Source: Streptomyces formicae
GTDB taxonomy: Bacteria; Actinomycetota; Actinomycetes; Streptomycetales; Streptomycetaceae
Direction: 5' to 3'
DNA length: 64,000 nt
NCBI RefSeq assembly: GCF_002556545.1
Contig: NZ_CP022685.1
Location: 9,340,001 to 9,404,000 of the forward strand
The first letter of the stretch is position 1; each line of letters starts with the position of its first letter. The notes beneath the pieces are model-generated. The model was not told where the DNA came from, ran no database searches, and saw only the letters and a list, made by a program, of their open reading frames with translations. The position numbers and the translations under genes were made by a program. Below are positions 1 through 64,000 of this stretch, in pieces.

Positions 1-3000
1 TGCGGCCCAGGTCGTCGTAGCCGGTGGTCAGCGTGACGCCGCGCTCGTCCGTGGTGGAGGTGGTCCGGCCGAGCTTGTCATAGCTCGTCTTGACGAGCCC
101 CTTGTCCGGGTCGTCGCTCTCGATCTGCTGGCCGCGCCCGTCGAAGGAGTACGTCCAGGTGTTGCCCGCCGGATCGGTGACCTTCTCGGGCTCGTCGAAC
201 CTGCCGTACTCGTAGCGGGTCTTCTGTGACGTGGTGCGTTCGGCGTCGGTGTACTGCAGGCGCTCGGTCGTGCGCCCATGGGCGTCGGTCACCGTGGTGG
301 TGGCGGTGCCGCCCTTGGGCGGTACGACCGTGGTCCGGTCGCCCCCGTAGAGCGTCTTGGTGCGCCACTTCTCGTCCCCGAACTTGCGGGATATCGCATC
401 GGTGACCCGGCCCATGCTGTCGTAGAGGTTCTCCGTCGCGGCGGGCACCTTGTTGACCACACCCCTGACCAGGGCGGCGGACGGGGCGCCCTCGGCGTAG
501 TAGGGCGCGTAGGTCTTCCACGCGAAGCCTCGGCTGTCGTACAGCGTCTCGGTGACCACGCGGTTCTTCGTGCCGATGGCCGGGGCCTGGGTCTCGCGCC
601 CGCGCAGCAGCCCGTCGTAGAGCTGATAGCTCGTGGCGTACGAGCCGTCGTACTGCAGGGTCTTGGTGGACACCGCGTTCGCCGCGGACTTGGAGATGGT
701 GTAGCCGTACTCGACCGAGGGCCGGGTCGCGTGGTCCGTCTTCGACCAGCCGGGATTCCACACCTTCAGCACGCGGCCAAGCCCGTCGTGGACGGCATCG
801 GTTCGCTTGGTGTTGGCGTCGACGGTGGCGGTGGCCACGCCACGGGCCGGATCGTACTCCGTGGTGGTGGTGTGGCCGAGGCTGTTGGTGACGGTCGCCG
901 ACTTCGGTGCCTCGATGGTTTTCGGGTTGTACGTGGTGGTGCTGGTCTTGACGCCGTTCGCGTCGGTCTCCGTCAGCTCGCGGCCGTGCTGGTCGTAGCC
1001 GTGGGCGGCGGTGGTCAGATAGCCGGTGCCCTTGTCGTTCTGCTCGTCCAGGCGTGTCACGTCACCCTTGGTGGGCGGGGTGTCCAGGCTGGTCGCGTCG
1101 TCGTAGTAGTGCCGTTCGGTGGAGATCAGGTCGGCGGGCAGCGACGGTGTCCTGTCGCAGGCCACGTCGACCTTCTTGACCTCCTTGACCAGGGTGAGGA
1201 GGTTGTCCTCCGCGTTGCGGGCGTAGCTGGTGGTGGTGCACTCCTCGTCGCCGCTCCTGGCCAGGTCGCCGAGGTCGGACTCGGTGAGGGGCAGACCGTA
1301 CTCGTCGAAGGTGCGCTCGGTCCTGGTGGTGCGCCAGCCGTCGCCGACGGCGGTACGGGTCTGCTCGCTCTTGCTGCCGGTGGCGTACGCCATGAGGTCG
1401 GGCAGGTCGCCGCGCGCGTCGGTGGCGGTGGCCGCGCCGTGCCAGGGTTCGAAGCTGGTGGCGGTCTCCAGCTTGCCCCCGTCGCCGTTGTAGGTGGCTT
1501 CCTCGCGGGTCATGCCCGCGAACGCCTGGTGGTCGGTGACCGTGTCGTTCTGGTGGTCGGTGACCTTGGCGCCGTCGATGCCGCGGAAGTAGCGGTACTC
1601 CTTGAGGGTCTGCTTGTCGGACGCGGGTGCGCCGGTGCGGACCTGGACGCGGCCGTAGCCCTTGCGGTCGCCGTAGGTGAGGTGCTTGGCCTTGGTGAAC
1701 TCGTCCTCCTCCTTGGCCCAGGCCATGCCGTCGAGATAGGTGTAGTCGGTCTCCTTGGCAGGCGCGTCGCCGGTGTTGTCGGCCTCCAGCACCTGGGTGG
1801 CCACGTAGGTGTGGAACCAATCGAGGTAGGGCTCGTAGTCCGCGGCGGGGGCGTCGGGCGGTGACCACTTCACCGGGTAGCAGCGGCGCTTGTTCGCCGA
1901 CGGTGAGGGGACATCCCCGGCCTTGCAGTCCTGGTCGGAGTAGGTGACGCCAATGGTCCCGCCGGATTCGGTGTCGATGCCGTAGACGCGCCAGCGCACC
2001 ATGGGGGGCACCGGGTCGGGCTTGCCGCCGGTGGTGGCGCCCTCGACGCGGTTGGCGAGCGGCTGGCCCTTGAAGGTGACGGCGGGCAGTGTCACGTCGC
2101 CGGTGCCGGTGTGGCCGGTGCGGGTGATAGAGGAGAGCCACAGGGCCGGGTCGGTGCCGTCACCCGTGGCGGGAAACTGGTGGGCCAGGGTCCAGGAGTC
2201 GACGGGCTTGTAGGCGCCGTCGGTCAGGACCGAGGTGGAGATCTTCGTGAGGCGCTTGCGGGTCCAGAACGAGGGGGAGTAGCGGTCCTTGCACTTCTCG
2301 TCCGCCTTGCAGTAGCGGTCGAAGGGCACGTCGGGCCAGTTCTTGGCGTGGTCCTTGTCGAAGGTTCCGCAGTCGGTCAGGCAGCGTTCCGAGACGCTGA
2401 AGTCGACCTTGGCCGCAGCCTTCCGGCCGTACATGGTGTCCGAGCGCAGGCCGTACTCGACCCGGTCCAGGTAGCCGCCCCGGTCGTACGAAGTGGCGGT
2501 GGAATCACCGGTGTTGGGGTTGACGTTGCGGCCGTAGTGGTTGGTCTCGGTGTTCCAGTAGTAGGCCATCGCGTCGCCGTGCGGGTCCACGACGTAGTCG
2601 AGGTTCCACCGCCAGGCCTGCTGGCACCAGGAGTCCTTGTAGGCATCCGCGTGGCAGGGCTCGTCCTTGTGGTTGCCGAACACGGGCGTCGTCCACGTGG
2701 AGTTGGTCTGCGCCTTGCCCTCGCTCCAGCCGGGCAGCCGGTTGTAGCCGAAGTAGTAGCGGGTGCCGTCGGGGGTGGTGATCCGCCAGTACTCGCCGTC
2801 GTCGTCGCCGTTGCCGCGTTCCTCGCTGTCGAGCTTGACGGCCTTGGTGCCGTCGTCGCTCTCCAGATGCCACTCGTCCTTCTTGTCGCCCTTGACCAGG
2901 GTGTTGCTCTGGCCGCCCAGGTTCAGGACCGCGTTGTCCTTCTTCCAGCACTGGTCACCGCTCTTGTCGGTGCCGTTGCCGTCCTTGTCGTCGTCCGAGC

Positions 3001-4075
3001 AGGAGACGTAGCGGCGCTCGATGTAGCCCGGCTCCATGCTCCAGCCGTCACCGATCCAGTTCGCCTGATTGTTGGTGGCGGCGGTGCGGCCGTCCACCGA
3101 CTGCGAGCTGTAGCTCAGCCCCAGCTCAGGTTCGGTGCCCCCGGGTACTTCGGGGGTGTCGATGTCGTACGACCAGGTGAAGCCGCCGTTGGAACCGCCG
3201 GCGGACCAGGACGCGGACGGCGCGAGGGAGCTGGCCTTGAAGTCGCCCGCGGCGCCCGAGGCCGCAGCGGAGACGGCGAGCAGCACCGTGCCGTCCTGTG
3301 CGGCAAGGCCGGTCGCCGACCGCGTTCCCTGCGGGGCTTCGGTGACCGGAGCGGTCTTCTCCGGCGCCCCTTCGGGCTCGGCGGCGGGCAGCGTGACGGA
3401 TGCCGAAAGGACGCTGCTCCCGGTGTTGTTGTCGGTGTCCAGGGCGCTGCCCGCCTCGCAGCCCTTCGTGCCGGGCGAGGTGAGCGCGCACTGCGGCAGT
3501 TGACGCAGGGTCAGACGTGAGGCCCAGTCACCGCCGAAGGCATGCCGGAAACCGGAGTAGTCGACGCGGACGTCCAGCGCGCCCCTCGCGCCCTCGACGG
3601 GTCGCACCGCGAGTAACACACCCTGGATGCCCAGGGAACGGGCCGCCTTCTGGTCAAGGACTTGAATCCGCGCCTTCGAGGGACCGGCTGTCTTCGCGGC
3701 CTCGGCGCCGGACGAGGGTCGCCCGACGCTGACCGGCAGCTTCCCGGGGGCGGCCTTCGCCCGTCCTGCCCCTGGCACGGCGACGGTGGCGGTGCCCGCC
3801 TTCGGCCACGCGCTCTTCGGGGCGGCCTGCCAGCGGTGCTCGGCCGTCCGGTCGGGCTTGGCGAGCCGCTGCTTCTTCACTGGGGAGGTCGGCACCGGGT
3901 CCGGGTTCTTCAGCCTTGCCAGCGTCAGTTCGGCCGCGGCGGCCACCGGACCGCCCAGCAGCCCGGCCACGAGGTAAGCCACCAGCGACGCGGCGATCCA
4001 CCGCACGGCCCGCATCCGTCTGCTCACCGCACGATCGGTACGTCCGACCGTCCCTGCCCGAAAACCGGACACCAT
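1..4075 (-). CDS. RHS/YD-repeat secreted protein, 3' end outside window
   Basis: About 1,358 N-terminal residues of a very large RHS protein are visible; the C-terminal core and any toxin tip lie left of base 1. An ATG at 4075 is followed at once by an in-frame GTG; the SD is weak (GTGGGG). Residues 24-48 form a hydrophobic signal/anchor ending in VAAAA. Around residues 290-340 comes the segment with GGSNGGFTWSYDIDTP and WIGDGWSMEPGYIERRY that precedes the repeats in streptomycete RHS proteins. Degenerate YD repeats fill the later part, for example TTSYDKLGRTTSTTDERG and TTGYDDLGR at the window edge. Such proteins form a shell that encloses and delivers a variable C-terminal domain. The gene diverges from the secreted FG-GAP gene at 4372. 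Family assignment is firm; whether it carries a toxin cannot be seen. Confidence 0.88.
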   Translation of the reverse strand, partial: MVSGFRAGTVGRTDRAVSRRMRAVRWIAASLVAYLVAGLLGGPVAAAAELTLARLKNPDPVPTSPVKKQRLAKPDRTAEHRWQAAPKSAWPKAGTATVAVPGAGRAKAAPGKLPVSVGRPSSGAEAAKTAGPSKARIQVLDQKAARSLGIQGVLLAVRPVEGARGALDVRVDYSGFRHAFGGDWASRLTLRQLPQCALTSPGTKGCEAGSALDTDNNTGSSVLSASVTLPAAEPEGAPEKTAPVTEAPQGTRSATGLAAQDGTVLLAVSAAASGAAGDFKASSLAPSASWSAGGSNGGFTWSYDIDTPEVPGGTEPELGLSYSSQSVDGRTAATNNQANWIGDGWSMEPGYIERRYVSCSDDDKDGNGTDKSGDQCWKKDNAVLNLGGQSNTLVKGDKKDEWHLESDDGTKAVKLDSEERGNGDDDGEYWRITTPDGTRYYFGYNRLPGWSEGKAQTNSTWTTPVFGNHKDEPCHADAYKDSWCQQAWRWNLDYVVDPHGDAMAYYWNTETNHYGRNVNPNTGDSTATSYDRGGYLDRVEYGLRSDTMYGRKAAAKVDFSVSERCLTDCGTFDKDHAKNWPDVPFDRYCKADEKCKDRYSPSFWTRKRLTKISTSVLTDGAYKPVDSWTLAHQFPATGDGTDPALWLSSITRTGHTGTGDVTLPAVTFKGQPLANRVEGATTGGKPDPVPPMVRWRVYGIDTESGGTIGVTYSDQDCKAGDVPSPSANKRRCYPVKWSPPDAPAADYEPYLDWFHTYVATQVLEADNTGDAPAKETDYTYLDGMAWAKEEDEFTKAKHLTYGDRKGYGRVQVRTGAPASDKQTLKEYRYFRGIDGAKVTDHQNDTVTDHQAFAGMTREEATYNGDGGKLETATSFEPWHGAATATDARGDLPDLMAYATGSKSEQTRTAVGDGWRTTRTERTFDEYGLPLTESDLGDLARSGDEECTTTSYARNAEDNLLTLVKEVKKVDVACDRTPSLPADLISTERHYYDDATSLDTPPTKGDVTRLDEQNDKGTGYLTTAAHGYDQHGRELTETDANGVKTSTTTYNPKTIEAPKSATVTNSLGHTTTTEYDPARGVATATVDANTKRTDAVHDGLGRVLKVWNPGWSKTDHATRPSVEYGYTISKSAANAVSTKTLQYDGSYATSYQLYDGLLRGRETQAPAIGTKNRVVTETLYDSRGFAWKTYAPYYAEGAPSAALVRGVVNKVPAATENLYDSMGRVTDAISRKFGDEKWRTKTLYGGDRTTVVPPKGGTATTTVTDAHGRTTERLQYTDAERTTSQKTRYEYGRFDEPEKVTDPAGNTWTYSFDGRGQQIESDDPDKGLVKTSYDKLGRTTSTTDERGVTLTTGYDDLGR

Positions 4076-4371
4076 CCCACCCCACAGAAAGTCCACAATG
4101 ATGAAGATCTAAGGAACCTAGCAGTTATGAAGGGGTGGTAATGATCGCTTTCGAGGATTTACTGATCCGTTATTTTCAGGCGCCATTTATGTATGTAATT
4201 CCCTCTTCTGTTCAGGTCTGGACCTGATTGGAACAGTCAACTTTGCGCCTACGGCCAGGATTTGAGTCAACATCAGGAGAAGTCGCATCCGGGTACAACC
4301 CTCCACTCGCTTCGAATGTCGGGCTTGCTGACACGCACGATCGACGTGCAGGATTTTGCGAAGGAAATGTA
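4076..4371. promoter_or_regulatory. AT-rich divergent promoter region
   Basis: These 296 bases separate the divergent RHS and FG-GAP genes and hold no convincing gene. The stretch from about 4090 to 4260 is clearly richer in A and T than the surrounding coding DNA (for example TTATTTTCAGG and ATGTATGTAATT). It contains a perfect 16-base palindrome at 4212-4227, TCAGGTCTGGACCTGA, a plausible operator for one or both genes. A good SD (AAGGA, 4361-4365) precedes the ATG at 4372. Exact -35/-10 boxes were not assigned. Confidence 0.5.
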
Positions 4372-7300
4372 ATGAGAGCCCATCAGAAGCGGCTGTCGAG
4401 AGCCGCGTACCGACGTCTCCCGCTGGCCGCCGCCACGGCCCTCGCACTGGCTGTGCCGCTCCTGGCGGCCACACCCGCCGCGACCGCCGTTCCCATGGAC
4501 ACCGCTGCGGCCCCGACGGACCAGGGGCACGCGGCCGATACGAGTGCCGAGCAAGGCAAGGCCCTCGCCGAAGCCGCAAGCACCGGCGAGCCGGTAGAGG
4601 TCGCCCCCCTGCGTACCGAGGCATCACAGGTGTTCGCCAACCCCTCCGGAACGTTCACCGAGGAGCGGTTCGCCACCGCCCAGTGGGTCCGCAAGGACCA
4701 CAAGCTGGTCGACATCGACACCAGCCTGCACCGGGGTACGGACGGGTCCATCACCCCCGAGGCCACCACGGTGGGTCTGAAGTTCTCCGGGGGTGGCACC
4801 GGGCCGCTGGCCACCATCACCCGCGACGGCCGCAGCATCTCGCTGACCTGGCCCTCCGCACTGCCCGAGCCGACCATCGCGGAGAACACCGTCACCTACC
4901 CCGACGTCCTGCCCGACGTCGACCTGAAGCTGCGGGCGGGAGCATCCGGATTCGCCCAGCTCCTGGTGGTCAAGTCTGCCGAGGCCGCTGCCAATCCGGA
5001 CCTGAAGACGATCACGTACGCCATGTCCAGCGACGGCGTGCGGGTCACCGCCGACGCGCACGGCAACCTCAGCGCTCGCAACGCAGGTGGTCAGGAGCTC
5101 TTCACCGCACCCACCCCACGGATGTGGGACAGCAGTACGAGCACACCGGCCGGCCTCAAGTCCAAGGCGGCCGCCGACGAGCCGGTCGGTCCCGGGGCGA
5201 CGGACGAGTTCGAGCCGGGGCGGGGCGCCCAGCAGGCCGCGATGCCGGTCGAGATCAAGGACGACAGTCTGCGACTCACGCCGGACACGGGGCTGATGAC
5301 CGGCAAGGACACCACCTACCCGGTGTACATCGACCCCTATGTGGAGGGCTCCCGCTACTCGTGGACGCTCGCCTACAAGAAGTACCCCAACAGCTCCTTC
5401 TACAACGGGGCGGGCTGGGGCGGCTCGGGTGAGTCCACCTCCACGGCGCGTGTCGGATACGAGAACGAGACCAACGGCCTGGGCCGTTCCTACTTCCGCA
5501 TGAACACCAAGAACCTGTGGAGCACCAAGAAGCAGGTCATCAAGTCGACCTTCAGGATCAAGAACAGCTGGTCGTGGTCGTGCACCTCCAAGCCCGTCAA
5601 CCTCTACCGCACCGCGAGCATCGGCTCGTCGACCACCTGGAACAACCAGCCGGACAAGCGGGAGAAGCTGGACACGGTCAATGACTCCAAGGGGTGGAGT
5701 TCCGACTGCCCGGCCGGCAACCTCGCGTTCGACACCACACGCGCCGCCAAGGACGCCGCGTCGGGCAAGTGGAACACCATGACCCTGCTACTGCAGGCCG
5801 ACAACGAGTCGGACGAGTGGGGGTGGAAGAAGTTCTCCGCCAAGTCCGCGGTGCTCTCCACCGAGTACAACACCGTGCCCAACGCGCCCACCGGCCTGAA
5901 CACCATTCCCAGCACGAAGAACAGCAAGGGCTGCGGTGACGTCGCCCCCTACGGCACGATCGGCAACACCGACGTCTATCTGACCGCCAAGGTCGGTGAC
6001 AGGGACGGCGGCAGCGTCAAGGCGCAGTTCCACCTGTGGGCCACCGGACACCACGACGACGGCCCCAAGGTCTTCTTCGACAAGACCGTCTCTGCCACCT
6101 CGGGCACCGTCGCCAAGGTGAAGGTCCCCAAGTCCGTCCTCACCCCGCACCTCTCCACCGCCGGCGGCAACTTCTCCTGGAAGGCGCAGGCCGACGACGG
6201 TAGGGCGAGCTCCGACTGGAGTCCCTCGCTGGGTGAGGCGGGCTGCCGGTTCGTCTTCGACCCCAACCGGCCGAGCACCCCGCCGGGCATCGACTCCAGC
6301 CAGTTCCCCGAGGGCAGCGACGGCTGGCCTTCGACCACGGGCAGTGTGCGTACGCAGGGTTCCTTCGCCCTCTCCAGCGGGGGCGTGAGGGACGTGGCCA
6401 AGTACGAGTACTGGACCGACACCGACCCCACCGTGCGCGCCGTGACCCCCGGCAGCCCGGGCGGCAGCAGCACGGTGAAGCTGACCCCGACCACCGCGGG
6501 CAGCAACCACTTCTACGCCCGCAGCCTGGACAAGGCCGGGAACAAGTCCGATGCCGCCGACTACATCTTCTACGCCAACGGCCCCAAGGCGAGCGACAAG
6601 CCGGGCGACATCAACGGCGACGGCAACCCCGACCTGTGGGCGGTCGACAAGGACGGCACGCTGCGGCGGTACTACGGCGCAGGCGATGGCTCGGTCACCG
6701 AGGCCGCCACGACCGCGTCCGCTTTGACCTGGGGCGCCAAGCTCACCCACCGAGGCGACTGGACGGGCGACGCCTACGAGGACCTCATAGCCCTCGATCA
6801 CGACGATGCGTCGAACACCGACCGCCTCTGGCTCCACCCCAACGACGGTTATGGATACGCCTGCACCAACTGCGAGGGTGACGACAGCGACCGGCAGGAA
6901 CTCACCGTCTACGACGAGGCCAACCGCCACTGGAACGGCGCCGACCAGATTCTCGCCGTCGGTGACGTGGACGGGCCGCTCGACATCGACGACGACGGCG
7001 TACCCGACACCGCGGGATACCCGGACCTCCTCGTCAAGGAGGGCAGCCTGCTCTGGCTGTACTTCGGCGCGGCGGACAACCGGCTCGACACGGATCGTGA
7101 GCCGATCCTGATCGGCGCCGACGGCTGGAAGAACATGGACCTGTTCGCCCCCGGTGACACCAACGGCGACGGGCGCGTCGACCTGGGTGCGCGTGATCGC
7201 ACCAACGGCGACCTCTACGTGTACCGGGGCACCAGCGACGATGGCGACGGTCTCGCCGACCACGCTGCGAAGCTCCGCACCGGCACCAACTTCGGCACCA

Positions 7301-7473
7301 CCGCCGTCCCCCTGATCACCTCGCCGGGTGACGCGGACGGCAGCGGACGGGCCTTCGACCTCTGGTTCACCCGCAAGGACAACACTCTGTGGCGCTATCT
7401 GGACATCAGCAGTGGGCACAGCGTGATGTCCAAGGTCGGCGACGGCTGGGAGGGGTACAAGGCCATCAGCTGA
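4372..7473 (+). CDS. Secreted FG-GAP/VCBS-repeat protein
   Basis: A 1,033-residue secreted protein. The ATG at 4372 is chosen because AAGGA lies 6-7 bases upstream and the next residues (MRAHQKRLSRAAYRR, then an Ala/Leu-rich core ending AATPAATAV) make a classic signal peptide; a frame open from 4228 would bury it. The middle resembles the carbohydrate-binding/jelly-roll-like N-terminal regions found next to streptomycete RHS genes (GWGGSGESTSTARVGYE, TTWNNQP). The last 300 residues carry about five FG-GAP-like units with acidic calcium-type loops: DINGDGNPDLWAVDKDG, DWTGDAYEDLIALD, DIDDDGVPDTAGYPDLL, DTNGDGRVDLGARD and DADGSGRAFDLWF. These probably fold as part of a beta-propeller. A role as surface adhesin or RHS partner is inference from the divergent arrangement. 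Confidence 0.85.
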   Translation: MRAHQKRLSRAAYRRLPLAAATALALAVPLLAATPAATAVPMDTAAAPTDQGHAADTSAEQGKALAEAASTGEPVEVAPLRTEASQVFANPSGTFTEERFATAQWVRKDHKLVDIDTSLHRGTDGSITPEATTVGLKFSGGGTGPLATITRDGRSISLTWPSALPEPTIAENTVTYPDVLPDVDLKLRAGASGFAQLLVVKSAEAAANPDLKTITYAMSSDGVRVTADAHGNLSARNAGGQELFTAPTPRMWDSSTSTPAGLKSKAAADEPVGPGATDEFEPGRGAQQAAMPVEIKDDSLRLTPDTGLMTGKDTTYPVYIDPYVEGSRYSWTLAYKKYPNSSFYNGAGWGGSGESTSTARVGYENETNGLGRSYFRMNTKNLWSTKKQVIKSTFRIKNSWSWSCTSKPVNLYRTASIGSSTTWNNQPDKREKLDTVNDSKGWSSDCPAGNLAFDTTRAAKDAASGKWNTMTLLLQADNESDEWGWKKFSAKSAVLSTEYNTVPNAPTGLNTIPSTKNSKGCGDVAPYGTIGNTDVYLTAKVGDRDGGSVKAQFHLWATGHHDDGPKVFFDKTVSATSGTVAKVKVPKSVLTPHLSTAGGNFSWKAQADDGRASSDWSPSLGEAGCRFVFDPNRPSTPPGIDSSQFPEGSDGWPSTTGSVRTQGSFALSSGGVRDVAKYEYWTDTDPTVRAVTPGSPGGSSTVKLTPTTAGSNHFYARSLDKAGNKSDAADYIFYANGPKASDKPGDINGDGNPDLWAVDKDGTLRRYYGAGDGSVTEAATTASALTWGAKLTHRGDWTGDAYEDLIALDHDDASNTDRLWLHPNDGYGYACTNCEGDDSDRQELTVYDEANRHWNGADQILAVGDVDGPLDIDDDGVPDTAGYPDLLVKEGSLLWLYFGAADNRLDTDREPILIGADGWKNMDLFAPGDTNGDGRVDLGARDRTNGDLYVYRGTSDDGDGLADHAAKLRTGTNFGTTAVPLITSPGDADGSGRAFDLWFTRKDNTLWRYLDISSGHSVMSKVGDGWEGYKAIS

Positions 7474-7520
7474 CCGAGCGGGATCAGTGACTCGGGGGAT
7501 CCCGGGAACCGAGGACACAC

Positions 7521-7550
7521 CGTGCGGCACGCCTCCCGGCGTGCCGCACG
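7521..7550. terminator. Bidirectional hairpin terminator
   Basis: A perfect 13-bp inverted repeat (CGTGCGGCACGCC and its complement) with a 4-base TCCC loop lies between the convergent FG-GAP gene and the DJ-1 gene. It has no U tract, as is usual for streptomycete terminators. Confidence 0.8.
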
Positions 7551-7557
7551 CACGTGT

Positions 7558-8295
7558 CTACTCGCCCCCCGTCCGCAACACCGTCCCCCTCCGCTCACAC
7601 TCCATCAACGCCTCCACACTCGAAGCCACTTGAGAGCCGAGTTCCCTCTCCAGGAGCCACAGCGAGCCGTCGATGCCGGAGCTTACGCCGCCCGCGCAGA
7701 CCAGGTTGCCGTCGTCGACCACGCGGACGGCGCGGACGTCCGCTCCCTGGGCCTTGAGGTAGTCCTGGGCGCGGTGATGCGTGGTGCAGGGGCGGTTGCC
7801 GATCAGTCCGGCCGCGTGCAGGACGATCACTCCGGTGCAGACGCCGAGCAGGGTCAGCGAGGGGCGTTCAGCTCGGCGCAGTTCGCGTGTCAGTACGCCC
7901 TTCTTGATCTCGGACCAGACGCCCGGCGACGCCTTGTCGCGGAAGCCGCCGCCGGGGACGACGATCACGTCCGCCGCCGAGGGGTCCCAGGCGCCCGGCA
8001 CGGCGACGTCCGTGCCGAAGCTCGCCGTGAATCTGCCGGGGCGGCCGCTCGTGACGAGCAGCGGCTCGACCGGATGTCCCATCGAGGCCGCCGCCCCGAA
8101 GACCTCCAGGGGACCGAAGACGTCCAACTCCTCCGCGCCGTCGAACGTGACGATGTGCACGCGCAGCGGCCGCCGGGACCTTCGTCCGTCCGGTGCGGTC
8201 GCCGACGCGGTGCGTGTCGTCGCGCTCCAGGAGACGGCCGAAGCCCCCAGGCCCGCCGCCGACATCAACGCGCTCCGCCGCTTCATTCCTGACAT
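7558..8295 (-). CDS. DJ-1/PfpI family protein, exported
   Basis: A 245-residue DJ-1/PfpI (glutamine amidotransferase-like) protein. After MKRRSALMSAAGLGASA, which looks like a twin-arginine-type leader, the fold starts with RVHIVTFDGAEELDVFGPLEVF. This is the form seen in isonitrile hydratase-like and AraC-associated GATase1 proteins. The nucleophile elbow is LLGVCTGVIVLHAAGL with the expected Cys, followed by CTTHHR. ATG codons at residues 1 and 4 are both possible starts; MKRRS gives the cleaner leader. It lies downstream of the MalY-like gene on the same strand, separated by about 90 bases with no visible site. Enzymatic activity (hydratase, deglycase or chaperone) cannot be decided here. 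Confidence 0.85.
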   Translation of the reverse strand: MSGMKRRSALMSAAGLGASAVSWSATTRTASATAPDGRRSRRPLRVHIVTFDGAEELDVFGPLEVFGAAASMGHPVEPLLVTSGRPGRFTASFGTDVAVPGAWDPSAADVIVVPGGGFRDKASPGVWSEIKKGVLTRELRRAERPSLTLLGVCTGVIVLHAAGLIGNRPCTTHHRAQDYLKAQGADVRAVRVVDDGNLVCAGGVSSGIDGSLWLLERELGSQVASSVEALMECERRGTVLRTGGE

Positions 8296-8384
8296 GCCGT
8301 ACGACTCCGTCCACCGGTTCCGTGCCGCCGAACCTCTGCGGCCTCACGTGGAGTTGGTCGGCTACGGGCGCGGTGGAGTTCCCG

Positions 8385-9566
8385 TCACCTCGCCGAAGCC
8401 ATCCGCCGTACCGCCTCCGTCAGGATCTCCGGAGACGTGGCCAGGTTCAGACGCACGAAGCCCTCCCCGCCGGGGCCGAAGTCCGCGCCGCGGCTCAGGG
8501 CGACCCGGCCGTGCTTCAGGAACGCGGCCGCCGGGTCGTCACCCAGGCCGGTTTCCCGGCAGTCGAGCCAGGCGAGGTAGGTGGCATCGCCGGGGCGGTA
8601 GCGGACGGAGGGGAGGTGGGCGTGGAGCAGTTCGGCGAGGAGGCGGCGGTTCTCGTCCAGGCCGGTCAGCAGGGCGTCGAGCCAGGCGCCGCCGTCCCGC
8701 AGCGCCGCCGTGTGCGCGATGACGCCCAGGTGGCTCGGCCCGTGGCTGACCTCTTCGGGAAGCCGGGCCAGATCGTCGGCGGCATCGGGTCCCGCGACGG
8801 CGATGGCGGCCTTGAGCCCCGCCAGGTTCCACGCCTTGGACGCGGACATCAACGACAGACCGTTCTCGCCGCCCGGCACGCTCAGGTAGGGCACGAAGTG
8901 GGTCCCTTCGGCCACGACAGGTGCGTGGATCTCGTCCACCACGACCCGTACGCCGTACCGGCGCGCGAGACGCGCCACCTCGGAGAGTTCGTCCGCCGTG
9001 TGCACCGTGCCGGTCGGGTTGTGCGGGCTGCACAGGAGGTGGACGGGGCGCCCGCCCCGGGCCGCCGCGTCCCGGTAGGCGGCCGCAAGGGCCGTGAAGT
9101 CGATCCGGCCCGCCGCGCTCAACGGCGCCTCGACGACCGGTCGGCGGTCGCTGCGCACGAAGAGGTAGAAGGGCGGATAGACGGGGCAGTTGACGACGAC
9201 GGGGTCACTGGGTCCGGAGACCAGCTTGAGCATCTCGACGATGCCCAGCATCACGTCGGGGACGATCGCGGTGCGCGCGACGGCGAGGCCGTCCCAGTCC
9301 CAGCGGAGCGCCGCGAAGTCCGCGAACGCCTCCGCGTAGGCGGTGCCCGCCGGATACCCCGTGTCGCCGCGCTCCACCGCCGCGTGCAGCGCCCGTGCCA
9401 CGGGATCGGCGAGCGGGACGTCCATCTCGGCCACCCAGAGGGGCAGCACATCGGCCGGGTACGTGCGCCACTTCATGCTCGTGCGCTCGCGCAACTGCTC
9501 CAGGGACAGTTGCCGCAGCGGGTTGGCGGCCAGGGACACGACGAGGTCGTTCGACGCATGAGCCAT
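8385..9566 (-). CDS. MalY/PatB-type PLP-dependent C-S lyase
   Basis: A 393-residue fold-type I PLP enzyme of the MalY/PatB group, which cleaves the C-S bond of cystathionine or cysteine and releases the sulfur compound, pyruvate and ammonia. The hallmark [16 protein letters not shown] is at residues 41-56. The Asn motif [11 protein letters not shown] is near 179-189, the cofactor Asp in [11 protein letters not shown] near 211, and the Schiff-base Lys at about 244 in [10 protein letters not shown]. Length and motif spacing are normal. It stands 25 bases from the regulator at 9592-10575 on the same strand, which probably controls it or is co-transcribed with it. Confidence 0.9.
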
Positions 9567-9591
9567 GGACCGATCGTAGGCAGCGCGCCGC

Positions 9592-10575
9592 TCAGAGCCA
9601 CCCGGAGCGTTGCGCCTGCAGGGCCAGCTGGAACCGGTTCGCGGCGCCGAGCCTGGCCATCAGGATCTGCAGACGGCGGAAGAGCGTGCGGCGGCTGATG
9701 CCCAGTTCGCGGGCGATGACGTCGTCGTTCGCGCCGCCCGCGAGCAGCCAGAGCAGCCGCCGGTCGGCGGGCGGCAGGCCACCGGGGCGCGCGGTGCCGC
9801 CGTGGAAGGGCAGGGCGCTCTGCCAGGACTGCTCGAAGAGGGCGATGAGTGCGGAGAGCAGGCCGCACGGCTGCACGACCAGCATGGTGTTGTGCACGTC
9901 GGCCTCCCTGATCGACAAGGACACGAGCGCGTACGCCTCGTCGATGATCACGAGCTTGACCGGTACGGACGCGGCCACCCTGACCTGCTCACCGGCGTTG
10001 ACGCACGGCTCGATGACCTCCTGGAGGTGGCCGGGATGCTCCAGCGCCTCCCGGGCGTACACCACGCGCTGCGTCACACCGCGCGCGAGGGTGGCGAGCG
10101 CGTCGTCGGTGGCACCGGCCAGCGGGAAGTACGGCGGCGACTCGAACTGCCGGATCTGCTCGCGGGCGCTCGCCCAGGCGTGCCTGATCCGGGGGCCGAT
10201 GGCCTCGCCGGTGACGACCTCGACGAGATCGTCGTTGTAGGCGGCAAGCCGCTGGCGCCGGAACGACTCGAACGCGCCGCCGACGGCGATGCGCGACTCC
10301 TCGACCTCGGCCGCCCGGTGCCGGGCGAGGATCTCCAGACCCGCGGTGGGCGGCACCGGTGCCACCACGTCCCCGCCCTCCTCCCCGGCACTGGCCAGAC
10401 CGGCGTCGACAAGGGCGCCGTACGCCGTGACGAGATCGGCGCCGTCGAGACCGGACGCCCGGCCCACCGCGCCGAGCGGGGCGGGGGCCAGTTCGAGGAG
10501 CGCCAGATAGACCCGGGCCGCCGCGGGTTCGAGCCCCAGACGCCGCAGGGCGTCGCCGAGTTTCTCGTTGGTCAT
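9592..10575 (-). CDS. TrmB-like/LuxR hybrid HTH regulator
   Basis: A 327-residue regulator. Residues 1-75 ([20 protein letters not shown], then [12 protein letters not shown]) resemble a TrmB-type winged helix, and the C-terminus ([37 protein letters not shown]) is a LuxR/GerE-like HTH. The middle resembles the sensor region of streptomycete LuxR proteins with an N-terminal TrmB segment. The ATG at 10575 is preferred over the in-frame ATG at 10584 because a GATAAT -10 box ends seven bases upstream, which fits a leaderless transcript. It diverges from pepP and lies upstream of the MalY gene. The ligand is unknown. Confidence 0.82.
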
Positions 10576-10582
10576 GATCCGC

Positions 10583-10588
10583 ATTATC
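10583..10588 (-). promoter_or_regulatory. -10 box of a leaderless promoter
   Basis: On the minus strand this reads GATAAT, seven bases before the ATG at 10575. That places the transcript start at or next to the start codon. No clear -35 box was recognised. Confidence 0.45.
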
Positions 10589-10708
10589 GGCGACCGGGGG
10601 AGACGGCGTTGGCCGATCCGTGCCACTGGCACTCCTCGGCCCCCGCGGTGCGCGGCAAGGGCTACCGTCCGGACAACAGACAGCACCCACCAGAGGAAGG
10701 TGTACGAC

Positions 10709-12121
10709 GTGGCGAAACGCCGGAAGAACGGTCTCTACGCAGGGATCTCCGACGAACTGTCCGCGCTGATGCGGACCGGCTGGGCGGACACCGAGCGGCA
10801 CGACCTGCGCCTCGGCGAGCAGGCCCCGCACGCGGCCCGCCGTCGCGCCGCGCTCTCGGCGCGCTTCCCCGGCGAACGCCTCGTGGTCCCCTCGGGAAAC
10901 CTCAAGGTCCGCTCGAACGACGACACCTACCCGTTCCGCGCGTACTCGGGATACGTGCACATGACCGGGGACCAGGCCCGCGACGGCGCGCTCGTCCTCG
11001 AACCGCGCGCGGACGGCGGCCACGACGCGTACTGCTACCAGCTCCCGCGCGACAGCAGGGACGACGACGAGTTCTGGACCGGCCCCACGGCCGAACTCTG
11101 GATGGGCAGGCGCCGCTCGCTCGCCGAGTCGCAGCTCGTCCTCGGCCTCGCCTGCCGGGACGTCCGTACGGCGGCCGAGGACCTCGCGGCGGGCGGCGGC
11201 GCGCCCACCCGCATCGTCCGGGGCATCGACCCGGCCCTGGAGGCCGCCGTCACCACCGACGAGGAGCGCGACGAGGAACTCGAAGAGGTCCTCAGCGATC
11301 TCCGGCTGGTCAAGGACGAGTGGGAGATAGGGGAGATGCGCAAGGCCGTGGACTCCACGGTGCGCGGCTTCACCGACGTGATCGGCGAGCTCTCCCGGGC
11401 GATCGCCTCCTCCGAGCGATGGATCGAGGGCACGTTCTTCCGCCGCGCCCGCCTGGAGGGCAACCACGTCGGCTACGGCTCGATCTGCGCCGCGGGCGAC
11501 CACGCCACGATCATGCACTGGACGGACAACGACGGCCCGGTGCGCCCCGGCGACCTGCTCCTGCTCGACGCGGGCGTGGAGACCCACACCCTCTACACCG
11601 CCGACGTCACGCGCACGCTGCCGATCAGCGGGACCTTCACGCCCGTGCAGCGCAAGGCGTACGACGCGGTGTACGAGGCCCAGGAAGCCGGGATGGCGGC
11701 GGTGAAGCCGGGGGCCGCCTACCGCGACTTCCACGAGGCGTCCCAGCGCCACCTGGCGGCCCGCCTCGTGGAGTGGGGCTTCATCGAGGGACCGGCGGAG
11801 CGGGCGTACGAGCTCGGCCTGCAGCGCCGCTTCACCATGGCCGGAACCGGCCACATGCTCGGCCTCGACGTCCACGACTGCGCGCAGGCCAGGAACGAGG
11901 AGTACGTGGACGGCGTGCTCGAACCGGGCATGGTGCTGACCGTCGAGCCGGGCCTGTACTTCCAGGCGGACGACCTCACCGTGCCCGAGGAGTGGCGGGG
12001 CATCGGCGTACGCATCGAGGACGACCTGCTGGTGACCGAGCAAGGGCACGAGAACCTGTCGGCGGGCCTGCCCAGGTCGGCGGACGAGGTCGAGGCGTGG
12101 ATGGCCCGTTTCGCGGGCTGA
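10709..12121 (+). CDS. pepP: Xaa-Pro aminopeptidase (aminopeptidase P)
   Basis: A 470-residue dinuclear-metal aminopeptidase P that removes N-terminal residues preceding proline. The GTG at 10709 has the SD GAGGAAGG eight bases upstream; another GTG three codons earlier overlaps that SD. The N-terminal AMP_N domain runs to about residue 180, then the pita-bread catalytic domain begins at LRLVKDEWEIGEMRKAV. Metal ligands are visible as the two Asp in LLLDAGVETHTLYTADVTRT, the His in GTGHMLGLDVHD, the Glu in VLTVEPGLYF and the Glu in GVRIEDDLLVT. Streptomycetes often carry more than one copy. The gene ends at a strong hairpin shared with the convergent genes. Confidence 0.93.
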   Translation: MAKRRKNGLYAGISDELSALMRTGWADTERHDLRLGEQAPHAARRRAALSARFPGERLVVPSGNLKVRSNDDTYPFRAYSGYVHMTGDQARDGALVLEPRADGGHDAYCYQLPRDSRDDDEFWTGPTAELWMGRRRSLAESQLVLGLACRDVRTAAEDLAAGGGAPTRIVRGIDPALEAAVTTDEERDEELEEVLSDLRLVKDEWEIGEMRKAVDSTVRGFTDVIGELSRAIASSERWIEGTFFRRARLEGNHVGYGSICAAGDHATIMHWTDNDGPVRPGDLLLLDAGVETHTLYTADVTRTLPISGTFTPVQRKAYDAVYEAQEAGMAAVKPGAAYRDFHEASQRHLAARLVEWGFIEGPAERAYELGLQRRFTMAGTGHMLGLDVHDCAQARNEEYVDGVLEPGMVLTVEPGLYFQADDLTVPEEWRGIGVRIEDDLLVTEQGHENLSAGLPRSADEVEAWMARFAG

Positions 12122-12151
12122 GCACCCGCGCCCCTCGCGGTCCCACGGCAT

Positions 12152-12194
12152 GAGCCCGTGGCCCGACCCTGGTCAGGGGCCGGGCCACGGGCTC
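12152..12194. terminator. Bidirectional hairpin terminator
   Basis: A perfect 14-bp stem (GAGCCCGTGGCCCG with its complement) encloses a 15-base loop that itself contains CCCT/AGGG. It lies between convergent pepP and the SdpI-like gene. Confidence 0.8.
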
Positions 12195-12201
12195 GGTGCG
12201 T

Positions 12202-12555
12202 TCAGCTCGCCAGGTGCTTGATCTTCTCGAACGGGTAGCCCGCGACGACCACGACGACCAGGCCGTACGCCGCGAAGGCCAGCAGACCGCCGGTGCCGAT
12301 CGCGCGCTCCCCGTCGGCGAACAGCACGTTGCCGACGGGGATCAGCGGGGCGAGGCTGAGGATCGCCGCCCCCGTGCACCAGTGCGCGACCAGGCGGTTG
12401 GCCTTCGCGCGCAGCTCGGGATCGCGCTTGACCTCGTCCGGCACCTCGTAGCCGACGCTGCGGTCGCAGACCTCCCCGCGGTGGCCGACGCGGGCGGCCA
12501 GCAGGGTGACCACCGAGAGGAGGACGAAGCAGCAGAGGATGAAGAGGTACGCCAT
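12202..12555 (-). CDS. SdpI-like small membrane protein, putative immunity protein
   Basis: A 117-residue membrane protein with three hydrophobic segments (about 3-21, 58-76 and 86-106). The loop after segment 1 reads SVGYEVPDEVKRDPEL and is followed by KANRLVAHW. This matches the general pattern of the SdpI domain (a conserved Gly-Tyr-x-x-Pro, then an Asn in the next helix). SdpI of Bacillus subtilis protects the cell from the secreted SDP toxin. The gene lies 39 bases downstream of a small secreted peptide gene on the same strand, the arrangement expected for toxin then immunity. SdpI membership and the immunity role are inferences from pattern and context. Confidence 0.6.
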   Translation of the reverse strand: MAYLFILCCFVLLSVVTLLAARVGHRGEVCDRSVGYEVPDEVKRDPELRAKANRLVAHWCTGAAILSLAPLIPVGNVLFADGERAIGTGGLLAFAAYGLVVVVVAGYPFEKIKHLAS

Positions 12556-12594
12556 GAGTGTGCGGATCCCGGTGCGTAGCGGACGAACGAGTGG

Positions 12595-13119
12595 CTAGCG
12601 GATGTACTTGATGATGAAGGCGGCCACCATGGACACGGCCTTGTTCTTGACCCAGCCGGGCAGGAACTTCCAGACCACGCCGCCGATCTCGCCGCCGAGG
12701 CAGCCGATGATGGCGTTCTTGACGTAGGTGCCCTTGCCGGAGAACTTGCCGTCGGCGACGTCACTGAGCACCGAGGTGGGGATGCTCGCGACGGCGCCCT
12801 TGGCACACCAGGCGGCGGCGCCGATGGCCACGGCGGCTATCGGGAAGGCGCGCGGACGGATCTCGCCGTCGTCGCCCTGGCTGATGGCTCTGTTCAGCTC
12901 GGCCATCGCCTCGGGACCCATGCCGTCCTCGATGAAGCGGAGCTGCTCGGCGGTCAGCTCGGGCGTCTGCTCCGTGGCCGAGACGGACGCCGCGCGGGTC
13001 TCCGCGGCGTGCGAGGCGAGCGCCGGGGCGGCGCCGGCGAACAGGGCGCCCGCGGTGAGCGCGGCCACGCCCACCAGTGAGGCACGGCGGATCACGGGGC
13101 GCTGCTGAGTCGACATCAT
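12595..13119 (-). CDS. Secreted bacteriocin-like peptide precursor
   Basis: A 174-residue secreted protein of no recognised family. It begins with two Met codons after GGGGAGAAG and has a clear signal peptide (RRASLVGVAALTAGALFAGA, cleavage after PALA). A polar segment follows (about residues 50-90, TPELTAEQLRFIEDGMGPEA). The final 80 residues are glycine- and alanine-rich, hydrophobic and cationic, with two Cys (WCAKG and IIGCLGG) that could pair. The end is rich in Trp and Lys: VVWKFLPGWVKNKAVSMVA, then AFIIKYIR. This resembles pore-forming bacteriocins in composition, and an SdpI-like gene follows 39 bases downstream. SdpC itself lacks clear similarity, so the antimicrobial role is inferred from context. 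Confidence 0.6.
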   Translation of the reverse strand: MMSTQQRPVIRRASLVGVAALTAGALFAGAAPALASHAAETRAASVSATEQTPELTAEQLRFIEDGMGPEAMAELNRAISQGDDGEIRPRAFPIAAVAIGAAAWCAKGAVASIPTSVLSDVADGKFSGKGTYVKNAIIGCLGGEIGGVVWKFLPGWVKNKAVSMVAAFIIKYIR

Positions 13120-13350
13120 GCTGGTTCTTCTCCCCCTGCCGCACCGTCGTACGGGCGGCGGCGTCTGAGGTGTCGCGGCGGGCCGGTCCTGGCCCCCCGT
13201 CCGGAATCGGCCGAACGCCGCAGGTCACGGGCGTTCCGGCCGGGGACCATGCTGGCCCCGGCGGCCGGTCGGCCGGAACCGTCCACCGGCCCCCTCCAGT
13301 TGGGGGGGGCGGCACGGCGCGCCGGGATGACGGGTGGGCCGGGGAGCGGC

Positions 13351-14451
13351 TCACAGCGGCAGTTCGGCCCGCACGGTGAAGCCGCCGTCGGCCGTGGGGC
13401 GGGCGACGACGTGGCCGCCGACGAGCGCCGCGCGCTCACGGAGTCCGACCAGACCGTGGCCACCGACCGGCAGCGCGGGCGCGGTCCTGTCCGCCCCCGG
13501 CGGCCCGTTGCTGACCTCCACCACCAGCGCGTCGAGCCCCTCCGGTGTCAGGACGGAGACCTGCACCGGCGCCCCGGGAGCGTGCTTGCGGACGTTGTTC
13601 AGCGCCTCCTGCACGATGCGGAAGGCGACCGCCTCCAGCGCGGGATCCCAACAGGTGCCCGGCGCCACGGCGATGCGCACACCGACGTCGAGCAGGCTCT
13701 CGGCCGTCAGACCGTGCAGGTCCGCCAGGCGCGTCCTGCCGACGGCGGCCGCGGCGCCCGCGTCCGTGCCGCGCAGCACGCCGACCATGTCCCGCAGCTC
13801 CTCAAGCGCCCGCACGCTGTGCTCGCGCACGACCTCGATGTCCGCACGGCGCGCCCCGTCCCGTTCGGTGGCGCTGAGCACGCCGGACTGGACGGCGATG
13901 ATGCCGACGTGGTGCGAGACGGTGTCGTGCATGTCCCTGGCGAGCCGGGCGCGTTCGCGGGTCACCGCGCGCTGCGACTCGAGCCATCGCTCGCGGTGCT
14001 GCGTGGCGGCGAGGTCCGCGAGGCGGTGCCTGAGTTCGTCGCGGGTCCTGATGAGCAGGCCGAGCACGACGGGGCCGAGGCTGAGCAGTCCCGCGCCCTC
14101 GACCATCGTCAGGACCTCGGGCCGGGAGTGGTCCAGGAGCGCGGCGGGCGGCCAGGGCACCAGCGCGGCGGTGAACAGGAGCACCCCACAGCCCCCGATC
14201 ACCCGGGGCGACGCCCGGCAGGCCACCACGAACATCGCGAGCATGGCGGGCAGCCACAGGAACTCGGTGACGGTCGCGGGCAGCGTCACGGCCAGGGTGC
14301 TCAGCGGGAAGCGGTGGCGCATCGGCAGGGCGAGCAGCGCCACCGAGCAGACGACGAGCCCGAGCGGGTCGAAGGTGCCCGCGACGGTGAGCAGTTCGGC
14401 GCAGGCCAGCGACGCGACCCCGCGCTCGGCGGTGCGGCGGTGCAACCTCAT
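13351..14451 (-). CDS. NarL-type two-component sensor histidine kinase
   Basis: A 366-residue sensor kinase. The N-terminal 125 residues form four to five membrane segments. The HisKA_3 dimerisation and phosphoacceptor motif is ERARLARDMHDTVSHHVGII, with the phosphorylated His in RDMHDT. The ATPase half shows the N box IVQEALNNVRKHAPGAPVQV and the G box GGHGLVGLRERAALVGGHV. It is translationally coupled to the response regulator, whose stop overlaps its ATG at 14448-14451. The stimulus is unknown. The bacteriocin-like gene begins about 230 bases downstream on the same strand, so this system is a candidate controller of it, but only by proximity. Confidence 0.92.
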   Translation of the reverse strand: MRLHRRTAERGVASLACAELLTVAGTFDPLGLVVCSVALLALPMRHRFPLSTLAVTLPATVTEFLWLPAMLAMFVVACRASPRVIGGCGVLLFTAALVPWPPAALLDHSRPEVLTMVEGAGLLSLGPVVLGLLIRTRDELRHRLADLAATQHRERWLESQRAVTRERARLARDMHDTVSHHVGIIAVQSGVLSATERDGARRADIEVVREHSVRALEELRDMVGVLRGTDAGAAAAVGRTRLADLHGLTAESLLDVGVRIAVAPGTCWDPALEAVAFRIVQEALNNVRKHAPGAPVQVSVLTPEGLDALVVEVSNGPPGADRTAPALPVGGHGLVGLRERAALVGGHVVARPTADGGFTVRAELPL

Positions 14452-15173
14452 CGTCTCGCGGCGCCGCCGACGACGACGGGGTCGGCGGGGACCAGGCCGA
14501 GACGGTGCGCGTGGACGGCGGCCTGGACGCGGTTGGCGACCCCGAACTTCACCAGGAGCGCGCTGACGTGGTCCTTGACGGTGGTCGTCCCGATGAAGAG
14601 CCGCTGCCCGATCTCGGTGTTGGACAGCCCTTCGGCGACCAGCGCGAGGACGTCACGCTCGCGGTCGGTGAGGTCGGGGGACGCGGGGGCTTGCTGGTCG
14701 GTCAAGGCCCCCGGATCCTGCGCGTAACGACGGACGACCGTGCGCGCCAGGCGCGGTGCGAGCACGCTGCCGCCCCGCGCCAACTCCTTGACGGCGTACT
14801 CCAGTTGGGCCGGTGGCGTGTCCTTGAGCAAGAACCCCATGGCGCCCCCGCGCAGCGCCGCGTCCAGGTGCTCGTCGGCGTCGAACGTGGTGAGCAGCGC
14901 GACGGCGGGCGGTACGGGCAGCGACCGCAGATCGGCGAGGACCGTCAGGCCGTCCCTGTCGGGCATCCGCAGATCGAGCAGGACGACATCGGGCCGGTGC
15001 CGTACCGCTTGCTCGGCGGCGGCCGTCCCGGAGCACACCGCGACCACGTCGAGGCCGTCGAAGGTCTCCAGGATGCGCCGCAGCCCCTCCCGCACCAGAA
15101 TCTCGTCGTCCACCACCATCACCCGCACGGCAGATCGGTTCACTTCGGTCGGCCCCCCATCGAATCCGGACAA
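14448..15173 (-). CDS. NarL/LuxR-family response regulator
   Basis: A 241-residue response regulator with a receiver domain (VRVMVVDDEILVREGLRRIL, acceptor Asp in VVLLDLRMPDRDG, Thr in LLTTFD, Lys in FLLKDTPP) and a C-terminal LuxR HTH (LTDRERDVLALVAEGLSNTE, then TTTVKDHVSALLVKFGVANR). All key receiver residues are present. It is the first gene of the pair, and its TGA overlaps the kinase ATG. A start a few codons later is possible, because residues 1-14 are not part of the receiver fold. Confidence 0.93.
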   Translation of the reverse strand: MSGFDGGPTEVNRSAVRVMVVDDEILVREGLRRILETFDGLDVVAVCSGTAAAEQAVRHRPDVVLLDLRMPDRDGLTVLADLRSLPVPPAVALLTTFDADEHLDAALRGGAMGFLLKDTPPAQLEYAVKELARGGSVLAPRLARTVVRRYAQDPGALTDQQAPASPDLTDRERDVLALVAEGLSNTEIGQRLFIGTTTVKDHVSALLVKFGVANRVQAAVHAHRLGLVPADPVVVGGAARR

Positions 15174-15209
15174 GAAGCCCCAGCATAACCGCCCCTTTTT
15201 ACGTGGATT

Positions 15210-15449
15210 TTAGGCTGGGGGGCCGCCCGGCTCCCGCACGTACGGCTCCAGGAACGAGCACAGCCCCGCGACCCCGGCGACGACACACACCACGTCGGTG
15301 ACGTCGGTGCCGAACAGCTCCATCAGGTGCCGGTCGCCCATGGCGATGGCGGCGACCTGGCCCGCCACCACGGCGCAGCCGCCGAGGAGGAAGGCGACGA
15401 GGAGGACGCGTGTCGTGCGTGAGAGGAAGGTACGGAGGAAGGTGCGCAT
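15210..15449 (-). CDS. Small two-helix membrane protein, half-size TRAP small-subunit-like
   Basis: A 79-residue protein with two hydrophobic segments (about 14-37 and 48-68), preceded by a good SD (AAGGAG, 7 bases). It is the last gene of the acid-sugar operon, 18 bases after the TRAP-type permease. Its sequence (RVLLVAFLLGGCAVVAGQVA) loosely recalls the first half of DctQ small subunits, which normally have about 160 residues and four helices. It may be a reduced DctQ that partners the permease. It could also be an unrelated accessory membrane protein. Confidence 0.6.
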   Translation of the reverse strand: MRTFLRTFLSRTTRVLLVAFLLGGCAVVAGQVAAIAMGDRHLMELFGTDVTDVVCVVAGVAGLCSFLEPYVREPGGPPA

Positions 15450-15467
15450 GAAGGTTCTCCTTTTCGC

Positions 15468-16817
15468 TCAGCCCGGTATCCACAGCGCGCCCACCGCGAT
15501 CAGCACGCCGAACAGGTAGGACGGCACCAGGTAGTAGAGGGCGACCGGCATGAAGATGCGCGCCGGGTTGATGTCGGCGATGCCCGCCGCCACGTAGAGG
15601 GGCGCGGCGCCCGGCGGTGAGCAGCCCTCGGACGAGGCCCACACGATGACCGCGGCGAACGCCACGTGCGCGGGGATCCCCGAGGCGGTGAGCGCGGCGA
15701 AGGCGACCGGGCCGACGGCCGCGAGCGTGGAGGTGGTGTTGAGGGGGCCCGCGACGATGACGATGACCAGCCCCACCACGAGCGCGGCCACCCACGCGGG
15801 AACGCCCTGCAAGTCCTTGAGGTAGGGGGCGAGCTGCTCGCCGAGGCCGAGCCGGTCGAGGACCTCCGACGCCGCGAACGCGGACACCATCGTCACGCCC
15901 ACGAGCCCCAGCTTCGGCCCGATCTCGCCCAGCGTCCGCCACCACTCATCGCGACTCCCCGGCAGCGCCCGCCGCTCCACCAGGAGCCCGGCGACCAGCA
16001 TCATCACCGGCAGCCACAGCAGGAGCGGCACGGCGTCGGCGGCGTCGAGCCCGTCGAGTCGGTCCGTGGCCCAGTCGCTGCCCGGCGACGTCGTGAGCAG
16101 GACGGGCACCGCGACCGCGGCGAGGACCAGGAGCGAGGTCCAGCCCGCGCCGAAGGACTGCCGCAGCGGCCGGATGTCCCCGGACGCCATGGTGCCGACG
16201 CCGCGTCGCCGGACGATGACGTACGCGATGACGAGCCGCATCGCGACCATCCACGCCCCGGTGACGAACAAGGTGGCGACCACGTCGCGCGAGGAGAGCA
16301 CCGGCACCACGGTCGGCGCGGCGAGCAGCACGAAGAACGCGCCGCTGAACGGGAAGGTCGCGCCGACCCCCGCGTTGCCCGAGAGCACGAGCGCCGCCGT
16401 CTCCCCGCTGGCCCGCGACCGCTTCATCCACGGGATGGCCAGCGAGCCGATGGTGGCGACGATCGCCGCGCCGTTGTGCGCGACGGCGCCGAACAGGCCG
16501 GACGCGACCGTCGCCGCGTACGCGGAGCCGCCCTTGCGGCGGCCGAGCAGCGAGCTGAGGATGTCGATCACGCGGTGCACGAGCCCGGTGCGGGTGAGCA
16601 GTTCGCTGACGAAGACGAACGCGAGGGCCGCGAACGTGATCTCCGACTTGAGCCCCTCGACGAGGCATTCCCAGGCCACCCGTGGCGCCTGCGCGCCCCC
16701 GAACGCCGCGCTCGCGAGGAACCCGAGGATCATGGCCTCGCCGATGTTCCGCTTGCACGCCACGTTCCACACGATGATGACCCCGATGAACGCCACCAGG
16801 GCGAGGATCGCGTTCAC
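15468..16817 (-). CDS. TRAP-type (DctM-like) large permease
   Basis: A 449-residue permease with about 12 hydrophobic segments. The GTG at 16817 is chosen because its GTGA overlaps the stop of the upstream aldolase gene; the frame stays open far upstream only as an antisense-type artefact. The segment LLGRRKGGSAYAATVASGLF, followed by GAVAHNGAAIVATIGSLAIPWM, resembles the DctM core repeat, and EGCSPPGAAPLYVAAGI resembles its second half. TRAP permeases import acid sugars and dicarboxylates using the sodium gradient, normally with an exported binding protein. No separate binding protein is encoded in this operon. It probably imports a threonate/erythronate-like acid. Confidence 0.78.
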   Translation of the reverse strand: MNAILALVAFIGVIIVWNVACKRNIGEAMILGFLASAAFGGAQAPRVAWECLVEGLKSEITFAALAFVFVSELLTRTGLVHRVIDILSSLLGRRKGGSAYAATVASGLFGAVAHNGAAIVATIGSLAIPWMKRSRASGETAALVLSGNAGVGATFPFSGAFFVLLAAPTVVPVLSSRDVVATLFVTGAWMVAMRLVIAYVIVRRRGVGTMASGDIRPLRQSFGAGWTSLLVLAAVAVPVLLTTSPGSDWATDRLDGLDAADAVPLLLWLPVMMLVAGLLVERRALPGSRDEWWRTLGEIGPKLGLVGVTMVSAFAASEVLDRLGLGEQLAPYLKDLQGVPAWVAALVVGLVIVIVAGPLNTTSTLAAVGPVAFAALTASGIPAHVAFAAVIVWASSEGCSPPGAAPLYVAAGIADINPARIFMPVALYYLVPSYLFGVLIAVGALWIPG

Positions 16818-18151
16818 GGGTGTGGCTCTTCCAGGCCGGCCGCGCGGTAGGCGTCCTGTGCGGGTGCGGCCGTCAGGTGCCGCAGCAGCGCGGCGGGCTC
16901 GGGGCGGTGCGCGGCGTCCGCGCCGAGGGCGACCGACAGGTCCGTGTAGTGCTGCACCTCGCCGGGCAGCCGCCCGACGACGTGCGCGTCCGGCACGAAG
17001 CGCAGCTCGCTGAGCTGCTGCACGGCCAGATCCGCGCGCCCGTCCGTCAGGGCGAGCGCCGTGAACCCCTTGTCGACCACCGTGGCACGGGAGTTGACCT
17101 CCTCCGCGATGCCGAGCCGCGCCAGGAGCGCGGCGAACGCGACGCCGCTCGCCCCCGTACGGGAGTAGGCCACCGAACGCGCCGACGTCAGCGCCCGTAC
17201 GAGCGCGTCGGTACTGGAGACGTCCACGGCGGGCGCCCCGCGCGGCACGGCGACCCCGATCCCCACCCGGGCGAGCGGCCGCAGCGACGAGGCGTCGAGC
17301 ACCCCTGCGGCGGCCAGCTTCTCCAGGGCGCCGGAGACCCCGACGAGCACATCGGGGCGGGCCCCGGCCTCGATCTGGTCGAGCAGCACGTTGGTGGGCT
17401 CGTAGACGCCGTCGACGTCGATCCCGGTGGTGCTGGTGAACGCCTCCAGGAGGGTTTCGTCCAGCGCCTTCTTGATGGCGAGGGCGCTGAACAGCCGTAC
17501 GGGGTACGGGGGTTGCGGAGCCAGCGCGGTGCGCTGCTGCTCGGTCAGGCGGGAGTGGTCCGTACCGCGAAGGAGCAGGTGGATCCGGGCGGTCTGTTCC
17601 AGCTCCTCGACGGCCTCCAGGGCCGCGTCGAGGCCGGGGGCCGCCACGACGGGCCCGTGGTGGCGCAGCAGCAGCGCCGCGTGCGTACGGGCCTTCTCCT
17701 CGGCGCAGGCCGCGAGCCGCACGTCGCCGGGCGCGAAGTAGGGGAGCAGCGGAAGCCGTCCGACGCGCATCGCGTAGTACGCGGTGAGCGGCGGCAGCGC
17801 GTCGTCCGTGTCGAGGCCGTCGAGGCACGACACGGCGGCGGCGTGCGGGGAGTGGGTGTGGACCACGGCGCGGGCGTCGGGGCGGGCCCGCAACACCGCC
17901 GCGTGCAGGAACGCCTCCTTCGACGGCGGCGGCCCTTCGCGGTGGGCCCCCGCCGCGTCGATGACGGACAGGTCCCCGGGGCGCACGGTCGCGAGGTCGG
18001 CGCCGGTCGGGGTGATGAGGATCGTGCCGTCGCCGGTGCGCAGCGAGACGTTGCCGGTGCGGCCGTGCACGAGCGCGCGGTCGGCCAGCGCGCGGGCGGT
18101 GGCGACGAGCGCCGCGCGCCCGGCGGGGTGCGAGAGGGGAGTGCTGGTCAT
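16814..18151 (-). CDS. otnC: Class II aldolase (OtnC-like) fused to solute-binding-like domain
   Basis: A 445-residue two-domain protein. Residues 1-215 are a class II aldolase/adducin domain with the catalytic Glu79 in PPSKEAF and metal-ligand His in VVHTHSPHAAAV (98, 100) and RHHGPVV (164/165). This fits 3-oxo-tetronate 4-phosphate decarboxylase, which yields DHAP and CO2. Residues 217-445 look like a type 2 periplasmic-binding (ModA-like) domain: VRLFSALAIKKALDETLLEA, then a segment with PDVLVGVSGALEKLAAAGV. There is no signal peptide at the N-terminus or the junction, so the binding domain should be cytoplasmic. The gene overlaps otnK by ATGA and the permease by GTGA. The fusion is unusual; a lost stop between two genes is possible, but the coupling and codon use look normal. 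Confidence 0.8.
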   Translation of the reverse strand: MTSTPLSHPAGRAALVATARALADRALVHGRTGNVSLRTGDGTILITPTGADLATVRPGDLSVIDAAGAHREGPPPSKEAFLHAAVLRARPDARAVVHTHSPHAAAVSCLDGLDTDDALPPLTAYYAMRVGRLPLLPYFAPGDVRLAACAEEKARTHAALLLRHHGPVVAAPGLDAALEAVEELEQTARIHLLLRGTDHSRLTEQQRTALAPQPPYPVRLFSALAIKKALDETLLEAFTSTTGIDVDGVYEPTNVLLDQIEAGARPDVLVGVSGALEKLAAAGVLDASSLRPLARVGIGVAVPRGAPAVDVSSTDALVRALTSARSVAYSRTGASGVAFAALLARLGIAEEVNSRATVVDKGFTALALTDGRADLAVQQLSELRFVPDAHVVGRLPGEVQHYTDLSVALGADAAHRPEPAALLRHLTAAPAQDAYRAAGLEEPHP

Positions 18152-19476
18152 CGGCGGGCTCCAAGGTGTCGTCCGTGCGGGGCGGCGGAGTGATCGCGGG
18201 GCGGCGTGGCGGCCGGGGGCGGCGCGGAGGCGGCGGCGAGGAAGTCGGGGCCGCCGAAGTTCCCCGACTTGAGCAGCAGTGCGGCCGGGGTGCCGGACGT
18301 CGGGCGTATCCAGGGCACGCCGGGCGCGGCGGCCCTGCCGATCCAGCCGCCGCGGACGCCGAGCGCGGCCACCACGGCGCCCGACGTCTCACCGCCCGCC
18401 GCGATCACGCGCCGCACCCCGCGCGCCACGAGTCCGACGGCGATCCGTCCGGTCGCCTCCTCCAGCACGGTGGCGGCTCGCTCGACCCCCAACGCCTGCT
18501 GAATCGCGTGCAGGTGAGAAGGCGGGACGGAGGAGTGGAAGACGGGCGCCCCGAGGGGCGCGGCGGGTGGCAGTGCGTCGTACCAGTCGAGCGCGCGCCC
18601 TGCCAGCGCCGCCGGGTCGGGCTCGGCGACGGGATCGAGCCGGTGCACCGGACGCCCCAGGGCCCGCAAGGCGTCGAGCTGCTCCAGGGTGCGCGCCGAG
18701 CAGCTCCCGCACAGGACGGCCGCGGGCCAGCAGTCCAGCGGATCGCCGTCCTCGTCCGCGTCCGGAGCCTCGTCCGCGACGGCGTGCGCGAGCCCCGCGG
18801 CGAGACCGGCCGCTCCCGCCGTCAGCGGTGCGTCGGCGGCGGCCCGGCCGAGCGTGCGCAGATCGTCCTCGGTCAGCGCGTCGGCCAGCAGATAGCGGTC
18901 CCCGCGCCCCAGGGCATCGGCGATCGCCGCACGCACGGCTTCGGTGCCCGCGCGTACGGTGTCCCACCGCACGAGACCGACGTGACGCTCGGTCTGGGCC
19001 CGCAGCAGCCGAGGCAGCGACGAGTCCCGCATCGGCGTCAGGGGGTGGTCACGCATCGGGGACTCCGCCAACGGCACGCCGTTCACGAAGAGGTGACCCT
19101 CGTACTGCGTGCGGCCGTGCCGCGGCGAACTGGGCGTCAGGAGCACCGTCGGCACGTCCAGGGCGTCCGCGAGGGCGTCCAGGACGGGCCCGATGTTCCC
19201 TTTCGCGGTGGAGTCGAAGGTCGAGCAGAACTTGAAGTAGACCTGCCGCACGCCGTGTTCACGCAGTCGGCGCAGAGCCGCGAGGGATTCCTCCACGGCA
19301 CTGTCGGGCCGCGCCATCCGGCTCTTGAGCGCGACGACGACGGCCTCGTGCTCGCCGGGGGGTGCCACATCGGCGCCCGGCACCCCGAAGTACAGGACGG
19401 TGCGCAGCCCGCTCTCGCGCAGCGCGAGCGCCACATCGCCGGCACCGGTGACATCGTCGGCGATCACTCCGAGCAC
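18148..19476 (-). CDS. otnK: Four-carbon acid sugar kinase (3-oxo-tetronate 4-kinase)
   Basis: A 442-residue DUF1537-type kinase that phosphorylates 2- or 3-oxo-tetronate at C4. The GTG at 19476 has GGAGG six bases upstream, inside the end of the previous gene. Family hallmarks are the N-terminal LGVIADDVTGAGDVALAL, the substrate segment FKFCSTFDSTAKGNIGPVLD, and the C-terminal nucleotide motifs IAAGGETSGAVVAALG and LLLKSGNFGGPDFL. Length is close to the usual 420. It overlaps the aldolase gene (ATGA), consistent with consecutive pathway steps. The last 40 residues after GGPDFL are a low-complexity tail not found in typical members. Confidence 0.92.
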   Translation of the reverse strand: MLGVIADDVTGAGDVALALRESGLRTVLYFGVPGADVAPPGEHEAVVVALKSRMARPDSAVEESLAALRRLREHGVRQVYFKFCSTFDSTAKGNIGPVLDALADALDVPTVLLTPSSPRHGRTQYEGHLFVNGVPLAESPMRDHPLTPMRDSSLPRLLRAQTERHVGLVRWDTVRAGTEAVRAAIADALGRGDRYLLADALTEDDLRTLGRAAADAPLTAGAAGLAAGLAHAVADEAPDADEDGDPLDCWPAAVLCGSCSARTLEQLDALRALGRPVHRLDPVAEPDPAALAGRALDWYDALPPAAPLGAPVFHSSVPPSHLHAIQQALGVERAATVLEEATGRIAVGLVARGVRRVIAAGGETSGAVVAALGVRGGWIGRAAAPGVPWIRPTSGTPAALLLKSGNFGGPDFLAAASAPPPAATPPRDHSAAPHGRHLGARR

Positions 19477-20102
19477 GACGCACCTCCCCGCTCGATCTCG
19501 GCGCGCAGGGCACGGGCAGCCGCACGCGGCCCCGCGTGGACCGGCACACCGAGCGCGGACGACAGCTCGTCGGCCCTCGGCGCGAGCGAGTACTGGGCGA
19601 GGAGCACGGCGTCCGCGCCCGCCGTATCGGGGAGTCCACCCGGGGCGACGACCTGTCCGACGGCCTCGACGGGGGAGTGGGCCGCACGCGCGGCGGCGCG
19701 GAAGCGGGACAGCGAATCGTCGAGGGCCGCCTCGAACGAGGCCAGGACGAGGACCCGTTGGTGACCACCGGCGAGCGCCGCTTCGAAGGCCGCCGCGTCC
19801 GCCGCGAGCACCGGGACACCCTCGTCGGCGCGCTCCGCGAGGGGCCCGTACAGCGAACACGTCAGGAGCACACCGTGGGCGCCGCCGCGCACGGCGTACG
19901 CGATGAGCCGTCGCATCCGGTCGGCGAGTGCCGGGGTGAGGCCGCCCTGCGCCGCGGCGTCGGTGAGCAGCGCGTCGTCGAGGAGGTTCCACGGCTCGGC
20001 CGCAGGGAAGGCGTCGGCGAGCCCGGCGACCGCCGGTCCCGTCGCGGCGGGAGTGGCGCTGATCAACGCGATGCGGGGACGGTACGAGGCGGTGTCGCTC
20101 AT
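19464..20102 (-). CDS. Asp/Glu racemase-like protein with a single catalytic Cys
   Basis: A 212-residue protein with the Asp/Glu/hydantoin racemase-like fold (RIALISATPAATGPAVAGLA). The first catalytic Cys is present at about residue 82 in GVLLTCSLYGPLAE. In the second half, where canonical racemases carry another Cys, the equivalent segment reads AVLLAQYSLAP with none. It is therefore unlikely to be an ordinary two-base racemase and may act as an isomerase or decarboxylase-like enzyme in the acid-sugar pathway. It overlaps the OtnI-like gene by ATGA, and its last 13 bases contain the otnK start. Confidence 0.75.
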   Translation of the reverse strand: MSDTASYRPRIALISATPAATGPAVAGLADAFPAAEPWNLLDDALLTDAAAQGGLTPALADRMRRLIAYAVRGGAHGVLLTCSLYGPLAERADEGVPVLAADAAAFEAALAGGHQRVLVLASFEAALDDSLSRFRAAARAAHSPVEAVGQVVAPGGLPDTAGADAVLLAQYSLAPRADELSSALGVPVHAGPRAAARALRAEIERGGASCSE

Positions 20103-20977
20103 GCCGTCACCTCCGTGACCCAGCCGAGCCCGGCGGGCGTGCTGCCGTGCGCGGGCCGGTACTCGCAGCCGAGCCAGCCCTCGTAGCCGCCCTCGCGCAG
20201 CGCGTCGAAGACCCGGGGCCAGCGGACCTCGCCGGTGCCTGGCTCGGTGCGGTCGGGCGGGTCGGCGATCTGGAGGTGCCGGGCGTACGGCAGGCAGGCG
20301 CGCACCGTGCGGACGAGATCTCCCTCGGTGACCTGGGCGTGGTAGAGGTCGAGGAGCAGTCCGGTCCTGTCGGCGCCGACGGCCTCCACGACGGCGATGG
20401 CCCGCGCCTGGGTGCGCAGGAAGTACCCGGGCGCGTCACGCTCGTTCTGTGCTTCGACCACGAGCCGTACGCCGGTGCCGTGCGCGCGGTCCGCGGCCCA
20501 GGCGAGGTTGGCGACGTAGGTGGCGAAGGCCCGCTCGGTGCTCACGTCCGGCGGCACGATGCCCGCGAGGACGTGCAGCAGTCCCGCGCCGAGCTCGGTC
20601 GCGTACTCCAGGCCGCGCTCGATCCCCGCGCGGAAGTCCGCGGCACGCCCCGGATGGCAGGCGAGCCCCGAACGCTCCGGCGAACCGGGCTCCCCGGCGG
20701 GGGAGTTGATGAGCACCTGCCGCAGCCCCGCGGTGCGCAGCAGTTCGCGCAGGCGAGGGGCGGGATACGGGTAGGGGGCGGCGTACTCGACCCCGGCGAA
20801 CCCCGCCTCGGCCGCGGCGTCGAAGCGCTGCTCGAAGGGCAGCTCGGTGAAGAGCCACTTGAGGTTGGCGGCGAGCAGGGGGCCGTCCGGGACGCGCAGC
20901 GCGTGCGCGGGCTCCTCGGGCCGGGTCCGCGATGTCGCCGCGGAGCGCTGCGCAGGTATCCGCCCGGCCATCGTCAC
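20099..20977 (-). CDS. otnI: Hydroxypyruvate isomerase-family (OtnI-like) isomerase
   Basis: A 292-residue TIM-barrel isomerase of the xylose isomerase-like/Hyi family. OtnI members interconvert 2-oxo- and 3-oxo-tetronate. Visible landmarks include ANLKWLFTELPFEQRFDAAA, the metal Glu in VRLVVEAQNERDAPGYFL, LLLDLYHAQVTEGDL, and ARHLQIADPPDRTEPGTGEV followed by a C-terminal GCEYRP. The GTG at 20977 overlaps the dehydrogenase stop (GTGA); an ATG two codons later is equally possible. Residues 1-30 are an extension beyond the normal OtnI start. OtnI and hydroxypyruvate isomerase cannot be separated by sequence alone; the otnK/otnC context favours OtnI. Confidence 0.85.
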   Translation of the reverse strand: MTMAGRIPAQRSAATSRTRPEEPAHALRVPDGPLLAANLKWLFTELPFEQRFDAAAEAGFAGVEYAAPYPYPAPRLRELLRTAGLRQVLINSPAGEPGSPERSGLACHPGRAADFRAGIERGLEYATELGAGLLHVLAGIVPPDVSTERAFATYVANLAWAADRAHGTGVRLVVEAQNERDAPGYFLRTQARAIAVVEAVGADRTGLLLDLYHAQVTEGDLVRTVRACLPYARHLQIADPPDRTEPGTGEVRWPRVFDALREGGYEGWLGCEYRPAHGSTPAGLGWVTEVTA

Positions 20978-21996
20978 CGCACCCCCGCTCGCGCCGTCGC
21001 GGGCCCCGGGGCGACGAGATGTTCCGGCGTCCTTCCCGCGAGCACGTCGAGCACCTGCCGGGCGGCCAGCAGGCTGGAGCGCGACCTCGCCTCGGCCGTC
21101 GCACCCGCGATGTGCCCGGTGACCAGGACGTTGTCGAACGCCCGCAGCGGGGAGTCCGGCGGCAGCGGTTCCCGCTCCGTCACATCGAGGGCGGCGCCCG
21201 CGAGCCTGCCGTCGGAGAGCGCGTCGGCGAGGGCCTGTTCGTCGACGATGCCGCCCCGCGCGGTGTTGATCAGATACGCATCCGGGCGCATCCTGCGCAG
21301 CGCGGCGCCGTCGATCAGATGCCGGGTCGACGCGTCGAGCGCGAGGTGCAGCGTCACGAAGTCGGCCTCGCGCAGCACACCGTCCAGGGACAGCGCGGCG
21401 ACACCGGTCTCCGCGAGGAACGCGCGGTCCGGGAGCGGGTCGTGACCCACCACGCGCATGCCGATGGCGAGACCGAGCCGTGCGACGGTCCGCCCGATCG
21501 AGCCCAGCCCCACGACGCCGAGCGTCGCACCCGCCAACTCCCGCCCGCTGGGCTGCGACCAGCCACCCGCCCGTACGTCGGCGACGCTCTGCGGAATACC
21601 CCGCGCGCAGCCGACGAGCAGACCGAGCACGTGCTCGGCGACCGCGATCCTGTTGGCGCCGGGGGAGTGGGTCACGGCGATGCCGAGCCGGGCGGCGGCG
21701 GCCACGTCGACGTTGTCGTACCCGGCACCGCAGCGGCCGACGACCCGCAATCCGGGGGATGCCGCGAGCACGTCGGCCGTGAACGGGTCGGTCCCCGCGA
21801 CGACGCCGACGGGGGCCGCGCGGGCGACGGCGGAGCGCAAGGACCGCTCGTCCGCGCCGTGCCGGTCGGCGGGCCTGGCGAAGAAGGTCCGGAATCCGGC
21901 GTCGCGCAGCAACTGGTCGACCTCGCCGCCGGATTGGAGGTACGCCGTGGTCACCAGCACACACGGGGCGTCGTCACGAGCATCGTCGGCACGCAC
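20974..21996 (-). CDS. D-2-hydroxyacid dehydrogenase, first gene of acid-sugar operon
   Basis: A 340-residue NAD-dependent D-isomer-specific 2-hydroxyacid dehydrogenase. The nucleotide motif is LGVVGLGSIGRTVARLGLAI with the discriminating Asp in VVGHDP, which favours NAD. Catalytic residues are visible as Arg in INTARGGIVDE, Glu in DVTEREPLPP and His in VTGHIAGAT. In known four-carbon acid-sugar pathways the first oxidation uses LtnD-type beta-hydroxyacid dehydrogenases. This enzyme of a different superfamily probably makes the 2-oxo acid directly. The GTG start has AAGGAGG seven bases upstream. It is the promoter-proximal gene, 17 bases from the putative GntR operator. Confidence 0.88.
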   Translation of the reverse strand: MRADDARDDAPCVLVTTAYLQSGGEVDQLLRDAGFRTFFARPADRHGADERSLRSAVARAAPVGVVAGTDPFTADVLAASPGLRVVGRCGAGYDNVDVAAAARLGIAVTHSPGANRIAVAEHVLGLLVGCARGIPQSVADVRAGGWSQPSGRELAGATLGVVGLGSIGRTVARLGLAIGMRVVGHDPLPDRAFLAETGVAALSLDGVLREADFVTLHLALDASTRHLIDGAALRRMRPDAYLINTARGGIVDEQALADALSDGRLAGAALDVTEREPLPPDSPLRAFDNVLVTGHIAGATAEARSRSSLLAARQVLDVLAGRTPEHLVAPGPATARAGVR

Positions 21997-22012
21997 AGGG
22001 ATCCTCCTTGAT

Positions 22013-22035
22013 CCATCGCTATACTATAGCGATGG
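22013..22035. promoter_or_regulatory. 23-bp palindromic operator for the acid-sugar operon
   Basis: A perfect palindrome with 11-base arms (CCATCGCTATA) around a central C lies between the dehydrogenase and the divergent GntR gene, immediately upstream of the operon SD. The adjacent sequence ATAATATAGG may be a partial second site or a -10 box. FCD-type GntR repressors bind such short palindromes, so autoregulation and operon control by the 22145 gene are expected. Confidence 0.7.
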
Positions 22036-22144
22036 GCAAAATAATATAGGATTGCGTCCCGATCAAGAGAGGGGAGGGATCGATCAGGAGCTCGATCAAG
22101 AGGAGGGAAGGGCTGCGCTAAGGTCGGGCCTCGAAGGAGGCACG

Positions 22145-22828
22145 ATGGCTACGACCCGCCCGTCCGCCCGGCAACCCCTGGCCGACAAGATGTACGAGGT
22201 GCTGCTCGGGCAGTTCATGGACGGACTCTGGTCGCCCGGCCAGTCCCTCAACATCGGGGCCCTCACCCGCGAGCTGAACGTCAGTCAGACGCCGCTCCGC
22301 GAAGCCCTCGCGCGCCTCGAACACACGGGCCTGGTCCGGCGCGAGGCGCTCAAGGGCTACCGCGTCGCACCGCTCTTCACCGAGCGCGAGCTGATCAAGC
22401 TGATGGACGCGCGGCTCGTCCTGGAACCCGCGATGGTCCACGAGGCCGCGCGCCGCACCACGCCGGAGTTCCTCGCCGAGCTCAAGGCGAGCATCGACGA
22501 GCTCGAGCACTGTGCGGAGGCGCCGCGTTCGGCATCGGTGCGTGCCTACTGGGCCGCCGACGAGCGCTTCCACCTGCGCATCGCCGCGCAGTGCGACAAC
22601 CCGTTCCTGGAGAGCGCCTACCGCTCCCTCGGCGGCCACGTGCAGCGCTTCCGGCTCTTCACGGAACTGGGCGCGTCGGAGGCCGAGTCACCGGCCAGGG
22701 AGCACACCGCCGTCTACGAGGCGATGGCGGCGGGCGACGCGGAAGGCGCGGCGAAGAAGATGCGTCGGCACATCGAGAACGCCAAGGCGCGCGCCCTCAC
22801 CGACCGCCAAGCGGTGGACGGGGACTGA
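22145..22828 (+). CDS. GntR/FadR-family (FCD) regulator of acid-sugar operon
   Basis: A 227-residue regulator with an N-terminal GntR winged helix (PLADKMYEVLLGQFMDGLWS, then LNVSQTPLREALARLEHTGL) and a C-terminal FCD ligand domain (LMDARLVLEPAMVHEAARR, the metal-ligand-type His in ADERFHLRIAAQCDN, and the late His in MRRHIENAKARAL). The SD GAAGGAGG is five bases from the ATG. It diverges from the seven-gene acid-sugar operon across a 23-bp palindrome, so an acid-sugar intermediate is the likely ligand. Confidence 0.92.
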   Translation: MATTRPSARQPLADKMYEVLLGQFMDGLWSPGQSLNIGALTRELNVSQTPLREALARLEHTGLVRREALKGYRVAPLFTERELIKLMDARLVLEPAMVHEAARRTTPEFLAELKASIDELEHCAEAPRSASVRAYWAADERFHLRIAAQCDNPFLESAYRSLGGHVQRFRLFTELGASEAESPAREHTAVYEAMAAGDAEGAAKKMRRHIENAKARALTDRQAVDGD

Positions 22829-22874
22829 CGGCGGGCGGCGGCCGTCAGTCGTCGGCCGCCGCGGCGCACGGGCG

Positions 22875-24290
22875 TCAGCCGTCGCGGCGCACCCGGGCCG
22901 CCCTGCGCGCCTCGGCGAGCTTGCGGGCCTCACCCGACTTGCGGGACTTGCCGCCCGTGCCGCGCGAGGCGTCCTTGCTGGTGCCGATGCCGCGGAAGGG
23001 CGCGTTGTGGTTCTTGGCCTTCGCCGCGGCGGGCCCGCCGTCGAGCGGGACGCCGGACGGCTTCCTGGCCCCGGTGATCCGGCTCAACTGGGCCTCGCCG
23101 GACCGCACCTTGGTGATGGTCGGCTCGATGCCCGCCTCGCCCATCAGACGGCTCACCTCGCGGCGCTGGCCCGAGAGCACCAGCGTCACCACGCGGCCCG
23201 ACTCACCGGCACGGGCGGTGCGCCCCGCGCGGTGCAGGTAGTCCTTGGGGTCGGTCGGCGTGTCGACGTTGACCACCAGGTCGAGATCGTCGACGTGCAG
23301 GCCGCGGGCCGCGACGTTTGTCGCGACCAGGACGGTGATCCTGCTGCTCTTGAACTGCGCGAGGGTCCGGGTGCGCTGCGGCTGGGACTTGCCGCTGTGC
23401 AGCGCCGCGGCGTCCACGCCGCTGGCCCGCAGATGCTTGGTGAGCTGGTCGACGGAGTGCTTGGTGTCCAGGAACAGCAGGACGCGTCCTTCGCGGGCGG
23501 CGATCTCCGTGATCACGGCGTACCGGTCGGGGCCGTGCACGACCAGCACGTGGTGGTCCATCGTCGTGACCGCGCCCGCGGACGGGTCGACCTCGTGGAC
23601 GACGGGGTCGTGGAGGTAGCGGCGGACCAGGCCGTCGACGTCCTGGTCCAGGGTCGCGGAGAACAGCATCCGCTGGCCGTCGGCGGCCACCTGGTCGAGC
23701 GCCTCGGTGACCTGCGGCAGGAAGCCCATGTCGCACATCTGGTCCGCCTCGTCCAGGACGGTGATCCGCACCCGGCCCAGGCGGCAGCCCTTGCGGTCGA
23801 TGAGGTCGTGCAGTCGGCCCGGCGTGGCCACGACGACCTCGGCCCCCTCGCGCAGCGCGGCGGCCTGGCGGCCGATCGACATGCCGCCGACGACCGTGGC
23901 GAGGCGCAGCCGGAGCGCCTCCGCGTACGGGGCGAGCGCCTCGGTGACCTGCTGGGCCAGCTCCCGCGTCGGCACCAGGATCAGGGCGAGCGGCTGCTTC
24001 GACTCCGCGCGGCGACCCGCCGTACGGGCGAGGAGCGCCAGGCCGAAGGCGAGCGTCTTGCCCGATCCGGTGCGCCCTCGGCCGAGCACGTCCCGGCCCG
24101 CGAGGGCGTTCGGCAGCGTGGCCGCCTGGATCGGGAACGGCTCGCGCACCTCCTGCTCGTCGAGCGTCCGCAGCAGTGCGGCGGGCAGGTCGAGGTCGGC
24201 GAAGGAGGCGACCGGGGGCAGCGCCGGGGTGGCGCTCTCCGCCTCGGCGGCGTCCTCGTGCGAGGTGCTGGTGCGGTCCGCGTCGGTCAT
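22875..24290 (-). CDS. DEAD-box RNA helicase
   Basis: A 471-residue DEAD-box helicase. It shows the Q motif (FPIQAATLP), motif I GRGRTGSGKT, Ia PTRELAQQV, Ib ATPGRLHDL, motif II VLDEADQMCDMGF, motif III SATLDQDVDGLV, motif V ATNVAARGLHV and motif VI YLHRAGRTARAGESG. A basic C-terminal tail (KSRKSGEARKLAEARRAARV) probably adds RNA affinity. The ATG at 24290 has GGAAGG six bases upstream; the open frame extends further but lacks a ribosome site. The role is RNA unwinding in ribosome assembly or cold adaptation, as for related streptomycete helicases. Confidence 0.93.
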   Translation of the reverse strand: MTDADRTSTSHEDAAEAESATPALPPVASFADLDLPAALLRTLDEQEVREPFPIQAATLPNALAGRDVLGRGRTGSGKTLAFGLALLARTAGRRAESKQPLALILVPTRELAQQVTEALAPYAEALRLRLATVVGGMSIGRQAAALREGAEVVVATPGRLHDLIDRKGCRLGRVRITVLDEADQMCDMGFLPQVTEALDQVAADGQRMLFSATLDQDVDGLVRRYLHDPVVHEVDPSAGAVTTMDHHVLVVHGPDRYAVITEIAAREGRVLLFLDTKHSVDQLTKHLRASGVDAAALHSGKSQPQRTRTLAQFKSSRITVLVATNVAARGLHVDDLDLVVNVDTPTDPKDYLHRAGRTARAGESGRVVTLVLSGQRREVSRLMGEAGIEPTITKVRSGEAQLSRITGARKPSGVPLDGGPAAAKAKNHNAPFRGIGTSKDASRGTGGKSRKSGEARKLAEARRAARVRRDG

Positions 24291-24583
24291 GACGAGCCTT
24301 CCGTAGGCGTACGTACCGAGGAAGGCACGGCAGGAACGAGGGGCCGACGCGGGCGGGGATCCGGGCGGGCGGAGCCACCGGGCGTCGACGGTGCAAACGT
24401 CTGAGGCTAACACGGAGTGACAGGGTGGCGGCTCGGTGCAGCGGTGTGCGGGAGTGGCGTACGGGGGAGTGCGAAGACCCGCGTCAGGGCGCCGCCCGTG
24501 CTGCGGCGCCCGGCGAGCCCGTGTCCAGCTCGACGACGACCGCATCGCCCTGCCGGTGCCCGCGCTCCGGGACCGCGAGGCTG
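24291..24583. other. Intergenic region without a recognised gene
   Basis: About 290 bases between the helicase start and the terminator of the terB gene. The first 130 bases should hold the helicase promoter. Nothing matching a conserved RNA or a short gene with a ribosome site was recognised. The part around 24520-24590 has coding-like base composition but no convincing reading frame. Confidence 0.4.
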
Positions 24584-24621
24584 CTCAGGGCCCACACCAC
24601 GGGTGCGGCGTGGGCCCTGAG
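24584..24621 (-). terminator. Hairpin terminator of terB
   Basis: A perfect 12-bp stem (CTCAGGGCCCAC and its complement) with a 14-base loop lies 30 bases past the terB stop codon. Confidence 0.7.
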
Positions 24622-24651
24622 CGCGTCGTCAGATCGGAGACCGAACTCCGG

Positions 24652-25197
24652 TCAGAGACCGAACTCCTGCGGGGAGACGTTGAGCGCGGCGCAGGCCTCG
24701 CGCAGGACCTGCTCCTCGGCCGGGGCGATGTACCCGTCGGCGCCCGCGACGACGAAGCCGGTCTGGACGACCGCCTTGGCCTCCGTCGGCTTCTTCGCCG
24801 CCTTGGCGATCTCCTGCATGGCCTCGGCCTTGCCGTGCTGGAAGTTGGCCGTCAACTGGTCGACGTGCTTGTTGAAGCGCTGCCGCAGCTGCTCCGGCGG
24901 GAAGTTCTGCAGGACGTCGTTCTGCACGATCAGGGATTCCACGTGCTGCCGCTCGGCCGGGTCGACCGAACCGTCGGCGGCCGCGACCAGGGCGCACATG
25001 GCCATGCTCGCGTCGCGGTAGGCACCGCTCTTGAGCTCCGTCTTGAGCGAGGTGAGCTGGGACTTGAGCATGCCCACGAGCTGGGCCTTCGATCCGCCGC
25101 CGGATCCCGAACCGTGCGTACCGTGCCCGCCGGAGCCCCGTCCTCCCTGCGACTGCAGACCCTTGGCCTGGTCCTTGAGCTTGTCCCACATCGCCAT
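24652..25197 (-). CDS. terB: TerB-family tellurite-resistance-like protein
   Basis: A 181-residue protein starting MAMWDKLKDQAKGL. A glycine/serine-rich linker (about residues 18-38) precedes the TerB helical domain (AMCALVAAADGSVDPAERQH near 70-90, then GFVVAGADGYIAPAEEQVLR near 150-170). The two acidic ADGxxxPAE loops are the metal-binding signature of the family. TerB is a cytoplasmic component of the Ter stress-response modules; no other ter gene lies nearby. It is slightly longer than E. coli TerB because of the linker. Confidence 0.88.
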   Translation of the reverse strand: MAMWDKLKDQAKGLQSQGGRGSGGHGTHGSGSGGGSKAQLVGMLKSQLTSLKTELKSGAYRDASMAMCALVAAADGSVDPAERQHVESLIVQNDVLQNFPPEQLRQRFNKHVDQLTANFQHGKAEAMQEIAKAAKKPTEAKAVVQTGFVVAGADGYIAPAEEQVLREACAALNVSPQEFGL

Positions 25198-25268
25198 CCG
25201 TGCCACCTCGGCTACCCGTGTCGTTCCTACGAACGCGCGGCGATCCGCGCGTCCTCTTGGCAACGCCT

Positions 25269-25826
25269 TTACCTGCCGTGAAGTTCCAGGGGGGAACCCA
25301 CCCGCGCCGCGATCGTCCGCGCGCAGGTCAGGGACTCGGCGTGCGTCGTGTCCACCTCCAGGTCGTAGCTCACGCCGTCGTGCGCCAGGCGCGCCTGCGA
25401 CGCGGCCATTCCCTTGGCGCGGTCTCCCCGCGCGACCTCGCGCGCCGAGGCGACCTCGCTGTCGCATCTGACGCCGACCCAGAGCACGTTGAGCTCGCCG
25501 ACGGCCTGCCGCCACCGCTCCTTGCTCGCCGCGCCGCCGAGGAAGACGTCGTCGACGATGACCCGCGCGCCGGACCTGGCCATCGCCACGATCCCCGCCA
25601 TCCAGGCCGCCTCCAGCGCCCGGAAGTCGGCCCCGATGCTCACCCCGCCGTCCGCTTCGAAGCCGATCCCGTCGTCCGACATCTGCATCTTGACGGGCAT
25701 CGCTTCGATCAGCGAGTCGATCCCGAACGCCAGCCAGGGATCCGGGAGTACGTCCTGGAGGCAGCGCACGATTCCTGTCTTCCCCGAGCTGGAACCGCCG
25801 TTGAGAATGATCATCCGAGTCGTCAC
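25269..25826 (-). CDS. Chloramphenicol phosphotransferase-like protein
   Basis: A 185-residue P-loop kinase of the chloramphenicol phosphotransferase family, which can inactivate chloramphenicol by 3'-O-phosphorylation in producers. Walker A is [16 protein letters not shown]. The catalytic-type Asp follows in [12 protein letters not shown], with IVDDVFLGG and a lid-like Arg segment [18 protein letters not shown]. The first codon is GTG at 25826; the ATG four codons later is also possible. It diverges from cobF with 74 bases between. Drug specificity cannot be read from sequence. Confidence 0.85.
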
Positions 25827-25900
25827 CGGGTCACAGTAGGGCGGTCATCGGGTGGTGCGCTGCGAATTTCCGGTGGGACGCGCCTGCCAGACTTCAGCCC

Positions 25901-26725
25901 ATGACCACAGTTCAGCCCATGGCCCCGGAGCGGCCCATGACCCCAGAGCGACGCCGGATTCTCGTCATAGGCATCGGCGCGGGCGACCCCGACCACCTGA
26001 CCCTGGGCGCGGTGAAGGCGATCCGCCGGGCCGACGTCTTCTTCGTCGTCGGCAAGGGGCAGGACAAGTCGTCCCTGACGGACCTGCGCCACAGCATGCT
26101 GGAGGAACACGCGCAGGCCCCCTACCGGGTGGTGGAGGTGACGGACCCGAGCCGGGACCGGCGCCCCATGGACCGCTCGGACTACGCCGCCGCCGTCCAG
26201 GACTGGCGGACCCGGCGCGGTGACATCTTCGAGCGGCTGATGCGCGAGGAGATGAGCGCGGGGGAGACGGGCGCGTTCCTCGTGTGGGGCGACCCGTCCC
26301 TGTACGACAGCACGCTCGGGATCCTCAACGACATCGAGGAACGCGGCTCGGTGTCCGCGACCGTCGAGGTCGTTCCCGGCATCACCAGCGTCTCAACGCT
26401 CGCCGCCAGGCACCGCATCCCGGTGAACCAGGTGGGCCGCCCGCTGCACATCACCCCGGCCCGCCGCCTCGCGGACGTGGGCCAGAACGACGACGGCGAC
26501 ATCGTCGTCATGCTGGACGCGCACGAGTCGTTCACCCAGGTCGAGGGGGAGGACGTCTGGATCTACTGGGGCGCCTATCTCGGCACGCCGGACGAACTGC
26601 TCGTCGCGGGCCGCCTCGCGGAAGTGGCTGACCGCATCCGGCACGTGCGGGCCGAGGCGCGTGCCAGGCACGGCTGGATCATGGACACGTACCTGCTGCG
26701 CATCGTGAAGTCGCCGGACGAGTAA
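25901..26725 (+). CDS. cobF: Precorrin-6A synthase (deacetylating)
   Basis: A methyltransferase of aerobic cobalamin synthesis: it methylates C-1 of precorrin-5 with S-adenosylmethionine and releases acetate. The tetrapyrrole methylase motifs are ILVIGIGAGDPDHLTLGAVK, AFLVWGDPSLYDSTLGIL, VEVVPGITSVSTLAAR and WIYWGAYLGTPDELLVAGRL. Three starts are possible. The ATG at 25901 follows a CAGACT box at a leaderless distance, while the ATG at 25937 has GGAG six bases upstream and matches the usual N-terminus better. It is a lone cob gene here, next to a relic of a B12 riboswitch. Confidence 0.92.
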   Translation: MTTVQPMAPERPMTPERRRILVIGIGAGDPDHLTLGAVKAIRRADVFFVVGKGQDKSSLTDLRHSMLEEHAQAPYRVVEVTDPSRDRRPMDRSDYAAAVQDWRTRRGDIFERLMREEMSAGETGAFLVWGDPSLYDSTLGILNDIEERGSVSATVEVVPGITSVSTLAARHRIPVNQVGRPLHITPARRLADVGQNDDGDIVVMLDAHESFTQVEGEDVWIYWGAYLGTPDELLVAGRLAEVADRIRHVRAEARARHGWIMDTYLLRIVKSPDE

Positions 26726-26768
26726 GCCGGTCTCCGGAAGACCCGAGCAAGCCGGTCTCCGGAGGACC
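26720..26768 (+). repeat. Tandem 24-base direct repeat after cobF
   Basis: Two copies of a 24-base unit containing AAGCCGGTCTCCGGA lie at 26720-26743 and 26745-26768, with two mismatches. The first begins in the last codons and stop of cobF. Each unit has short self-complementary parts (GGTCT/AGACC), so it may work as a weak terminator. Two shorter similar units (AAAGTCACCC, then AACGTCACCC) follow. Confidence 0.6.
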
Positions 26769-26795
26769 AAAGTCACCCCTCGCCGGACCAACGTC

Positions 26796-26811
26796 ACCCA
26801 ACATCTTCGGT
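26796..26811 (+). promoter_or_regulatory. NrdR-box-like site 1
   Basis: ACCCAACATCTTCGGT matches about 11 of 16 positions of the ATP/dATP-responsive NrdR repressor box. It starts exactly 32 bases before a second similar site, the tandem spacing typical of ribonucleotide reductase promoters. Confidence 0.45.
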
Positions 26812-26827
26812 CGGCATGTCGGACATA

Positions 26828-26843
26828 GCCCCAAATGTAGTGT
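26828..26843 (+). promoter_or_regulatory. NrdR-box-like site 2
   Basis: GCCCCAAATGTAGTGT matches about 11 of 16 positions of the NrdR box, with a perfect TAGTGT right half. It is followed directly by a cobalamin-riboswitch-like leader and an nrdG remnant, which supports a ribonucleotide reductase promoter. Confidence 0.5.
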
Positions 26844-27354
26844 GACGGACGTCGGTTCGGCGACGGCGGCGTTCCTGCGCCGGCGGCCGAGACATCAGGG
26901 AATCCGGTGCGAATCCGGAGCTGCCCCGGGCAGGCTGGTCACCACCGTCTTCTGCCAGGGCTGCCCGTGGCGGTGCGGGTACTGCCACAACCCGGAACTG
27001 CTCGACGCGCGAGTGCCTCCCGCGGTCCCGTGGGAGGCGGTGGCCTCCCATCTCGGGCGCCGCCGCGGCCTGTTGGACGGCATCGTCTTCTCCGGCGGGG
27101 AGCCGCTGCTGCAACCCGGTCTGGCGGACGCGGCACGGGCGGCGCGCTCGCTGGGGTACGCGGTGGGGCTGCACACCGGCGGCGCCTACCCCCGCAGGTT
27201 CGGCGCGCTGCTCGACTCGGGCGTCGCCCACCAGATCCGCACCACGGTGGACCCCGCGCTCCTCGACGAGAGGGACGTGACCGCGCTGCGGGAGTGGCTG
27301 GCGGGGCGCGGGGTGCGCGAGCACGTGTGGCAGTCGGTCCGGTGCGGCTCTTGA
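26842..27354 (+). pseudogene. nrdG: Truncated nrdG, anaerobic RNR activase remnant
   Basis: An open frame of 170 codons whose first 29 codons are translated riboswitch DNA. From residue 30 on it is clearly the radical-SAM activase of class III ribonucleotide reductase: GRLVTTVFCQGCPWRCGYCH with the CX3CX2C cluster motif (Cys41, 45, 48), then IVFSGGEPLLQPGL. The normal N-terminus (DWPG motif) is absent. The C-terminus stops early at GVREHVWQSVRCGS, where relatives continue. The only in-frame start, GTG at 26842, sits inside the putative NrdR box and has no ribosome site. No nrdD is present. It is most likely a non-functional deletion relic. Confidence 0.75.
26848..26927 (+). ncRNA. Cobalamin riboswitch, 5' half only
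   Basis: The stretch 26898-26927 contains the conserved GGGAATCCGGTGCGAATCC and then GGAGCTGCCCC. This is the core of adenosylcobalamin riboswitches as found upstream of streptomycete nrdABS. A GC-rich hairpin ending in GCCGAGACAT precedes it, as expected for the P3 arm. The 3' half (GCAACTGT/GCCACTG elements and the kissing-loop hairpin) is missing. Instead the sequence runs straight into nrdG coding sequence at GGGCAGGCTGGTC. It is best read as a deletion-truncated riboswitch. Confidence 0.7.
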
Positions 27355-27360
27355 GCACCC

Positions 27361-27402
27361 CTTATTGCATATTGATTGCAGGTGCTGCGACTGTGCAATA
27401 AG
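27361..27402. promoter_or_regulatory. AT-rich inverted repeat upstream of GNAT gene
   Basis: Perfect 9-base arms CTTATTGCA and TGCAATAAG are separated by 24 bases that include a further ATTGCA. The site lies 26 bases before the GNAT start codon in otherwise GC-rich DNA. It is a likely operator or promoter for that gene; the binding protein is unknown. Confidence 0.5.
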
Positions 27403-27427
27403 TGGGCGTCGTAAGGGGGGAGCAGTC

Positions 27428-28072
27428 ATGTCGAGAGGCGCTGGAGCGGGCGAGGCGAGGCGGGTGAGCCCGGTGCGTACGCGCGTGCTGTCCGGGCGCG
27501 AGGTCCTGTCGCACGGCGAGGCCATCCACGCGGTGTACCTCGATGCCTTCGGAGGGCCTCCCTGGCACGAGGACGTCACGCACGCCGACGCCTATCTGAG
27601 CCGACTGGCGCTGGACGCCGACCGGAGTGGATTCCTCGCCGTGGCGGCCTTCGCGGGAGACGACGGGGGCGACGGTGAGGGCGAGGGCAGCGGGGGTGGC
27701 AAGGGTCGCATGAGGGGCTTCTGTACCGCCTGGACCACGCCGTCACCCTTCCCCGGTGGCCGCAGCTATCCGCTGGTCGCCGCCGCGCTGGGACCGAGAC
27801 GTACGGCCGACTGGTTGTGCGGGAGCCAGGAGATCGACGAGGTCGCCGTCCGCGCGGAGGAGCGCGGCGCGGGCCTGGGCGCCGCACTGGTGGGTGAGGT
27901 GACGCGGCACGCCCCCGCGGGCGCCGCCTGGCTGATGACGTCCGTCGGCGCGGAGAGCGCCGTGCGCTTCTACCGGCGCCTGGGCTGGCGGCAGGTCGGC
28001 CACCCCGCTCCCGGCGGGTCGGGCGTGGCGGTCTTCCTCGGTCCCGATCACCCCGCCGACCTCACTTTCTGA
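27428..28072 (+). CDS. GNAT-family N-acetyltransferase
   Basis: A 214-residue acetyltransferase. The ATG at 27428 follows GGGGGAG with normal spacing. The core shows IDEVAVRAEERGAGLGAALV, where the acetyl-CoA pyrophosphate loop normally reads Q/RxxGxG/A, and a C-terminal SAVRFYRRLGWRQVG. An acidic glycine-rich insert (DDGGDGEGEGSGGG, about residues 80-95) interrupts the N-terminal sheet. Its 3' end overlaps the convergent signal peptidase gene by 11 bases. The substrate is unknown. Confidence 0.85.
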   Translation: MSRGAGAGEARRVSPVRTRVLSGREVLSHGEAIHAVYLDAFGGPPWHEDVTHADAYLSRLALDADRSGFLAVAAFAGDDGGDGEGEGSGGGKGRMRGFCTAWTTPSPFPGGRSYPLVAAALGPRRTADWLCGSQEIDEVAVRAEERGAGLGAALVGEVTRHAPAGAAWLMTSVGAESAVRFYRRLGWRQVGHPAPGGSGVAVFLGPDHPADLTF

Positions 28073-28571
28073 TCCGGCGCGTGACCCGGGGGCGGGCGCG
28101 CAGGACGACTCCCAGGACGCGCGTCACGGGGAAGTAGCCCAACTGCCGTGAATCGACGCTGTGGTGGGGGTTGTCGCCCAGCAGGACGAGGTGGCCGGGC
28201 GGCACTGGACCCGTGGGGAGCGGCGGCGGCCCGGGTGGGTCTCCGGGGGTCGCGCCCACGCGTTTGATCATCCACTGGCGGTCGGCCACGGCAGGGGCCC
28301 GTGCGGCCGGGGCCAGCGGCGGCCCCGGCCAGCGGTGGCCCGCACCAGGACGTTCCACGACGATGACCCGTCCGGTGGCGAAGGCGCTCGTGCGCAGCCG
28401 CAGGCGCAGCACCAGGACGCGGTCGCCGTCGCGGTAGGCGGGTTCCATGCTCCGGCCCCGCACCGTCACCGAGACCAGCGCGCCGCGCGCGAGTACGGCG
28501 GCTGTGAGCACCGCGCCCAGGGCGCCGACCGCGCCGAGGACCCGCCGGATCTTCGGGCTCGGGCTGGTCAT
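28062..28571 (-). CDS. S26-family signal peptidase in Cys-rich peptide cluster
   Basis: A 169-residue type I signal peptidase-like serine protease. One N-terminal membrane segment (about 10-35) anchors it. The nucleophile Ser41 is in VRGRSMEPAYRDGD, the general base Lys103 in WMIKRVGATPGDPP, and the box E-like LLGDNPHHSVDSRQLGYFPV is near 130-150. The catalytic dyad is intact. It is shorter than housekeeping SipW-type enzymes in its proline-rich loop. The ATG overlaps the ABC transporter stop (ATGA), so it belongs to the same operon. Likely job: processing the cluster's cysteine-rich peptide. Confidence 0.9.
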   Translation of the reverse strand: MTSPSPKIRRVLGAVGALGAVLTAAVLARGALVSVTVRGRSMEPAYRDGDRVLVLRLRLRTSAFATGRVIVVERPGAGHRWPGPPLAPAARAPAVADRQWMIKRVGATPGDPPGPPPLPTGPVPPGHLVLLGDNPHHSVDSRQLGYFPVTRVLGVVLRARPRVTRRIRK

Positions 28572-30427
28572 TGGTCGGCCGCCCCCGCCGTGCTCGGTTC
28601 CGTCTCCTGGCGGTAGCCCGACGCCTGGAGGCTGAACAGCCGGGCGTACCGGCCGCCGGAGGCCAACAGCGCGGCGTGGTCGCCCTGTTCGACGACTCTT
28701 CCTTCGCTCAGGACCGCGATGCTGTCGGCGTCCCGCAGCGTGCCCAGCCGGTGCGAGATGAGCAGGCTCGTGCGCGCCCTGCGGTGTTCCCGCAAGGAGG
28801 CGTGGATCTCGTGCTCCGCCGCGGCGTCGAGGCCCGCCGACGGCTCGTCGAGGATCATGAGGTCACAGCGGTGGCGCAGGAACGCGCGGGCCAGCGCGAG
28901 GCGTTGCCGCTGGCCGCCCGAGAGCGTCACGCCCTCCTCGGGGCCGTGGTCACTGTCGGAGGTCATGAAGAAGGTCCTGGTCAGCAACGTGCCGTAGCCG
29001 TGGGGGAGTGCGGTCAGCGCCTCGTGGATGCCGGATCGGTGCGCGGCGGCCCGCAGCCTCGGCTCGTCGTCGAGCGCGTCCAGGTCGCCCAGGGCGATGT
29101 TCTCGGCGGCCGTCATGTCGTAGTGCATGAAGTCCTGGAACACGGCGCCGATCCGCCGCCGCAACTCCGTGGGATCGGCCTCCCGGATGTCCGTCCCGTC
29201 CCACAGGATCGCGCCCCTCGTCGGATCGTAGAAGCGGCACAGGAGCTTCACCAGGGTCGACTTCCCCGCGCCGTTCAGGCCGACCAGAGCGAGCGAACCG
29301 CCGTACGGAACATGGAGCGTGACCCCGCGAAGCACCCAGGGGTGCGCGGGGGAGTAGCGGAACCACACGTCCTGGAGCGTGATGCCGTCACGCAGCGCGG
29401 GGAGCGGGCGCGGCGCCGGAGCGAGCGGCAGGTCGGGGTCGGCCCTGGTGACGGCGAGGTAGTGGCCGAACAGTTGCAGCGCCTGGTGGGACTGGGCGAT
29501 CTCGCTCGCGACGGTGGCGAGCGCGCCCTGCATTCCGGCGATCGCGGCGATGAAGATCGTGATGTCGCCGACCGACAGCACGCCGCGTTGCGCCGCCGCG
29601 GCCGCCCACACCAGTCCCGTGCCGGAGACCAGCGCGGCGAGCGCGGCGAGACCGGCCTGGACGGTGACGTCCCTGCGGTCCATGGCCCGTTTGGCGGTGT
29701 TGGCGGTACGGCGCTCCGCGAGCATCCGCCCGCGCAGGAAGGCACCGATGCCGTAGAGCCGTATCTCCTTGGCCGCCGCCACGCTCGAGAGCAGGTCGTT
29801 GTAGAAGAACTCCCGCCGCTCGACCGGACCGATCTCCCAGATCATCCGGGCCCTGCGCCGCGACAACTGGATTTCCGCGACGAGCATCGGGACCCCGGAC
29901 AGCAGGAGCAGCGCGGCCATGACAGGGCCGAGCAGGAAGAGCGAGCCGAGGAACCCGCTCAGGGTGAGCGCGGACCGTGCGACGTTCAGGAACCCGCACA
30001 CCACGTTGTTCGGGTTCATGCCCGCGGTGGGCTGTGCCAGCCGCAGCCGGTCGAGGAACAGCGGATCCTCGAACCGGGCGAGGCCCACCTGCCGGTCGGT
30101 CGCCGTGAACAGCCGCTCCTGCGTGAGCAGTCCGACCTCGCGGTCGAGCTCCGCCCGCAGGTACTGCAGGAGTTGGGGAAGCAGCGCGGCGACCAGCCCC
30201 ACGGCGCCGAGTCCCGTGGTGAGCGCGATGAGCGTGTCGCGCGGGCCGTGGTGGACCAGGTTGTCGATGACCAGCTTCATCAGCCAGGCCGATGCCACCG
30301 GCGCAGCGCTGGTGAGGAGCGTCAGGAGGGTGTGCGCCGCGAAGGCGGCGGGCGCGGCACGGGCGCTGAGGGAGACGGCGGCGACGACGTGACGGGCCCG
30401 GAGCCGAGGAGTACCGCCTTCGCTCAT
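28568..30427 (-). CDS. ABC exporter (fused TMD-NBD) of Cys-rich peptide cluster
   Basis: A 619-residue half-exporter: a six-helix membrane domain (about 1-330) then the ATPase domain. Walker A GLNGAGKST is at 383-391, the signature TLSGGQRQRL at 501-510, Walker B LMILDEPSAGLD at about 523-534 and the H-loop in SLLISHRLG. All ATPase residues are intact, so a homodimer should be active. There is no C39 peptidase domain; the coupled S26 protease may take that part. Start and stop overlap the neighbours by ATGA on both sides. Export of the peptide encoded at 31674-31889 is inferred from the operon. Confidence 0.92.
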   Translation of the reverse strand: MSEGGTPRLRARHVVAAVSLSARAAPAAFAAHTLLTLLTSAAPVASAWLMKLVIDNLVHHGPRDTLIALTTGLGAVGLVAALLPQLLQYLRAELDREVGLLTQERLFTATDRQVGLARFEDPLFLDRLRLAQPTAGMNPNNVVCGFLNVARSALTLSGFLGSLFLLGPVMAALLLLSGVPMLVAEIQLSRRRARMIWEIGPVERREFFYNDLLSSVAAAKEIRLYGIGAFLRGRMLAERRTANTAKRAMDRRDVTVQAGLAALAALVSGTGLVWAAAAAQRGVLSVGDITIFIAAIAGMQGALATVASEIAQSHQALQLFGHYLAVTRADPDLPLAPAPRPLPALRDGITLQDVWFRYSPAHPWVLRGVTLHVPYGGSLALVGLNGAGKSTLVKLLCRFYDPTRGAILWDGTDIREADPTELRRRIGAVFQDFMHYDMTAAENIALGDLDALDDEPRLRAAAHRSGIHEALTALPHGYGTLLTRTFFMTSDSDHGPEEGVTLSGGQRQRLALARAFLRHRCDLMILDEPSAGLDAAAEHEIHASLREHRRARTSLLISHRLGTLRDADSIAVLSEGRVVEQGDHAALLASGGRYARLFSLQASGYRQETEPSTAGAADQ

Positions 30428-30963
30428 GCCGCTGAGGACGGCAGGTGTTCCAGGTCGACGCGGGCGTCCGCGACGATCGGGTGGCCCGAGCCCTGGACCG
30501 AGACCTTGAGGATCGAGGGGAACGCGGCGATGGCGAAGGCGGAGCCGACGGCGCCGTTCTGGCCCTCCGCCACCACCTGGGCGACGGGCTTCAGCCGGGC
30601 CACGAGATCGGCGGTGCGCCGCGGGTCGCCCACGACGGCGGCGAGGACGCGGGCGCGGCCGCCGGGCACGGCCTTGGCGAACTCCACGAACTTGGGGAGC
30701 TGCTCGGCGCAGGCAGGACAGCCGGGCGAGAAGAACCCGACCAGGGTGTCGTCCGTCAGGCCGCTCCTGCTGACCTCCGTGCCGTCCACGGCGACGGCGG
30801 TGAAGTCACCTACCGTCTCGCCGACTCCGAGGGAGGCGCGCCCGTTGAGCGCGCCGAGCAGCTCCGTGTGTTCACGCAGCCGTTTGATGACCCCCAGGCT
30901 GAGGATCAGGTCCAGGGTGCAGAGCAGACCGACGAACACGACGGCTGTGATCAGGAACGGCAT
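30424..30963 (-). CDS. Membrane-anchored TlpA/MauD-like thioredoxin
   Basis: A 179-residue protein with one N-terminal membrane helix (about 3-25) and an extracytoplasmic thioredoxin-like domain. The redox motif is FFSPGCPACAEQLPKFVEFA with Cys82 and Cys85, and the cis-Pro lies in AIAAFPSILKV. Together with the upstream MauE-like gene it mirrors the mauE-mauD pair, which helps form the many disulfides of methylamine dehydrogenase small subunit. The ATG at 30963 has GGAG seven bases upstream. The stop overlaps the ABC exporter start. Predicted role: oxidative folding of the cluster's Cys-rich peptide. Confidence 0.85.
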   Translation of the reverse strand: MPFLITAVVFVGLLCTLDLILSLGVIKRLREHTELLGALNGRASLGVGETVGDFTAVAVDGTEVSRSGLTDDTLVGFFSPGCPACAEQLPKFVEFAKAVPGGRARVLAAVVGDPRRTADLVARLKPVAQVVAEGQNGAVGSAFAIAAFPSILKVSVQGSGHPIVADARVDLEHLPSSAA

Positions 30964-31045
30964 GGCTTCTCCAACCAATTGAGGACGTTCGCCACTTGGG
31001 TCGCGGGGTCGCGGGGTCGCTTGGGTCGTTGAGGCGGGCGCCGGA

Positions 31046-31579
31046 TCAGCGCACCGGTGTCCGTACCGGACGGAACAGTTCGAGAAGGTCGTCGAGCAGG
31101 ATGACGAGGCCCGCGAGGCAGGCCCCGGCGAACAGGGCGGCGGCGATCGCCGCCCCGCCGTTCGCGGCGCCGTCGGACAGCAGTACGCCGGCCTCACCGA
31201 CCAGCGCGCACCCGGCCAGGAGCACGTTCCGCACCACGTGTTCGCGCCCCAGCGGTCTGCTGGAGGCGCCGAAGCACCGGCACGGGACCGCCGCACCACG
31301 CCGCAGCGTGCCGACGATGCCCGCGACGAAGGCGACCAACAGGCCGCAGGCCAGCGGGAACCCGAGGGCCGGAGCGAGTACGAGGAGCAGCGGTACGGCG
31401 AACTCGGCCGCGACCACGAGCCGCGCCACCAGCGGTACCAAGGGCCCGGGTACGGCCCCCATGGCGTCGACGGACGCCCTGAACGCGTGGAGGCGCCCAC
31501 GACCGGCGACCTTGCTCGACGCCGAGGCCAGGAACACGACGCCGATGAGGCATCGCAGCGCCAGGGTCACGTACGGCAC
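31046..31579 (-). CDS. MauE/DoxX-like redox-associated membrane protein
   Basis: A 177-residue membrane protein with four to five helices. It begins YVTLALRCLIGVVFLASASS followed by KVAGRGRLHAF, the start typical of MauE. A periplasm-facing CRCFG motif (VPCRCFGASSRPLGREHVVRN) provides a CxC pair that could pass electrons to the thioredoxin-like partner encoded next. MauE is needed in methylotrophs for maturation of a disulfide-rich subunit. No other methylamine genes are present, so a role with the Cys-rich peptide just upstream is more likely. Confidence 0.85.
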   Translation of the reverse strand: MPYVTLALRCLIGVVFLASASSKVAGRGRLHAFRASVDAMGAVPGPLVPLVARLVVAAEFAVPLLLVLAPALGFPLACGLLVAFVAGIVGTLRRGAAVPCRCFGASSRPLGREHVVRNVLLAGCALVGEAGVLLSDGAANGGAAIAAALFAGACLAGLVILLDDLLELFRPVRTPVR

Positions 31580-31623
31580 GCGGAATCCCCTCTGTCCGAA
31601 CGGGAGTTGTGTGCGTTCGCGTA

Positions 31624-31656
31624 CCGGGGCGGGGCGCGTTCGCTGCCCCGCCCCGG
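31624..31656 (-). terminator. Intercistronic hairpin after the Cys-rich peptide gene
   Basis: A perfect 12-bp stem (CCGGGGCGGGGC and its complement) with a 9-base loop lies 17 bases past the peptide stop, before mauE. Such hairpins after precursor genes let most transcripts stop or stabilise the 5' message, so the peptide is made in excess over its machinery. Confidence 0.75.
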
Positions 31657-31673
31657 CAGCTCATCGGGTCACG

Positions 31674-31889
31674 TCACGGGCACTGGTTGCAGCTACAGCT
31701 GTAGCGGTCGCCGCCCACGGCGCAGCACGGCGCGTTGCAGCTGCACCTGCCGTCCTTGTGGCCGTACAGCTTGTTGCACTGCCAGCAGGCACCCCAGCAC
31801 TTCTGGATGTCACCCGCGGCGGCCGCGTCCACGGAGGGGACGAACAGGCCGAGCAGTCGGCTGCCCATCGACTCTATCGATGCGAACAT
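31674..31889 (-). CDS. Cysteine-rich secreted peptide precursor (10 Cys)
   Basis: A 71-residue peptide. The ATG at 31889 follows a near-perfect SD (GAAGGAGGTG). Residues 1-25 (MFASIESMGSRLLGLFVPSV, then DAAAAG) look like a leader that could be cut at an Ala-rich site. The remaining 45 residues hold 10 cysteines: KCWGACWQC, GRCSCNAPCC, YSCSCNQC. Two Trp lie beside the first cysteines. Downstream genes encode MauE-like and TlpA-like redox proteins, an ABC exporter and a signal peptidase, so this is probably the substrate, a disulfide-rich secreted peptide. It is not recognisably MauA, although the Cys density and partners are reminiscent. Whether it is an antimicrobial, a signal or a metal-binding peptide cannot be told. 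Confidence 0.72.
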   Translation of the reverse strand: MFASIESMGSRLLGLFVPSVDAAAAGDIQKCWGACWQCNKLYGHKDGRCSCNAPCCAVGGDRYSCSCNQCP

Positions 31890-31892
31890 GTG

Positions 31893-31902
31893 CACCTCCT
31901 TC
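31893..31902 (-). promoter_or_regulatory. Very strong ribosome binding site
   Basis: On the minus strand this reads GAAGGAGGTG, ten bases nearly fully complementary to the 16S rRNA 3' end and placed just before the ATG at 31889. It is stronger than any other SD in the window and fits high expression of the peptide. Confidence 0.75.
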
Positions 31903-32007
31903 TGCTTGGGAACATGTGGGGAACTCGGAACTGCGCGTCCCACCCTGCTTCTCGGCGCATCGATGGGTCTTGAAGAAATTCGCACCGCGTGCCGACCGGT
32001 CACCGCG

Positions 32008-32781
32008 TCAGCCGTAAGCGGCCACCAACTGCCCCGGCGTGCGGCCCGTCATCGTCTTCACCTCGCGGCTGAGGTGGGCCTGGTCGCTGAAGCCGCACCG
32101 TGCGGCGATGTCGGCGAGCCCGCCGCCCCGCGCGAGGAGCACCAGGGCGCGCCGCAGCCGGACGACGCGGGCCGCCGTCTTCGGGGCCAGGCCGATCTGC
32201 TGACGGAAGCGGTAGTCGAGGCGCCGCCAGCACCAGCCGGTCTGCTGGGCGAGGTGCTGGATGGGCACGGTCCCGCCGGTGCGGCGCACCGTCAGCCAGG
32301 CCCGCACCAGCTCCGGCGAACAAGCCTGCCCGGTCGTGCTCCAGCCGCTGAGCGTCCGGTCGAGTACGGCGAAGCGCTCGGGCCACGAGGTCGCGGTGGC
32401 GAGCGCGCCGTGGAGCGCCTGGAAGCGAGTGCCGAGCACGGGGCCGGGCGCCACGACGGAGTCGGTGATCTTGTGCATGGCGGTGCCGAAGAGCGCGAAG
32501 GCGGCCCAGGGTTCGAGCAGGACGTCGAGGGCCCACGACTCGGCGGGGCGCGGGACGGCCCGCGCGTGGGTGGAGAGTCCGGCCACGAACGAGGTGAACT
32601 CCCTTTCCCCCGTGCGGCCGAAGCCGAGGCGGAGGGTCACCGCGTCGGGCCTCAGCTCGGTGACGGCGGGAGGCCCGCCGTGTCCCCGATAGCAGAGCAC
32701 CCCCGGTCGTAACCGAGGGTGTATGTCCATCTGTGCGGCTTGCCGGTACAGGTCGTGCGATGCGCGTACGTCATGGACCAT
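32008..32781 (-). CDS. AraC-family regulator of the Cys-rich peptide cluster
   Basis: A 257-residue AraC/XylS regulator. The ATG at 32781 is chosen over the GTG at 32817 because GGGGGAG lies six bases upstream. The C-terminal double HTH reads WRRLDYRFRQQIGLAPKTAA, then GGGLADIAARCGFSDQAHLS and REVKTMTGRTPGQLVAAYG. The N-terminal half is an unrecognised sensor domain. It is the nearest upstream gene to the peptide gene (118-base gap, same strand), which makes it the likely activator. It may instead be the first gene of the transcript. Confidence 0.88.
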   Translation of the reverse strand: MVHDVRASHDLYRQAAQMDIHPRLRPGVLCYRGHGGPPAVTELRPDAVTLRLGFGRTGEREFTSFVAGLSTHARAVPRPAESWALDVLLEPWAAFALFGTAMHKITDSVVAPGPVLGTRFQALHGALATATSWPERFAVLDRTLSGWSTTGQACSPELVRAWLTVRRTGGTVPIQHLAQQTGWCWRRLDYRFRQQIGLAPKTAARVVRLRRALVLLARGGGLADIAARCGFSDQAHLSREVKTMTGRTPGQLVAAYG

Positions 32782-33035
32782 CCCTGTCTCCCCCGCGACG
32801 GGTACGCCGGTGTTCACGTCACCACGGGCGAAAAGCTACGTAGGGAGGGGAGGAGTCGCGTCAACTCCCGGTTGGAGATGGGGCGTAAACCTCTGAGGTA
32901 GATGGGGTAAACCCAGGCCGGACCCGGCGGGCCGGAACGTGTCCCTCGGGGCGGTCGGGGGCCCGGGGTAGGGTGGGTGTTCGTTTCCCGCGCCCACCCG
33001 CACGCTGTCGTGCCCGAGCACGACAGGTATGTGAC

Positions 33036-34553
33036 GTGCTTCCTTCCCCACCGTCCACGTCCACGCGTTCCGCCGCCGTACGGCTGCGTGCCCTGCGCCC
33101 GGACTGGCTGTCCGATCCGAAGGTCTGGCGCACCGAGGTCCTGGCCGGTCTGGTGGTCGCGCTCGCCCTGATCCCCGAGGCGATCTCGTTCTCCGTGATC
33201 GCGGGGGTCGACCCCGCGATCGGTCTCTTCGCCTCGTTCACGATGGCCGTCACCCTCTCGGTCGTCGGCGGGCGCCGCGCGATGATCTCCGCGGCGACCG
33301 GCGCCGTCGCCCTGGTCATCGCCCCGCTCAACCGCGAGCACGGCCTGGGCTATCTGATCTCCGCGGTCATCCTGGCCGGTGTCTTCCAGATCGTCCTCGG
33401 CGCGCTCGGCGTCGCCAAGCTGATGCGCTTCGTGCCGCGCAGCGTGATGGTCGGCTTCGTCAACGCGCTCGCGATCCTCGTCTTCATGGCGCAGGTGCCC
33501 GAGATGCATGACGTGCCCTGGCCCGTCTATCCGCTGATGGGGGCAGGTCTCGCGCTCATGGTCTTCCTGCCGAAGGTCAGTAGCGCGGTTCCGGCGCCCC
33601 TGGTGTCCATCGTCGCCCTCACCGTGATCACGGTCGCTGCGGGGATCGCGGTGCCGACCGTGGGCGACAAGGGCGATCTGCCGTCCTCCCTGCCGGTCCC
33701 CGGCCTGCCCGACGTGCCCTTCACCCTGGACACCCTGACGACCATCGCCCCCTACGCGCTGGCCATGGCGCTGGTCGGTCTCATGGAGTCGCTGATGACC
33801 GCCAAGCTGGTCGACGACATCACCGACACCCGTTCCTCCAAGACCCGTGAGTCGATCGGTCAGGGCATCGCCAACATCGTCACCGGTTTCCTCGGCGGCA
33901 TGGGCGGCTGCGCCGTGATCGGCCAGACGATGATCAATGTGAAGGTCTCCGGCGCCCGCACCCGCCTTTCCACGTTCCTGGCGGGGACGTTCCTGATGGT
34001 GCTCTGCATCGCCTTCGGGCCCGTCGTCTCCGACATTCCGATGGCCGCCCTGGTCGCGGTGATGGTGATGGTGTCGTGCGCGACGTTCGACTGGCACTCC
34101 GTCGCCCCGAAGACGCTCAAGCGGATGCCGGCCGGTGAGATCGCCGTCATGGTCGTCACCGTGGTCTGCGTGGTGGCCACCGGCAACCTCGCCGTCGGTG
34201 TCGTCGTCGGCTCGGTCACCGCGATGGTCATCTTCGCCCGGCGCGTCGCCCACCTCGCGCACGTCACCTCGGTCACCGACCCCGGCGGGGGCAGCGTCGT
34301 CCACTTTGTCACCGGGGAGCTCTTCTTCGCCTCCTCCAACGACCTCGTCGGCCAGTTCGACTACGCCGGTGACCCCGACAAGGTCGTCATCGATCTGTCC
34401 GCCGCCCACATCTGGGACGCCTCGTCGGTCGCCGCGCTGGACGCCATCGAGACGAAGTACGCCCAGCGCGGCAAGACCGTGGAGATCGTCGGCCTGAACG
34501 AGCCGAGCGCCCGGATCCACGGGAGGCTCAGCGGCGAACTCGCCGGAAGCTGA
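33036..34553 (+). CDS. SulP-family anion transporter with STAS domain
   Basis: A 505-residue SLC26/SulP transporter. Residues 20-400 form the membrane core with the usual start (VLAGLVVALALIPEAISFSV), the ALVGLMESLMTAKLVDDITD segment, and NIVTGFLGGMGGCAVIGQTM. The C-terminal 90 residues are a STAS domain (KVVIDLSAAHIWDASSVAAL). Substrates in the family are sulfate, bicarbonate and dicarboxylates. The GTG at 33036 is the likely start, with only a weak SD. It diverges from the AraC gene across about 250 bases. Confidence 0.92.
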   Translation: MLPSPPSTSTRSAAVRLRALRPDWLSDPKVWRTEVLAGLVVALALIPEAISFSVIAGVDPAIGLFASFTMAVTLSVVGGRRAMISAATGAVALVIAPLNREHGLGYLISAVILAGVFQIVLGALGVAKLMRFVPRSVMVGFVNALAILVFMAQVPEMHDVPWPVYPLMGAGLALMVFLPKVSSAVPAPLVSIVALTVITVAAGIAVPTVGDKGDLPSSLPVPGLPDVPFTLDTLTTIAPYALAMALVGLMESLMTAKLVDDITDTRSSKTRESIGQGIANIVTGFLGGMGGCAVIGQTMINVKVSGARTRLSTFLAGTFLMVLCIAFGPVVSDIPMAALVAVMVMVSCATFDWHSVAPKTLKRMPAGEIAVMVVTVVCVVATGNLAVGVVVGSVTAMVIFARRVAHLAHVTSVTDPGGGSVVHFVTGELFFASSNDLVGQFDYAGDPDKVVIDLSAAHIWDASSVAALDAIETKYAQRGKTVEIVGLNEPSARIHGRLSGELAGS

Positions 34554-34581
34554 CGGGACGGCCCCCGGGCCGGGCCGCCCG
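34554..34581. terminator. GC-rich hairpin between convergent genes
   Basis: CGGGACGGCCC and GGCCGCCCG pair with one bulged base around a CCGGG-containing loop. The hairpin fills the gap between the SulP stop and the ABC exporter stop. Confidence 0.4.
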
Positions 34582-34582
34582 C

Positions 34583-36481
34583 TCAGCCTCCGTCGTGGGC
34601 CGGGGCGGCGTCGCGCTCGCCGGACCAGGCGGCCCACAGCGTGGCGTAGGCCCCGCCCGCGTCCTTGAGCCGCTCGTGCGGACCGCTCTCGACGACCCTG
34701 CCGTGTTCGAGGACCACGACCCGGTCGGCCGTGGCGGCCTGCGTCAGGCGGTGGGCGACGATCAGCGCGGTGCGCCCGTCGAGCGCCGCCCGCGCCGACC
34801 GCTCCAGGAGGCGCGCGCCCGCGCTGCCCGCTTCCGCCGTCGCCTCGTCGAGTACGGCGACGAGCGGGTCGGCGAGCACCAGCCTGGCCAGGGCCAGTTG
34901 CTGGGCCTTGGCCGCGTCGAGGCTCCGCGCCCCCTCACCGACGACGGTCTCCAGACCGTCCGGCAGCGCTTCGGCCCAGGCCAGCGCGTCGACGGTGGCG
35001 AGCGCCGCCCGCAGCTCCTCGTCCGTCGCGCCGGGCTTCGCCAGGCGCAGGTCGTCGGCGAGCGTTCCGGCGAAGACGTGCAGCTCCTGCGAGACGAGTA
35101 CGGCCGCGGGCCTGCCGTCGGCACGGTCCGCCGCCCTGACACGGCCGTGCGTGGGCGGCTGCACCCCGGCGAGGATCCGCGCGAGGGTGCTCTTGCCCGC
35201 GCCACTGGTGCCGACGAGCGCGACGTGCTCGCCCTCGCGCAGGGCGAGGTCGACGTCGTGCAGGACGGGGGTGCCGGTGGTGTAGGAGTGGCTGACGGCG
35301 TGGACGGAGACGAAGGCGTCGTCAGGGGCCTCGGCAGTTCCCCGCACGGCCTTGCGCTCGGTCTCCCTCTCCACGGGCAGATCCGTGACGCCCACGAGCC
35401 GGGCCAGGCCCGCGGTCGCGGACTGGGCGTCGTCGAGCAGGACGAGGGCTGCGTTGATCGGCCCGAAGAGATTGTGGAAGTAGAGCGCGGCGGCCGTCGC
35501 GGTGCCCACCGACACGGCGTCCTCGCGGACCAGGACGAGCCCGGCGAAGAGCACGCCGACCAGACCGATGTACTCGCCGATGTGCAGCCGCCCGTAGAAC
35601 CCGAGCACCAGGCGCACGCCGCGCAGCCGCAGGCCGACCGCCTCGCGGGAGCGGTCCGCGACGCGCTCGGTGTGCTCGTCCTCCAGGAGGTGGGCGCGCA
35701 CGGTGTCGGCCCCGCCGATCGTCTCCAGGAGTTGCTGCTGCTGCGCGCCGGTCGCGACGCGCTGGCGCGAGTAGAGCGGGACGGCCCTGCGGACGTACCA
35801 CTGGGCGGTCCACGCCTGCACGGGTACGGCGAGCAGCGCCGCGAGCAGGAAGCGCCAGTCGAGCACGGCGAGGGCGACCAGGGTCAGCACGATCGTCAGC
35901 GACGAGCGGGCCAGCTCGGGCAGCGCCGAACGCACCGCCTCCGACATGCGGGCCACGTCGTCGGTGACGCGCGCGGTGAGGTCTCCCGCGCCCGCGCGTT
36001 CGATGCGGTCGGCGGGCAGGTTCAGGGCCCGTTCGACGAACCGCTCGCGCACCCGGGCGAGGACGGACTCGCCCAGCTTGGCGACCATGCTCATGCCCAG
36101 CGAGGTCGCGGCTCCCTGCACGAGTGCCACGACGGCGAGCAGCACGACGGGCAGTGTCAGCACGGAGGGCGACACGGTGCCCGTGCCCTTGGCGGCATCG
36201 GTCACCAGGTCCACGATCCGGCCGAGCAGGGGCTGGGTGAGCAGCCCGACGGCGGTCGCGGCGACCAGGACGAGACCCGACCGTACGGCCAGACTCCGGT
36301 CGGGGCGCAGCAGTTCGAGCGCGGCGGCGCGGGTCCTGCGGCCGGTGGCGGTGGGCAGTAGGTCGGTCGCGGGGGCGGTCGAGAGGCCCGGCGATTCCCG
36401 CGGTGCGGGGCGCTCGGTGGGCTCGGTGGAGCCGGTCGGCTCGACGGGCTCGGTGTCCTGCACTCGGGATGTCGCGCTCAT
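34583..36481 (-). CDS. Iron-regulated heterodimeric ABC exporter, subunit with intact Walker A
   Basis: A 632-residue half-exporter with a Pro/Thr-rich N-terminal tail, six helices (about 60-330) and an ATPase domain. Walker A GTSGAGKST and Walker B VAVLDEAT are intact. The signature LSGGQ is replaced (SLDAAKAQQLALARL) and the D-loop is altered (AEAGSAG). Its partner at 36478-38214 has the opposite lesions, so together they make one working and one dead ATP site. The ATG overlaps the partner's stop (ATGA). An iron box precedes the operon, suggesting a siderophore-related transporter, either importer of IrtAB type or exporter. Confidence 0.9.
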   Translation of the reverse strand: MSATSRVQDTEPVEPTGSTEPTERPAPRESPGLSTAPATDLLPTATGRRTRAAALELLRPDRSLAVRSGLVLVAATAVGLLTQPLLGRIVDLVTDAAKGTGTVSPSVLTLPVVLLAVVALVQGAATSLGMSMVAKLGESVLARVRERFVERALNLPADRIERAGAGDLTARVTDDVARMSEAVRSALPELARSSLTIVLTLVALAVLDWRFLLAALLAVPVQAWTAQWYVRRAVPLYSRQRVATGAQQQQLLETIGGADTVRAHLLEDEHTERVADRSREAVGLRLRGVRLVLGFYGRLHIGEYIGLVGVLFAGLVLVREDAVSVGTATAAALYFHNLFGPINAALVLLDDAQSATAGLARLVGVTDLPVERETERKAVRGTAEAPDDAFVSVHAVSHSYTTGTPVLHDVDLALREGEHVALVGTSGAGKSTLARILAGVQPPTHGRVRAADRADGRPAAVLVSQELHVFAGTLADDLRLAKPGATDEELRAALATVDALAWAEALPDGLETVVGEGARSLDAAKAQQLALARLVLADPLVAVLDEATAEAGSAGARLLERSARAALDGRTALIVAHRLTQAATADRVVVLEHGRVVESGPHERLKDAGGAYATLWAAWSGERDAAPAHDGG

Positions 36482-38214
36482 GCGAGGACCGCCGTCCGGT
36501 AGAGGGAGCTGCGCCGCACCAGTTCCTCGTGGGGCGCCTCGTCGGCGAGCCTGCCGCCGTCGATGAGGGCGACCCGGTCGGCGACGGCGAGCAGCGCGGG
36601 GCTGCTGGTGACGAGGACGGTGGTGCGGCCGCGCCGCAGCTCCCGGATGCCGGTGGCGATACGGGACTCGGTCGCGGCGTCGATCGCCGTGGTCGGGTCG
36701 TGTACGACCAGGACGTCACGGTCGGCGGCCAGCGCGCGGGCGAGTGCCACGCGTTGGCGCTGCCCGCCCGACAGGGACCTGCCGCGCTCGCCGACCGGCG
36801 CGTCGAGACCGCCGGGCAGCGACGCGGCGACCTCGTCGGCGCCCGCGGCGGCCGCTGCCGGGTGGGTGCTGTCGCCGATGGCCGTGATGTTGTCCCGGAG
36901 CGATCCGGCGAACAGCTCGGCACCGTGCTCGGCGACGAGGACGCGCGAGCGCAGGCTGCGCGGCGCGAGGTCGGTGAACGGCACGCCGTCCAGTTCGAGG
37001 CGGCCCGCATCGGGGTCCACGCGGCGCGCGAGACAGCGGACGAGGGCGTCGGCGTGGGCCGGTTCCGTGACGACGACGCCGACGAACTCGCCGGGGGCGA
37101 CGGTCAGGTCGACGCCGTCGAGCCCCTCGTGGACGAGCCCGGACAGCCGGAGGGAGCCGCGCGGTGCGTCGTCGGCGGAGCCGGTGTGGTCGGCACCGGC
37201 GCTGACGGAACCGTCCGCCCCGGCGATGTCCCCCGGCGTGCCGAGCACCTCGGCGACGCGGCCCGCAGAGGCGCGGGAGCGGGCTACCTCCGCGGCCATC
37301 CACGACATCACCTGCAGCGGGCCCGGAATGAACAGGGCGAGACCCACGGCCGCCACCAGTTCGCCGAGTCCGATGCTGCCGGACAGCACGAGCCGCCCGC
37401 CCACCAGGGCGACCAGCGCGATGAACACGCCGGTCAGCGCCTGCATCAGGCCGGTCTGCACCGCCTCGGCGCGCGCCGCGCGCACCGTGGCGTCGAGCGA
37501 GGCGCGGCTGGTGCGCCGGTAGCGGTCCGACGCGGCGCGCTGCGCGCCAAGGCCCTGGAGCACACGCACCCCCGCGACCAGGTCGGCGGCGACGCCCGAT
37601 GCGTGGGCCGCGCGCTCCTGCTCGGCGTGGCTGCGGTGTTCGAGCGGACGGGCGAGCAGCTGACCGAGTCCCATGAGCACGGGGGTGCCGAGCAGGATGA
37701 GCAGGCCGAGCGGGACCGAGGCGCGCAGCAGCAGGACCGCTCCTGCCGCGAGGCCGACGGCGGCGGAGAAGCCGAGCGGCAGCACGAAGGCGACCGAACC
37801 GGCCCGCCGGGCGTCCTCGGTGGCCACGCTGACCAGGGCACCGGGCGGCCGCCCCGTGGAGGCGCCGCCGCGCGGGTCGAGCACCCGGCGCATCAGGCGC
37901 ATCCGCAGGCCGTGCGCCGCGTACTCCTTGGCGTACTCCCCGGCGCGGGAGCCGAGTTGGAAGCCGCCGGAGAGGAAGACGTAGACGACGGCGAGGACCA
38001 GGGCCCAGCGCGCGAAGGAGGCGACGTCGGGGTGGACGATCGCGCGGTCGACGATGACGCCGATGAGGACGGGGATGAGCGCCTCGCCGATCTGGTGCGA
38101 GGCGCCGAGCACACAGCCCGCCGCGACGCGCCGCCGCTCACCCGCCACCACGCCCCGCAGGACGTCACGCCCGCTCCGGCGTGCGTCGTCGTGCATTCCG
38201 CTCTCTCTTTCCAC
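36478..38214 (-). CDS. Iron-regulated heterodimeric ABC exporter, subunit with degenerate Walker motifs
   Basis: A 578-residue half-exporter. The membrane domain occupies about residues 20-310. In the ATPase domain the P-loop is destroyed (GEFVGVVVTEPAHADALVR has no GxxGxGKS) and Walker B reads VLVVHDPTTAID, with His-Asp where Asp-Glu is expected. The signature RSLSGGQRQRVALARAL is intact and can serve the partner's Walker A. The start is 19 bases from a 19-bp iron box, so expression should rise under iron limitation through DmdR1/IdeR. Its TGA overlaps the next subunit's ATG. The substrate is unproven. Confidence 0.9.
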   Translation of the reverse strand: MERESGMHDDARRSGRDVLRGVVAGERRRVAAGCVLGASHQIGEALIPVLIGVIVDRAIVHPDVASFARWALVLAVVYVFLSGGFQLGSRAGEYAKEYAAHGLRMRLMRRVLDPRGGASTGRPPGALVSVATEDARRAGSVAFVLPLGFSAAVGLAAGAVLLLRASVPLGLLILLGTPVLMGLGQLLARPLEHRSHAEQERAAHASGVAADLVAGVRVLQGLGAQRAASDRYRRTSRASLDATVRAARAEAVQTGLMQALTGVFIALVALVGGRLVLSGSIGLGELVAAVGLALFIPGPLQVMSWMAAEVARSRASAGRVAEVLGTPGDIAGADGSVSAGADHTGSADDAPRGSLRLSGLVHEGLDGVDLTVAPGEFVGVVVTEPAHADALVRCLARRVDPDAGRLELDGVPFTDLAPRSLRSRVLVAEHGAELFAGSLRDNITAIGDSTHPAAAAAGADEVAASLPGGLDAPVGERGRSLSGGQRQRVALARALAADRDVLVVHDPTTAIDAATESRIATGIRELRRGRTTVLVTSSPALLAVADRVALIDGGRLADEAPHEELVRRSSLYRTAVLA

Positions 38215-38232
38215 AGCCCACCCCCCGAAAAG

Positions 38233-38251
38233 TCAGGTAAGGCTAACCTGA
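38233..38251. promoter_or_regulatory. IdeR/DmdR1 iron box
   Basis: TCAGGTAAGGCTAACCTGA is a 19-base dyad that matches about 16 of 19 positions of the actinobacterial iron box consensus. It lies 19 bases upstream of the first ABC exporter start and about 90 bases upstream of the divergent AAA gene, so it may influence both. Confidence 0.85.
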
Positions 38252-38325
38252 TGATCCTGAACAGGGGAGAGCTGGGGTGCGGCGACCGGACCGGGCCCGG
38301 CAGGGGGCCAAGATCGGCATGTACA

Positions 38326-38331
38326 TAAAGT
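38326..38331 (+). promoter_or_regulatory. -10 box of a leaderless promoter
   Basis: TAAAGT fits TANNNT and ends six bases before the ATG at 38338, which has no SD. The transcript probably starts at or next to the start codon. Confidence 0.45.
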
Positions 38332-38337
38332 AGCCGC

Positions 38338-39642
38338 ATGCCCGAGGACTCCCCGCTCATACAGAGCTTGCGCACGGCCGTCGAGGCGGCCCCCGGCGAC
38401 GTACCCCTACGCCTGCACCTGGCCGAGCTGCTGCTCGCCGAGGGGCGGCAGGACGCCGCGGTCGCGGAGACGGCGGTCGCGCTGCAGCACGCGCCGGGGG
38501 ACGAACAGGTCAGGGCGCTGATGATGCGGGCCATGAGCGGGCCCGCCGCGACCTCGGGAGAACAGACGCCCGCCCCGGCGCCCCGGGCTCCGGCCTCGGA
38601 CGTCCCCGCGCCGCAGGCCCCGGCACCCGACCCCCGCACCGGCTTCGACTGGCGGGCCGCCGCAGACCAGGTCGGCGACGTGCTCCCGCCCCGCTTCGTC
38701 GAGCCGCCCCTGGCCTCCGACGGCAGCGGCGATCCTGGCGACGCGGACGCCTGGGACGTCAGCGGCCCCGACGCCGCCGGCACGATCCGCCTCGCCGACG
38801 TCGGCGGCATGCGGGAGGTCAAGGAGCGCCTGGAGGCCGCGTTCCTCGCGCCCATGCGCAACCCCGAGCTGCGCAAGCTGTACGGCAAGAGCCTGCGCGG
38901 CGGACTGCTCCTGTACGGGCCGCCCGGCTGCGGCAAGACCTTCATCGCCCGGGCGATCGCCGGTGAACTCGGCGCGGGCTTCCTGTCCGTGTCGGTCAAC
39001 GACGTGCTCGACATGTGGATCGGCAACTCCGAGCGCAACATGCACGAGATCTTCCAGACCGCCCGCCGCCGGGCCCCCTGCGTGATCTTCCTGGACGAGC
39101 TGGACGCGCTGGGCGCCAAGCGCAGCCGCACCCAGCACAGCGGTCTGCGCAACACCGTCAACCAGCTCCTCACCGAGCTGGACGGCATCGACTCCGCGGC
39201 CAACGAAGGCGTGTTCGTGCTCGCCGCCACCAACGTCCCCTGGGACGTGGACATCGCGCTGCGCAGGCCAGGCCGCCTGGACCGCACCCTGCTCGTGCTG
39301 CCGCCCGACGCCCAGGCCCGCGAGGCGATCCTCCGCTACCACCTGAGGGAACGCCCCGTCGAGAACGTCGACCTCGGCAAGCTCGTCAAGGCCACCGAAG
39401 GGCTCTCGGGCGCCGACCTCGCCCACGTGTGCGAGGCCGCGGCGGAGACCGCGCTGCTCGACTCGGCGCGCACCGGCACGGTCCGCATGATCGGCATGAA
39501 GGACCTGCTGGGCGCCGCGAAGCAGACCGCGCCCTCCTCCGAGCCGTGGTTCGCCACCGCGCGCAACGTCGCCATGTACGCGAACGACGGCGGCACGTAC
39601 GACGACTTGATCACCTACCTGAAGAAGAAGCGGAAGCTGTGA
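38338..39642 (+). CDS. AAA ATPase with N-terminal TPR-like segment
   Basis: A 434-residue AAA protein. Residues 6-65 read as one to two tetratricopeptide-like helix pairs (LRLHLAELLLAEGRQDAAVA). A Pro/Ala-rich linker (about 75-105) leads to a classical AAA module: Walker A GPPGCGKTFIARAIAG, Walker B CVIFLDELDALGAKRS, sensor 1 VLAATN and the arginine-finger segment LRRPGRLDRTLLVLPP. It resembles the ATPase modules of FtsH/Cdc48-like proteins but has no protease domain. Its TGA overlaps the start of the TPR membrane protein, so the two probably form a complex. The substrate is unknown. Confidence 0.9.
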   Translation: MPEDSPLIQSLRTAVEAAPGDVPLRLHLAELLLAEGRQDAAVAETAVALQHAPGDEQVRALMMRAMSGPAATSGEQTPAPAPRAPASDVPAPQAPAPDPRTGFDWRAAADQVGDVLPPRFVEPPLASDGSGDPGDADAWDVSGPDAAGTIRLADVGGMREVKERLEAAFLAPMRNPELRKLYGKSLRGGLLLYGPPGCGKTFIARAIAGELGAGFLSVSVNDVLDMWIGNSERNMHEIFQTARRRAPCVIFLDELDALGAKRSRTQHSGLRNTVNQLLTELDGIDSAANEGVFVLAATNVPWDVDIALRRPGRLDRTLLVLPPDAQAREAILRYHLRERPVENVDLGKLVKATEGLSGADLAHVCEAAAETALLDSARTGTVRMIGMKDLLGAAKQTAPSSEPWFATARNVAMYANDGGTYDDLITYLKKKRKL

Positions 39643-40760
39643 GCACGCTGCACCCCACCGTCGAGCAGGCCAGGGCGCTGCTCGAACTCGAACGCTACGA
39701 CCAGGCCGGAGCCCTGCTCGGCCGCCGTCTCGCGGAGGACCCCGGCGACATACGCGCCTGGGTCAGCATCGGCTACTGCCACCTCAACACGGATCGTGCG
39801 GAGCAGGCGAAGGAGGCGGCGGCCGAAGCGCTCAAGCTGGACCCCGAGGACTACGGCGCGCTCAGGCTGAGCGCCCAGGCGATGGTCCGCGACGACGGCT
39901 GGCTGCACGTCCAGCCCGTCCTGCGCGAGCTGATCCGGATCGCCCCGCAGGACCCGTTCGCGTACGCCATGCTCGCCGACGCCGTGTGGCGCGCCGCCCT
40001 GGTCCGGTACGCCAAGGAGTCCGGAGCCCGCCAGCTCAGCACCCAGGACATCGACCGGCTCTCCGGCGAGGCGGCCGAACTGGCCATGGAGGCACTGCGC
40101 CTGGGCCCCGAGGACGTCTACGTCCACGAGATCGCCCACCGCATCGCGAGCATGGCGGGCAACGGCACGGTCGCCCAGCAGCTCGACGAGGCCATCCTCC
40201 GCATCGACCCCACGCACGCCGAGGCACTCGCCCGCCAGACGAAGCGGGCCGCCGAGGCGCCGGGCGTGGGCGCGGGCCAGGCCGCCGACCTGTACGCGGA
40301 CGCGCTCGCCGCCGACCCCGGCTCCCCGGTCATGCGGCAGCAGCTCGACCACGCCACCTACCGCCTGCTGCGCGGCACGCGCTGGCTCGCGGTGATCTGC
40401 GTCCTCGCGGCGGGCGCCATGGTCAACCTCTTCCCCTCCGCTGACGACCCCGGTCCGGAGCTGCCCATTCCGGTGGGCCAGCGCCTCTGGGTCCTCGTGG
40501 TCATGGCCGCGATCTGGACCTTCGGCGCCGTGCGCCGCTACCGGCGGCTGCGCGCGGGCGTCCAGCTCAACGTCCGCTCCCTGATCCGCCGCGGCCGCTG
40601 GGCCCGCATCGTCATGGCCCAGGCGGCCTGGGCCATGCTCTGCGCCCTGCTGATCGCGGAGATCCCCTGGACGGACCGCTCGGTGCCGCAGCTCGTCTTC
40701 TGGGCGGGACTCGTGCCGACGGCGGCGACGATCTGGTTCGACAGGAAGAAGACCGGCTAG
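39639..40760 (+). CDS. TPR membrane protein, partner of AAA ATPase
   Basis: A 373-residue protein starting at a GTG that overlaps the AAA stop (GTGA). Residues 1-240 are TPR-like helix pairs (QARALLELERYDQAGALLGR, then LGRRLAEDPGDIRAWVSIGY and EAAAEALKLDPEDYGALRLS). The C-terminal 130 residues contain four hydrophobic segments (WLAVICVLAAGAMVNL, LWVLVVMAAIWTFGAV, MAQAAWAMLCALLIAEI, QLVFWAGLVPTAATIW). The TPR part should face the cytoplasm and could recruit the AAA protein to the membrane. No function is established. Confidence 0.85.
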   Translation: MSTLHPTVEQARALLELERYDQAGALLGRRLAEDPGDIRAWVSIGYCHLNTDRAEQAKEAAAEALKLDPEDYGALRLSAQAMVRDDGWLHVQPVLRELIRIAPQDPFAYAMLADAVWRAALVRYAKESGARQLSTQDIDRLSGEAAELAMEALRLGPEDVYVHEIAHRIASMAGNGTVAQQLDEAILRIDPTHAEALARQTKRAAEAPGVGAGQAADLYADALAADPGSPVMRQQLDHATYRLLRGTRWLAVICVLAAGAMVNLFPSADDPGPELPIPVGQRLWVLVVMAAIWTFGAVRRYRRLRAGVQLNVRSLIRRGRWARIVMAQAAWAMLCALLIAEIPWTDRSVPQLVFWAGLVPTAATIWFDRKKTG

Positions 40761-40802
40761 GACCCGGCGGCGCGGGCGGGCGGCCGCGCACCAGACGACG
40801 GC

Positions 40803-41321
40803 TCAGACGAGCGAGACCGCGACCAGCGCGACGGCCGACCCCACGAAGACCATCGTGTTGCGGACGTAGGTCTGCGCACGCACCCAGCCGGGGAAGGCGT
40901 TCTCGGCGGCGGCCAGGAACGGCGCGACCTCGACGCGGGCCAGCTCCGGGTCGCCCTTGCGGCGGAAGGCCGCCTCGACGGACGTCACCGCGGTGAGGTT
41001 GCTGTGCACGATGACCGCGTTCATCAGGATCACCAGCGAGGAGAAGATCCAGGTCAGCAGCTGGGCCACGTCGGCACCGGCGAAGTTCAGCGCGGCGGTC
41101 ACGGTCATCACCGCGGCGACGGCGACCGGGGCCGCGGTCTCGTGGCCACCGGCGTCGAACCGGATCCCGTTCTCCCCGAGCACCTCCGCGCGCACGTCCT
41201 GACGCCGGAGCTCGGCGACGGCCGCGGCCGTCGCGGCAGGGCCGAAGCGGTGCCTGACCAGCGGAATGCTGAGGAAGGCGACTGCGACGAGCAGTTGCAT
41301 GACGGCGGCGAGAGCATGCAT
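40803..41321 (-). CDS. Conserved membrane protein controlled by adjacent TetR regulator
   Basis: A 172-residue membrane protein of no recognised function. The ATG at 41321 follows AAGGAG by six bases. Hydrophobic segments are near 3-20, 68-84, 89-107 and 150-171. The stretch between 25 and 65 is soluble and includes ELRRQDVRAEVLGENGIRFD. It diverges from a TetR regulator with three operator copies between them, so it is the likely regulated target. Confidence 0.75.
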   Translation of the reverse strand: MHALAAVMQLLVAVAFLSIPLVRHRFGPAATAAAVAELRRQDVRAEVLGENGIRFDAGGHETAAPVAVAAVMTVTAALNFAGADVAQLLTWIFSSLVILMNAVIVHSNLTAVTSVEAAFRRKGDPELARVEVAPFLAAAENAFPGWVRAQTYVRNTMVFVGSAVALVAVSLV

Positions 41322-41377
41322 GGGGGTCTCCTTCGCGTCGGCGTACGGGGTGGGTGGTCGATCCCCGCCGCAGGTAC

Positions 41378-41393
41378 TTGCACTTAGTTCAAG
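41378..41393 (+). promoter_or_regulatory. TetR operator copy 1
   Basis: TTGCACTTAGTTCAAG, an imperfect palindrome of form TTGnAC-N3-GTnCAA. It is the exact reverse complement of copy 2. Confidence 0.75.
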
Positions 41394-41424
41394 TGGTGGT
41401 GGCGGAGGTGACTCTAGGGCGCCT

Positions 41425-41440
41425 CTTGAACTAAGTGCAA
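41425..41440 (+). promoter_or_regulatory. TetR operator copy 2
   Basis: CTTGAACTAAGTGCAA, the inverted copy of operator 1. The similarity extends on the outer sides into CCGCCGCAGGTA and its complement, giving an inverted repeat of about 28 bases with a 31-base spacer. Confidence 0.75.
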
Positions 41441-41458
41441 TACCTGCGGCGGAGGCTT

Positions 41459-41474
41459 CTTGAACTATGTGCAA
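41459..41474 (+). promoter_or_regulatory. TetR operator copy 3
   Basis: CTTGAACTATGTGCAA differs from copy 2 at one base and lies 22 bases before the TetR start codon, well placed for autorepression. Confidence 0.75.
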
Positions 41475-41495
41475 GTGCCTGCGTACGGTGAGGTC

Positions 41496-42182
41496 ATGCC
41501 ACGCGACGCACTCACCCGCGACCAGATCGTCCGGACCGCCGTCGACCTCCTCGACGCCGACGGTCTCGAGGGCCTGAACATGCGTGCTCTGGGCAAGCGC
41601 CTCGACTCCGCGGCCACCGCCGTGTACTGGCACGTCAAGAACAAGGACAACCTCGTCCTGCTCGCCACCGACCGCGTGTGGAGCGAACTCGCGCTCCCCG
41701 ATCTCGAAGCGGTCGACTGGCGGGGCGCCGCCGTCGCCATGGCCACGGACCTGTACGGAATGTTCACCCGGCACCCGTGGCTGGTGCAGGCCCTCGCCGC
41801 GCACGTCGTCTACGGCGACGGCAAGGCTCGCCACGACGACCACTTCCTGGCCATCTTCGAAACCGCGGGCTTCACACCGGACCAGGCGGACCGCGCCACC
41901 GGGGCCGTCTTCACCTACGTCCTGGGCAACGCGGCGGGTGCTGCCGCGACCGCCTCCCTCGCCCGCAAACTCGAACGGGCCGACGATTCGACCACCGCCG
42001 AGGAACAACTCCAGGACGTCATGTCCAAAGCCCAGGAGGTGGCCAGGCACTATCCGCGGCTGTGCGCCCGCCTGGACAGTACTGCCGCCACCGCCTACGC
42101 GTCCGCCCCCGACGACACCTTCGCGTTCGGCCTCGACGCACTCCTGGACGGCCTCGGCCGACGCCTGGCGGAGCGGCCATAA
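41496..42182 (+). CDS. TetR-family regulator
   Basis: A 228-residue TetR regulator. The HTH is ALTRDQIVRTAVDLLDADGL, then RALGKRLDSAATAVYWHVKN, followed by KDNLVLLATDRVW. The C-terminal domain fits the TetR_C (tetracycline-repressor-like) form. The ATG at 41496 lies just downstream of operator copy 3; an earlier in-frame ATG at 41460 falls inside that operator and is unlikely. It probably represses itself and the divergent membrane protein. Confidence 0.9.
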   Translation: MPRDALTRDQIVRTAVDLLDADGLEGLNMRALGKRLDSAATAVYWHVKNKDNLVLLATDRVWSELALPDLEAVDWRGAAVAMATDLYGMFTRHPWLVQALAAHVVYGDGKARHDDHFLAIFETAGFTPDQADRATGAVFTYVLGNAAGAAATASLARKLERADDSTTAEEQLQDVMSKAQEVARHYPRLCARLDSTAATAYASAPDDTFAFGLDALLDGLGRRLAERP

Positions 42183-42185
42183 CGC

Positions 42186-42216
42186 TTGATTACGGCGGGA
42201 GCGCGAGTGTTATCGT
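42186..42216 (+). promoter_or_regulatory. Leaderless promoter of GNAT gene
   Basis: TTGATT (42186-42191) and TATCGT (42211-42216) are 19 bases apart. The -10 box ends seven bases before the ATG at 42224, which has no SD, indicating a leaderless transcript. Confidence 0.55.
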
Positions 42217-42223
42217 CCGCCGC

Positions 42224-42778
42224 ATGGCTGAACTGATCGCTCCCACGGGGCGGCTGCACTCCTCGTGGCTCACGGCGCGTGACGAGTGGCAGCCGGGCAC
42301 TCACCAGGACGGGGCCGGTCTGCGCCTGGTCGGCGACGGCGACCTGAACAGCGCGGCGGGGTTCGCCTCGTGGGTCGAGCGGTTGCGTCGGCAGTCGGAC
42401 CGCTCGCTGCCGGTCGGAGAAGCGAGTGTCCACGCCACCCACTGGTGGATCGTCGAGGGCGAGACGTACCTAGGGGCCATCGATCTCCGGCACTACCTGA
42501 ACGCCTTTCTGCTAGAAGGCGGCGGACACATCGGCTACAGTGTGCGGCCCTTCGCCAGGAGGCGCGGACTGGCCTCGTGGGCCCTGGGGGCGGTGCTGCA
42601 AAAGGCGCCCGCGCTCGGTCTGGACCGGGTTCTCCTCACCTGCGACGACGGCAACGTCGGTTCGGCGCGCACCATCGAGAGCAATGGCGGCGTCCTCGAA
42701 GACGTGCGCGACACCGAAGCCGGGGTCAAGCGCCGCTACTGGATCACCTTGCCGCGGCCGGACACGGCCTGTCGCTGA
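42224..42778 (+). CDS. GNAT-family acetyltransferase (COG3981-like)
   Basis: A 184-residue acetyltransferase. The acetyl-CoA loop is YSVRPFARRRGLASWALGAV, preceded by the TYLGAIDLRHYLN strand pair and followed by LLTCDDGNVGSARTIESNGG, as in COG3981 predicted acetyltransferases. The gene begins at a leaderless promoter and is followed after 66 bases by the kinase-like gene. The substrate is unknown. Confidence 0.88.
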   Translation: MAELIAPTGRLHSSWLTARDEWQPGTHQDGAGLRLVGDGDLNSAAGFASWVERLRRQSDRSLPVGEASVHATHWWIVEGETYLGAIDLRHYLNAFLLEGGGHIGYSVRPFARRRGLASWALGAVLQKAPALGLDRVLLTCDDGNVGSARTIESNGGVLEDVRDTEAGVKRRYWITLPRPDTACR

Positions 42779-42844
42779 TGCCGCGCCGGCGCGGGCCGAG
42801 GGCGGTAGCAACGCCGCGTCGACCAGGGGGAGTTCGGATCATCC

Positions 42845-43942
42845 ATGCCTGAGCAGAGTCCGCTGCGCGCCGCACGCCTGGCCCGCTACGAGACGGTGGG
42901 CACCCGGCTCGCCCTGATGAGCGACCGCCGCATCGGCGAGGCCGTGGCGGCCGCCACTCCGCTCGGCACGGGCATCGGCGGAAGAGCGGCGGAGCTGGAC
43001 GTCGCGGGGACGCGGGTCTTCGTCAAGCGGGTCCCGATGACGGACGTCGAGCTGCGGCCGGAGAACGCGCGCTCCACGGCGAACGTCTTCGGGCTGCCGA
43101 CCTTCTACCAGTACGGAGTGGGATCGGCCGGGTTCGGCGCCTGGCGGGAGCTCGCCGCGCACACCATGACCACCCACTGGGTTCTCGGCGACGCCTACGC
43201 GGGGTTCCCGCTGATGTACCACTGGCGGATCCTGCCCGACACCCCTCCCGAAGGGTTCACCGACGAGTTCGGGGGCGTGGCAGGGGCCGTCGCGCACTGG
43301 GAAGGGTCACCGTCCGTCCGCGACCGCCTGGAGGCCATCGGTGACGCCTCGTTCAGCCTGGTGCTCTTCCTGGAACACGTGCCGCACACCCTCGCCGGAT
43401 GGCTGGCCGCCCCCGGCGGTGACGACCGGACAGGGAGCGGCGGCTCGCCCCGGCCACGGCCCCACACCTGGGTCGAGGAGGAACTCACGCGTGGCGCCGC
43501 CTTCATGAGCTCCCGCGGACTCGTCCACTTCGACGCCCACTTCGCCAACGTCCTGACCGACGGCCACCTCCTCTACTTCGCCGACTTCGGCCTCGCCCTG
43601 AGCGCCGACTTCGACCTGTCGCCGCAAGAGAGCCGCTTCCTCACCGACCACCTCGCGTACGACCACTGCCACACCGCCACCTTCCTGCTCAACCACTACC
43701 TGCTCGACGGCGTACGGGGCGAGGCGGACCGCGACACCTTCCTGCGCGACTGGATCGCGGCCCGGCGCCCGGATGGCATTCCGCCCGCTACCGCGGCCAT
43801 CATCGAACGGCACGCCCGCACCGCCCTGGTCCTGAACGCCTTCCACCGCCGTCTCCTCACCGAGAGCAAGCGGACGCCGTTCCCGGCACCCGAGCTCGAA
43901 CGCGCCCGCCGACCCGCCGCATCGCACCGGAGGACCCCGTGA
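42845..43942 (+). CDS. Protein-kinase-like phosphotransferase coupled to xylulokinase
   Basis: A 365-residue protein of the protein kinase/aminoglycoside phosphotransferase superfamily. The catalytic loop is GLVHFDAHFANVLTDGHLLY (H-x-D with Asn five residues on), followed by the DFG metal motif in FADFGLALSADF. A candidate ATP Lys is in TRVFVKRVPMTD. The glycine-rich loop is weak (GTGIGGRAAELDVAG). Its GTGA overlap with the FGGY kinase suggests a joint sugar or small-molecule pathway. Protein or small-molecule substrate cannot be decided. Confidence 0.8.
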   Translation: MPEQSPLRAARLARYETVGTRLALMSDRRIGEAVAAATPLGTGIGGRAAELDVAGTRVFVKRVPMTDVELRPENARSTANVFGLPTFYQYGVGSAGFGAWRELAAHTMTTHWVLGDAYAGFPLMYHWRILPDTPPEGFTDEFGGVAGAVAHWEGSPSVRDRLEAIGDASFSLVLFLEHVPHTLAGWLAAPGGDDRTGSGGSPRPRPHTWVEEELTRGAAFMSSRGLVHFDAHFANVLTDGHLLYFADFGLALSADFDLSPQESRFLTDHLAYDHCHTATFLLNHYLLDGVRGEADRDTFLRDWIAARRPDGIPPATAAIIERHARTALVLNAFHRRLLTESKRTPFPAPELERARRPAASHRRTP

Positions 43943-45471
43943 CCACGACCCCGGCCACCGCCCCCGGCCTGCTGCTCGGCATCGACATCGGCACGTCCTC
44001 CGCCAAGGGCGTCCTGGCCAGGGCCGACGGCACCATCGTGGCCCGGGCACAGCATGAGCACGCGACGGCCACGCCGCATCCCGGCTGGTTCGAGCACGAC
44101 GCGGAGGTGGTGTGGTGGGACGGTTTCCGCTCCCTGGCGAGGGAGTTGACGAGGCAGGTGCCCCCGGGGGAGTCCCTCGCGGCGGTCGGGGTCAGCGGCA
44201 TCGGGCCCTGTCTGCTGCCCGCGGACGCGCGGGGCAGGCCGGTGCGTGCGGCGATTCTGTACGGCGTGGACACCCGGGCCGTCGACGAGATCGCCGAGCA
44301 GAACGAGCGCTACGGCCCCGAGGAGATCATCCGCCGCTGCGGCTCACCCCTGACCAGTCAGGCGATCGGCCCGAAGCTGGCGTGGCTGCGGCGGCACGAG
44401 CCCGAGGCGTACGGGACCACGAGCCGCTGGTACATGGCCAGTTCGTACCTCGTGCACCGGCTCACCGGGCGGTACGTCCTCGACCACCACTCGGCGAGCC
44501 AGTGCACTCCGCTGTACGATCTGGCGGCCCACGCCTGGATCGACGAGCGCTGCGACGAGATCGCGCCGGGCCTCCAGTGGCCCGAACTGGTCTGGCCCCA
44601 CACGGTCGTGGGCGGCGTGACCCGCGACGCCGAGGCCCTCACCGGCATCCCCGCGGGCACTCCCGTCGTCGCGGGCACCGTCGACGCCTGGGCGGAGGCG
44701 GCGGGCGTCGGCGTCGCCGCCCCGGGTGACCTCATGCTGATGTACGGCACGACGATGTTCGTCGTCGGCATCCTCGCGAAGCCGCTGACCAGCCCGCGCC
44801 TGTGGGGCACGGCGGGTGCGTTCGAGGGCACCTACTGCCTCGCGGCGGGCATGGCGACGTCCGGTGCGGTCACCGGGTGGTTGCGGGACCTGACCGGCTC
44901 GTCGTACGAGCAACTCACGGCGGAGGCCGGTGAGGTACCGCCCGGCGCCGAAGGGCTCGTGATGCTGCCGTACTTCGCGGGGGAGCGCACCCCGCTCTTC
45001 GACCCCGACGCCCGTGGGCTCGTGCACGGTCTGACGCTGCGGCACGGGCGGGGGCATCTGTACCGGGCGGCGCTGGAGGCCATCGCGTACGGCGTACGGC
45101 ACAATCTCGCCGCCATGCGCGAGGCGGGCGCCACCGCCGAACGCCTGGTCGCGGTCGGCGGCGGCGCCCGCGCGCTGTGGACGCGGATCGTCTCCGACGT
45201 CACCGGGCGCCCGCAGCACCTGCCGAGGCACACCGTCGGTGCCGCGTACGGCGACGCGTTCCTCGCGGCCGTCGGTGCCGGGCTCGCCGGGCCCGGTGAC
45301 ATCGCGCACTGGAACCCGACGGTCGACGTGGTCACCCCTGATCCCACCACTTCGGCCGTCTACGACGAGCTCTACGGGCTCTATCTGGACCTGTATCCGG
45401 CGACCCGCGAGGCCGCGCACGTCCTCGCGTCCCGGCAGCGCGCGGACGACGCGCGCTCCCGGGAAGCCTGA
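43939..45471 (+). CDS. xylB: FGGY-family sugar kinase (xylulokinase-like)
   Basis: A 510-residue FGGY kinase. The N-terminal phosphate-1 motif is LLGIDIGTSSAKGVLARADG. The catalytic Asp region is VVAGTVDAWAEAAGVG, followed by LMLMYGTTMFVVG. The C-terminal family signature is EAIAYGVRHNLAAMREAGAT, then LVAVGGGARALWTRIVSDVT. Size and motif order fit xylulokinase, but FGGY substrates are hard to predict and no xylose isomerase lies nearby. The GTG start overlaps the upstream stop. It is convergent with the GH16 gene, 22 bases apart. Confidence 0.88.
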   Translation: MTTTPATAPGLLLGIDIGTSSAKGVLARADGTIVARAQHEHATATPHPGWFEHDAEVVWWDGFRSLARELTRQVPPGESLAAVGVSGIGPCLLPADARGRPVRAAILYGVDTRAVDEIAEQNERYGPEEIIRRCGSPLTSQAIGPKLAWLRRHEPEAYGTTSRWYMASSYLVHRLTGRYVLDHHSASQCTPLYDLAAHAWIDERCDEIAPGLQWPELVWPHTVVGGVTRDAEALTGIPAGTPVVAGTVDAWAEAAGVGVAAPGDLMLMYGTTMFVVGILAKPLTSPRLWGTAGAFEGTYCLAAGMATSGAVTGWLRDLTGSSYEQLTAEAGEVPPGAEGLVMLPYFAGERTPLFDPDARGLVHGLTLRHGRGHLYRAALEAIAYGVRHNLAAMREAGATAERLVAVGGGARALWTRIVSDVTGRPQHLPRHTVGAAYGDAFLAAVGAGLAGPGDIAHWNPTVDVVTPDPTTSAVYDELYGLYLDLYPATREAAHVLASRQRADDARSREA

Positions 45472-45493
45472 GGGCGTAGCGCGGGTCCTCGGG

Positions 45494-46447
45494 TCAACTC
45501 TTCGGCGCCGCAGCGTTGTTGGTGGAGACGTGGACGTAGTCCACGACGAGCCGCTGCGGGAACGTGGTGCTACCGTCCGGGTCGCCCGGCCAGTAGCCGC
45601 CGACCGCGAGGTTGAGGATCAGGAAGAACGGCTTGTCGAAGACCCAGCGGTTGCCGTTGAGGTCGGCGGGGGTGCGGGTCTGGTAGACGGTGCCGTCGAC
45701 GGACCACGTGACCTTGTTCGGCGACCAGTCCACCGCGAAGGTGTGGAACTTGTCCGCGAACGCCTCGCCGCCCGGCAGGGTGTAGCCCGCGCCGATGCCG
45801 CCGGAGCCGGAGTAGCCGGGGCCGTGGAGCGTGCCGTGCACGGTGCCCGGCTCGAAGCCGACGTTCTCCATCACGTCGATCTCGCCGCTGTTCGGCCAGC
45901 CCACGTCACCGATGTCGGCGCCGAGCATCCAGAACGCGGGCCACATGCCCTGACCGCGCGGCACCTTCATCCGGGCCTCGACGTGGCCGTAGGTCTGGGT
46001 GAACTTGCCCGCGGTGTTCAGTCGGGCCGAGGTGTACTCGCACGTGCCGTACCAGCACTGGTAGTTGCCCGGGTTCTCCTTGCGGGCGGTGATGACCAGG
46101 TTGCCCTGGCCGTCGAGCGCGGCGTTGCGGTTGCCCGCCGTGTAGTACTGCCGTTCGTGGTTGTTGACGTTGTCGCCGGTCTCGATCTGCCACTTCGCGC
46201 CGTCGACCGCCGCCCCCGCGGGGCCGTTGAAGTCGTCGGTGAACGTGGCGGCCCTGGACGTGGCGGTGGGGGAGCGGGGTGCGGAATCCGCGGAGGCTCC
46301 GGTGGGGAGCGCGGCGATGCCGAGGACGCCGCAGGCCACGGCGAGCGCACCAAGTTGGTTACGTCGGCGGCGAGTTGAGAGGGCGGAGGGGGGAGAGGAG
46401 AGGGTGGGGGAGGGAGAGGAGGAGGGGGAGGGGTGCACTGTCATCAC
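45494..46447 (-). CDS. Secreted GH16 beta-glucanase
   Basis: A 317-residue GH16 enzyme that should hydrolyse beta-1,3- or mixed-linkage glucans outside the cell. The catalytic motif GEIDVMENVG carries the nucleophile and acid/base Glu of ExDxxE. Other landmarks are VEARMKVPRGQGMWPAFWML and FFLILNLAVGGYWPGDPDG. The signal peptide core (ALAVACGVLGIAALPTGASA) comes after an unusual Ser/Pro-rich N-terminus encoded by a purine-rich tract, so the true start may differ; ATG codons at 46447 and 46444 are the only candidates. No carbohydrate-binding module follows. Confidence 0.93.
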   Translation of the reverse strand: MMTVHPSPSSSPSPTLSSPPSALSTRRRRNQLGALAVACGVLGIAALPTGASADSAPRSPTATSRAATFTDDFNGPAGAAVDGAKWQIETGDNVNNHERQYYTAGNRNAALDGQGNLVITARKENPGNYQCWYGTCEYTSARLNTAGKFTQTYGHVEARMKVPRGQGMWPAFWMLGADIGDVGWPNSGEIDVMENVGFEPGTVHGTLHGPGYSGSGGIGAGYTLPGGEAFADKFHTFAVDWSPNKVTWSVDGTVYQTRTPADLNGNRWVFDKPFFLILNLAVGGYWPGDPDGSTTFPQRLVVDYVHVSTNNAAAPKS

Positions 46448-46641
46448 ATCGCTTCGCGTGGGGGGCGGTGACGGTCATGCCGTAAGGGCATGCGCATGAC
46501 AAGCCAGTGTCGAGAACTGAACGCGGCGGGCAATCTCTCGCGGCACTTTGTTCAGTACTTGATTTAAGGCAGCCCCCGATGTCCCGTCAAGGAGTTGGTG
46601 CGGACCAACCTGCTCGGGCCCGGGCGGAGAGCCCGCGTCGG

Positions 46642-47127
46642 TCAGTTCAGCCGCGAGTCCGCGAGGAGCATCACGGCGTCGGCCGAGGGGACGAAGCCGA
46701 GGACGGGGTTCTCGTAGTCGCCCTCGGCGGTCATCGTCACCGGCTTGTCCAGGCGGCGGCCGACCGAGGCGAGGAAGGCGCACAGGAGGTCCACCCCGCC
46801 CTGGCCCTGCAACTCGCGCAGGTCGATGTCGAAGGCGATCTCGTCGGCGGACACCGGGCGGAAGATCATGAGGACTTCGGGGGCGGGCCAGACCCGCAGG
46901 ACGGCCGTATCGGCGTCGTCGGGACGCGCCAGGACCTCCGCCGCGGGCGGTAGTTGTCCCGCGACGCCGCCCTCCAGGTACTCCCACGGCCAGCCGCTCG
47001 ACCGGACCAGATCGAACACCGCCTGCCAGTCCGCCACCGACGTCCCCGGCACGGACACATCCGGCAGGGCCCCCATCACCTCGGGGTCGAAGAGGTCCCT
47101 GACGTCGTCCCACACGAGATCCGGCAT
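46642..47127 (-). CDS. Conserved hypothetical protein
   Basis: A 161-residue soluble protein starting MPDLVWDDVRDLFDPEVMGA. It contains DWQAVFDLVRSSGWPWEYLE and EIAFDIDLRELQGQGGVDLL but no motif I recognise. The sequence resembles small streptomycete proteins of unknown function with an alpha/beta fold. It has no signal or membrane segment and stands alone between the GH16 and GNAT genes. Confidence 0.7.
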   Translation of the reverse strand: MPDLVWDDVRDLFDPEVMGALPDVSVPGTSVADWQAVFDLVRSSGWPWEYLEGGVAGQLPPAAEVLARPDDADTAVLRVWPAPEVLMIFRPVSADEIAFDIDLRELQGQGGVDLLCAFLASVGRRLDKPVTMTAEGDYENPVLGFVPSADAVMLLADSRLN

Positions 47128-47248
47128 GGCGCCATGCTGCCTGCCGAATCCTTTCGGCGCAGCCCGATTCCGCCGACGGGCGGTCCGGGCGGCCCCGGTT
47201 GGCTTGTCTTGATCGCCTCGTTCCGGCTCACTCGCGTCCTCGTGCGCG

Positions 47249-47680
47249 TCAACTCGCGCGCATCGAGCGGTACATGCCGATCGAGTCGTGCGTGGCGGTG
47301 TCGGCGAAGCCGAACTTCTCGTACAGGTAGCGCGCGGGGCCGTCCGCGATGAGCGAGACGTACGCGGTGTCGGGCGCCCGGCGTTCGAGCTCCTCGGTGA
47401 GCGCGGCCATGATCCGGCCACCGAGCCCCCGCCCCTGGTGCGCGGGGTGGACGCAGATGTCGACGATCTGGAAGGCGGTGCCGCCGTCGCCGATGATCCG
47501 GCCCATGCCGATCGGCTCGCCCTCGTGGTGGAGCACCACGCCGTACCACGTGTTCGGCAGCGCGAGTGCGACGGCTTCGGGGGCCTTGTCGGAGAGGCCC
47601 GCGTCGGTGCGCAGTCGGCGGAAGGTCTCGACGGACGGCACCCCGGGACGGATTTCGTAAGAGTCTCTCTCGGCTTGCAT
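47249..47680 (-). CDS. GNAT-family acetyltransferase
   Basis: A 143-residue GNAT enzyme with the acetyl-CoA loop VDICVHPAHQGRGLGGRIMA (Q/RxxGxG/A) and the C-terminal ARYLYEKFGFADTA. It is similar in size to small generic acetyltransferases that act on amines or peptide N-termini. No operon partner; the substrate is unknown. Confidence 0.9.
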   Translation of the reverse strand: MQAERDSYEIRPGVPSVETFRRLRTDAGLSDKAPEAVALALPNTWYGVVLHHEGEPIGMGRIIGDGGTAFQIVDICVHPAHQGRGLGGRIMAALTEELERRAPDTAYVSLIADGPARYLYEKFGFADTATHDSIGMYRSMRAS

Positions 47681-47792
47681 GGCTTACATGGTAGCGGGTC
47701 GGAGGAGATCGTCGCGTTGTCATGGCGCGGTCGGTTCGCGGAGCCGATACTTCGCCGGGCAGGCCGATCACCCCGACGACGGAGGGCAATCG

Positions 47793-48794
47793 ATGAAGGT
47801 GAAGGCGAGCGCGAGGCTCCGCAGCGGCTCACGCCGACCGAGGCGCGGCACCGCGGCGGGACTCGTCCTGATCGCCGCGGCGGTCGCGGGAGTCCTCGCA
47901 CCGGCCCCCGCGCACGCCGCACCGGCCTGCGCGGCCACCGGATCGGCGCCGCCGGTGCGGGTGGCGCACCTGCCCGACTGGGTCGAGTCGATCGCCGTCG
48001 ACGAGCGGGGCCGGATGTTCGCCACCGCGTACTTCACGGGCCGCGTCTACCGCATCGACGCGCCGGGCCGCACCCCCGTGCCGCTCACCGGAGACGTGGG
48101 CGCCAACGGCGGGATCGTCGTGCGTGAGGACGGCAAGCTCCTCGTCGGCACCGGCAACGACCTCGCGCACTCGCTCACCGGCGACGCCTTCCCGTCCTCG
48201 GAACTGCTGCTCGTCGACCCCGAATCCGGCGAGGTCGGCACCTACGCGTCCGGACTCGGCGGCATCGACGGTATCGCCCTCGCGGCCGACGGCACCGTCT
48301 ACACCACGACCCTGGGCGGCCGGAACATCGGCCGCGTGACACCGGACGGGCGGGTCGACCCCGCCTGGTCCAAGGTGCCCCAGCCCAACGGGATCGCCGT
48401 CTCCCCGGACGGGAAGCAGGTCTACGTCGTCCAGACCACCGTCGCCCCCGGCCTGTACCGGATTCCCCTCGACGATCCGGCCCGCCCCCGACGCTGGGTC
48501 TCGACCGCCCCGGCCGACGTCCTCGCCCTCCCCGACGGCCTCACCCTCGACAGCGCGGGGCGCCCGCTCGTCGCCACGCACGGGGCGGGCCAGATCTGGC
48601 GGGTGGAGGACGGCGCCCTGTGCGCCGTCGAGTCGGGACTGCACCTGTCCACGCAGATCACCTACGGACGCGGCGACCGGGGCTTCTCGGCGGGCAAGCT
48701 CTACCGGTCGGGTGTCGACGGGACGATCTACGAAGTCCCCGCGGGCGCCGACCCGCACGCGACCCGCGCGGCCAATGGGCCGTACGCCGGGTAA
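47793..48794 (+). CDS. Secreted SMP-30/gluconolactonase-like beta-propeller
   Basis: A 333-residue secreted protein. The ATG at 47793 follows GGAGG with a seven-base spacer. A basic signal peptide (RRPRRGTAAGLVLIAAAVAG, cleavage after AHA) precedes a six-bladed-propeller domain with repeated units such as WVESIAVDERGRMFATAYFT, GGIDGIALAADGTVYTTTLG and PNGIAVSPDGKQVYVVQTTV. These resemble SMP-30/strictosidine-synthase-like lactonases. Metal-ligand residues were not assigned with certainty. The gene ends at a hairpin at 48807. Confidence 0.85.
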   Translation: MKVKASARLRSGSRRPRRGTAAGLVLIAAAVAGVLAPAPAHAAPACAATGSAPPVRVAHLPDWVESIAVDERGRMFATAYFTGRVYRIDAPGRTPVPLTGDVGANGGIVVREDGKLLVGTGNDLAHSLTGDAFPSSELLLVDPESGEVGTYASGLGGIDGIALAADGTVYTTTLGGRNIGRVTPDGRVDPAWSKVPQPNGIAVSPDGKQVYVVQTTVAPGLYRIPLDDPARPRRWVSTAPADVLALPDGLTLDSAGRPLVATHGAGQIWRVEDGALCAVESGLHLSTQITYGRGDRGFSAGKLYRSGVDGTIYEVPAGADPHATRAANGPYAG

Positions 48795-48806
48795 CGGGAC
48801 ACCTTC

Positions 48807-48828
48807 CAGGTGAGCCGTGTCTCACCTG
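48807..48828 (+). terminator. Hairpin terminator
   Basis: CAGGTGAG and CTCACCTG form an 8-bp stem with a 6-base loop, 13 bases after the beta-propeller stop and just before the PadR operator. Confidence 0.6.
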
Positions 48829-48842
48829 TCCGGCGCCACTTG

Positions 48843-48864
48843 TCTATGCAACAAGTTGCATAGA
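48843..48864. promoter_or_regulatory. 22-bp PadR operator
   Basis: A perfect palindrome with arms TCTATGCAAC and GTTGCATAGA around AA lies 11 bases before the padR-like ATG. Core ATGCAAC/GTTGCAT matches the general form of PadR sites. It points to autoregulation and control of the acyl-CoA dehydrogenase downstream. Confidence 0.8.
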
Positions 48865-48875
48865 AGGATTCGGGC

Positions 48876-49439
48876 ATGGCGCTCGAGCACGCGATCCTTG
48901 TCTCCCTGCTGGAGAAGCCGGGCTCCGGCTATGAGCTGGCCCGGCGGTTCGACCGGTCCATCGGGTACTTCTGGGCCGCCACGCACCAGCAGATCTACCG
49001 CGTGCTCAAGCGCATGGAGGGCGAAGGATGGATCGACGTCCGTGAGGTGGCGCAGCAGGAGCGGCCGGACAAGAAGGAGTACTCCGTCGCGGCCCTCGGC
49101 AGGGCCGCGCTCTCCCGGTGGCTGCATGAGCCGATCGAGCCGGAGAGCGTCCGGCACGAACTCGCCGTGAAGATCCGCGGCGCGGCCTTCGACGACCCGG
49201 CCGCGCTCATCCGCGAGGTGGAGCGCTACAGACAGACGCACGCCGACCGGCTCGCGCGCTATCTGGCGGGTGAGCGGCGCGACTTCACGGGGCCGCAGGC
49301 CCCGGTCCCCGACGCGCCCGACGCCGGGCGGGAGCTCCAGCACGTCGTGCTGCGCGGCGGCATCGCGTACGAGCGGATGACCGTCGCCTGGCTCGACGAC
49401 GTGCTCGCCACGCTCAAGGGGCTCGCTCCCGGGCACTGA
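48876..49439 (+). CDS. PadR-family regulator
   Basis: A 187-residue PadR repressor. The winged helix runs ALEHAILVSLLEKPGSGYEL, followed by the HQQIYRVLKRMEGEGWIDVR wing and the basic KKEYSVAALGRAALSRWL turn. The C-terminal half is helical and dimerising. It lies 73 bases upstream of the acyl-CoA dehydrogenase gene on the same strand and has a 22-bp palindrome in front. The inducer is probably a phenolic or fatty-acid-like compound, by analogy only. Confidence 0.92.
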   Translation: MALEHAILVSLLEKPGSGYELARRFDRSIGYFWAATHQQIYRVLKRMEGEGWIDVREVAQQERPDKKEYSVAALGRAALSRWLHEPIEPESVRHELAVKIRGAAFDDPAALIREVERYRQTHADRLARYLAGERRDFTGPQAPVPDAPDAGRELQHVVLRGGIAYERMTVAWLDDVLATLKGLAPGH

Positions 49440-49512
49440 ACCCCAGTCCGGCCTGTCCCCCTCACACCCCCTCCCTGTCACACAACCTCCCGAGCCGGAA
49501 AGGCGACCGACC

Positions 49513-51237
49513 ATGGCCGACCCGCTGCTGTTCAACCCCCACACCTACGACCCGACCCACTTCGACCCCGAGACGCGCAGGCTGCTGCGCGCCACCGTCG
49601 ACTGGTTCGAGGCGCGCGGCAAGCGCAGGCTGATCGAGGACTACCGCTCGCGCGCCTGGCTGGCGGACTTCCTGGAGTTCTCCGCCAAGGAGGGGCTGTT
49701 CGCGACCTTCCTGACCCCGGCCTCCGTGGCCGAGGAGGGGCAGGAGGACAAGCGCTGGGACACCGCGAGGATCGCCGCCCTCAACGAGATCTTCGGCTTC
49801 TACGGTCTCGACTACTGGTACGCCTGGCAGGTCACGATCCTGGGCCTCGGACCGGTCTGGCAGAGCGACAACGCCGCCGCCCGCGCCCGCGCGGCCGAAC
49901 TCCTCGCCCAGGGTGAGGTGTTCGCCTTCGGCCTCTCCGAGAAGTCCCACGGCGCCGACATCTACAGCACCGACATGCTCCTGACGCCCGACGGCGACGG
50001 CGGCTTCCTGGCCAGTGGCTCCAAGTACTACATCGGCAACGGCAACAAGGCCGGGCTCGTCTCCGTCTTCGGCCGCCGCACCGACGTCGAGGGCCCCGAC
50101 GGCTACGTCTTCTTCGCCGCGGACAGCCGCCACGAGGCGTACCACCTGGTGAAGAACGTCGTCGACTCCTCGAAGTACGTCAGCGAGTTCCGGCTCGACG
50201 ACTACCCGGTCGCCGCCGCGGACGTCCTGCACACCGGCCGCGCCGCCTTCGACGCCGCCCTCAACACGGTCAACGTCGGCAAGTTCAACCTCTGCACCGC
50301 CTCGATCGGCATCTGCGAGCACGCGATGTACGAGGCCGTCACCCACGCCACGGGCCGCATCCTCTACGGCCGCCCCGTGACCGCCTTCCCGCACGTGCGC
50401 CGCGAGCTGACCGACGCCTACGTCCGCCTCGTCGGCATGAAGCTGTTCAGCGACCGCGCCGTGGACTACTTCCGCTCGGCAGGGCCCGACGACCGCCGCT
50501 ACCTCCTCTTCAACCCCATGACGAAGATGAAGGTGACCACCGAGGGCGAGAAGGTCATCGACCTCATGTGGGACGTCATCGCGGCCAAGGGCTTCGAGAA
50601 GGACAACTACTTCGCGCAGGCGGCCGTCGAGATCCGCGGTCTGCCCAAGCTGGAGGGCACGGTCCACGTCAACCTCGCCCTGATCCTCAAGTTCATGGGC
50701 AACCACCTCCTCGCCCCCGCCGCGTACGAGCCGGTCCCCACCCGCCTGGACGCGGCCGACGACGACTTCCTCTTCCGGCAGGGCCCTGCCAGGGGCCTCG
50801 GCGCCATCCGCTTCCACGACTGGCGCACCGCGTACGACGCGTACGCCGAGGTCCCCAACGTCGCCCGCTTCCGCGAACAGGCCGACGCGCTCTGCGAGTT
50901 CGTCACCACCGCGGCCCCCGACGAGGAGCAGAGCCGCGACCTCGACCTGCTGCTCGCCGTCGGCCAGCTGTTCGCGCTCGTCGTGCACGGCCAGCTGATC
51001 CTCGAGCAGGCGCGCCTGACCGGCCTGGAGCAGGACGTCCTCGACGAGCTCTTCGCCGTCCTCGTGCGAGACTTCTCCGCGCACGCGGTCGAGCTGCACG
51101 GCAAGGACTCCGCGACGTCGGCGCAGCAGGACTGGGCCCTGGGAGCCGTCCGGCGACCGGTCGTCGACGAGGCGCGCTCGGCGCGGGTCTGGGAGCGGGT
51201 CGAGGCGCTGGCGGGTACGTACGAGATGGCGCCGTAG
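49513..51237 (+). CDS. Acyl-CoA dehydrogenase-family protein
   Basis: A 574-residue flavoprotein-type acyl-CoA dehydrogenase. The FAD-binding middle domain shows GEVFAFGLSEKSHGADIYST and GSKYYIGNGNKAGLVSVFGR, and the C-terminal helical domain includes KFNLCTASIGICEHAMYEAV. It is longer than the usual 380-400 residues through a C-terminal extension of about 170 residues, as in the long streptomycete form. SD CCGGAAAGG precedes the ATG. It lies in one direction with the PadR regulator, which probably controls it. Confidence 0.88.
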   Translation: MADPLLFNPHTYDPTHFDPETRRLLRATVDWFEARGKRRLIEDYRSRAWLADFLEFSAKEGLFATFLTPASVAEEGQEDKRWDTARIAALNEIFGFYGLDYWYAWQVTILGLGPVWQSDNAAARARAAELLAQGEVFAFGLSEKSHGADIYSTDMLLTPDGDGGFLASGSKYYIGNGNKAGLVSVFGRRTDVEGPDGYVFFAADSRHEAYHLVKNVVDSSKYVSEFRLDDYPVAAADVLHTGRAAFDAALNTVNVGKFNLCTASIGICEHAMYEAVTHATGRILYGRPVTAFPHVRRELTDAYVRLVGMKLFSDRAVDYFRSAGPDDRRYLLFNPMTKMKVTTEGEKVIDLMWDVIAAKGFEKDNYFAQAAVEIRGLPKLEGTVHVNLALILKFMGNHLLAPAAYEPVPTRLDAADDDFLFRQGPARGLGAIRFHDWRTAYDAYAEVPNVARFREQADALCEFVTTAAPDEEQSRDLDLLLAVGQLFALVVHGQLILEQARLTGLEQDVLDELFAVLVRDFSAHAVELHGKDSATSAQQDWALGAVRRPVVDEARSARVWERVEALAGTYEMAP

Positions 51238-51300
51238 CCACGCCGCCGTCAGGGGCGCGGGGGCGCTCCGGGAACGCTACTTGAGCAAGGGAGAGTACGC

Positions 51301-52509
51301 ATGCGTGTGCTGTTGTCCGCCTATGACTCGCGCGGGGGAGTCGAACCGCTGGTGGGACTCGCGGTGCGGTTGCGGGAAATCGGCGCGGAGGTACGCGTGT
51401 GCGCACCGCCTGACGAGGAGTTTTCCGGGCGCCTCGCCGGCGTCGGCGTGGAGATGGTGCCGACCGGTCAGTCCGTGCGCGATCTGGTGACCGGGAAGAC
51501 GCCGCCGACGGCGGGCGGCGTGCCGCGGCGCGCGGCCGAACTGACCGCCGCGTTCTACGACAAGGTCACCGCGACGGCACCAGGGTGCGACGTACTGGTG
51601 GCGACCGGGATCCTGCCCGCCGCGGCCGGGGTGCGGGCGGCCGCCGAGAAGCTGGGCAGCCGCTATGTGTACGCGAGTTACCAGCCGGTCAGCCTGCCCT
51701 CGCCGCACCACCCGCCGATCCCGCGTCCCGGCCGCCCCCTGGCGCCGGACGTGACCGACCATCAGGCACTGTGGGAACGCGACGCCCAGGACGTCCAGGA
51801 CGTGTTCGGCGAGGCGATCAACACCCACCGGGCTTCGGTCGGCCTGCCTCCTCTGGACGCCATCCGCGACCACGTCTTCACCGACCGGCCGTGGCTGGCG
51901 TCGGACCCGACCCTGGCCCCCTGGCAGCGGCCCGCCGACCTCGACGTCGTCCAGACCGGCGCGTGGGTCCTGCCGGACGAACGCCCGCTCCCCGCCGACC
52001 TGGAGAAGTTCCTGGACGCCGGGGAGCCCCCGGTCTACGTGGGCTTCGGCAGCATCCCGATGCGTGATCCGGGGGACGTCGCCAGAGCGACCGTCGAGGC
52101 GATCCGCGCGCGGGGCCGCCGCGCGGTCCTCTCCCGGGGCTGGGCGGACCTGGCGCTCGTCGACGACCAGGACGACTGCTTCGTCGTCGGCGAGGCCAAC
52201 CATCAGGCGCTGTTCCGCAGGGCGGCCGCCGTCGTCCACCACGGCGGCGCGGGCACCACGACGACGGCCACGTGGGCCGGTGCGCCCCAGGTGGTGGTCC
52301 CCCAGGGTGGCGACCAGCCGTATTTCGCCTCTCGGGTGGGCGAGTTGGGCATCGGCGCGGCCCACGACGGCGCGACCCCCGCTGTCGAGTCCCTCTCGGC
52401 CGCGCTCGGCGTGGCCCTGGCCCCCGAGACCCGGGTGCGAGCGGCCGCGGTCGCCGGGGCGTTCCGCACCGACGGCGCCGCGGTGGCCGCACGGCTGCTG
52501 ACGACCTGA
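51301..52509 (+). CDS. GT1 glycosyltransferase (UGT/macrolide type)
   Basis: A 402-residue GT-B glycosyltransferase like those that decorate macrolides, glycopeptides and sterols. It starts MRVLLSAYDSRGGVEPLVGL, with the donor-binding C-terminal signature HHGGAGTTTTATWAGAPQVV, then PQGGDQPYFASRV (HGGxGT and PxxxDQ motifs). SD GGGAG lies seven bases upstream. No biosynthetic genes are adjacent, so it may modify a drug or exogenous compound, as macrolide-inactivating members do. The acceptor is unknown. Confidence 0.9.
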   Translation: MRVLLSAYDSRGGVEPLVGLAVRLREIGAEVRVCAPPDEEFSGRLAGVGVEMVPTGQSVRDLVTGKTPPTAGGVPRRAAELTAAFYDKVTATAPGCDVLVATGILPAAAGVRAAAEKLGSRYVYASYQPVSLPSPHHPPIPRPGRPLAPDVTDHQALWERDAQDVQDVFGEAINTHRASVGLPPLDAIRDHVFTDRPWLASDPTLAPWQRPADLDVVQTGAWVLPDERPLPADLEKFLDAGEPPVYVGFGSIPMRDPGDVARATVEAIRARGRRAVLSRGWADLALVDDQDDCFVVGEANHQALFRRAAAVVHHGGAGTTTTATWAGAPQVVVPQGGDQPYFASRVGELGIGAAHDGATPAVESLSAALGVALAPETRVRAAAVAGAFRTDGAAVAARLLTT

Positions 52510-52623
52510 TCCCCGGCACCGCTCAGGGCGCGGCGACGAGCGGCCTGACGGCTTCCAGCACGTGGCGGCGGAGCCATGACGAGGCGGGATCGTCGTCCAG
52601 CCTGGCCGGTTCGCGGGTCCGGC

Positions 52624-53163
52624 TCAGGTTCCCCCAACGCTCTTGGCAGGCTTCGGAGATGACGCGCCCCGCGCGGCGATCAACGGTCCCAGTAGCCGCG
52701 TGCCCGGCCCCACCCGTCCGCCGGGGCCGGGCAGTTGCGTCGTGTCGGCCACCGTGAGCGGTTCATGGCACGCGTCGCAGGACACGACCGGCGCGGTGAC
52801 GTGCCCGCAGGCGTCGTGGCGGATCAGGGCGGGCGGACCCGAGAATTCCGCGTACCACTTGTCACCCCAGGCCATCAGGGCCAGCAGGACGGGGTAGAGC
52901 TCCCGGCCCTTCTCCGTCGCCACGTACTCCTCGCGCGGCGGGCTGTCCTGGTAGCGCTCGCGGGTCAGCACGCCCTCCTCCACGAGGCGGGCGAGCCGTG
53001 CGGCGAGGATCTTGCGGGACAGGCCGAGGTCCTCCGCCAGCTCGTCGAAGCGCCGGATGCCGACGAGGACGTCACGCATGATCAGGGCCGTCCAGGCGTC
53101 GCCGAACAGGTCGGTCGCGCGGGCGATCGAGCACGCGACGCCGGAGAGGGGGGTGCGGGTCAC
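52624..53163 (-). CDS. HxlR-family regulator
   Basis: A 179-residue HxlR regulator. The winged helix reads CSIARATDLFGDAWTALIMR, then FDELAEDLGLSRKILAARLA and TRERYQDSPPREEYVATEKG. A C-terminal extension has a CDACHEP motif that with CGHV could bind zinc (DACGHVTAPVVSCDACHEPL). The GTG at 53163 is the likely start. Two identical-type operators lie between it and the divergent methyltransferase gene, which it should control. Confidence 0.9.
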   Translation of the reverse strand: MTRTPLSGVACSIARATDLFGDAWTALIMRDVLVGIRRFDELAEDLGLSRKILAARLARLVEEGVLTRERYQDSPPREEYVATEKGRELYPVLLALMAWGDKWYAEFSGPPALIRHDACGHVTAPVVSCDACHEPLTVADTTQLPGPGGRVGPGTRLLGPLIAARGASSPKPAKSVGGT

Positions 53164-53184
53164 CTCGGCAGGATATCGCTGGCG

Positions 53185-53201
53185 GGTTCCCTGAGGAAAC
53201 C
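53185..53201. promoter_or_regulatory. HxlR operator copy 1
   Basis: GGTTCCCTGAGGAAACC is an imperfect 17-base palindrome, 22 bases upstream of the HxlR start. Confidence 0.7.
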
Positions 53202-53212
53202 CGACGATGCTA

Positions 53213-53229
53213 GGTTCCTTGAGGGAACC
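53213..53229. promoter_or_regulatory. HxlR operator copy 2
   Basis: GGTTCCTTGAGGGAACC is a 17-base palindrome that differs from copy 1 at two bases. The two copies start 28 bases apart, so two dimers could bind side by side on the shared promoter. Confidence 0.75.
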
Positions 53230-53265
53230 TGACTCGACTCGATGCGACCCGTCTCGGAGCCCGCC

Positions 53266-54030
53266 ATGACCACTGCGCACATCGCCGTCGACGCGACGGG
53301 ACCCAGGACCGTCGACGGCCGCCACATCCGGGCCCTGACCTTCCAGTCCGTACGCCTTGAGTACCTGCGCCACGTGCTGACGGAGCTGCGCCGGACACCC
53401 ACCGGCAGCCGGGCACTCGTCGTCGGCAGCGGCCGCGGTCTGCCCGCACGGGGGATCGTCCGGCTCGGCTTCGAGGTCGTCGCCGCCGATCCCTCACCCG
53501 CCGCGACGGCCCTCGCCAGGGACGCGGACGACGGGCTCGGCCTGACGTACGTGACGACCCCCGCCGAGGAACTCGCGCTGGCGGACGACTCCTTCGACCT
53601 CGTCTACTGCGCCGACACCCTCGAAATCACCGAGCACCTCGACGCGGTCCTCGCGGAGACGGCACGCGTGCTGCGCCCCGGCGGCGCCTTCGTCTACGAC
53701 ACGGTGAACCGCACTCCCGTGTCCCGCCTCATCTACCTCGGCGCCTTCCAGCGGTTCCCCGGCACCCGGATCATGCCGCGCGGCCGCTACGCCGCACACC
53801 GCCTGCGCCGCCCCGCGGAGCTCGCCGAGGCCCTGGACCGGGCAGGGCTCGCCGCGCGCGACGTCTCGGCGTTCAAGCCGCGCGACGTACGGAGCCTGGT
53901 GCGCGCGACGCGCGGGCGCAGGCGCGGCACGGTGACCGACGAGCAACTGCCCGGTCTGGTCGACATGGTGCGCGAACCGGAGGGGAGCCCGGTGGTGACG
54001 TATCTGGGGTACGCGGTCCACCGGACCTGA
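53266..54030 (+). CDS. SAM-dependent methyltransferase (UbiG-like)
   Basis: A 254-residue class I methyltransferase. The SAM motif I region is ALVVGSGRGLPARGIVRLGF, followed by EVVAADPS, motif II-like SFDLVYCADTLEITEHLDAV and post-II VLRPGGAFVYDTVNRTPVSR. The latter resembles 3-demethylubiquinone O-methyltransferases. The ATG at 53266 has GGAG six bases upstream and is preferred to the ATG at 53242. It is convergent with the MFS gene, two bases apart. The substrate is unknown. Confidence 0.88.
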   Translation: MTTAHIAVDATGPRTVDGRHIRALTFQSVRLEYLRHVLTELRRTPTGSRALVVGSGRGLPARGIVRLGFEVVAADPSPAATALARDADDGLGLTYVTTPAEELALADDSFDLVYCADTLEITEHLDAVLAETARVLRPGGAFVYDTVNRTPVSRLIYLGAFQRFPGTRIMPRGRYAAHRLRRPAELAEALDRAGLAARDVSAFKPRDVRSLVRATRGRRRGTVTDEQLPGLVDMVREPEGSPVVTYLGYAVHRT

Positions 54031-54032
54031 CG

Positions 54033-55226
54033 TCACGCGGCGACGGCCGCCGCCGAGAGGAGCGTCGCCGCGGCGAGGCTGCCCCAGAGGGCGGCCGGGC
54101 CATGAGATGCGAGAGCGGTGATGGCCGCGGGGGAGACCGCAAGGCCGAAGCCTGAGGAGAGTTCGAAGCGGGCCAGTGTGCGGCCCAGGGCATGGGCCGG
54201 GGCGAGGTGGGTGACGAGCGCGGTGGCGCTGCCCGCGTAGACGATCTCACCGAGGGTGCAGACGACGGAGACCGCGGCGACGGCCGGTGCGCCCCAGCCG
54301 TTGCCGAGCGAGGTGGCGGCGAGGAAGCCGAGGTAGGACGCGGTGAGCACGACGCCCGCCAGCGCGAGGACGGTCCGCCGAGGGAAGCGGGACAGCAGGA
54401 CGGTGACCGGAACCTGGAGGGTGACCACCAGCACCGTGTTGGCCACGAAGATGGCCGCCGACCACACCGGGGAGGCGTCCAACTGTGTCACCAGGATCAG
54501 CGGCAGCGCGATCTCGGGGACGTTGAGGCAGAAGACGTAGACCACGTTGGCGGCGAGGAGCGCGCGCATCCGGGGCGCGGGCCCGTCGTCACCGCCCCCG
54601 GCGTCCGCCGCCGGGCGCGCGGCCGGATCCACGCGCAGGCGCACCGACCAGGCCAGTGCCGCCGATGCGAGATAGGCCAGTCCGGTGACGGCGGCGAGGG
54701 CCTGGAGCGCCGTGGTGCCGCCCGCCAGGCACGCGGTCGCGATCAGCGCGCCCACGCCGAGGCCCGCGTTGCGCAGCGCCCGGCCTCCCGCGAGAGCGGC
54801 GTCGCGCTCCCTGCCGTGGGCGACCGTGGCCACCAGCGCCGCGTGGGCGGCGGGCCACGCCTGGTTGCCGATGCCGAGGAAGAGCGCGGCCGCCGCGAAC
54901 AGCCACGCGTTGCCCGCGGGGGTGGCGAGCAGCAGCACCACGCCGAGGACCCGCACCAGCATCGACGCCGCCACCACCGTGCTGCGCGCGCCCCGGTCGA
55001 GCCACCGCCCCACCGGCGGCATGCACACCAGACCCGCGACGATGCCGACCGTCATGGCGATGCCGGTGGCCGGGGCGGAGAGGCGCAGGACCGTCACTCC
55101 GTAGAGCAGCAGGAAGGGCCGCAACATTCCGGTGCCGAGCGCGTCCACGGCCAGGGCGACGGCGTAACGGGGGCCGCCGGAAGCGCGGACGAGCGCGTGG
55201 GGGCTGATCTTGGTGGTGGTTGCCAT
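54033..55226 (-). CDS. MFS transporter
   Basis: A 397-residue major facilitator with 12 predicted helices. The A-like motif is GRWLDRGARSTVVAASMLVR between helices 2 and 3, and a hydrophilic central loop has DPAARPAADAGGGDDGP. The ATG at 55226 is chosen; the frame is open a little further up. It diverges from a DUF5937/ArsR regulator with a palindrome between. A drug or metabolite exporter is likely; the substrate is unknown. Confidence 0.9.
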   Translation of the reverse strand: MATTTKISPHALVRASGGPRYAVALAVDALGTGMLRPFLLLYGVTVLRLSAPATGIAMTVGIVAGLVCMPPVGRWLDRGARSTVVAASMLVRVLGVVLLLATPAGNAWLFAAAALFLGIGNQAWPAAHAALVATVAHGRERDAALAGGRALRNAGLGVGALIATACLAGGTTALQALAAVTGLAYLASAALAWSVRLRVDPAARPAADAGGGDDGPAPRMRALLAANVVYVFCLNVPEIALPLILVTQLDASPVWSAAIFVANTVLVVTLQVPVTVLLSRFPRRTVLALAGVVLTASYLGFLAATSLGNGWGAPAVAAVSVVCTLGEIVYAGSATALVTHLAPAHALGRTLARFELSSGFGLAVSPAAITALASHGPAALWGSLAAATLLSAAAVAA

Positions 55227-55267
55227 GACGGCAACGGTGTGGTCGGCCGCCGCTCCCGCCACGTCGC

Positions 55268-55284
55268 TTGACGGACAGCGTCAA
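55268..55284. promoter_or_regulatory. ArsR-type operator between MFS and regulator
   Basis: TTGACGGACAGCGTCAA is a perfect palindrome with 6-base arms around 5 bases. It sits 41 bases upstream of the MFS start and 42 bases upstream of the regulator start. Confidence 0.7.
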
Positions 55285-55326
55285 CCGAGGTGGGGCGCGG
55301 GCCCGCCGGTCGGTGATGATGAGCGG

Positions 55327-56487
55327 ATGACGTTGAGGATCGACATCGGCGGGCCGCGGCCCGAACGGTCGCAGTCGCAGCGGTCGCAGCGCGAGCGGCC
55401 GCTGTCCGAGCGGTCACCGGCCGAGCGGCCGTCGGCCGAGCCGTTGCGGTTCGCCGCCTCGCCGCTGGCCGAGCTGACCGCGATGCTGCACGTGCTCGCC
55501 GAGCCGGGACACCATCCCCGGCACGCCGACTGGGCGGGCGAGGTGTGGGCAGGACTGCGGCCCGAGCTGGCCGAGCGGCTGCGGGAGGCGGAGTTCCTCT
55601 GGCGTTCCTCACAGGCCGACTTCCTGATCCCCGCCGGGCCGCGGCCGACCCTCGCCGAGGAACTCGACGACGTGGACCGGATCGACGACGAGACGTACGT
55701 GACGGCGGCCCTCGTCACCACCTGCGGCGGCAACCGGGTCCCCTTCGCCGCCGCGTCACCGCTCACCGACGCCGGCGCGCGCGAGCGGGCCCTGGACCTG
55801 GCCCAGGCCCGCGGCGCACGCCAGGAGCACTTCGCGGAACGGCTGCTCGCGGACCCGGCCGCCGTACGGGCGCGGGTGCGCCACACCCTCGAACAGTGCG
55901 CCGACGCCTTCTTCGACGCCGCCTGGGCGGGCGTCGCCGTGGAACTCGCCACCGATCTGCGCCTGAAGAACGACCTGCTGAAGCATCACGGCGTCGCAGC
56001 GGCCCTCGCGGCGGTCTCCAGCGCGGTCACCCTGGCACCGGACGGCGACTGCATCGTCGTGGACAAGCTCCAGGACAGGGCGACCACCGCCCGGGGCCGT
56101 GGGGTCACCTTCATCCCCAGCGTCTTCGGCCGCCCGCACCTGCTCGCCGTCCACGCGCCCGGGTGGCAGCCGGTGATCCAGTACCCCGTCGCCGAACCGG
56201 GCCCGGCCGAGCCTGTGTCGCTGGAGACGGTCACGCTACGACTTGAGGCACTCGCCCATCCCGTACGGCTGCGGCTCCTGCGCACCCTGGCCCGCGGCCC
56301 GCACACCACCGGTGAACTGGCCCACGTCTGGGAACTCTCCCCGCCCGAGGTCTCCCGTCACCTCGCCGTCCTGCGCCGCGCGGGCCTGCTCGCGCCCCGG
56401 CAGCCCGGCCGCTACGCCCGGCACACCCTCAATCTGCCCGACGTGACGTCACTGGGCACCGACCTGCTGGCGGCGGTGCTGCGCTGA
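55327..56487 (+). CDS. DUF5937/ArsR-family regulator
   Basis: A 386-residue regulator with a long N-terminal DUF5937 region (RFAASPLAELTAMLHVLAEP, EFLWRSSQADFLIPAG, then FIPSVFGRPHLLAVHAPGWQ) and a C-terminal ArsR winged helix (RLEALAHPVRLRLLRTLARG, then ELSPPEVSRHLAVLRRAGLL). Residues 8-40 are a low-complexity Arg/Ser/Glu tract (RSQSQRSQRERPLSERSPAE) absent from typical members. It diverges from the MFS exporter across a palindrome, so it likely represses that exporter and itself. Confidence 0.88.
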   Translation: MTLRIDIGGPRPERSQSQRSQRERPLSERSPAERPSAEPLRFAASPLAELTAMLHVLAEPGHHPRHADWAGEVWAGLRPELAERLREAEFLWRSSQADFLIPAGPRPTLAEELDDVDRIDDETYVTAALVTTCGGNRVPFAAASPLTDAGARERALDLAQARGARQEHFAERLLADPAAVRARVRHTLEQCADAFFDAAWAGVAVELATDLRLKNDLLKHHGVAAALAAVSSAVTLAPDGDCIVVDKLQDRATTARGRGVTFIPSVFGRPHLLAVHAPGWQPVIQYPVAEPGPAEPVSLETVTLRLEALAHPVRLRLLRTLARGPHTTGELAHVWELSPPEVSRHLAVLRRAGLLAPRQPGRYARHTLNLPDVTSLGTDLLAAVLR

Positions 56488-56498
56488 GGGCGCCCGCC

Positions 56499-58286
56499 CT
56501 ATGGGGGTCCACCCGCGTAGGCACCCCCGACCCACGCCTCGTCGACGCGCAGCCGCCGGTAGCGGTCCGTATCCGTCGACGCCGCATGGGTGTTGAGCAC
56601 CTCCAGGCGCACATGACGTGCCGTGGTCGCCGGGACGTCGATCATCGCGACCCCGCGGTGGCTCGGCAGGGTGCCGGTCTTCACGGGGCTGCCCCAGTGC
56701 GTGCCGTCCGTGCTGACGTAGACGCGGTAGTCCCGGATGCGCGCCGACTGCTCGGTGTCCGAGCGGGCGTAACTCACCGAGTCCTCGCGCTGGTTGACGG
56801 CGAGGTACCGCACCCGCCGCGGCTTGCCGAGGTCGAAGCGCAGGGACACCGGGGTCGTCCGGTCGCTGTCCCAGTAGGTGCGGTGGTCGCCGTCCGCGGC
56901 CAGCGCGGCGTCGTGGCCGCTCGCCGACGCGCTCGCGCTCATCGTGTAGGAGGCAGCGGGGATGATGCCCTGACGGCCCGCCGTGGTGACCTTGAAGACC
57001 GTGTCGTACGGGTCCCAGTCGCGCAGGCCCGTCAAGGTCAGCGTGCCGCCGGACTGGCGGTACGACATCGGCGCGCCCGTACGGAGGTTGGTGACCGAGG
57101 TGACCCGGTAGCCGTTGTCGCGGACCTTCAGCGTGGACGTGGAAGGCGGGGTCAGGACGTGCAGGTAGTGGCGGTCGGGGTCGCTCTTGGCGACGGTCGT
57201 CACGCCGTGCGCGCCGTCGTTCCAGAAGCCGGGCTTCAGGCCCCCGTACAGATAGCCCCCGCCCTCGACGCCGTGCAGGGACTCGCCGACGCGGTCCAGA
57301 TAGCCGGAGGCGAAGTCGTTGAACTCCGCCTGTCGGGGCGGGAATCGGCCGTCGACCATCGGCGTCTCGGCCATGAGCGCCTTCACCGACGAACCGGCGT
57401 TGGTGACGAGCCGCCCGAGCGTGAGCCTGCGGTCCACGTCCGAGTCGGCGCCCGTGTACCACCAGGAGCCGGTGGAGGGCAGTTTGAAGTCCGCCTCGAT
57501 GAGCCGGGGCGCTGCGGTGTAGACGGCCTGCGGATAGTCGTAGGAGGGGGACATGCCGGTCTTCTGCTCGTTGCTGACCATGTCCATGATCGGCGTGTCC
57601 TCGTTGTTGTTGCTGAGCGTGTAGTGGGGGCGCTTCTCGTAGATCTTCCGGTAGAGGTCGTGCTCCTCCCAGTACGCGTTGTCGTTGTCGATCCAGAAAC
57701 CTCCGAGGTCCGGATAGCGGTCCATGACCTCGAAGAACTGGTCGTACGAGAACTCGCCGAAGCCGTCGCGCGTGCTCAGGTCGACGTCGCGGCCCTTGTA
57801 GGCGGAGTAGGCCGCCGAGTCCAGCCACTCGTGGCCGCCCTCGTCGTGCCACTTCGGGTCGTCGGTCATGTACAGGATCGTCTTGAGGCCCTTGGCCTTC
57901 GCGGCCGCGACGAGTTCGCCCAGGAAGTCCCGCTCGGTCGCGCAACTGCCCGGGATCCTGGAAGGCCAGGGTCTCGCGTAGCCGAGCCTGCTGTGGAACG
58001 TGGCGAGCACGAGGTACTGGGAGTGCAGCTTCTGGGCCTCGCGCACCCAGTAGTCGGCGCTCCACCCGCCCTCGGTGACGTCCCGCTCCCAGGCGTCGCA
58101 GCTGGTGTGGGACGGCGCGGTGCGCTGCCCCCAGTGCAGGAAGAGGCCCGCGGTGGAGGCGCGCAGGAAGTCCTGGCGGGGGTGGACCACATCGGCCCCT
58201 GCGGGCGACGGCAGGACGAGCGCGCCGAGCAGCAGGGCGAGCACGGCCGTCAGGATCGCCGGTGAACGGCGTCGCGGCGCGCGCAT
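56499..58286 (-). CDS. Secreted GH29-like alpha-L-fucosidase with discoidin domain
   Basis: A 595-residue secreted enzyme. A signal peptide (AILTAVLALLLGALVLPSPA) precedes a GH29-type TIM barrel: TAGLFLHWGQRTAPSH, YLVLATFHSRLGYA, TILYMTDDPKWHDEGG and GGFWIDNDNAYWEEHD, where the nucleophile Asp is expected. The C-terminal 150 residues form an F5/8 type C (discoidin) carbohydrate-binding domain (VSLRFDLGKPRRVRYLAVNQ). Residues typical of GH29 are partly diverged, so another deoxy-sugar specificity is possible. The ATG at 58286 shares one base with the upstream stop (TGATG). It is the last gene of a three-gene operon. Confidence 0.85.
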   Translation of the reverse strand: MRAPRRRSPAILTAVLALLLGALVLPSPAGADVVHPRQDFLRASTAGLFLHWGQRTAPSHTSCDAWERDVTEGGWSADYWVREAQKLHSQYLVLATFHSRLGYARPWPSRIPGSCATERDFLGELVAAAKAKGLKTILYMTDDPKWHDEGGHEWLDSAAYSAYKGRDVDLSTRDGFGEFSYDQFFEVMDRYPDLGGFWIDNDNAYWEEHDLYRKIYEKRPHYTLSNNNEDTPIMDMVSNEQKTGMSPSYDYPQAVYTAAPRLIEADFKLPSTGSWWYTGADSDVDRRLTLGRLVTNAGSSVKALMAETPMVDGRFPPRQAEFNDFASGYLDRVGESLHGVEGGGYLYGGLKPGFWNDGAHGVTTVAKSDPDRHYLHVLTPPSTSTLKVRDNGYRVTSVTNLRTGAPMSYRQSGGTLTLTGLRDWDPYDTVFKVTTAGRQGIIPAASYTMSASASASGHDAALAADGDHRTYWDSDRTTPVSLRFDLGKPRRVRYLAVNQREDSVSYARSDTEQSARIRDYRVYVSTDGTHWGSPVKTGTLPSHRGVAMIDVPATTARHVRLEVLNTHAASTDTDRYRRLRVDEAWVGGAYAGGPP

Positions 58287-59086
58287 CAGGCGAGTTGGTA
58301 GGCGCGCATGTCGGTCAGGAGCATGTGACAGTCCTTCAGGGAACCCGAAGTGTCGCCCAGCGAACGGTAGATGCCCCACTTGGGCCGCACCCGGTCGTCG
58401 AGGAAGGTGTCGATGCCGGTCCGCGACGTGTCGATCAGGGTCGTGCCGCCGCTCTTGAGGATCCAGCGGATCGAGCCCGACGAGCCGTTGCCGATCTTCA
58501 TCTGGAAGTCGACGTCCGTCCAGGCGTCGTGCAGCGGCGCGAGAGCGGTACGCCCGATCAGCAGGCCCGAGGTGAACAGCTGCAACTCGATGGTCTGCAC
58601 GCCGTCCACCCGCCGCAGCGACTGCACGACGATCGGCGAACTGCCCTGCCCCGGCTGCTTCATCTGCATGATGTGGGTGAAGGAGGTGGTCGCCTTCAGG
58701 GAGCTCGGCAGGAACATCTTGTACGTGAGCCGCCAGGTTTCACCCGGCAGCCAGCGTAGGTACGAGTCGCCCTTGCGGCAGCCGGTGACCTCCTGGCGCT
58801 GCCGGTCGGTCGAGGAGTCGCGGTCCACCATGTGCATGGTGAAGCGCCAGTTGGCGCCCTCGGTGCGGATGTGCGGCTGCCCCGCCGTGTGCGAGTCGGC
58901 CCGGTCGTCCTCGACCGTCTCCCAGGCGCGCATCCCGTCCCCGCTCGCTGTCGGGGACCAGCGCAACCGCCAACTCGCCGCGGGCGCCGCCGCTGCCGCC
59001 GACGTGGCCAGCGCGCTCCCCGGCAGCGCGGCCGCGGCCGCGCCGCCGAGCGCGGCTCCCAGTACGGTCCTCCTGGACGTTTTCAT
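58286..59086 (-). CDS. Tat-exported polysaccharide lyase-like protein
   Basis: A 266-residue protein with a twin-arginine signal (MKTSRRTVLGAALGGAAAAA). The mature part looks like a jelly-roll lyase of the heparin lyase I/PL20 type: RFTMHMVDRDSSTDRQRQEV, SYLRWLPGETWRLTYKMFLP, SFTHIMQMKQPGQGSSPIVV and KWGIYRSLGDTSG near the end. Such enzymes cut uronic-acid polymers by beta-elimination. The downstream product would then suit the GH105-like enzyme encoded upstream. The ATG overlaps that gene's stop by ATGA. The exact lyase family is uncertain. Confidence 0.75.
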   Translation of the reverse strand: MKTSRRTVLGAALGGAAAAALPGSALATSAAAAAPAASWRLRWSPTASGDGMRAWETVEDDRADSHTAGQPHIRTEGANWRFTMHMVDRDSSTDRQRQEVTGCRKGDSYLRWLPGETWRLTYKMFLPSSLKATTSFTHIMQMKQPGQGSSPIVVQSLRRVDGVQTIELQLFTSGLLIGRTALAPLHDAWTDVDFQMKIGNGSSGSIRWILKSGGTTLIDTSRTGIDTFLDDRVRPKWGIYRSLGDTSGSLKDCHMLLTDMRAYQLA

Positions 59087-60297
59087 CGGCCCCTGCCTTC
59101 CGTCGAGTCGCTTGCCCTGAGTTGCTCGTTCATGATCAGAAAGGCGCCGAGACCGTGGAGGTCGTTGGTCGCCCGGTCGCGGCCGACGTAGTACGCGTAG
59201 TCGCCGACGTTGGTGCCGACGGAGATCTCGGCGAGTTCCGTGCGCCCGTCGCCGTCGAGCGAGACGCGGTCGAGCACACCCGCGTATCCCCGCCGGGCCA
59301 CGGCCGTGTAGTGGGCGTCGATGTAGCCCTGCTGGGCGCCGCGCGACAGCGCGTAGGTGAACATGCTGGAGCACGACGTCTCGGTCCAGTTGCCGGGGCG
59401 GTCCCCCTGGTCGATCACCTGGAACCAGCGCCCCGTGGCCGGATCCTGATACCGCTCCAGACCGGCGGCGAGCCGCGTCAGGACGGCCCGGAGCCGCGCA
59501 CGCCGGGGGTGGTCGGCCGGGAGCGCGTCGAGCACGTTCACCAGCGCCATCGAGTACCAGCCGACGGCCCGGCACCAGGACTCGGGGGCGCGCCCGGTGT
59601 CCTCGTCGGCCCAACTCGCCTCGCGGGACTCGTCGTAGGCGTGCCGCAGGAGCCCGCCGGGAACCTGGAGATGGCCGCCGTACACGGCCAGTTGCTCGGC
59701 CGCCTCGTCCTGGGTGTACGACGTGTCGCCGAACTCCTCGCCGTACTCGACGAGGAACGGATTGACCATGTAGACGCCGTCGGCCCACAGTTGATGCGCG
59801 CGGCTGGCCGACGTGGCGTGCCAGAAGCCGCCGTCGCCCGTGCGCGGATAGGTCTTGAGGCGGTCGCGGATCTTGCGGGCCGCGATCCGGTAGCGGTCCT
59901 GCCCGGTCTCGCGGTGCAGGATCGTCAGGAGCCGCCCCGCCTGCATGCTGTCGAGGCTGTTGAAGCTCTGCCCGAGGGAACCGTCGGCGCCGACGAAGCG
60001 GTCCACGTACTCCTTGATGAACGTCAAGTACCGCTCTTCGTGGGTGCGTTGATAGGTCAGGTACTGGCCGTAGAGGTAGAGCCCGACCGGGTACGACCAG
60101 CCGCCGATGGTGGTGGGTGTGGAGCGGGCGAGGGTCGAATCGACCAGGGAGGTGGACCAGTCGGTGGTGTTCCTGTTCAGGGATGCGGACATGGTCCCGG
60201 CCCTGGCCTCGGGCCCCGCTCCGGTCGCGGTTCCACCTCCGTAGAGGAGGGCGCCGACCAGGGCGCCGGTCATGAGCAGGGCAGGCCCCCTTCTCAT
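59083..60297 (-). CDS. Secreted GH105/GH88-like unsaturated uronyl hydrolase
   Basis: A 404-residue secreted enzyme with an (alpha/alpha)6-barrel of the GH105/GH88 kind that removes unsaturated uronic acid from lyase products. Landmarks are GGWSYPVGLYLYGQYLTYQR, RTGDGGFWHATSASRAHQLW, the catalytic-type Asp in LWADGVYMVNPFLVEYGE, RAPESWCRAVGWYSMALVNV and TETSCSSMFTYALSRG. The signal peptide (GPALLMTGALVGALLYGGGT) is present, whereas many GH105 enzymes are cytoplasmic. It is the first gene of the operon, with GGAAAG upstream of the ATG. Confidence 0.87.
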   Translation of the reverse strand: MRRGPALLMTGALVGALLYGGGTATGAGPEARAGTMSASLNRNTTDWSTSLVDSTLARSTPTTIGGWSYPVGLYLYGQYLTYQRTHEERYLTFIKEYVDRFVGADGSLGQSFNSLDSMQAGRLLTILHRETGQDRYRIAARKIRDRLKTYPRTGDGGFWHATSASRAHQLWADGVYMVNPFLVEYGEEFGDTSYTQDEAAEQLAVYGGHLQVPGGLLRHAYDESREASWADEDTGRAPESWCRAVGWYSMALVNVLDALPADHPRRARLRAVLTRLAAGLERYQDPATGRWFQVIDQGDRPGNWTETSCSSMFTYALSRGAQQGYIDAHYTAVARRGYAGVLDRVSLDGDGRTELAEISVGTNVGDYAYYVGRDRATNDLHGLGAFLIMNEQLRASDSTEGRGR

Positions 60298-60558
60298 GAG
60301 CGTTCTTTCCAGCGGGGTGGGTGCGCCGTTCTGGGGTGCATGAGCTGATACCTGCCTTCGTGGGGATCCTCGGGCGGGGGCGTCGTGGAGTGCGTACGTC
60401 GTTCAGAAACGTGTCCCGCATTCAGTGACGCGCATAAGGGTTGCGCCATGACGGGACACGGTCAACGGCCTCGACGGAAAAGGTCGGAGCACTATCCCGC
60501 CAATCTCGGAGCGCCGGATCCCGCACGATTCGAGAAGCCCCGGCTGGGCCGCCGCGTC

Positions 60559-60564
60559 TAGCAT
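60559..60564 (+). promoter_or_regulatory. -10 box of a leaderless promoter
   Basis: TAGCAT ends seven bases before the ATG at 60572, which lacks an SD. Confidence 0.55.
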
Positions 60565-60571
60565 CAACGGC

Positions 60572-60982
60572 ATGGACATCACCATTCACACGACGGCCCT
60601 CCCGCACGACGACCCGGATGCCTCCCTCGCCTTCTACCGGGACGTCCTCGGCTTCGAGGTCCGCAGCGACGTCGGCCAGGGCAGGATGCGCTGGATCACG
60701 GTCGGCCCCGTCGGCCAGGCCGGTACGTCCATCCTCCTGGCGCCACCGGCCGCCGACCCGGGGATCACCGAGGACGAACGCCGCACCATCGCCGAGATGA
60801 TGGCCAAGGGCACCTACGGCTGGATCCTGCTGGCCACCCACGACCTCGACGGCGTGTTCGAAAAGGTCAGGGCGGGCGACACCGAGGTCGTCCAGGAGCC
60901 GACCGATCAGCCGTACGGCATCCGGGACTGCGCCTTCCGCGACCCCGCGGGCAACATGGTCCGCATCCAGGAACTGAGCTGA
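60572..60982 (+). CDS. VOC-family (glyoxalase/bleomycin-resistance-like) protein
   Basis: A 136-residue VOC metalloenzyme-fold protein. It has the paired beta-alpha-beta pattern with DPDASLAFYRDVLGFEVRSD in the first half and YGIRDCAFRDPAGNMVRIQE at the end, where the DPxGN turn and the metal-side Glu are typical. It starts on a leaderless promoter and is followed after 37 bases by an AraC-type regulator. The substrate is unknown; many neighbours of this type in streptomycetes act as detoxifying dioxygenase-like proteins. Confidence 0.9.
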   Translation: MDITIHTTALPHDDPDASLAFYRDVLGFEVRSDVGQGRMRWITVGPVGQAGTSILLAPPAADPGITEDERRTIAEMMAKGTYGWILLATHDLDGVFEKVRAGDTEVVQEPTDQPYGIRDCAFRDPAGNMVRIQELS

Positions 60983-61019
60983 ACGGTCCGACCCGACGAC
61001 AGGTGGAAGGAGCCCTTTC

Positions 61020-61442
61020 ATGTGCCAGCCCTCGTGGGGGCGCGCCCGCGCCGAGGCGCAGCGCCTGAGTGACCTCGCGCGCCTGCGGCGCGTGCGTGAC
61101 CGCATGGACCGGGAGTGCGGGCGGCCGCTGGACATCGAGGCGCTCGCCCGCGCCGCGAACCTGCCCGCCGCACCCCTCGGCCGCCAGTTCCGGCTGGCCT
61201 ACGGCCTGGCGCCGCACGCGTACCTGATGACGCGTCGCGTCGAACGCGCGACGGAGCTGCTGCGCCGGGGAGACCTGAGCGTCACCGAGGTCTGCTCCGC
61301 CGTCGGCGGCCCGTCCCCGGCCACGTTCCGCACCTGCTTCGCGGAGCAGGTCGGCGTCTCCCCGGACGTCTACCGGCAGCGCGCGACCGGCGAGGCGCGG
61401 CCGATATCCGATCGGTCAGGAATGGAGAAGCACCCGTCATAG
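61020..61442 (+). CDS. Short AraC-type DNA-binding protein
   Basis: A 140-residue protein that consists almost only of the AraC double HTH (RRVRDRMDRECGRPLDIEAL, then ARAANLPAAPLGRQFRLAYG and VTEVCSAVGGPSPATFRTCF). There is no sensor domain. The ATG at 61020 follows GGTGGAAGGAG with a normal spacer. Stand-alone AraC HTHs next to VOC genes are common in streptomycetes; it probably controls the two flanking VOC genes. In the second HTH, SPATFRTCFAEQVGVSP fits the family pattern. Confidence 0.88.
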   Translation: MCQPSWGRARAEAQRLSDLARLRRVRDRMDRECGRPLDIEALARAANLPAAPLGRQFRLAYGLAPHAYLMTRRVERATELLRRGDLSVTEVCSAVGGPSPATFRTCFAEQVGVSPDVYRQRATGEARPISDRSGMEKHPS

Positions 61443-61451
61443 GGCCACGCC

Positions 61452-61457
61452 TAGCGT
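61452..61457 (+). promoter_or_regulatory. -10 box of a leaderless promoter
   Basis: TAGCGT ends seven bases before the ATG at 61465. This supports 61465 over the GTG and ATG codons just upstream, which overlap the box. Confidence 0.5.
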
Positions 61458-61464
61458 GATGGGC

Positions 61465-62100
61465 ATGGCAAACATCGCAAGCATCACCCTGGACGTGGCC
61501 GACCCGACGACCGCGGAGCGCTTCTACGCCGAGGCTTTCGGCCTGGATTCAACGATACGTACACGGGTCTCCCAGGACCCCACGACCGGCTTCCGCGGGT
61601 TCATGCTGGCGCTCACGGTGTCCCAGCCCGCCACGGTCGACAGCTTCATCGCCAGCGCCCTGGCGGCCGGTGCCACCACGCTGAAGCCGGCCGCCAAGTC
61701 GCTCTGGGGCTACGGCGGTGTCGTGCAGGCCCCGGACGGGGAGATCTGGAAGATCGCCACTTCGGCGAAGAAGAACACGGGCCCCGCCACCCGGCAGATC
61801 GACGACATCGTGCTCCTGGTGGGCGTGGCGGACGTGGCCGCGAGCAAGCGGTTCTACGTCGGGCGCGGCCTCACCGTGGCGAAGAGCTTCGGACGTACGT
61901 ACGCCGAGTTCGACGCCGGATCCGGGTGCGTCAAGTTCGCGCTCTACCGGCGCCGTGCCCTGGCCAAGGAGGTCGGCGTCGCGCCCGAGGGCAGCGGGTC
62001 GCACGGCTTCGTGATCGGCGGCGGCAGCGAGCCCTTCACCGACCCGGACGGATTCGAGTGGCAGACGGCCGCGTCGCTGCCGCTGGCGTCCTCGTCCTGA
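61465..62100 (+). CDS. VOC-family protein, two tandem domains
   Basis: A 211-residue protein with two VOC half-domains (MANIASITLDVADPTTAERF, then IDDIVLLVGVADVAASKRFY). The end has the usual DPDGFEWQTAASLPLASS turn. The start at 61465 is supported by a TAGCGT box at leaderless distance. It ends at a hairpin shared with the convergent SDR gene. The substrate is unknown. Confidence 0.9.
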   Translation: MANIASITLDVADPTTAERFYAEAFGLDSTIRTRVSQDPTTGFRGFMLALTVSQPATVDSFIASALAAGATTLKPAAKSLWGYGGVVQAPDGEIWKIATSAKKNTGPATRQIDDIVLLVGVADVAASKRFYVGRGLTVAKSFGRTYAEFDAGSGCVKFALYRRRALAKEVGVAPEGSGSHGFVIGGGSEPFTDPDGFEWQTAASLPLASSS

Positions 62101-62114
62101 GGCGTGGTCGCGGA

Positions 62115-62137
62115 GGTCAGCCGCCACGCGGCTGACC
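62115..62137. terminator. Bidirectional hairpin terminator
   Basis: GGTCAGCCGC and GCGGCTGACC form a perfect 10-bp stem around CAC, between the convergent VOC and SDR genes. Confidence 0.75.
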
Positions 62138-62156
62138 GGCGACACCGCGCGGCGGT

Positions 62157-62930
62157 TCAGAACATGCGCGGCTGGCCGCTGGAAGCCCGGAGGCCGCCGT
62201 CCACCGGAATGTGGGCGCCATTGACGAAACCGGCGTCCGCGCTGGCCAAGAAGGCGATGACAGCGGCGACTTCGGCCGGTTCGGCGGCGCGCTCCATGGG
62301 GATCCGCTGCTGGAACGCCGCGAACAACTTCTCGTCCTCCACGACGGGGGTGGCCACGGGGGTGCGCGTCAGGCTCGGGTGCACCGCGTTGACCCGCACG
62401 CCCTCGCGGGCGTGATCGAGCGCCATCGCGTTGGTCAGATTGACCACGGCCCCCTTGGCGCTGTTGTAGGCGGCCATGCCCCAGTCCGCGCCGAGCCCGG
62501 ACACCGACCCGACGTTGACGATGCAGCCGCCGACCTCGCGCAGATGGGGGAGGGCGGCGCGCGAGGCGAAGAAGACACCGTCGATGTCGGCGGCGAAGAC
62601 CTGGCGCCACGACGCCGCGTCGAGCTGCTCGACGGTTCCGGGTATCGCGATGGCGGCGTTGTTGACCAGGACGTCGAGGCGGCCGAACTCCTCGGCCACC
62701 CCGGCGATCAGCGTGTCGACGGCGGTCTCGTCGGCGACGGCGGCCACGCGGGGGACGACGGTCGAACCGGCGGGGGCCTGCGCGGCGGCCTGCTTGAGCT
62801 TGGCCTCGGACCGCCCGACGGAGATCACCGTCGCGCCTTCCCGCGCGAACCGGTCCACGGTCGCGGCGCCGATGCCGGACCCGCCGCCGGTGACCACGAC
62901 GACGCGATCGGCGAATCTGCTCTCACCCAT
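62157..62930 (-). CDS. SDR-family oxidoreductase
   Basis: A 257-residue classical short-chain dehydrogenase. The cofactor motif is VVVTGGGSGIGAATVDRFAR (TGxxxGIG), followed by LVNNAAIAIPG (NNAG-like), the Ser in NVGSVSGLGADWG, and the catalytic Tyr-Lys pair in MAAYNSAKGAVVNL. An Arg after the second strand (ISVGRSEAK) suggests NADPH. The start at 62930 is followed downstream by the divergent hydrolase gene at 63064. Confidence 0.92.
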   Translation of the reverse strand: MGESRFADRVVVVTGGGSGIGAATVDRFAREGATVISVGRSEAKLKQAAAQAPAGSTVVPRVAAVADETAVDTLIAGVAEEFGRLDVLVNNAAIAIPGTVEQLDAASWRQVFAADIDGVFFASRAALPHLREVGGCIVNVGSVSGLGADWGMAAYNSAKGAVVNLTNAMALDHAREGVRVNAVHPSLTRTPVATPVVEDEKLFAAFQQRIPMERAAEPAEVAAVIAFLASADAGFVNGAHIPVDGGLRASSGQPRMF

Positions 62931-63063
62931 GACAACTCCCTTGGTGCGTAAGGCTGAACGGGACGGCCTCGACGAGCTTAGGCGTCAGCCGTGATCGATT
63001 GTCAGTGGCGGATGCCATGATCGAGGAAAAGCCGCTGAGGATGCGACGGGGGAGAGGAAGTTC

Positions 63064-64000
63064 ATGATGAGCGACGAAGTCCAGGTGCGCGGGACGGTGG
63101 AGAAGGGTTTCGAGGGCGTGCGCGAGGCGTTCGCCGTGGTGCTCGACGAGGCCGGGGTCGCTCCCGAGGCGCAGCTCGTGGTCGATGTGGGCGGCCGCAG
63201 GGTGGTCGACCTGTGGGGCGGTCCCGGTACGGCGGGAGACACGCTGACCGGCCTGTACTCGATCACCAAGGGCGCGGCCCACCTCGTGGTCGCGCTCCTG
63301 GTGCAGGAGGGGGTCCTCGACCTGGATCGCGAAGTGGCCGCGTACTGGCCGGAGTTCGCGGCGGAGGGCAAGGGCCGGCTGACCCTGCGGGAACTGCTCG
63401 CGCACCGTTCCGGTGTCGTCGGCGTCGACGGTGGATTCACCACCGACGAGCTGGCCGACGACCGGCTGATGGCCGGACGGCTCGCCGGGCAGCGCCCGTT
63501 CTGGGAGCCGGGCACGGCGTACGGCTACCACGGCTTCGTGATCGGCGCGCTCACCGGCGAGGTCGTGCGCAGGGCGACGGGGCGCTCCACCCAGGAGATC
63601 TACGAAGAGCGGATCCGCGCACCGTACGGGCTCGACTTCTACCTGGGCCTGCCGGACCACCTCGCAGCGCGCCGCGCCGACGTGCTCCCCCTGCTGCCCA
63701 CCCCGGAAGAGGCCGAGCGGCTCGCTGCCGACGTGGCGCCTCCCGGCAGCGTCCGGGAGATCGCCTTCAACCAGCACGCGACCCCGCCGACCGACCTGGT
63801 GGCCTTCGGCAACGCCCCGAAGGTCGTCGCGCTCGGCCCCACCTCCTCCGGCGGAGTGGGCACGGCGCGGGGTGTGGCGGGAATGTACGCGGCGGCGATC
63901 AGCGAGGTGGCCGGTCGGCCGCCGTTCCTGAAGCCGGAGACCATCACGGAGTTCGCCCGCGTGCACTACCGCGGCACCGACCTGGTCACGGGGAACGACG
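63064..64000 (+). CDS. Serine beta-lactamase/esterase-like hydrolase, 3' end outside window
   Basis: About 312 residues of a class C beta-lactamase/DD-peptidase-like hydrolase are visible. It starts with two ATG codons (63064 and 63067) after GAGAGGAAG. The nucleophile motif SxxK is in LTGLYSITKGAAHLVVALLV, and the second motif YxN/H-like element is GTAYGYHGFVIGAL. No signal peptide is present, which suggests a cytoplasmic esterase of the EstB type rather than a secreted lactamase. The gene continues past base 64000. It diverges from the SDR gene. Confidence 0.9.
   Translation, partial: MMSDEVQVRGTVEKGFEGVREAFAVVLDEAGVAPEAQLVVDVGGRRVVDLWGGPGTAGDTLTGLYSITKGAAHLVVALLVQEGVLDLDREVAAYWPEFAAEGKGRLTLRELLAHRSGVVGVDGGFTTDELADDRLMAGRLAGQRPFWEPGTAYGYHGFVIGALTGEVVRRATGRSTQEIYEERIRAPYGLDFYLGLPDHLAARRADVLPLLPTPEEAERLAADVAPPGSVREIAFNQHATPPTDLVAFGNAPKVVALGPTSSGGVGTARGVAGMYAAAISEVAGRPPFLKPETITEFARVHYRGTDLVTGND

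Follow-up and report, generated by a model that had tools for sequence, protein, structure and literature searches.

What does a streptomycete make when it encodes a short Cys-rich peptide beside a MauE-like protein, a thioredoxin, an ABC exporter and a signal-peptidase-like protease? The question is raised by a locus in the 64,000-nucleotide stretch of DNA analysed here (the window; G000:C1:9340001-9404000). The window is part of a single-contig genome of 9.61 Mb, which places the locus about 240 kb from the contig end. We consider it likely that this cassette suffices by itself to make and secrete one ribosomal, disulfide-rich peptide, guided by a leader in a RiPP-like manner. An earlier note on this DNA had listed six same-strand genes, and the ORF calls confirmed all six on the minus strand. 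They encode an AraC-type regulator (32008..32781; HTH_18 59.6 bits, cut-off 33.6, Pfam), the precursor peptide of 71 aa (31674..31889), a MauE/DoxX-type membrane protein (31046..31579), a membrane-anchored TlpA/ResA-like thioredoxin (30424..30963; AhpC-TSA 27.3 bits, cut-off 26), an ABC exporter half-transporter with TM and ATPase parts (28568..30427; ABC_tran 103 bits, cut-off 25), and an S26 signal-peptidase-like protease (28062..28571; Peptidase_S26 66.7 bits, cut-off 22.9). The proposed ATGA coupling of the last three genes was seen as two overlaps, TlpA/ABC and ABC/S26. The regulator ORF has an alternative start, a GTG at 32817. A GNAT acetyltransferase gene on the opposite strand and a SulP-type transporter neighbour the cassette in the window, and neither is obviously related to it.

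The peptide gene has a strong, near-perfect ribosome site (AAGGAGGTGCACATG). A protein search with the window peptide gave six relatives at E<=1, the best at 3.9e-34 with 83% identity. Because of this ribosome site and the conserved homologues, we take the frame to be a genuine gene rather than a product of chance. A wider profile found 38 relatives at E<=0.1 and a second profile found 31; the named hosts include Streptomyces, Micromonospora, Nocardiopsis, Amycolatopsis, Microbispora, Embleya, and Actinorhabdospora. Searched by profile, the peptide had a match in 26 of 392 Streptomyces genomes and, class-wide, in 13 of 394 genomes. The window peptide had no match in Pfam or NCBIfam at E<=0.1, and one of 26 relatives had a faint match in each library. 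The count of 71 residues and 10 Cys given before was correct; the Cys (positions 31, 35, 38, 49, 51, 55, 56, 65, 67, and 70) span 40 residues, not 45. Since the structure model of the window peptide was poor (pLDDT 51), we claim no fold for it. The comparison with the CS-alpha-beta defensin fold rested on this model and on a PDB sequence search that gave no convincing relative.

The leader of the window peptide comprises residues 1-24 and ends in V-P-S-V-D-A-A-A, and residues 25-71, with all 10 Cys, form the predicted mature part. The consensus of 119 distinct peptides was roughly M-x3-L-x2-(L/M)-G-(S/D)-R-L-L-x-R-(F/L)-V-P-x3-A-x-A, in which AxA is the classical motif of type I signal peptidases. 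P-x3-A-x-A was found in 110 of the 119 and P-x2-A-x-A in one more; thus P-x(2-4)-A-x-A occurs in 111/119 leaders, compared to 7% of shuffled leaders. Seven of the eight leaders lacking it keep AxA at about the same place. Charged residues stand at leader positions 4-18 in all 119 peptides, a region that is hydrophobic in a Sec signal. The best 12-residue hydropathy of the leaders had a family mean of 0.84 (range -0.16 to 1.95), and that of the window leader, 1.66, was near Sec-like values. For the family, the charges and the mean hydropathy speak against a hydrophobic core of the Sec type, and the 24-residue window leader may likewise be an atypical signal. As RiPPs are defined in the broad sense, an encoded precursor with a conserved leader and a variable core lies here beside processing genes.

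Conserved co-occurrence of the machinery with a Cys-rich frame had been named as the way to check the earlier note. A MauE search of the 392 Streptomyces genomes gave 71 genomes with a match at E<=1e-10, in 89 places. From these, 80 places in 67 genomes were taken in, and the own locus, the second G137 copy, three G166 rows, G386:C159, G310, G276, and G081 were left out. TlpA, ABC and S26 genes were scored on both strands up to 6 kb from MauE, and a precursor was counted anywhere in the examined stretch, mostly about 13 kb. We found TlpA and ABC genes in 71/80 MauE loci, representing 61 of the 67 genomes. An S26 gene was present in 61 of these 71 loci, and the other 10 had no nearby S26 match. 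A precursor was recognised in 66/71 MauE-TlpA-ABC loci, 62 by profile and four by eye (L120, L121, L135, and L160, on the opposite strand or further off), and in 55/71 it lay on the MauE strand, no more than 1.5 kb upstream of that gene. As the leader profile behind the 62/71 count was extended with 17 leaders from the same loci, this count describes and does not test. With the leader profile used before this extension, for which some of these genomes had supplied part of the sequences, 42/80 loci showed a leader no more than 1.5 kb upstream of MauE. The five loci with no recognised precursor were L089, where MauE is at the contig edge, L109, L125, L136, and L152. L152 and L155 hold Cys-rich frames with no recognisable leader and are outside the peptide catalogue; also excluded from it were L030 (7 Cys, in an ORF running on to 140 aa) and a 47-residue frame with 3 Cys in L146. 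Of the nine loci lacking TlpA or ABC, one has a peptide (L114, where TlpA is present and the contig ends before ABC). Absence of any Cys-rich short gene from homologous loci, and a peptide gene not conserved near mauE, were both looked for and not found.

The gene order varies, with S26 on the opposite strand or elsewhere in some loci and TlpA before MauE in others; therefore, the association is not only an inherited operon order. Three Streptomyces plasmids carry the leader peptide, MauE, TlpA, ABC and S26 genes adjoining one another with a regulator beside them; TlpA was confirmed by profile in 3/3, and an integrase or transposases lie beside two of the three. In the class-wide search, 98/394 genomes had a MauE match. 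Scores above 100 bits were confined to the own genus and a single further family (f17), and a genome often had several such matches. Among the class-wide loci, which were only about 3.5 kb long, a leader peptide was present in 16/26 (26 of 28 new loci were examined, the other two being in stretches already covered).

The number of Cys was even in 117/119 peptides and in 64 of 66 core clusters (60% identity), and these 66 clusters had 62 different Cys spacing patterns. Among the remaining frames of these loci that have 4-10 Cys, 65% had an even number (n=1981; P=2.4e-10 for the precursor clusters). Later sets gave even numbers in 25/26 close relatives of the query, with P0075 (5 Cys) as the odd one, and, by our reading, in 10/10 new peptides from the class-wide loci. 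The two catalogue peptides with odd counts were L093 and L043a, both with 7 Cys; in L043a, one of these belongs to the leader. In the subfamily of the window peptide (24 sequences), C51 and C70 occur as a pair in 13 and are jointly missing in 11, C31 and C56 change position together in three, and an extra Cys pair was gained together in two; these changes reflect few evolutionary events. P0030, which keeps C31 in the absence of C56, is an exception. Since two Cys change at once, this pattern points to C51-C70 and C31-C56 as disulfides. In 24 peptide pairs, 181 of 184 aligned core Cys positions were retained. With the precursor present in 66/71 loci, the even Cys number and the paired Cys changes, a dedicated unit of peptide and own redox, export and cleavage proteins, as the earlier note had proposed, is well supported.

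Across the 66 core clusters, leader identity was 0.375 (0.198 when shuffled) and core identity was 0.310 (0.288 in a shuffle that keeps Cys). Machinery identity correlated with leader identity at rho 0.62 and with core identity at rho 0.23 (55 loci); with divergent pairs only, the values were 0.59 and 0.17. Such a difference would be expected of a machinery that recognises chiefly the leader. In 20 locus pairs, dN/dS was 0.26 for the leader (95% 0.16-0.42), 0.66 for the core without Cys (95% 0.47-0.94), 0.41 for TlpA (95% 0.35-0.46), and 0.48 for MauE (95% 0.43-0.53). In the pair L115/L116, the leader had no amino-acid change, whereas the core had a dN of 0.34 against a dS of 0.12, and TlpA a dN of 0.06. 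The pair L086/L099 was opposite, with a dN of 0.21 in the leader and 0.06 in the core. As the overall core dN/dS was below 1, positive selection on the core is suggested in single pairs only. A core that changes faster beneath a conserved leader is typical of antagonistic peptides.

Our preferred guess, at about even odds, is an antibiotic or toxin-like role, given the core diversification, the regulators beside the cassette, and carriage on plasmids. In sister loci, too, the peptide gene is preceded by AraC relatives (by gene clustering in 11/80 loci), and in 26/80 the cassette has nearby genes that cluster with a BTAD (SARP-like) protein; the AraC-type regulator is probably pathway-specific. 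A different role would be that of a signal or developmental peptide of the producer, a pheromone and not a weapon, in which core divergence gives signalling specificity. Regulators that adjoin the gene in about half of the loci would suit such a peptide, and so would the lack of a conserved immunity gene near the cassettes, where very short genes could be missed; this lack also speaks against an antibiotic or toxin. However, the recurrent neighbours, judged by eye, included no sensor kinase or receptor-like cluster. Cassettes with different cores also occur within one genome (e.g., G474, G542, and G684), G514 has eight MauE matches with four above 100 bits, and some cassettes are plasmid-borne. 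We regard a pheromone as unlikely, and an antagonistic product is kept as the guess.

The MauE-like protein proposed for this locus was recovered by PF07291 (81.4 bits, cut-off 27). It has a CxC at 100-102, and CxC is present in 71/71 cassette MauEs. By hydropathy and charge, MauE spans the membrane about five times, and the CxC sits in the loop that joins the third and fourth segments, which is positively charged. By the positive-inside rule this CxC would be cytoplasmic, a misfit with a simple outside oxidase. Electron transfer by MauE through the membrane is one possible explanation, and an exception to the rule is another. The AlphaFold2 model of MauE (pLDDT 87.9) best matched the structure of NACHO/TMEM35A, a receptor assembly factor, and the shared fold proves no function. 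The neighbouring gene had been read as a MauD/TlpA-like thioredoxin. The TlpA part of this reading held and the MauD part did not; by the TIGR02661 model (15.5 bits, cut-off 188.6) the protein is not a MauD, and its sequence is that of a membrane-anchored TlpA/ResA-like thioredoxin. It has an N-terminal 19-mer with KD 2.58 and a CPAC at 82-85, and CxxC is present in 71/71 cassette TlpAs. The TlpA profile matched ResA/StoA-type and other thioredoxin-fold solved structures.

These two proteins bear on a further explanation, in which the Cys bind a metal as in metallothioneins or copper peptides, MauE and TlpA keep the Cys reduced, and the cassette secretes a metallophore. The peptides do have many CxC motifs, ResA among the TlpA relatives is a reductase, and the cytoplasmic placement of the MauE CxC would agree with this. 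MauE also has a faint match to HvfX, a copper-binding RiPP maturation protein, which stays below the threshold of the model (NF050144; 18.6 bits, cut-off 80). However, the even Cys number, the many spacings (62 among 66 clusters) and the paired gain and loss fit disulfides better than one metal site, and no further enzyme gene was recurrent in most cassettes (MNIO enzymes were outside the search). A metallophore appears quite improbable to us. We hold it very improbable that the product is part of an enzyme or a structural subunit that matures in the way of the small subunit of methylamine dehydrogenase. MauE does stand with a thioredoxin partner as in mau clusters; against this, the cores of different clusters have little in common beyond Cys, and TlpA fails the MauD model. 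The own genome has no match to the light chain family PF02975, and 14 control genomes gave none either.

The cassette ABC proteins have Walker A in 70/71 and LSGG in 71/71. In a Pfam scan, the window exporter had no C39 peptidase domain, and the bacteriocin_ABC model matches only from position 472 of the model on. With an exporter lacking C39 and a leader ending in AxA, a double-glycine bacteriocin of the C39/PCAT type does not fit. The intact Ser/Lys dyad claimed for the S26 protease could be read from the translation as Ser41 (GRSMEP) and Lys103 (MIKR). The protein has one N-terminal hydrophobic segment and, with this dyad, passes the type I signal peptidase model TIGR02227 (64.3 bits, cut-off 47). 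A NiSOD maturation protease was rejected (TIGR02754 36.9 bits, below the cut-off of 63.25). In the cassette S26 proteins, the Ser was found in 59/61 and the Lys in 60/61, and we propose that the window S26 is the leader peptidase. The own genome has four other S26 genes in tandem and three VKOR places; the cassette parts are therefore additional and not replacements.

Sequence comparison shows the conserved unit, the AxA leader, the even and paired Cys, the conserved active sites, and the faster evolution of the core; each biochemical step, the redox direction and the biological role are our inference. The membrane machinery would recognise the leader, and the ABC exporter would move the unfolded precursor out. 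The membrane-bound S26 would then cut after A24, freeing a 47-residue peptide with a predicted monoisotopic mass of 5047.96 Da with five disulfides and of 5058.03 Da in the reduced state. TlpA, with its redox state maintained by MauE, would form or reshuffle the disulfides. The core may diversify freely while leader and machinery co-evolve, as would fit an antagonistic product.

Sublancin resembles the cassette in its cluster-encoded thiol oxidoreductases (BdbAB), and it is a glycocin with different machinery. Cinnamycin is alike in the AxA cleavage site of its leader, and it is a lanthipeptide, again with different machinery. The closest description was the decRiPPter study of 2020 (PMC7794033), which, in the passages available, lists three candidate RiPP families containing MauE, one of them with MauD, with precursors of at least 8 Cys; these are predictions with no experiment. 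The passages also describe the role of MauE in mau clusters, suggest that MauE has a role in RiPP modification, and mention a filter that required transporter, regulator and peptidase genes. Like the cassette, these families have MauE with no other mau genes, are from Streptomyces, and have a Cys-rich precursor. They were compared by description only, and the passages give no leader rule, AxA site or wider family; cassette precursors with 4 or 6 Cys fall outside the description. The idea is therefore already in print as a prediction (PMC7794033). The earlier note had known of no described system with exactly this content, a statement that this prediction makes too strong; in the open-licence PMC literature, among the matches listed, PMC7794033 was the only report of MauE with Cys-rich precursors, and no experimental report was found. 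PMC13192320 was rejected as a MauE paper, as in the part available its match was the name of an author.

TMcins (PMC13252029), as far as the passages describe them, are alike in that a dedicated membrane protease removes the leader, export is by ABC, and a cluster-encoded thiol oxidoreductase is needed for the disulfide. They differ in a precursor with a transmembrane helix and one disulfide, an S2P-type intramembrane protease, and a DsbA-type oxidoreductase. LPP peptides (PMC13381572) have a signal-peptidase-like enzyme, an archaeal-type signal peptidase I, as RiPP leader peptidase. They differ in its SipW type with RRE domains, in being from Bacillota, and in a linear polyphosphorylated product for which the passages mention no disulfide. 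According to these passages, SpI-like peptidases were undescribed in RiPP pathways before this SipW-type case. Actifensins (PMC6989792) share actinobacterial origin, a leader with variable 6-Cys disulfide cores, nearby ABC genes, and several copies in a genome. In contrast, they are defensin-like, with another leader, a GA motif before the cut and a subtilisin-like protease, and the passages name no MauE, thioredoxin or S26 gene. What is new here is the unification, the leader and AxA rule, the Cys parity, the covariation, and the core diversification, and the cassette type may well come to form a class in its own right.

If our reading is true, about 16% of the sampled Streptomyces genomes (61 and the own one, of 392) encode a route to disulfide-rich miniproteins, and this modest sample has already given 66 core clusters at 60% identity. 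For MauE, whose best-known setting is methylamine dehydrogenase, this would mean a wider role in thiol chemistry, and signal-peptidase cleavage of an atypical leader would join the bacterial routes of peptide export. The cassettes would be a source of stable peptide scaffolds, which may escape RiPP detectors that look for known modifying enzymes. Across actinobacterial cassettes the leader is shared and the end products are very different, so that they are probably like a bacterial counterpart to the venom-peptide families of animals. On a still broader view, for and against which we are evenly divided, Actinobacteria would hold a large class of disulfide-rich, hypervariable peptides, all of them products of a shared platform of a non-Sec AxA leader, ABC export, an S26 leader peptidase and a MauE-TlpA redox pair. 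This platform would accept very many even-Cys cores of 30-60 residues, a bacterial, conotoxin-like and leader-programmable route to disulfide miniproteins.

The 94-nt gap between the peptide gene and MauE (31580..31673, minus strand) can fold into a strong, GC-rich hairpin with no U-run (-49 kcal/mol). This hairpin probably sets the expression ratio of peptide to machinery. In sister loci, the corresponding gap folded more stably than mononucleotide shuffles, with z<-2, in 31/54.

The sister loci L115 and L116 encoded identical leaders and very similar machinery, whereas their cores were strongly different. For this pair, dN was 0.34 and dS was 0.12 in the core, and dN was 0.06 in the TlpA-like thioredoxin. 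The series was extended by P0062, P0066, P0067, and P0071, which come from a later set of close relatives of the query peptides. In six further loci (L112, L113, L121, L128, L129, and L182), two or three precursor genes of the same type were arranged in tandem next to a single machinery set.

Gene clustering placed a gene for a ThiF-family enzyme near the cassette in L153, L154, L156, and L158; the L153 copy was assigned to this family by Pfam (PF00899, 130 bits). A gene for a membrane protein of about 405 aa was also located near the cassette in these four loci, and its L158 copy had no Pfam match. In L160, the ThiF gene was present without the gene for this membrane protein. An additional second peptide of 46-47 aa was found in L153, L154, and L158, with the IEIRLLDKIETI motif common to them. 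These additional genes possibly represent a second RiPP pathway grafted onto the cassette.

Among the catalogued peptides, only that of L093 had an odd number of core Cys residues (seven), which may reflect a sequencing error, a free thiol, or a dimer. In L030, the leader peptide was followed by an ORF continuing for 140 aa with seven Cys residues. ABC and S26 matches lay close behind this ORF, and neither MauE nor TlpA was among the matches listed at the locus. Short Cys-rich frames also preceded related MauE genes in L152 (about -275 to -101 relative to MauE) and L155 (about -346 to -85), and neither frame carried a recognisable leader.

Elsewhere in the window, two adjoining ABC exporter genes with a 4-base overlap (34583-38214, - strand) probably encode a heterodimeric exporter, which is not obviously related to the cassette. 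The window also encodes a small radical SAM/4Fe-4S protein (170 aa; 26842-27354, + strand; PF04055, 46 bits) and a chloramphenicol-phosphotransferase-like protein (25269-25826, - strand; PF07931, 225 bits).
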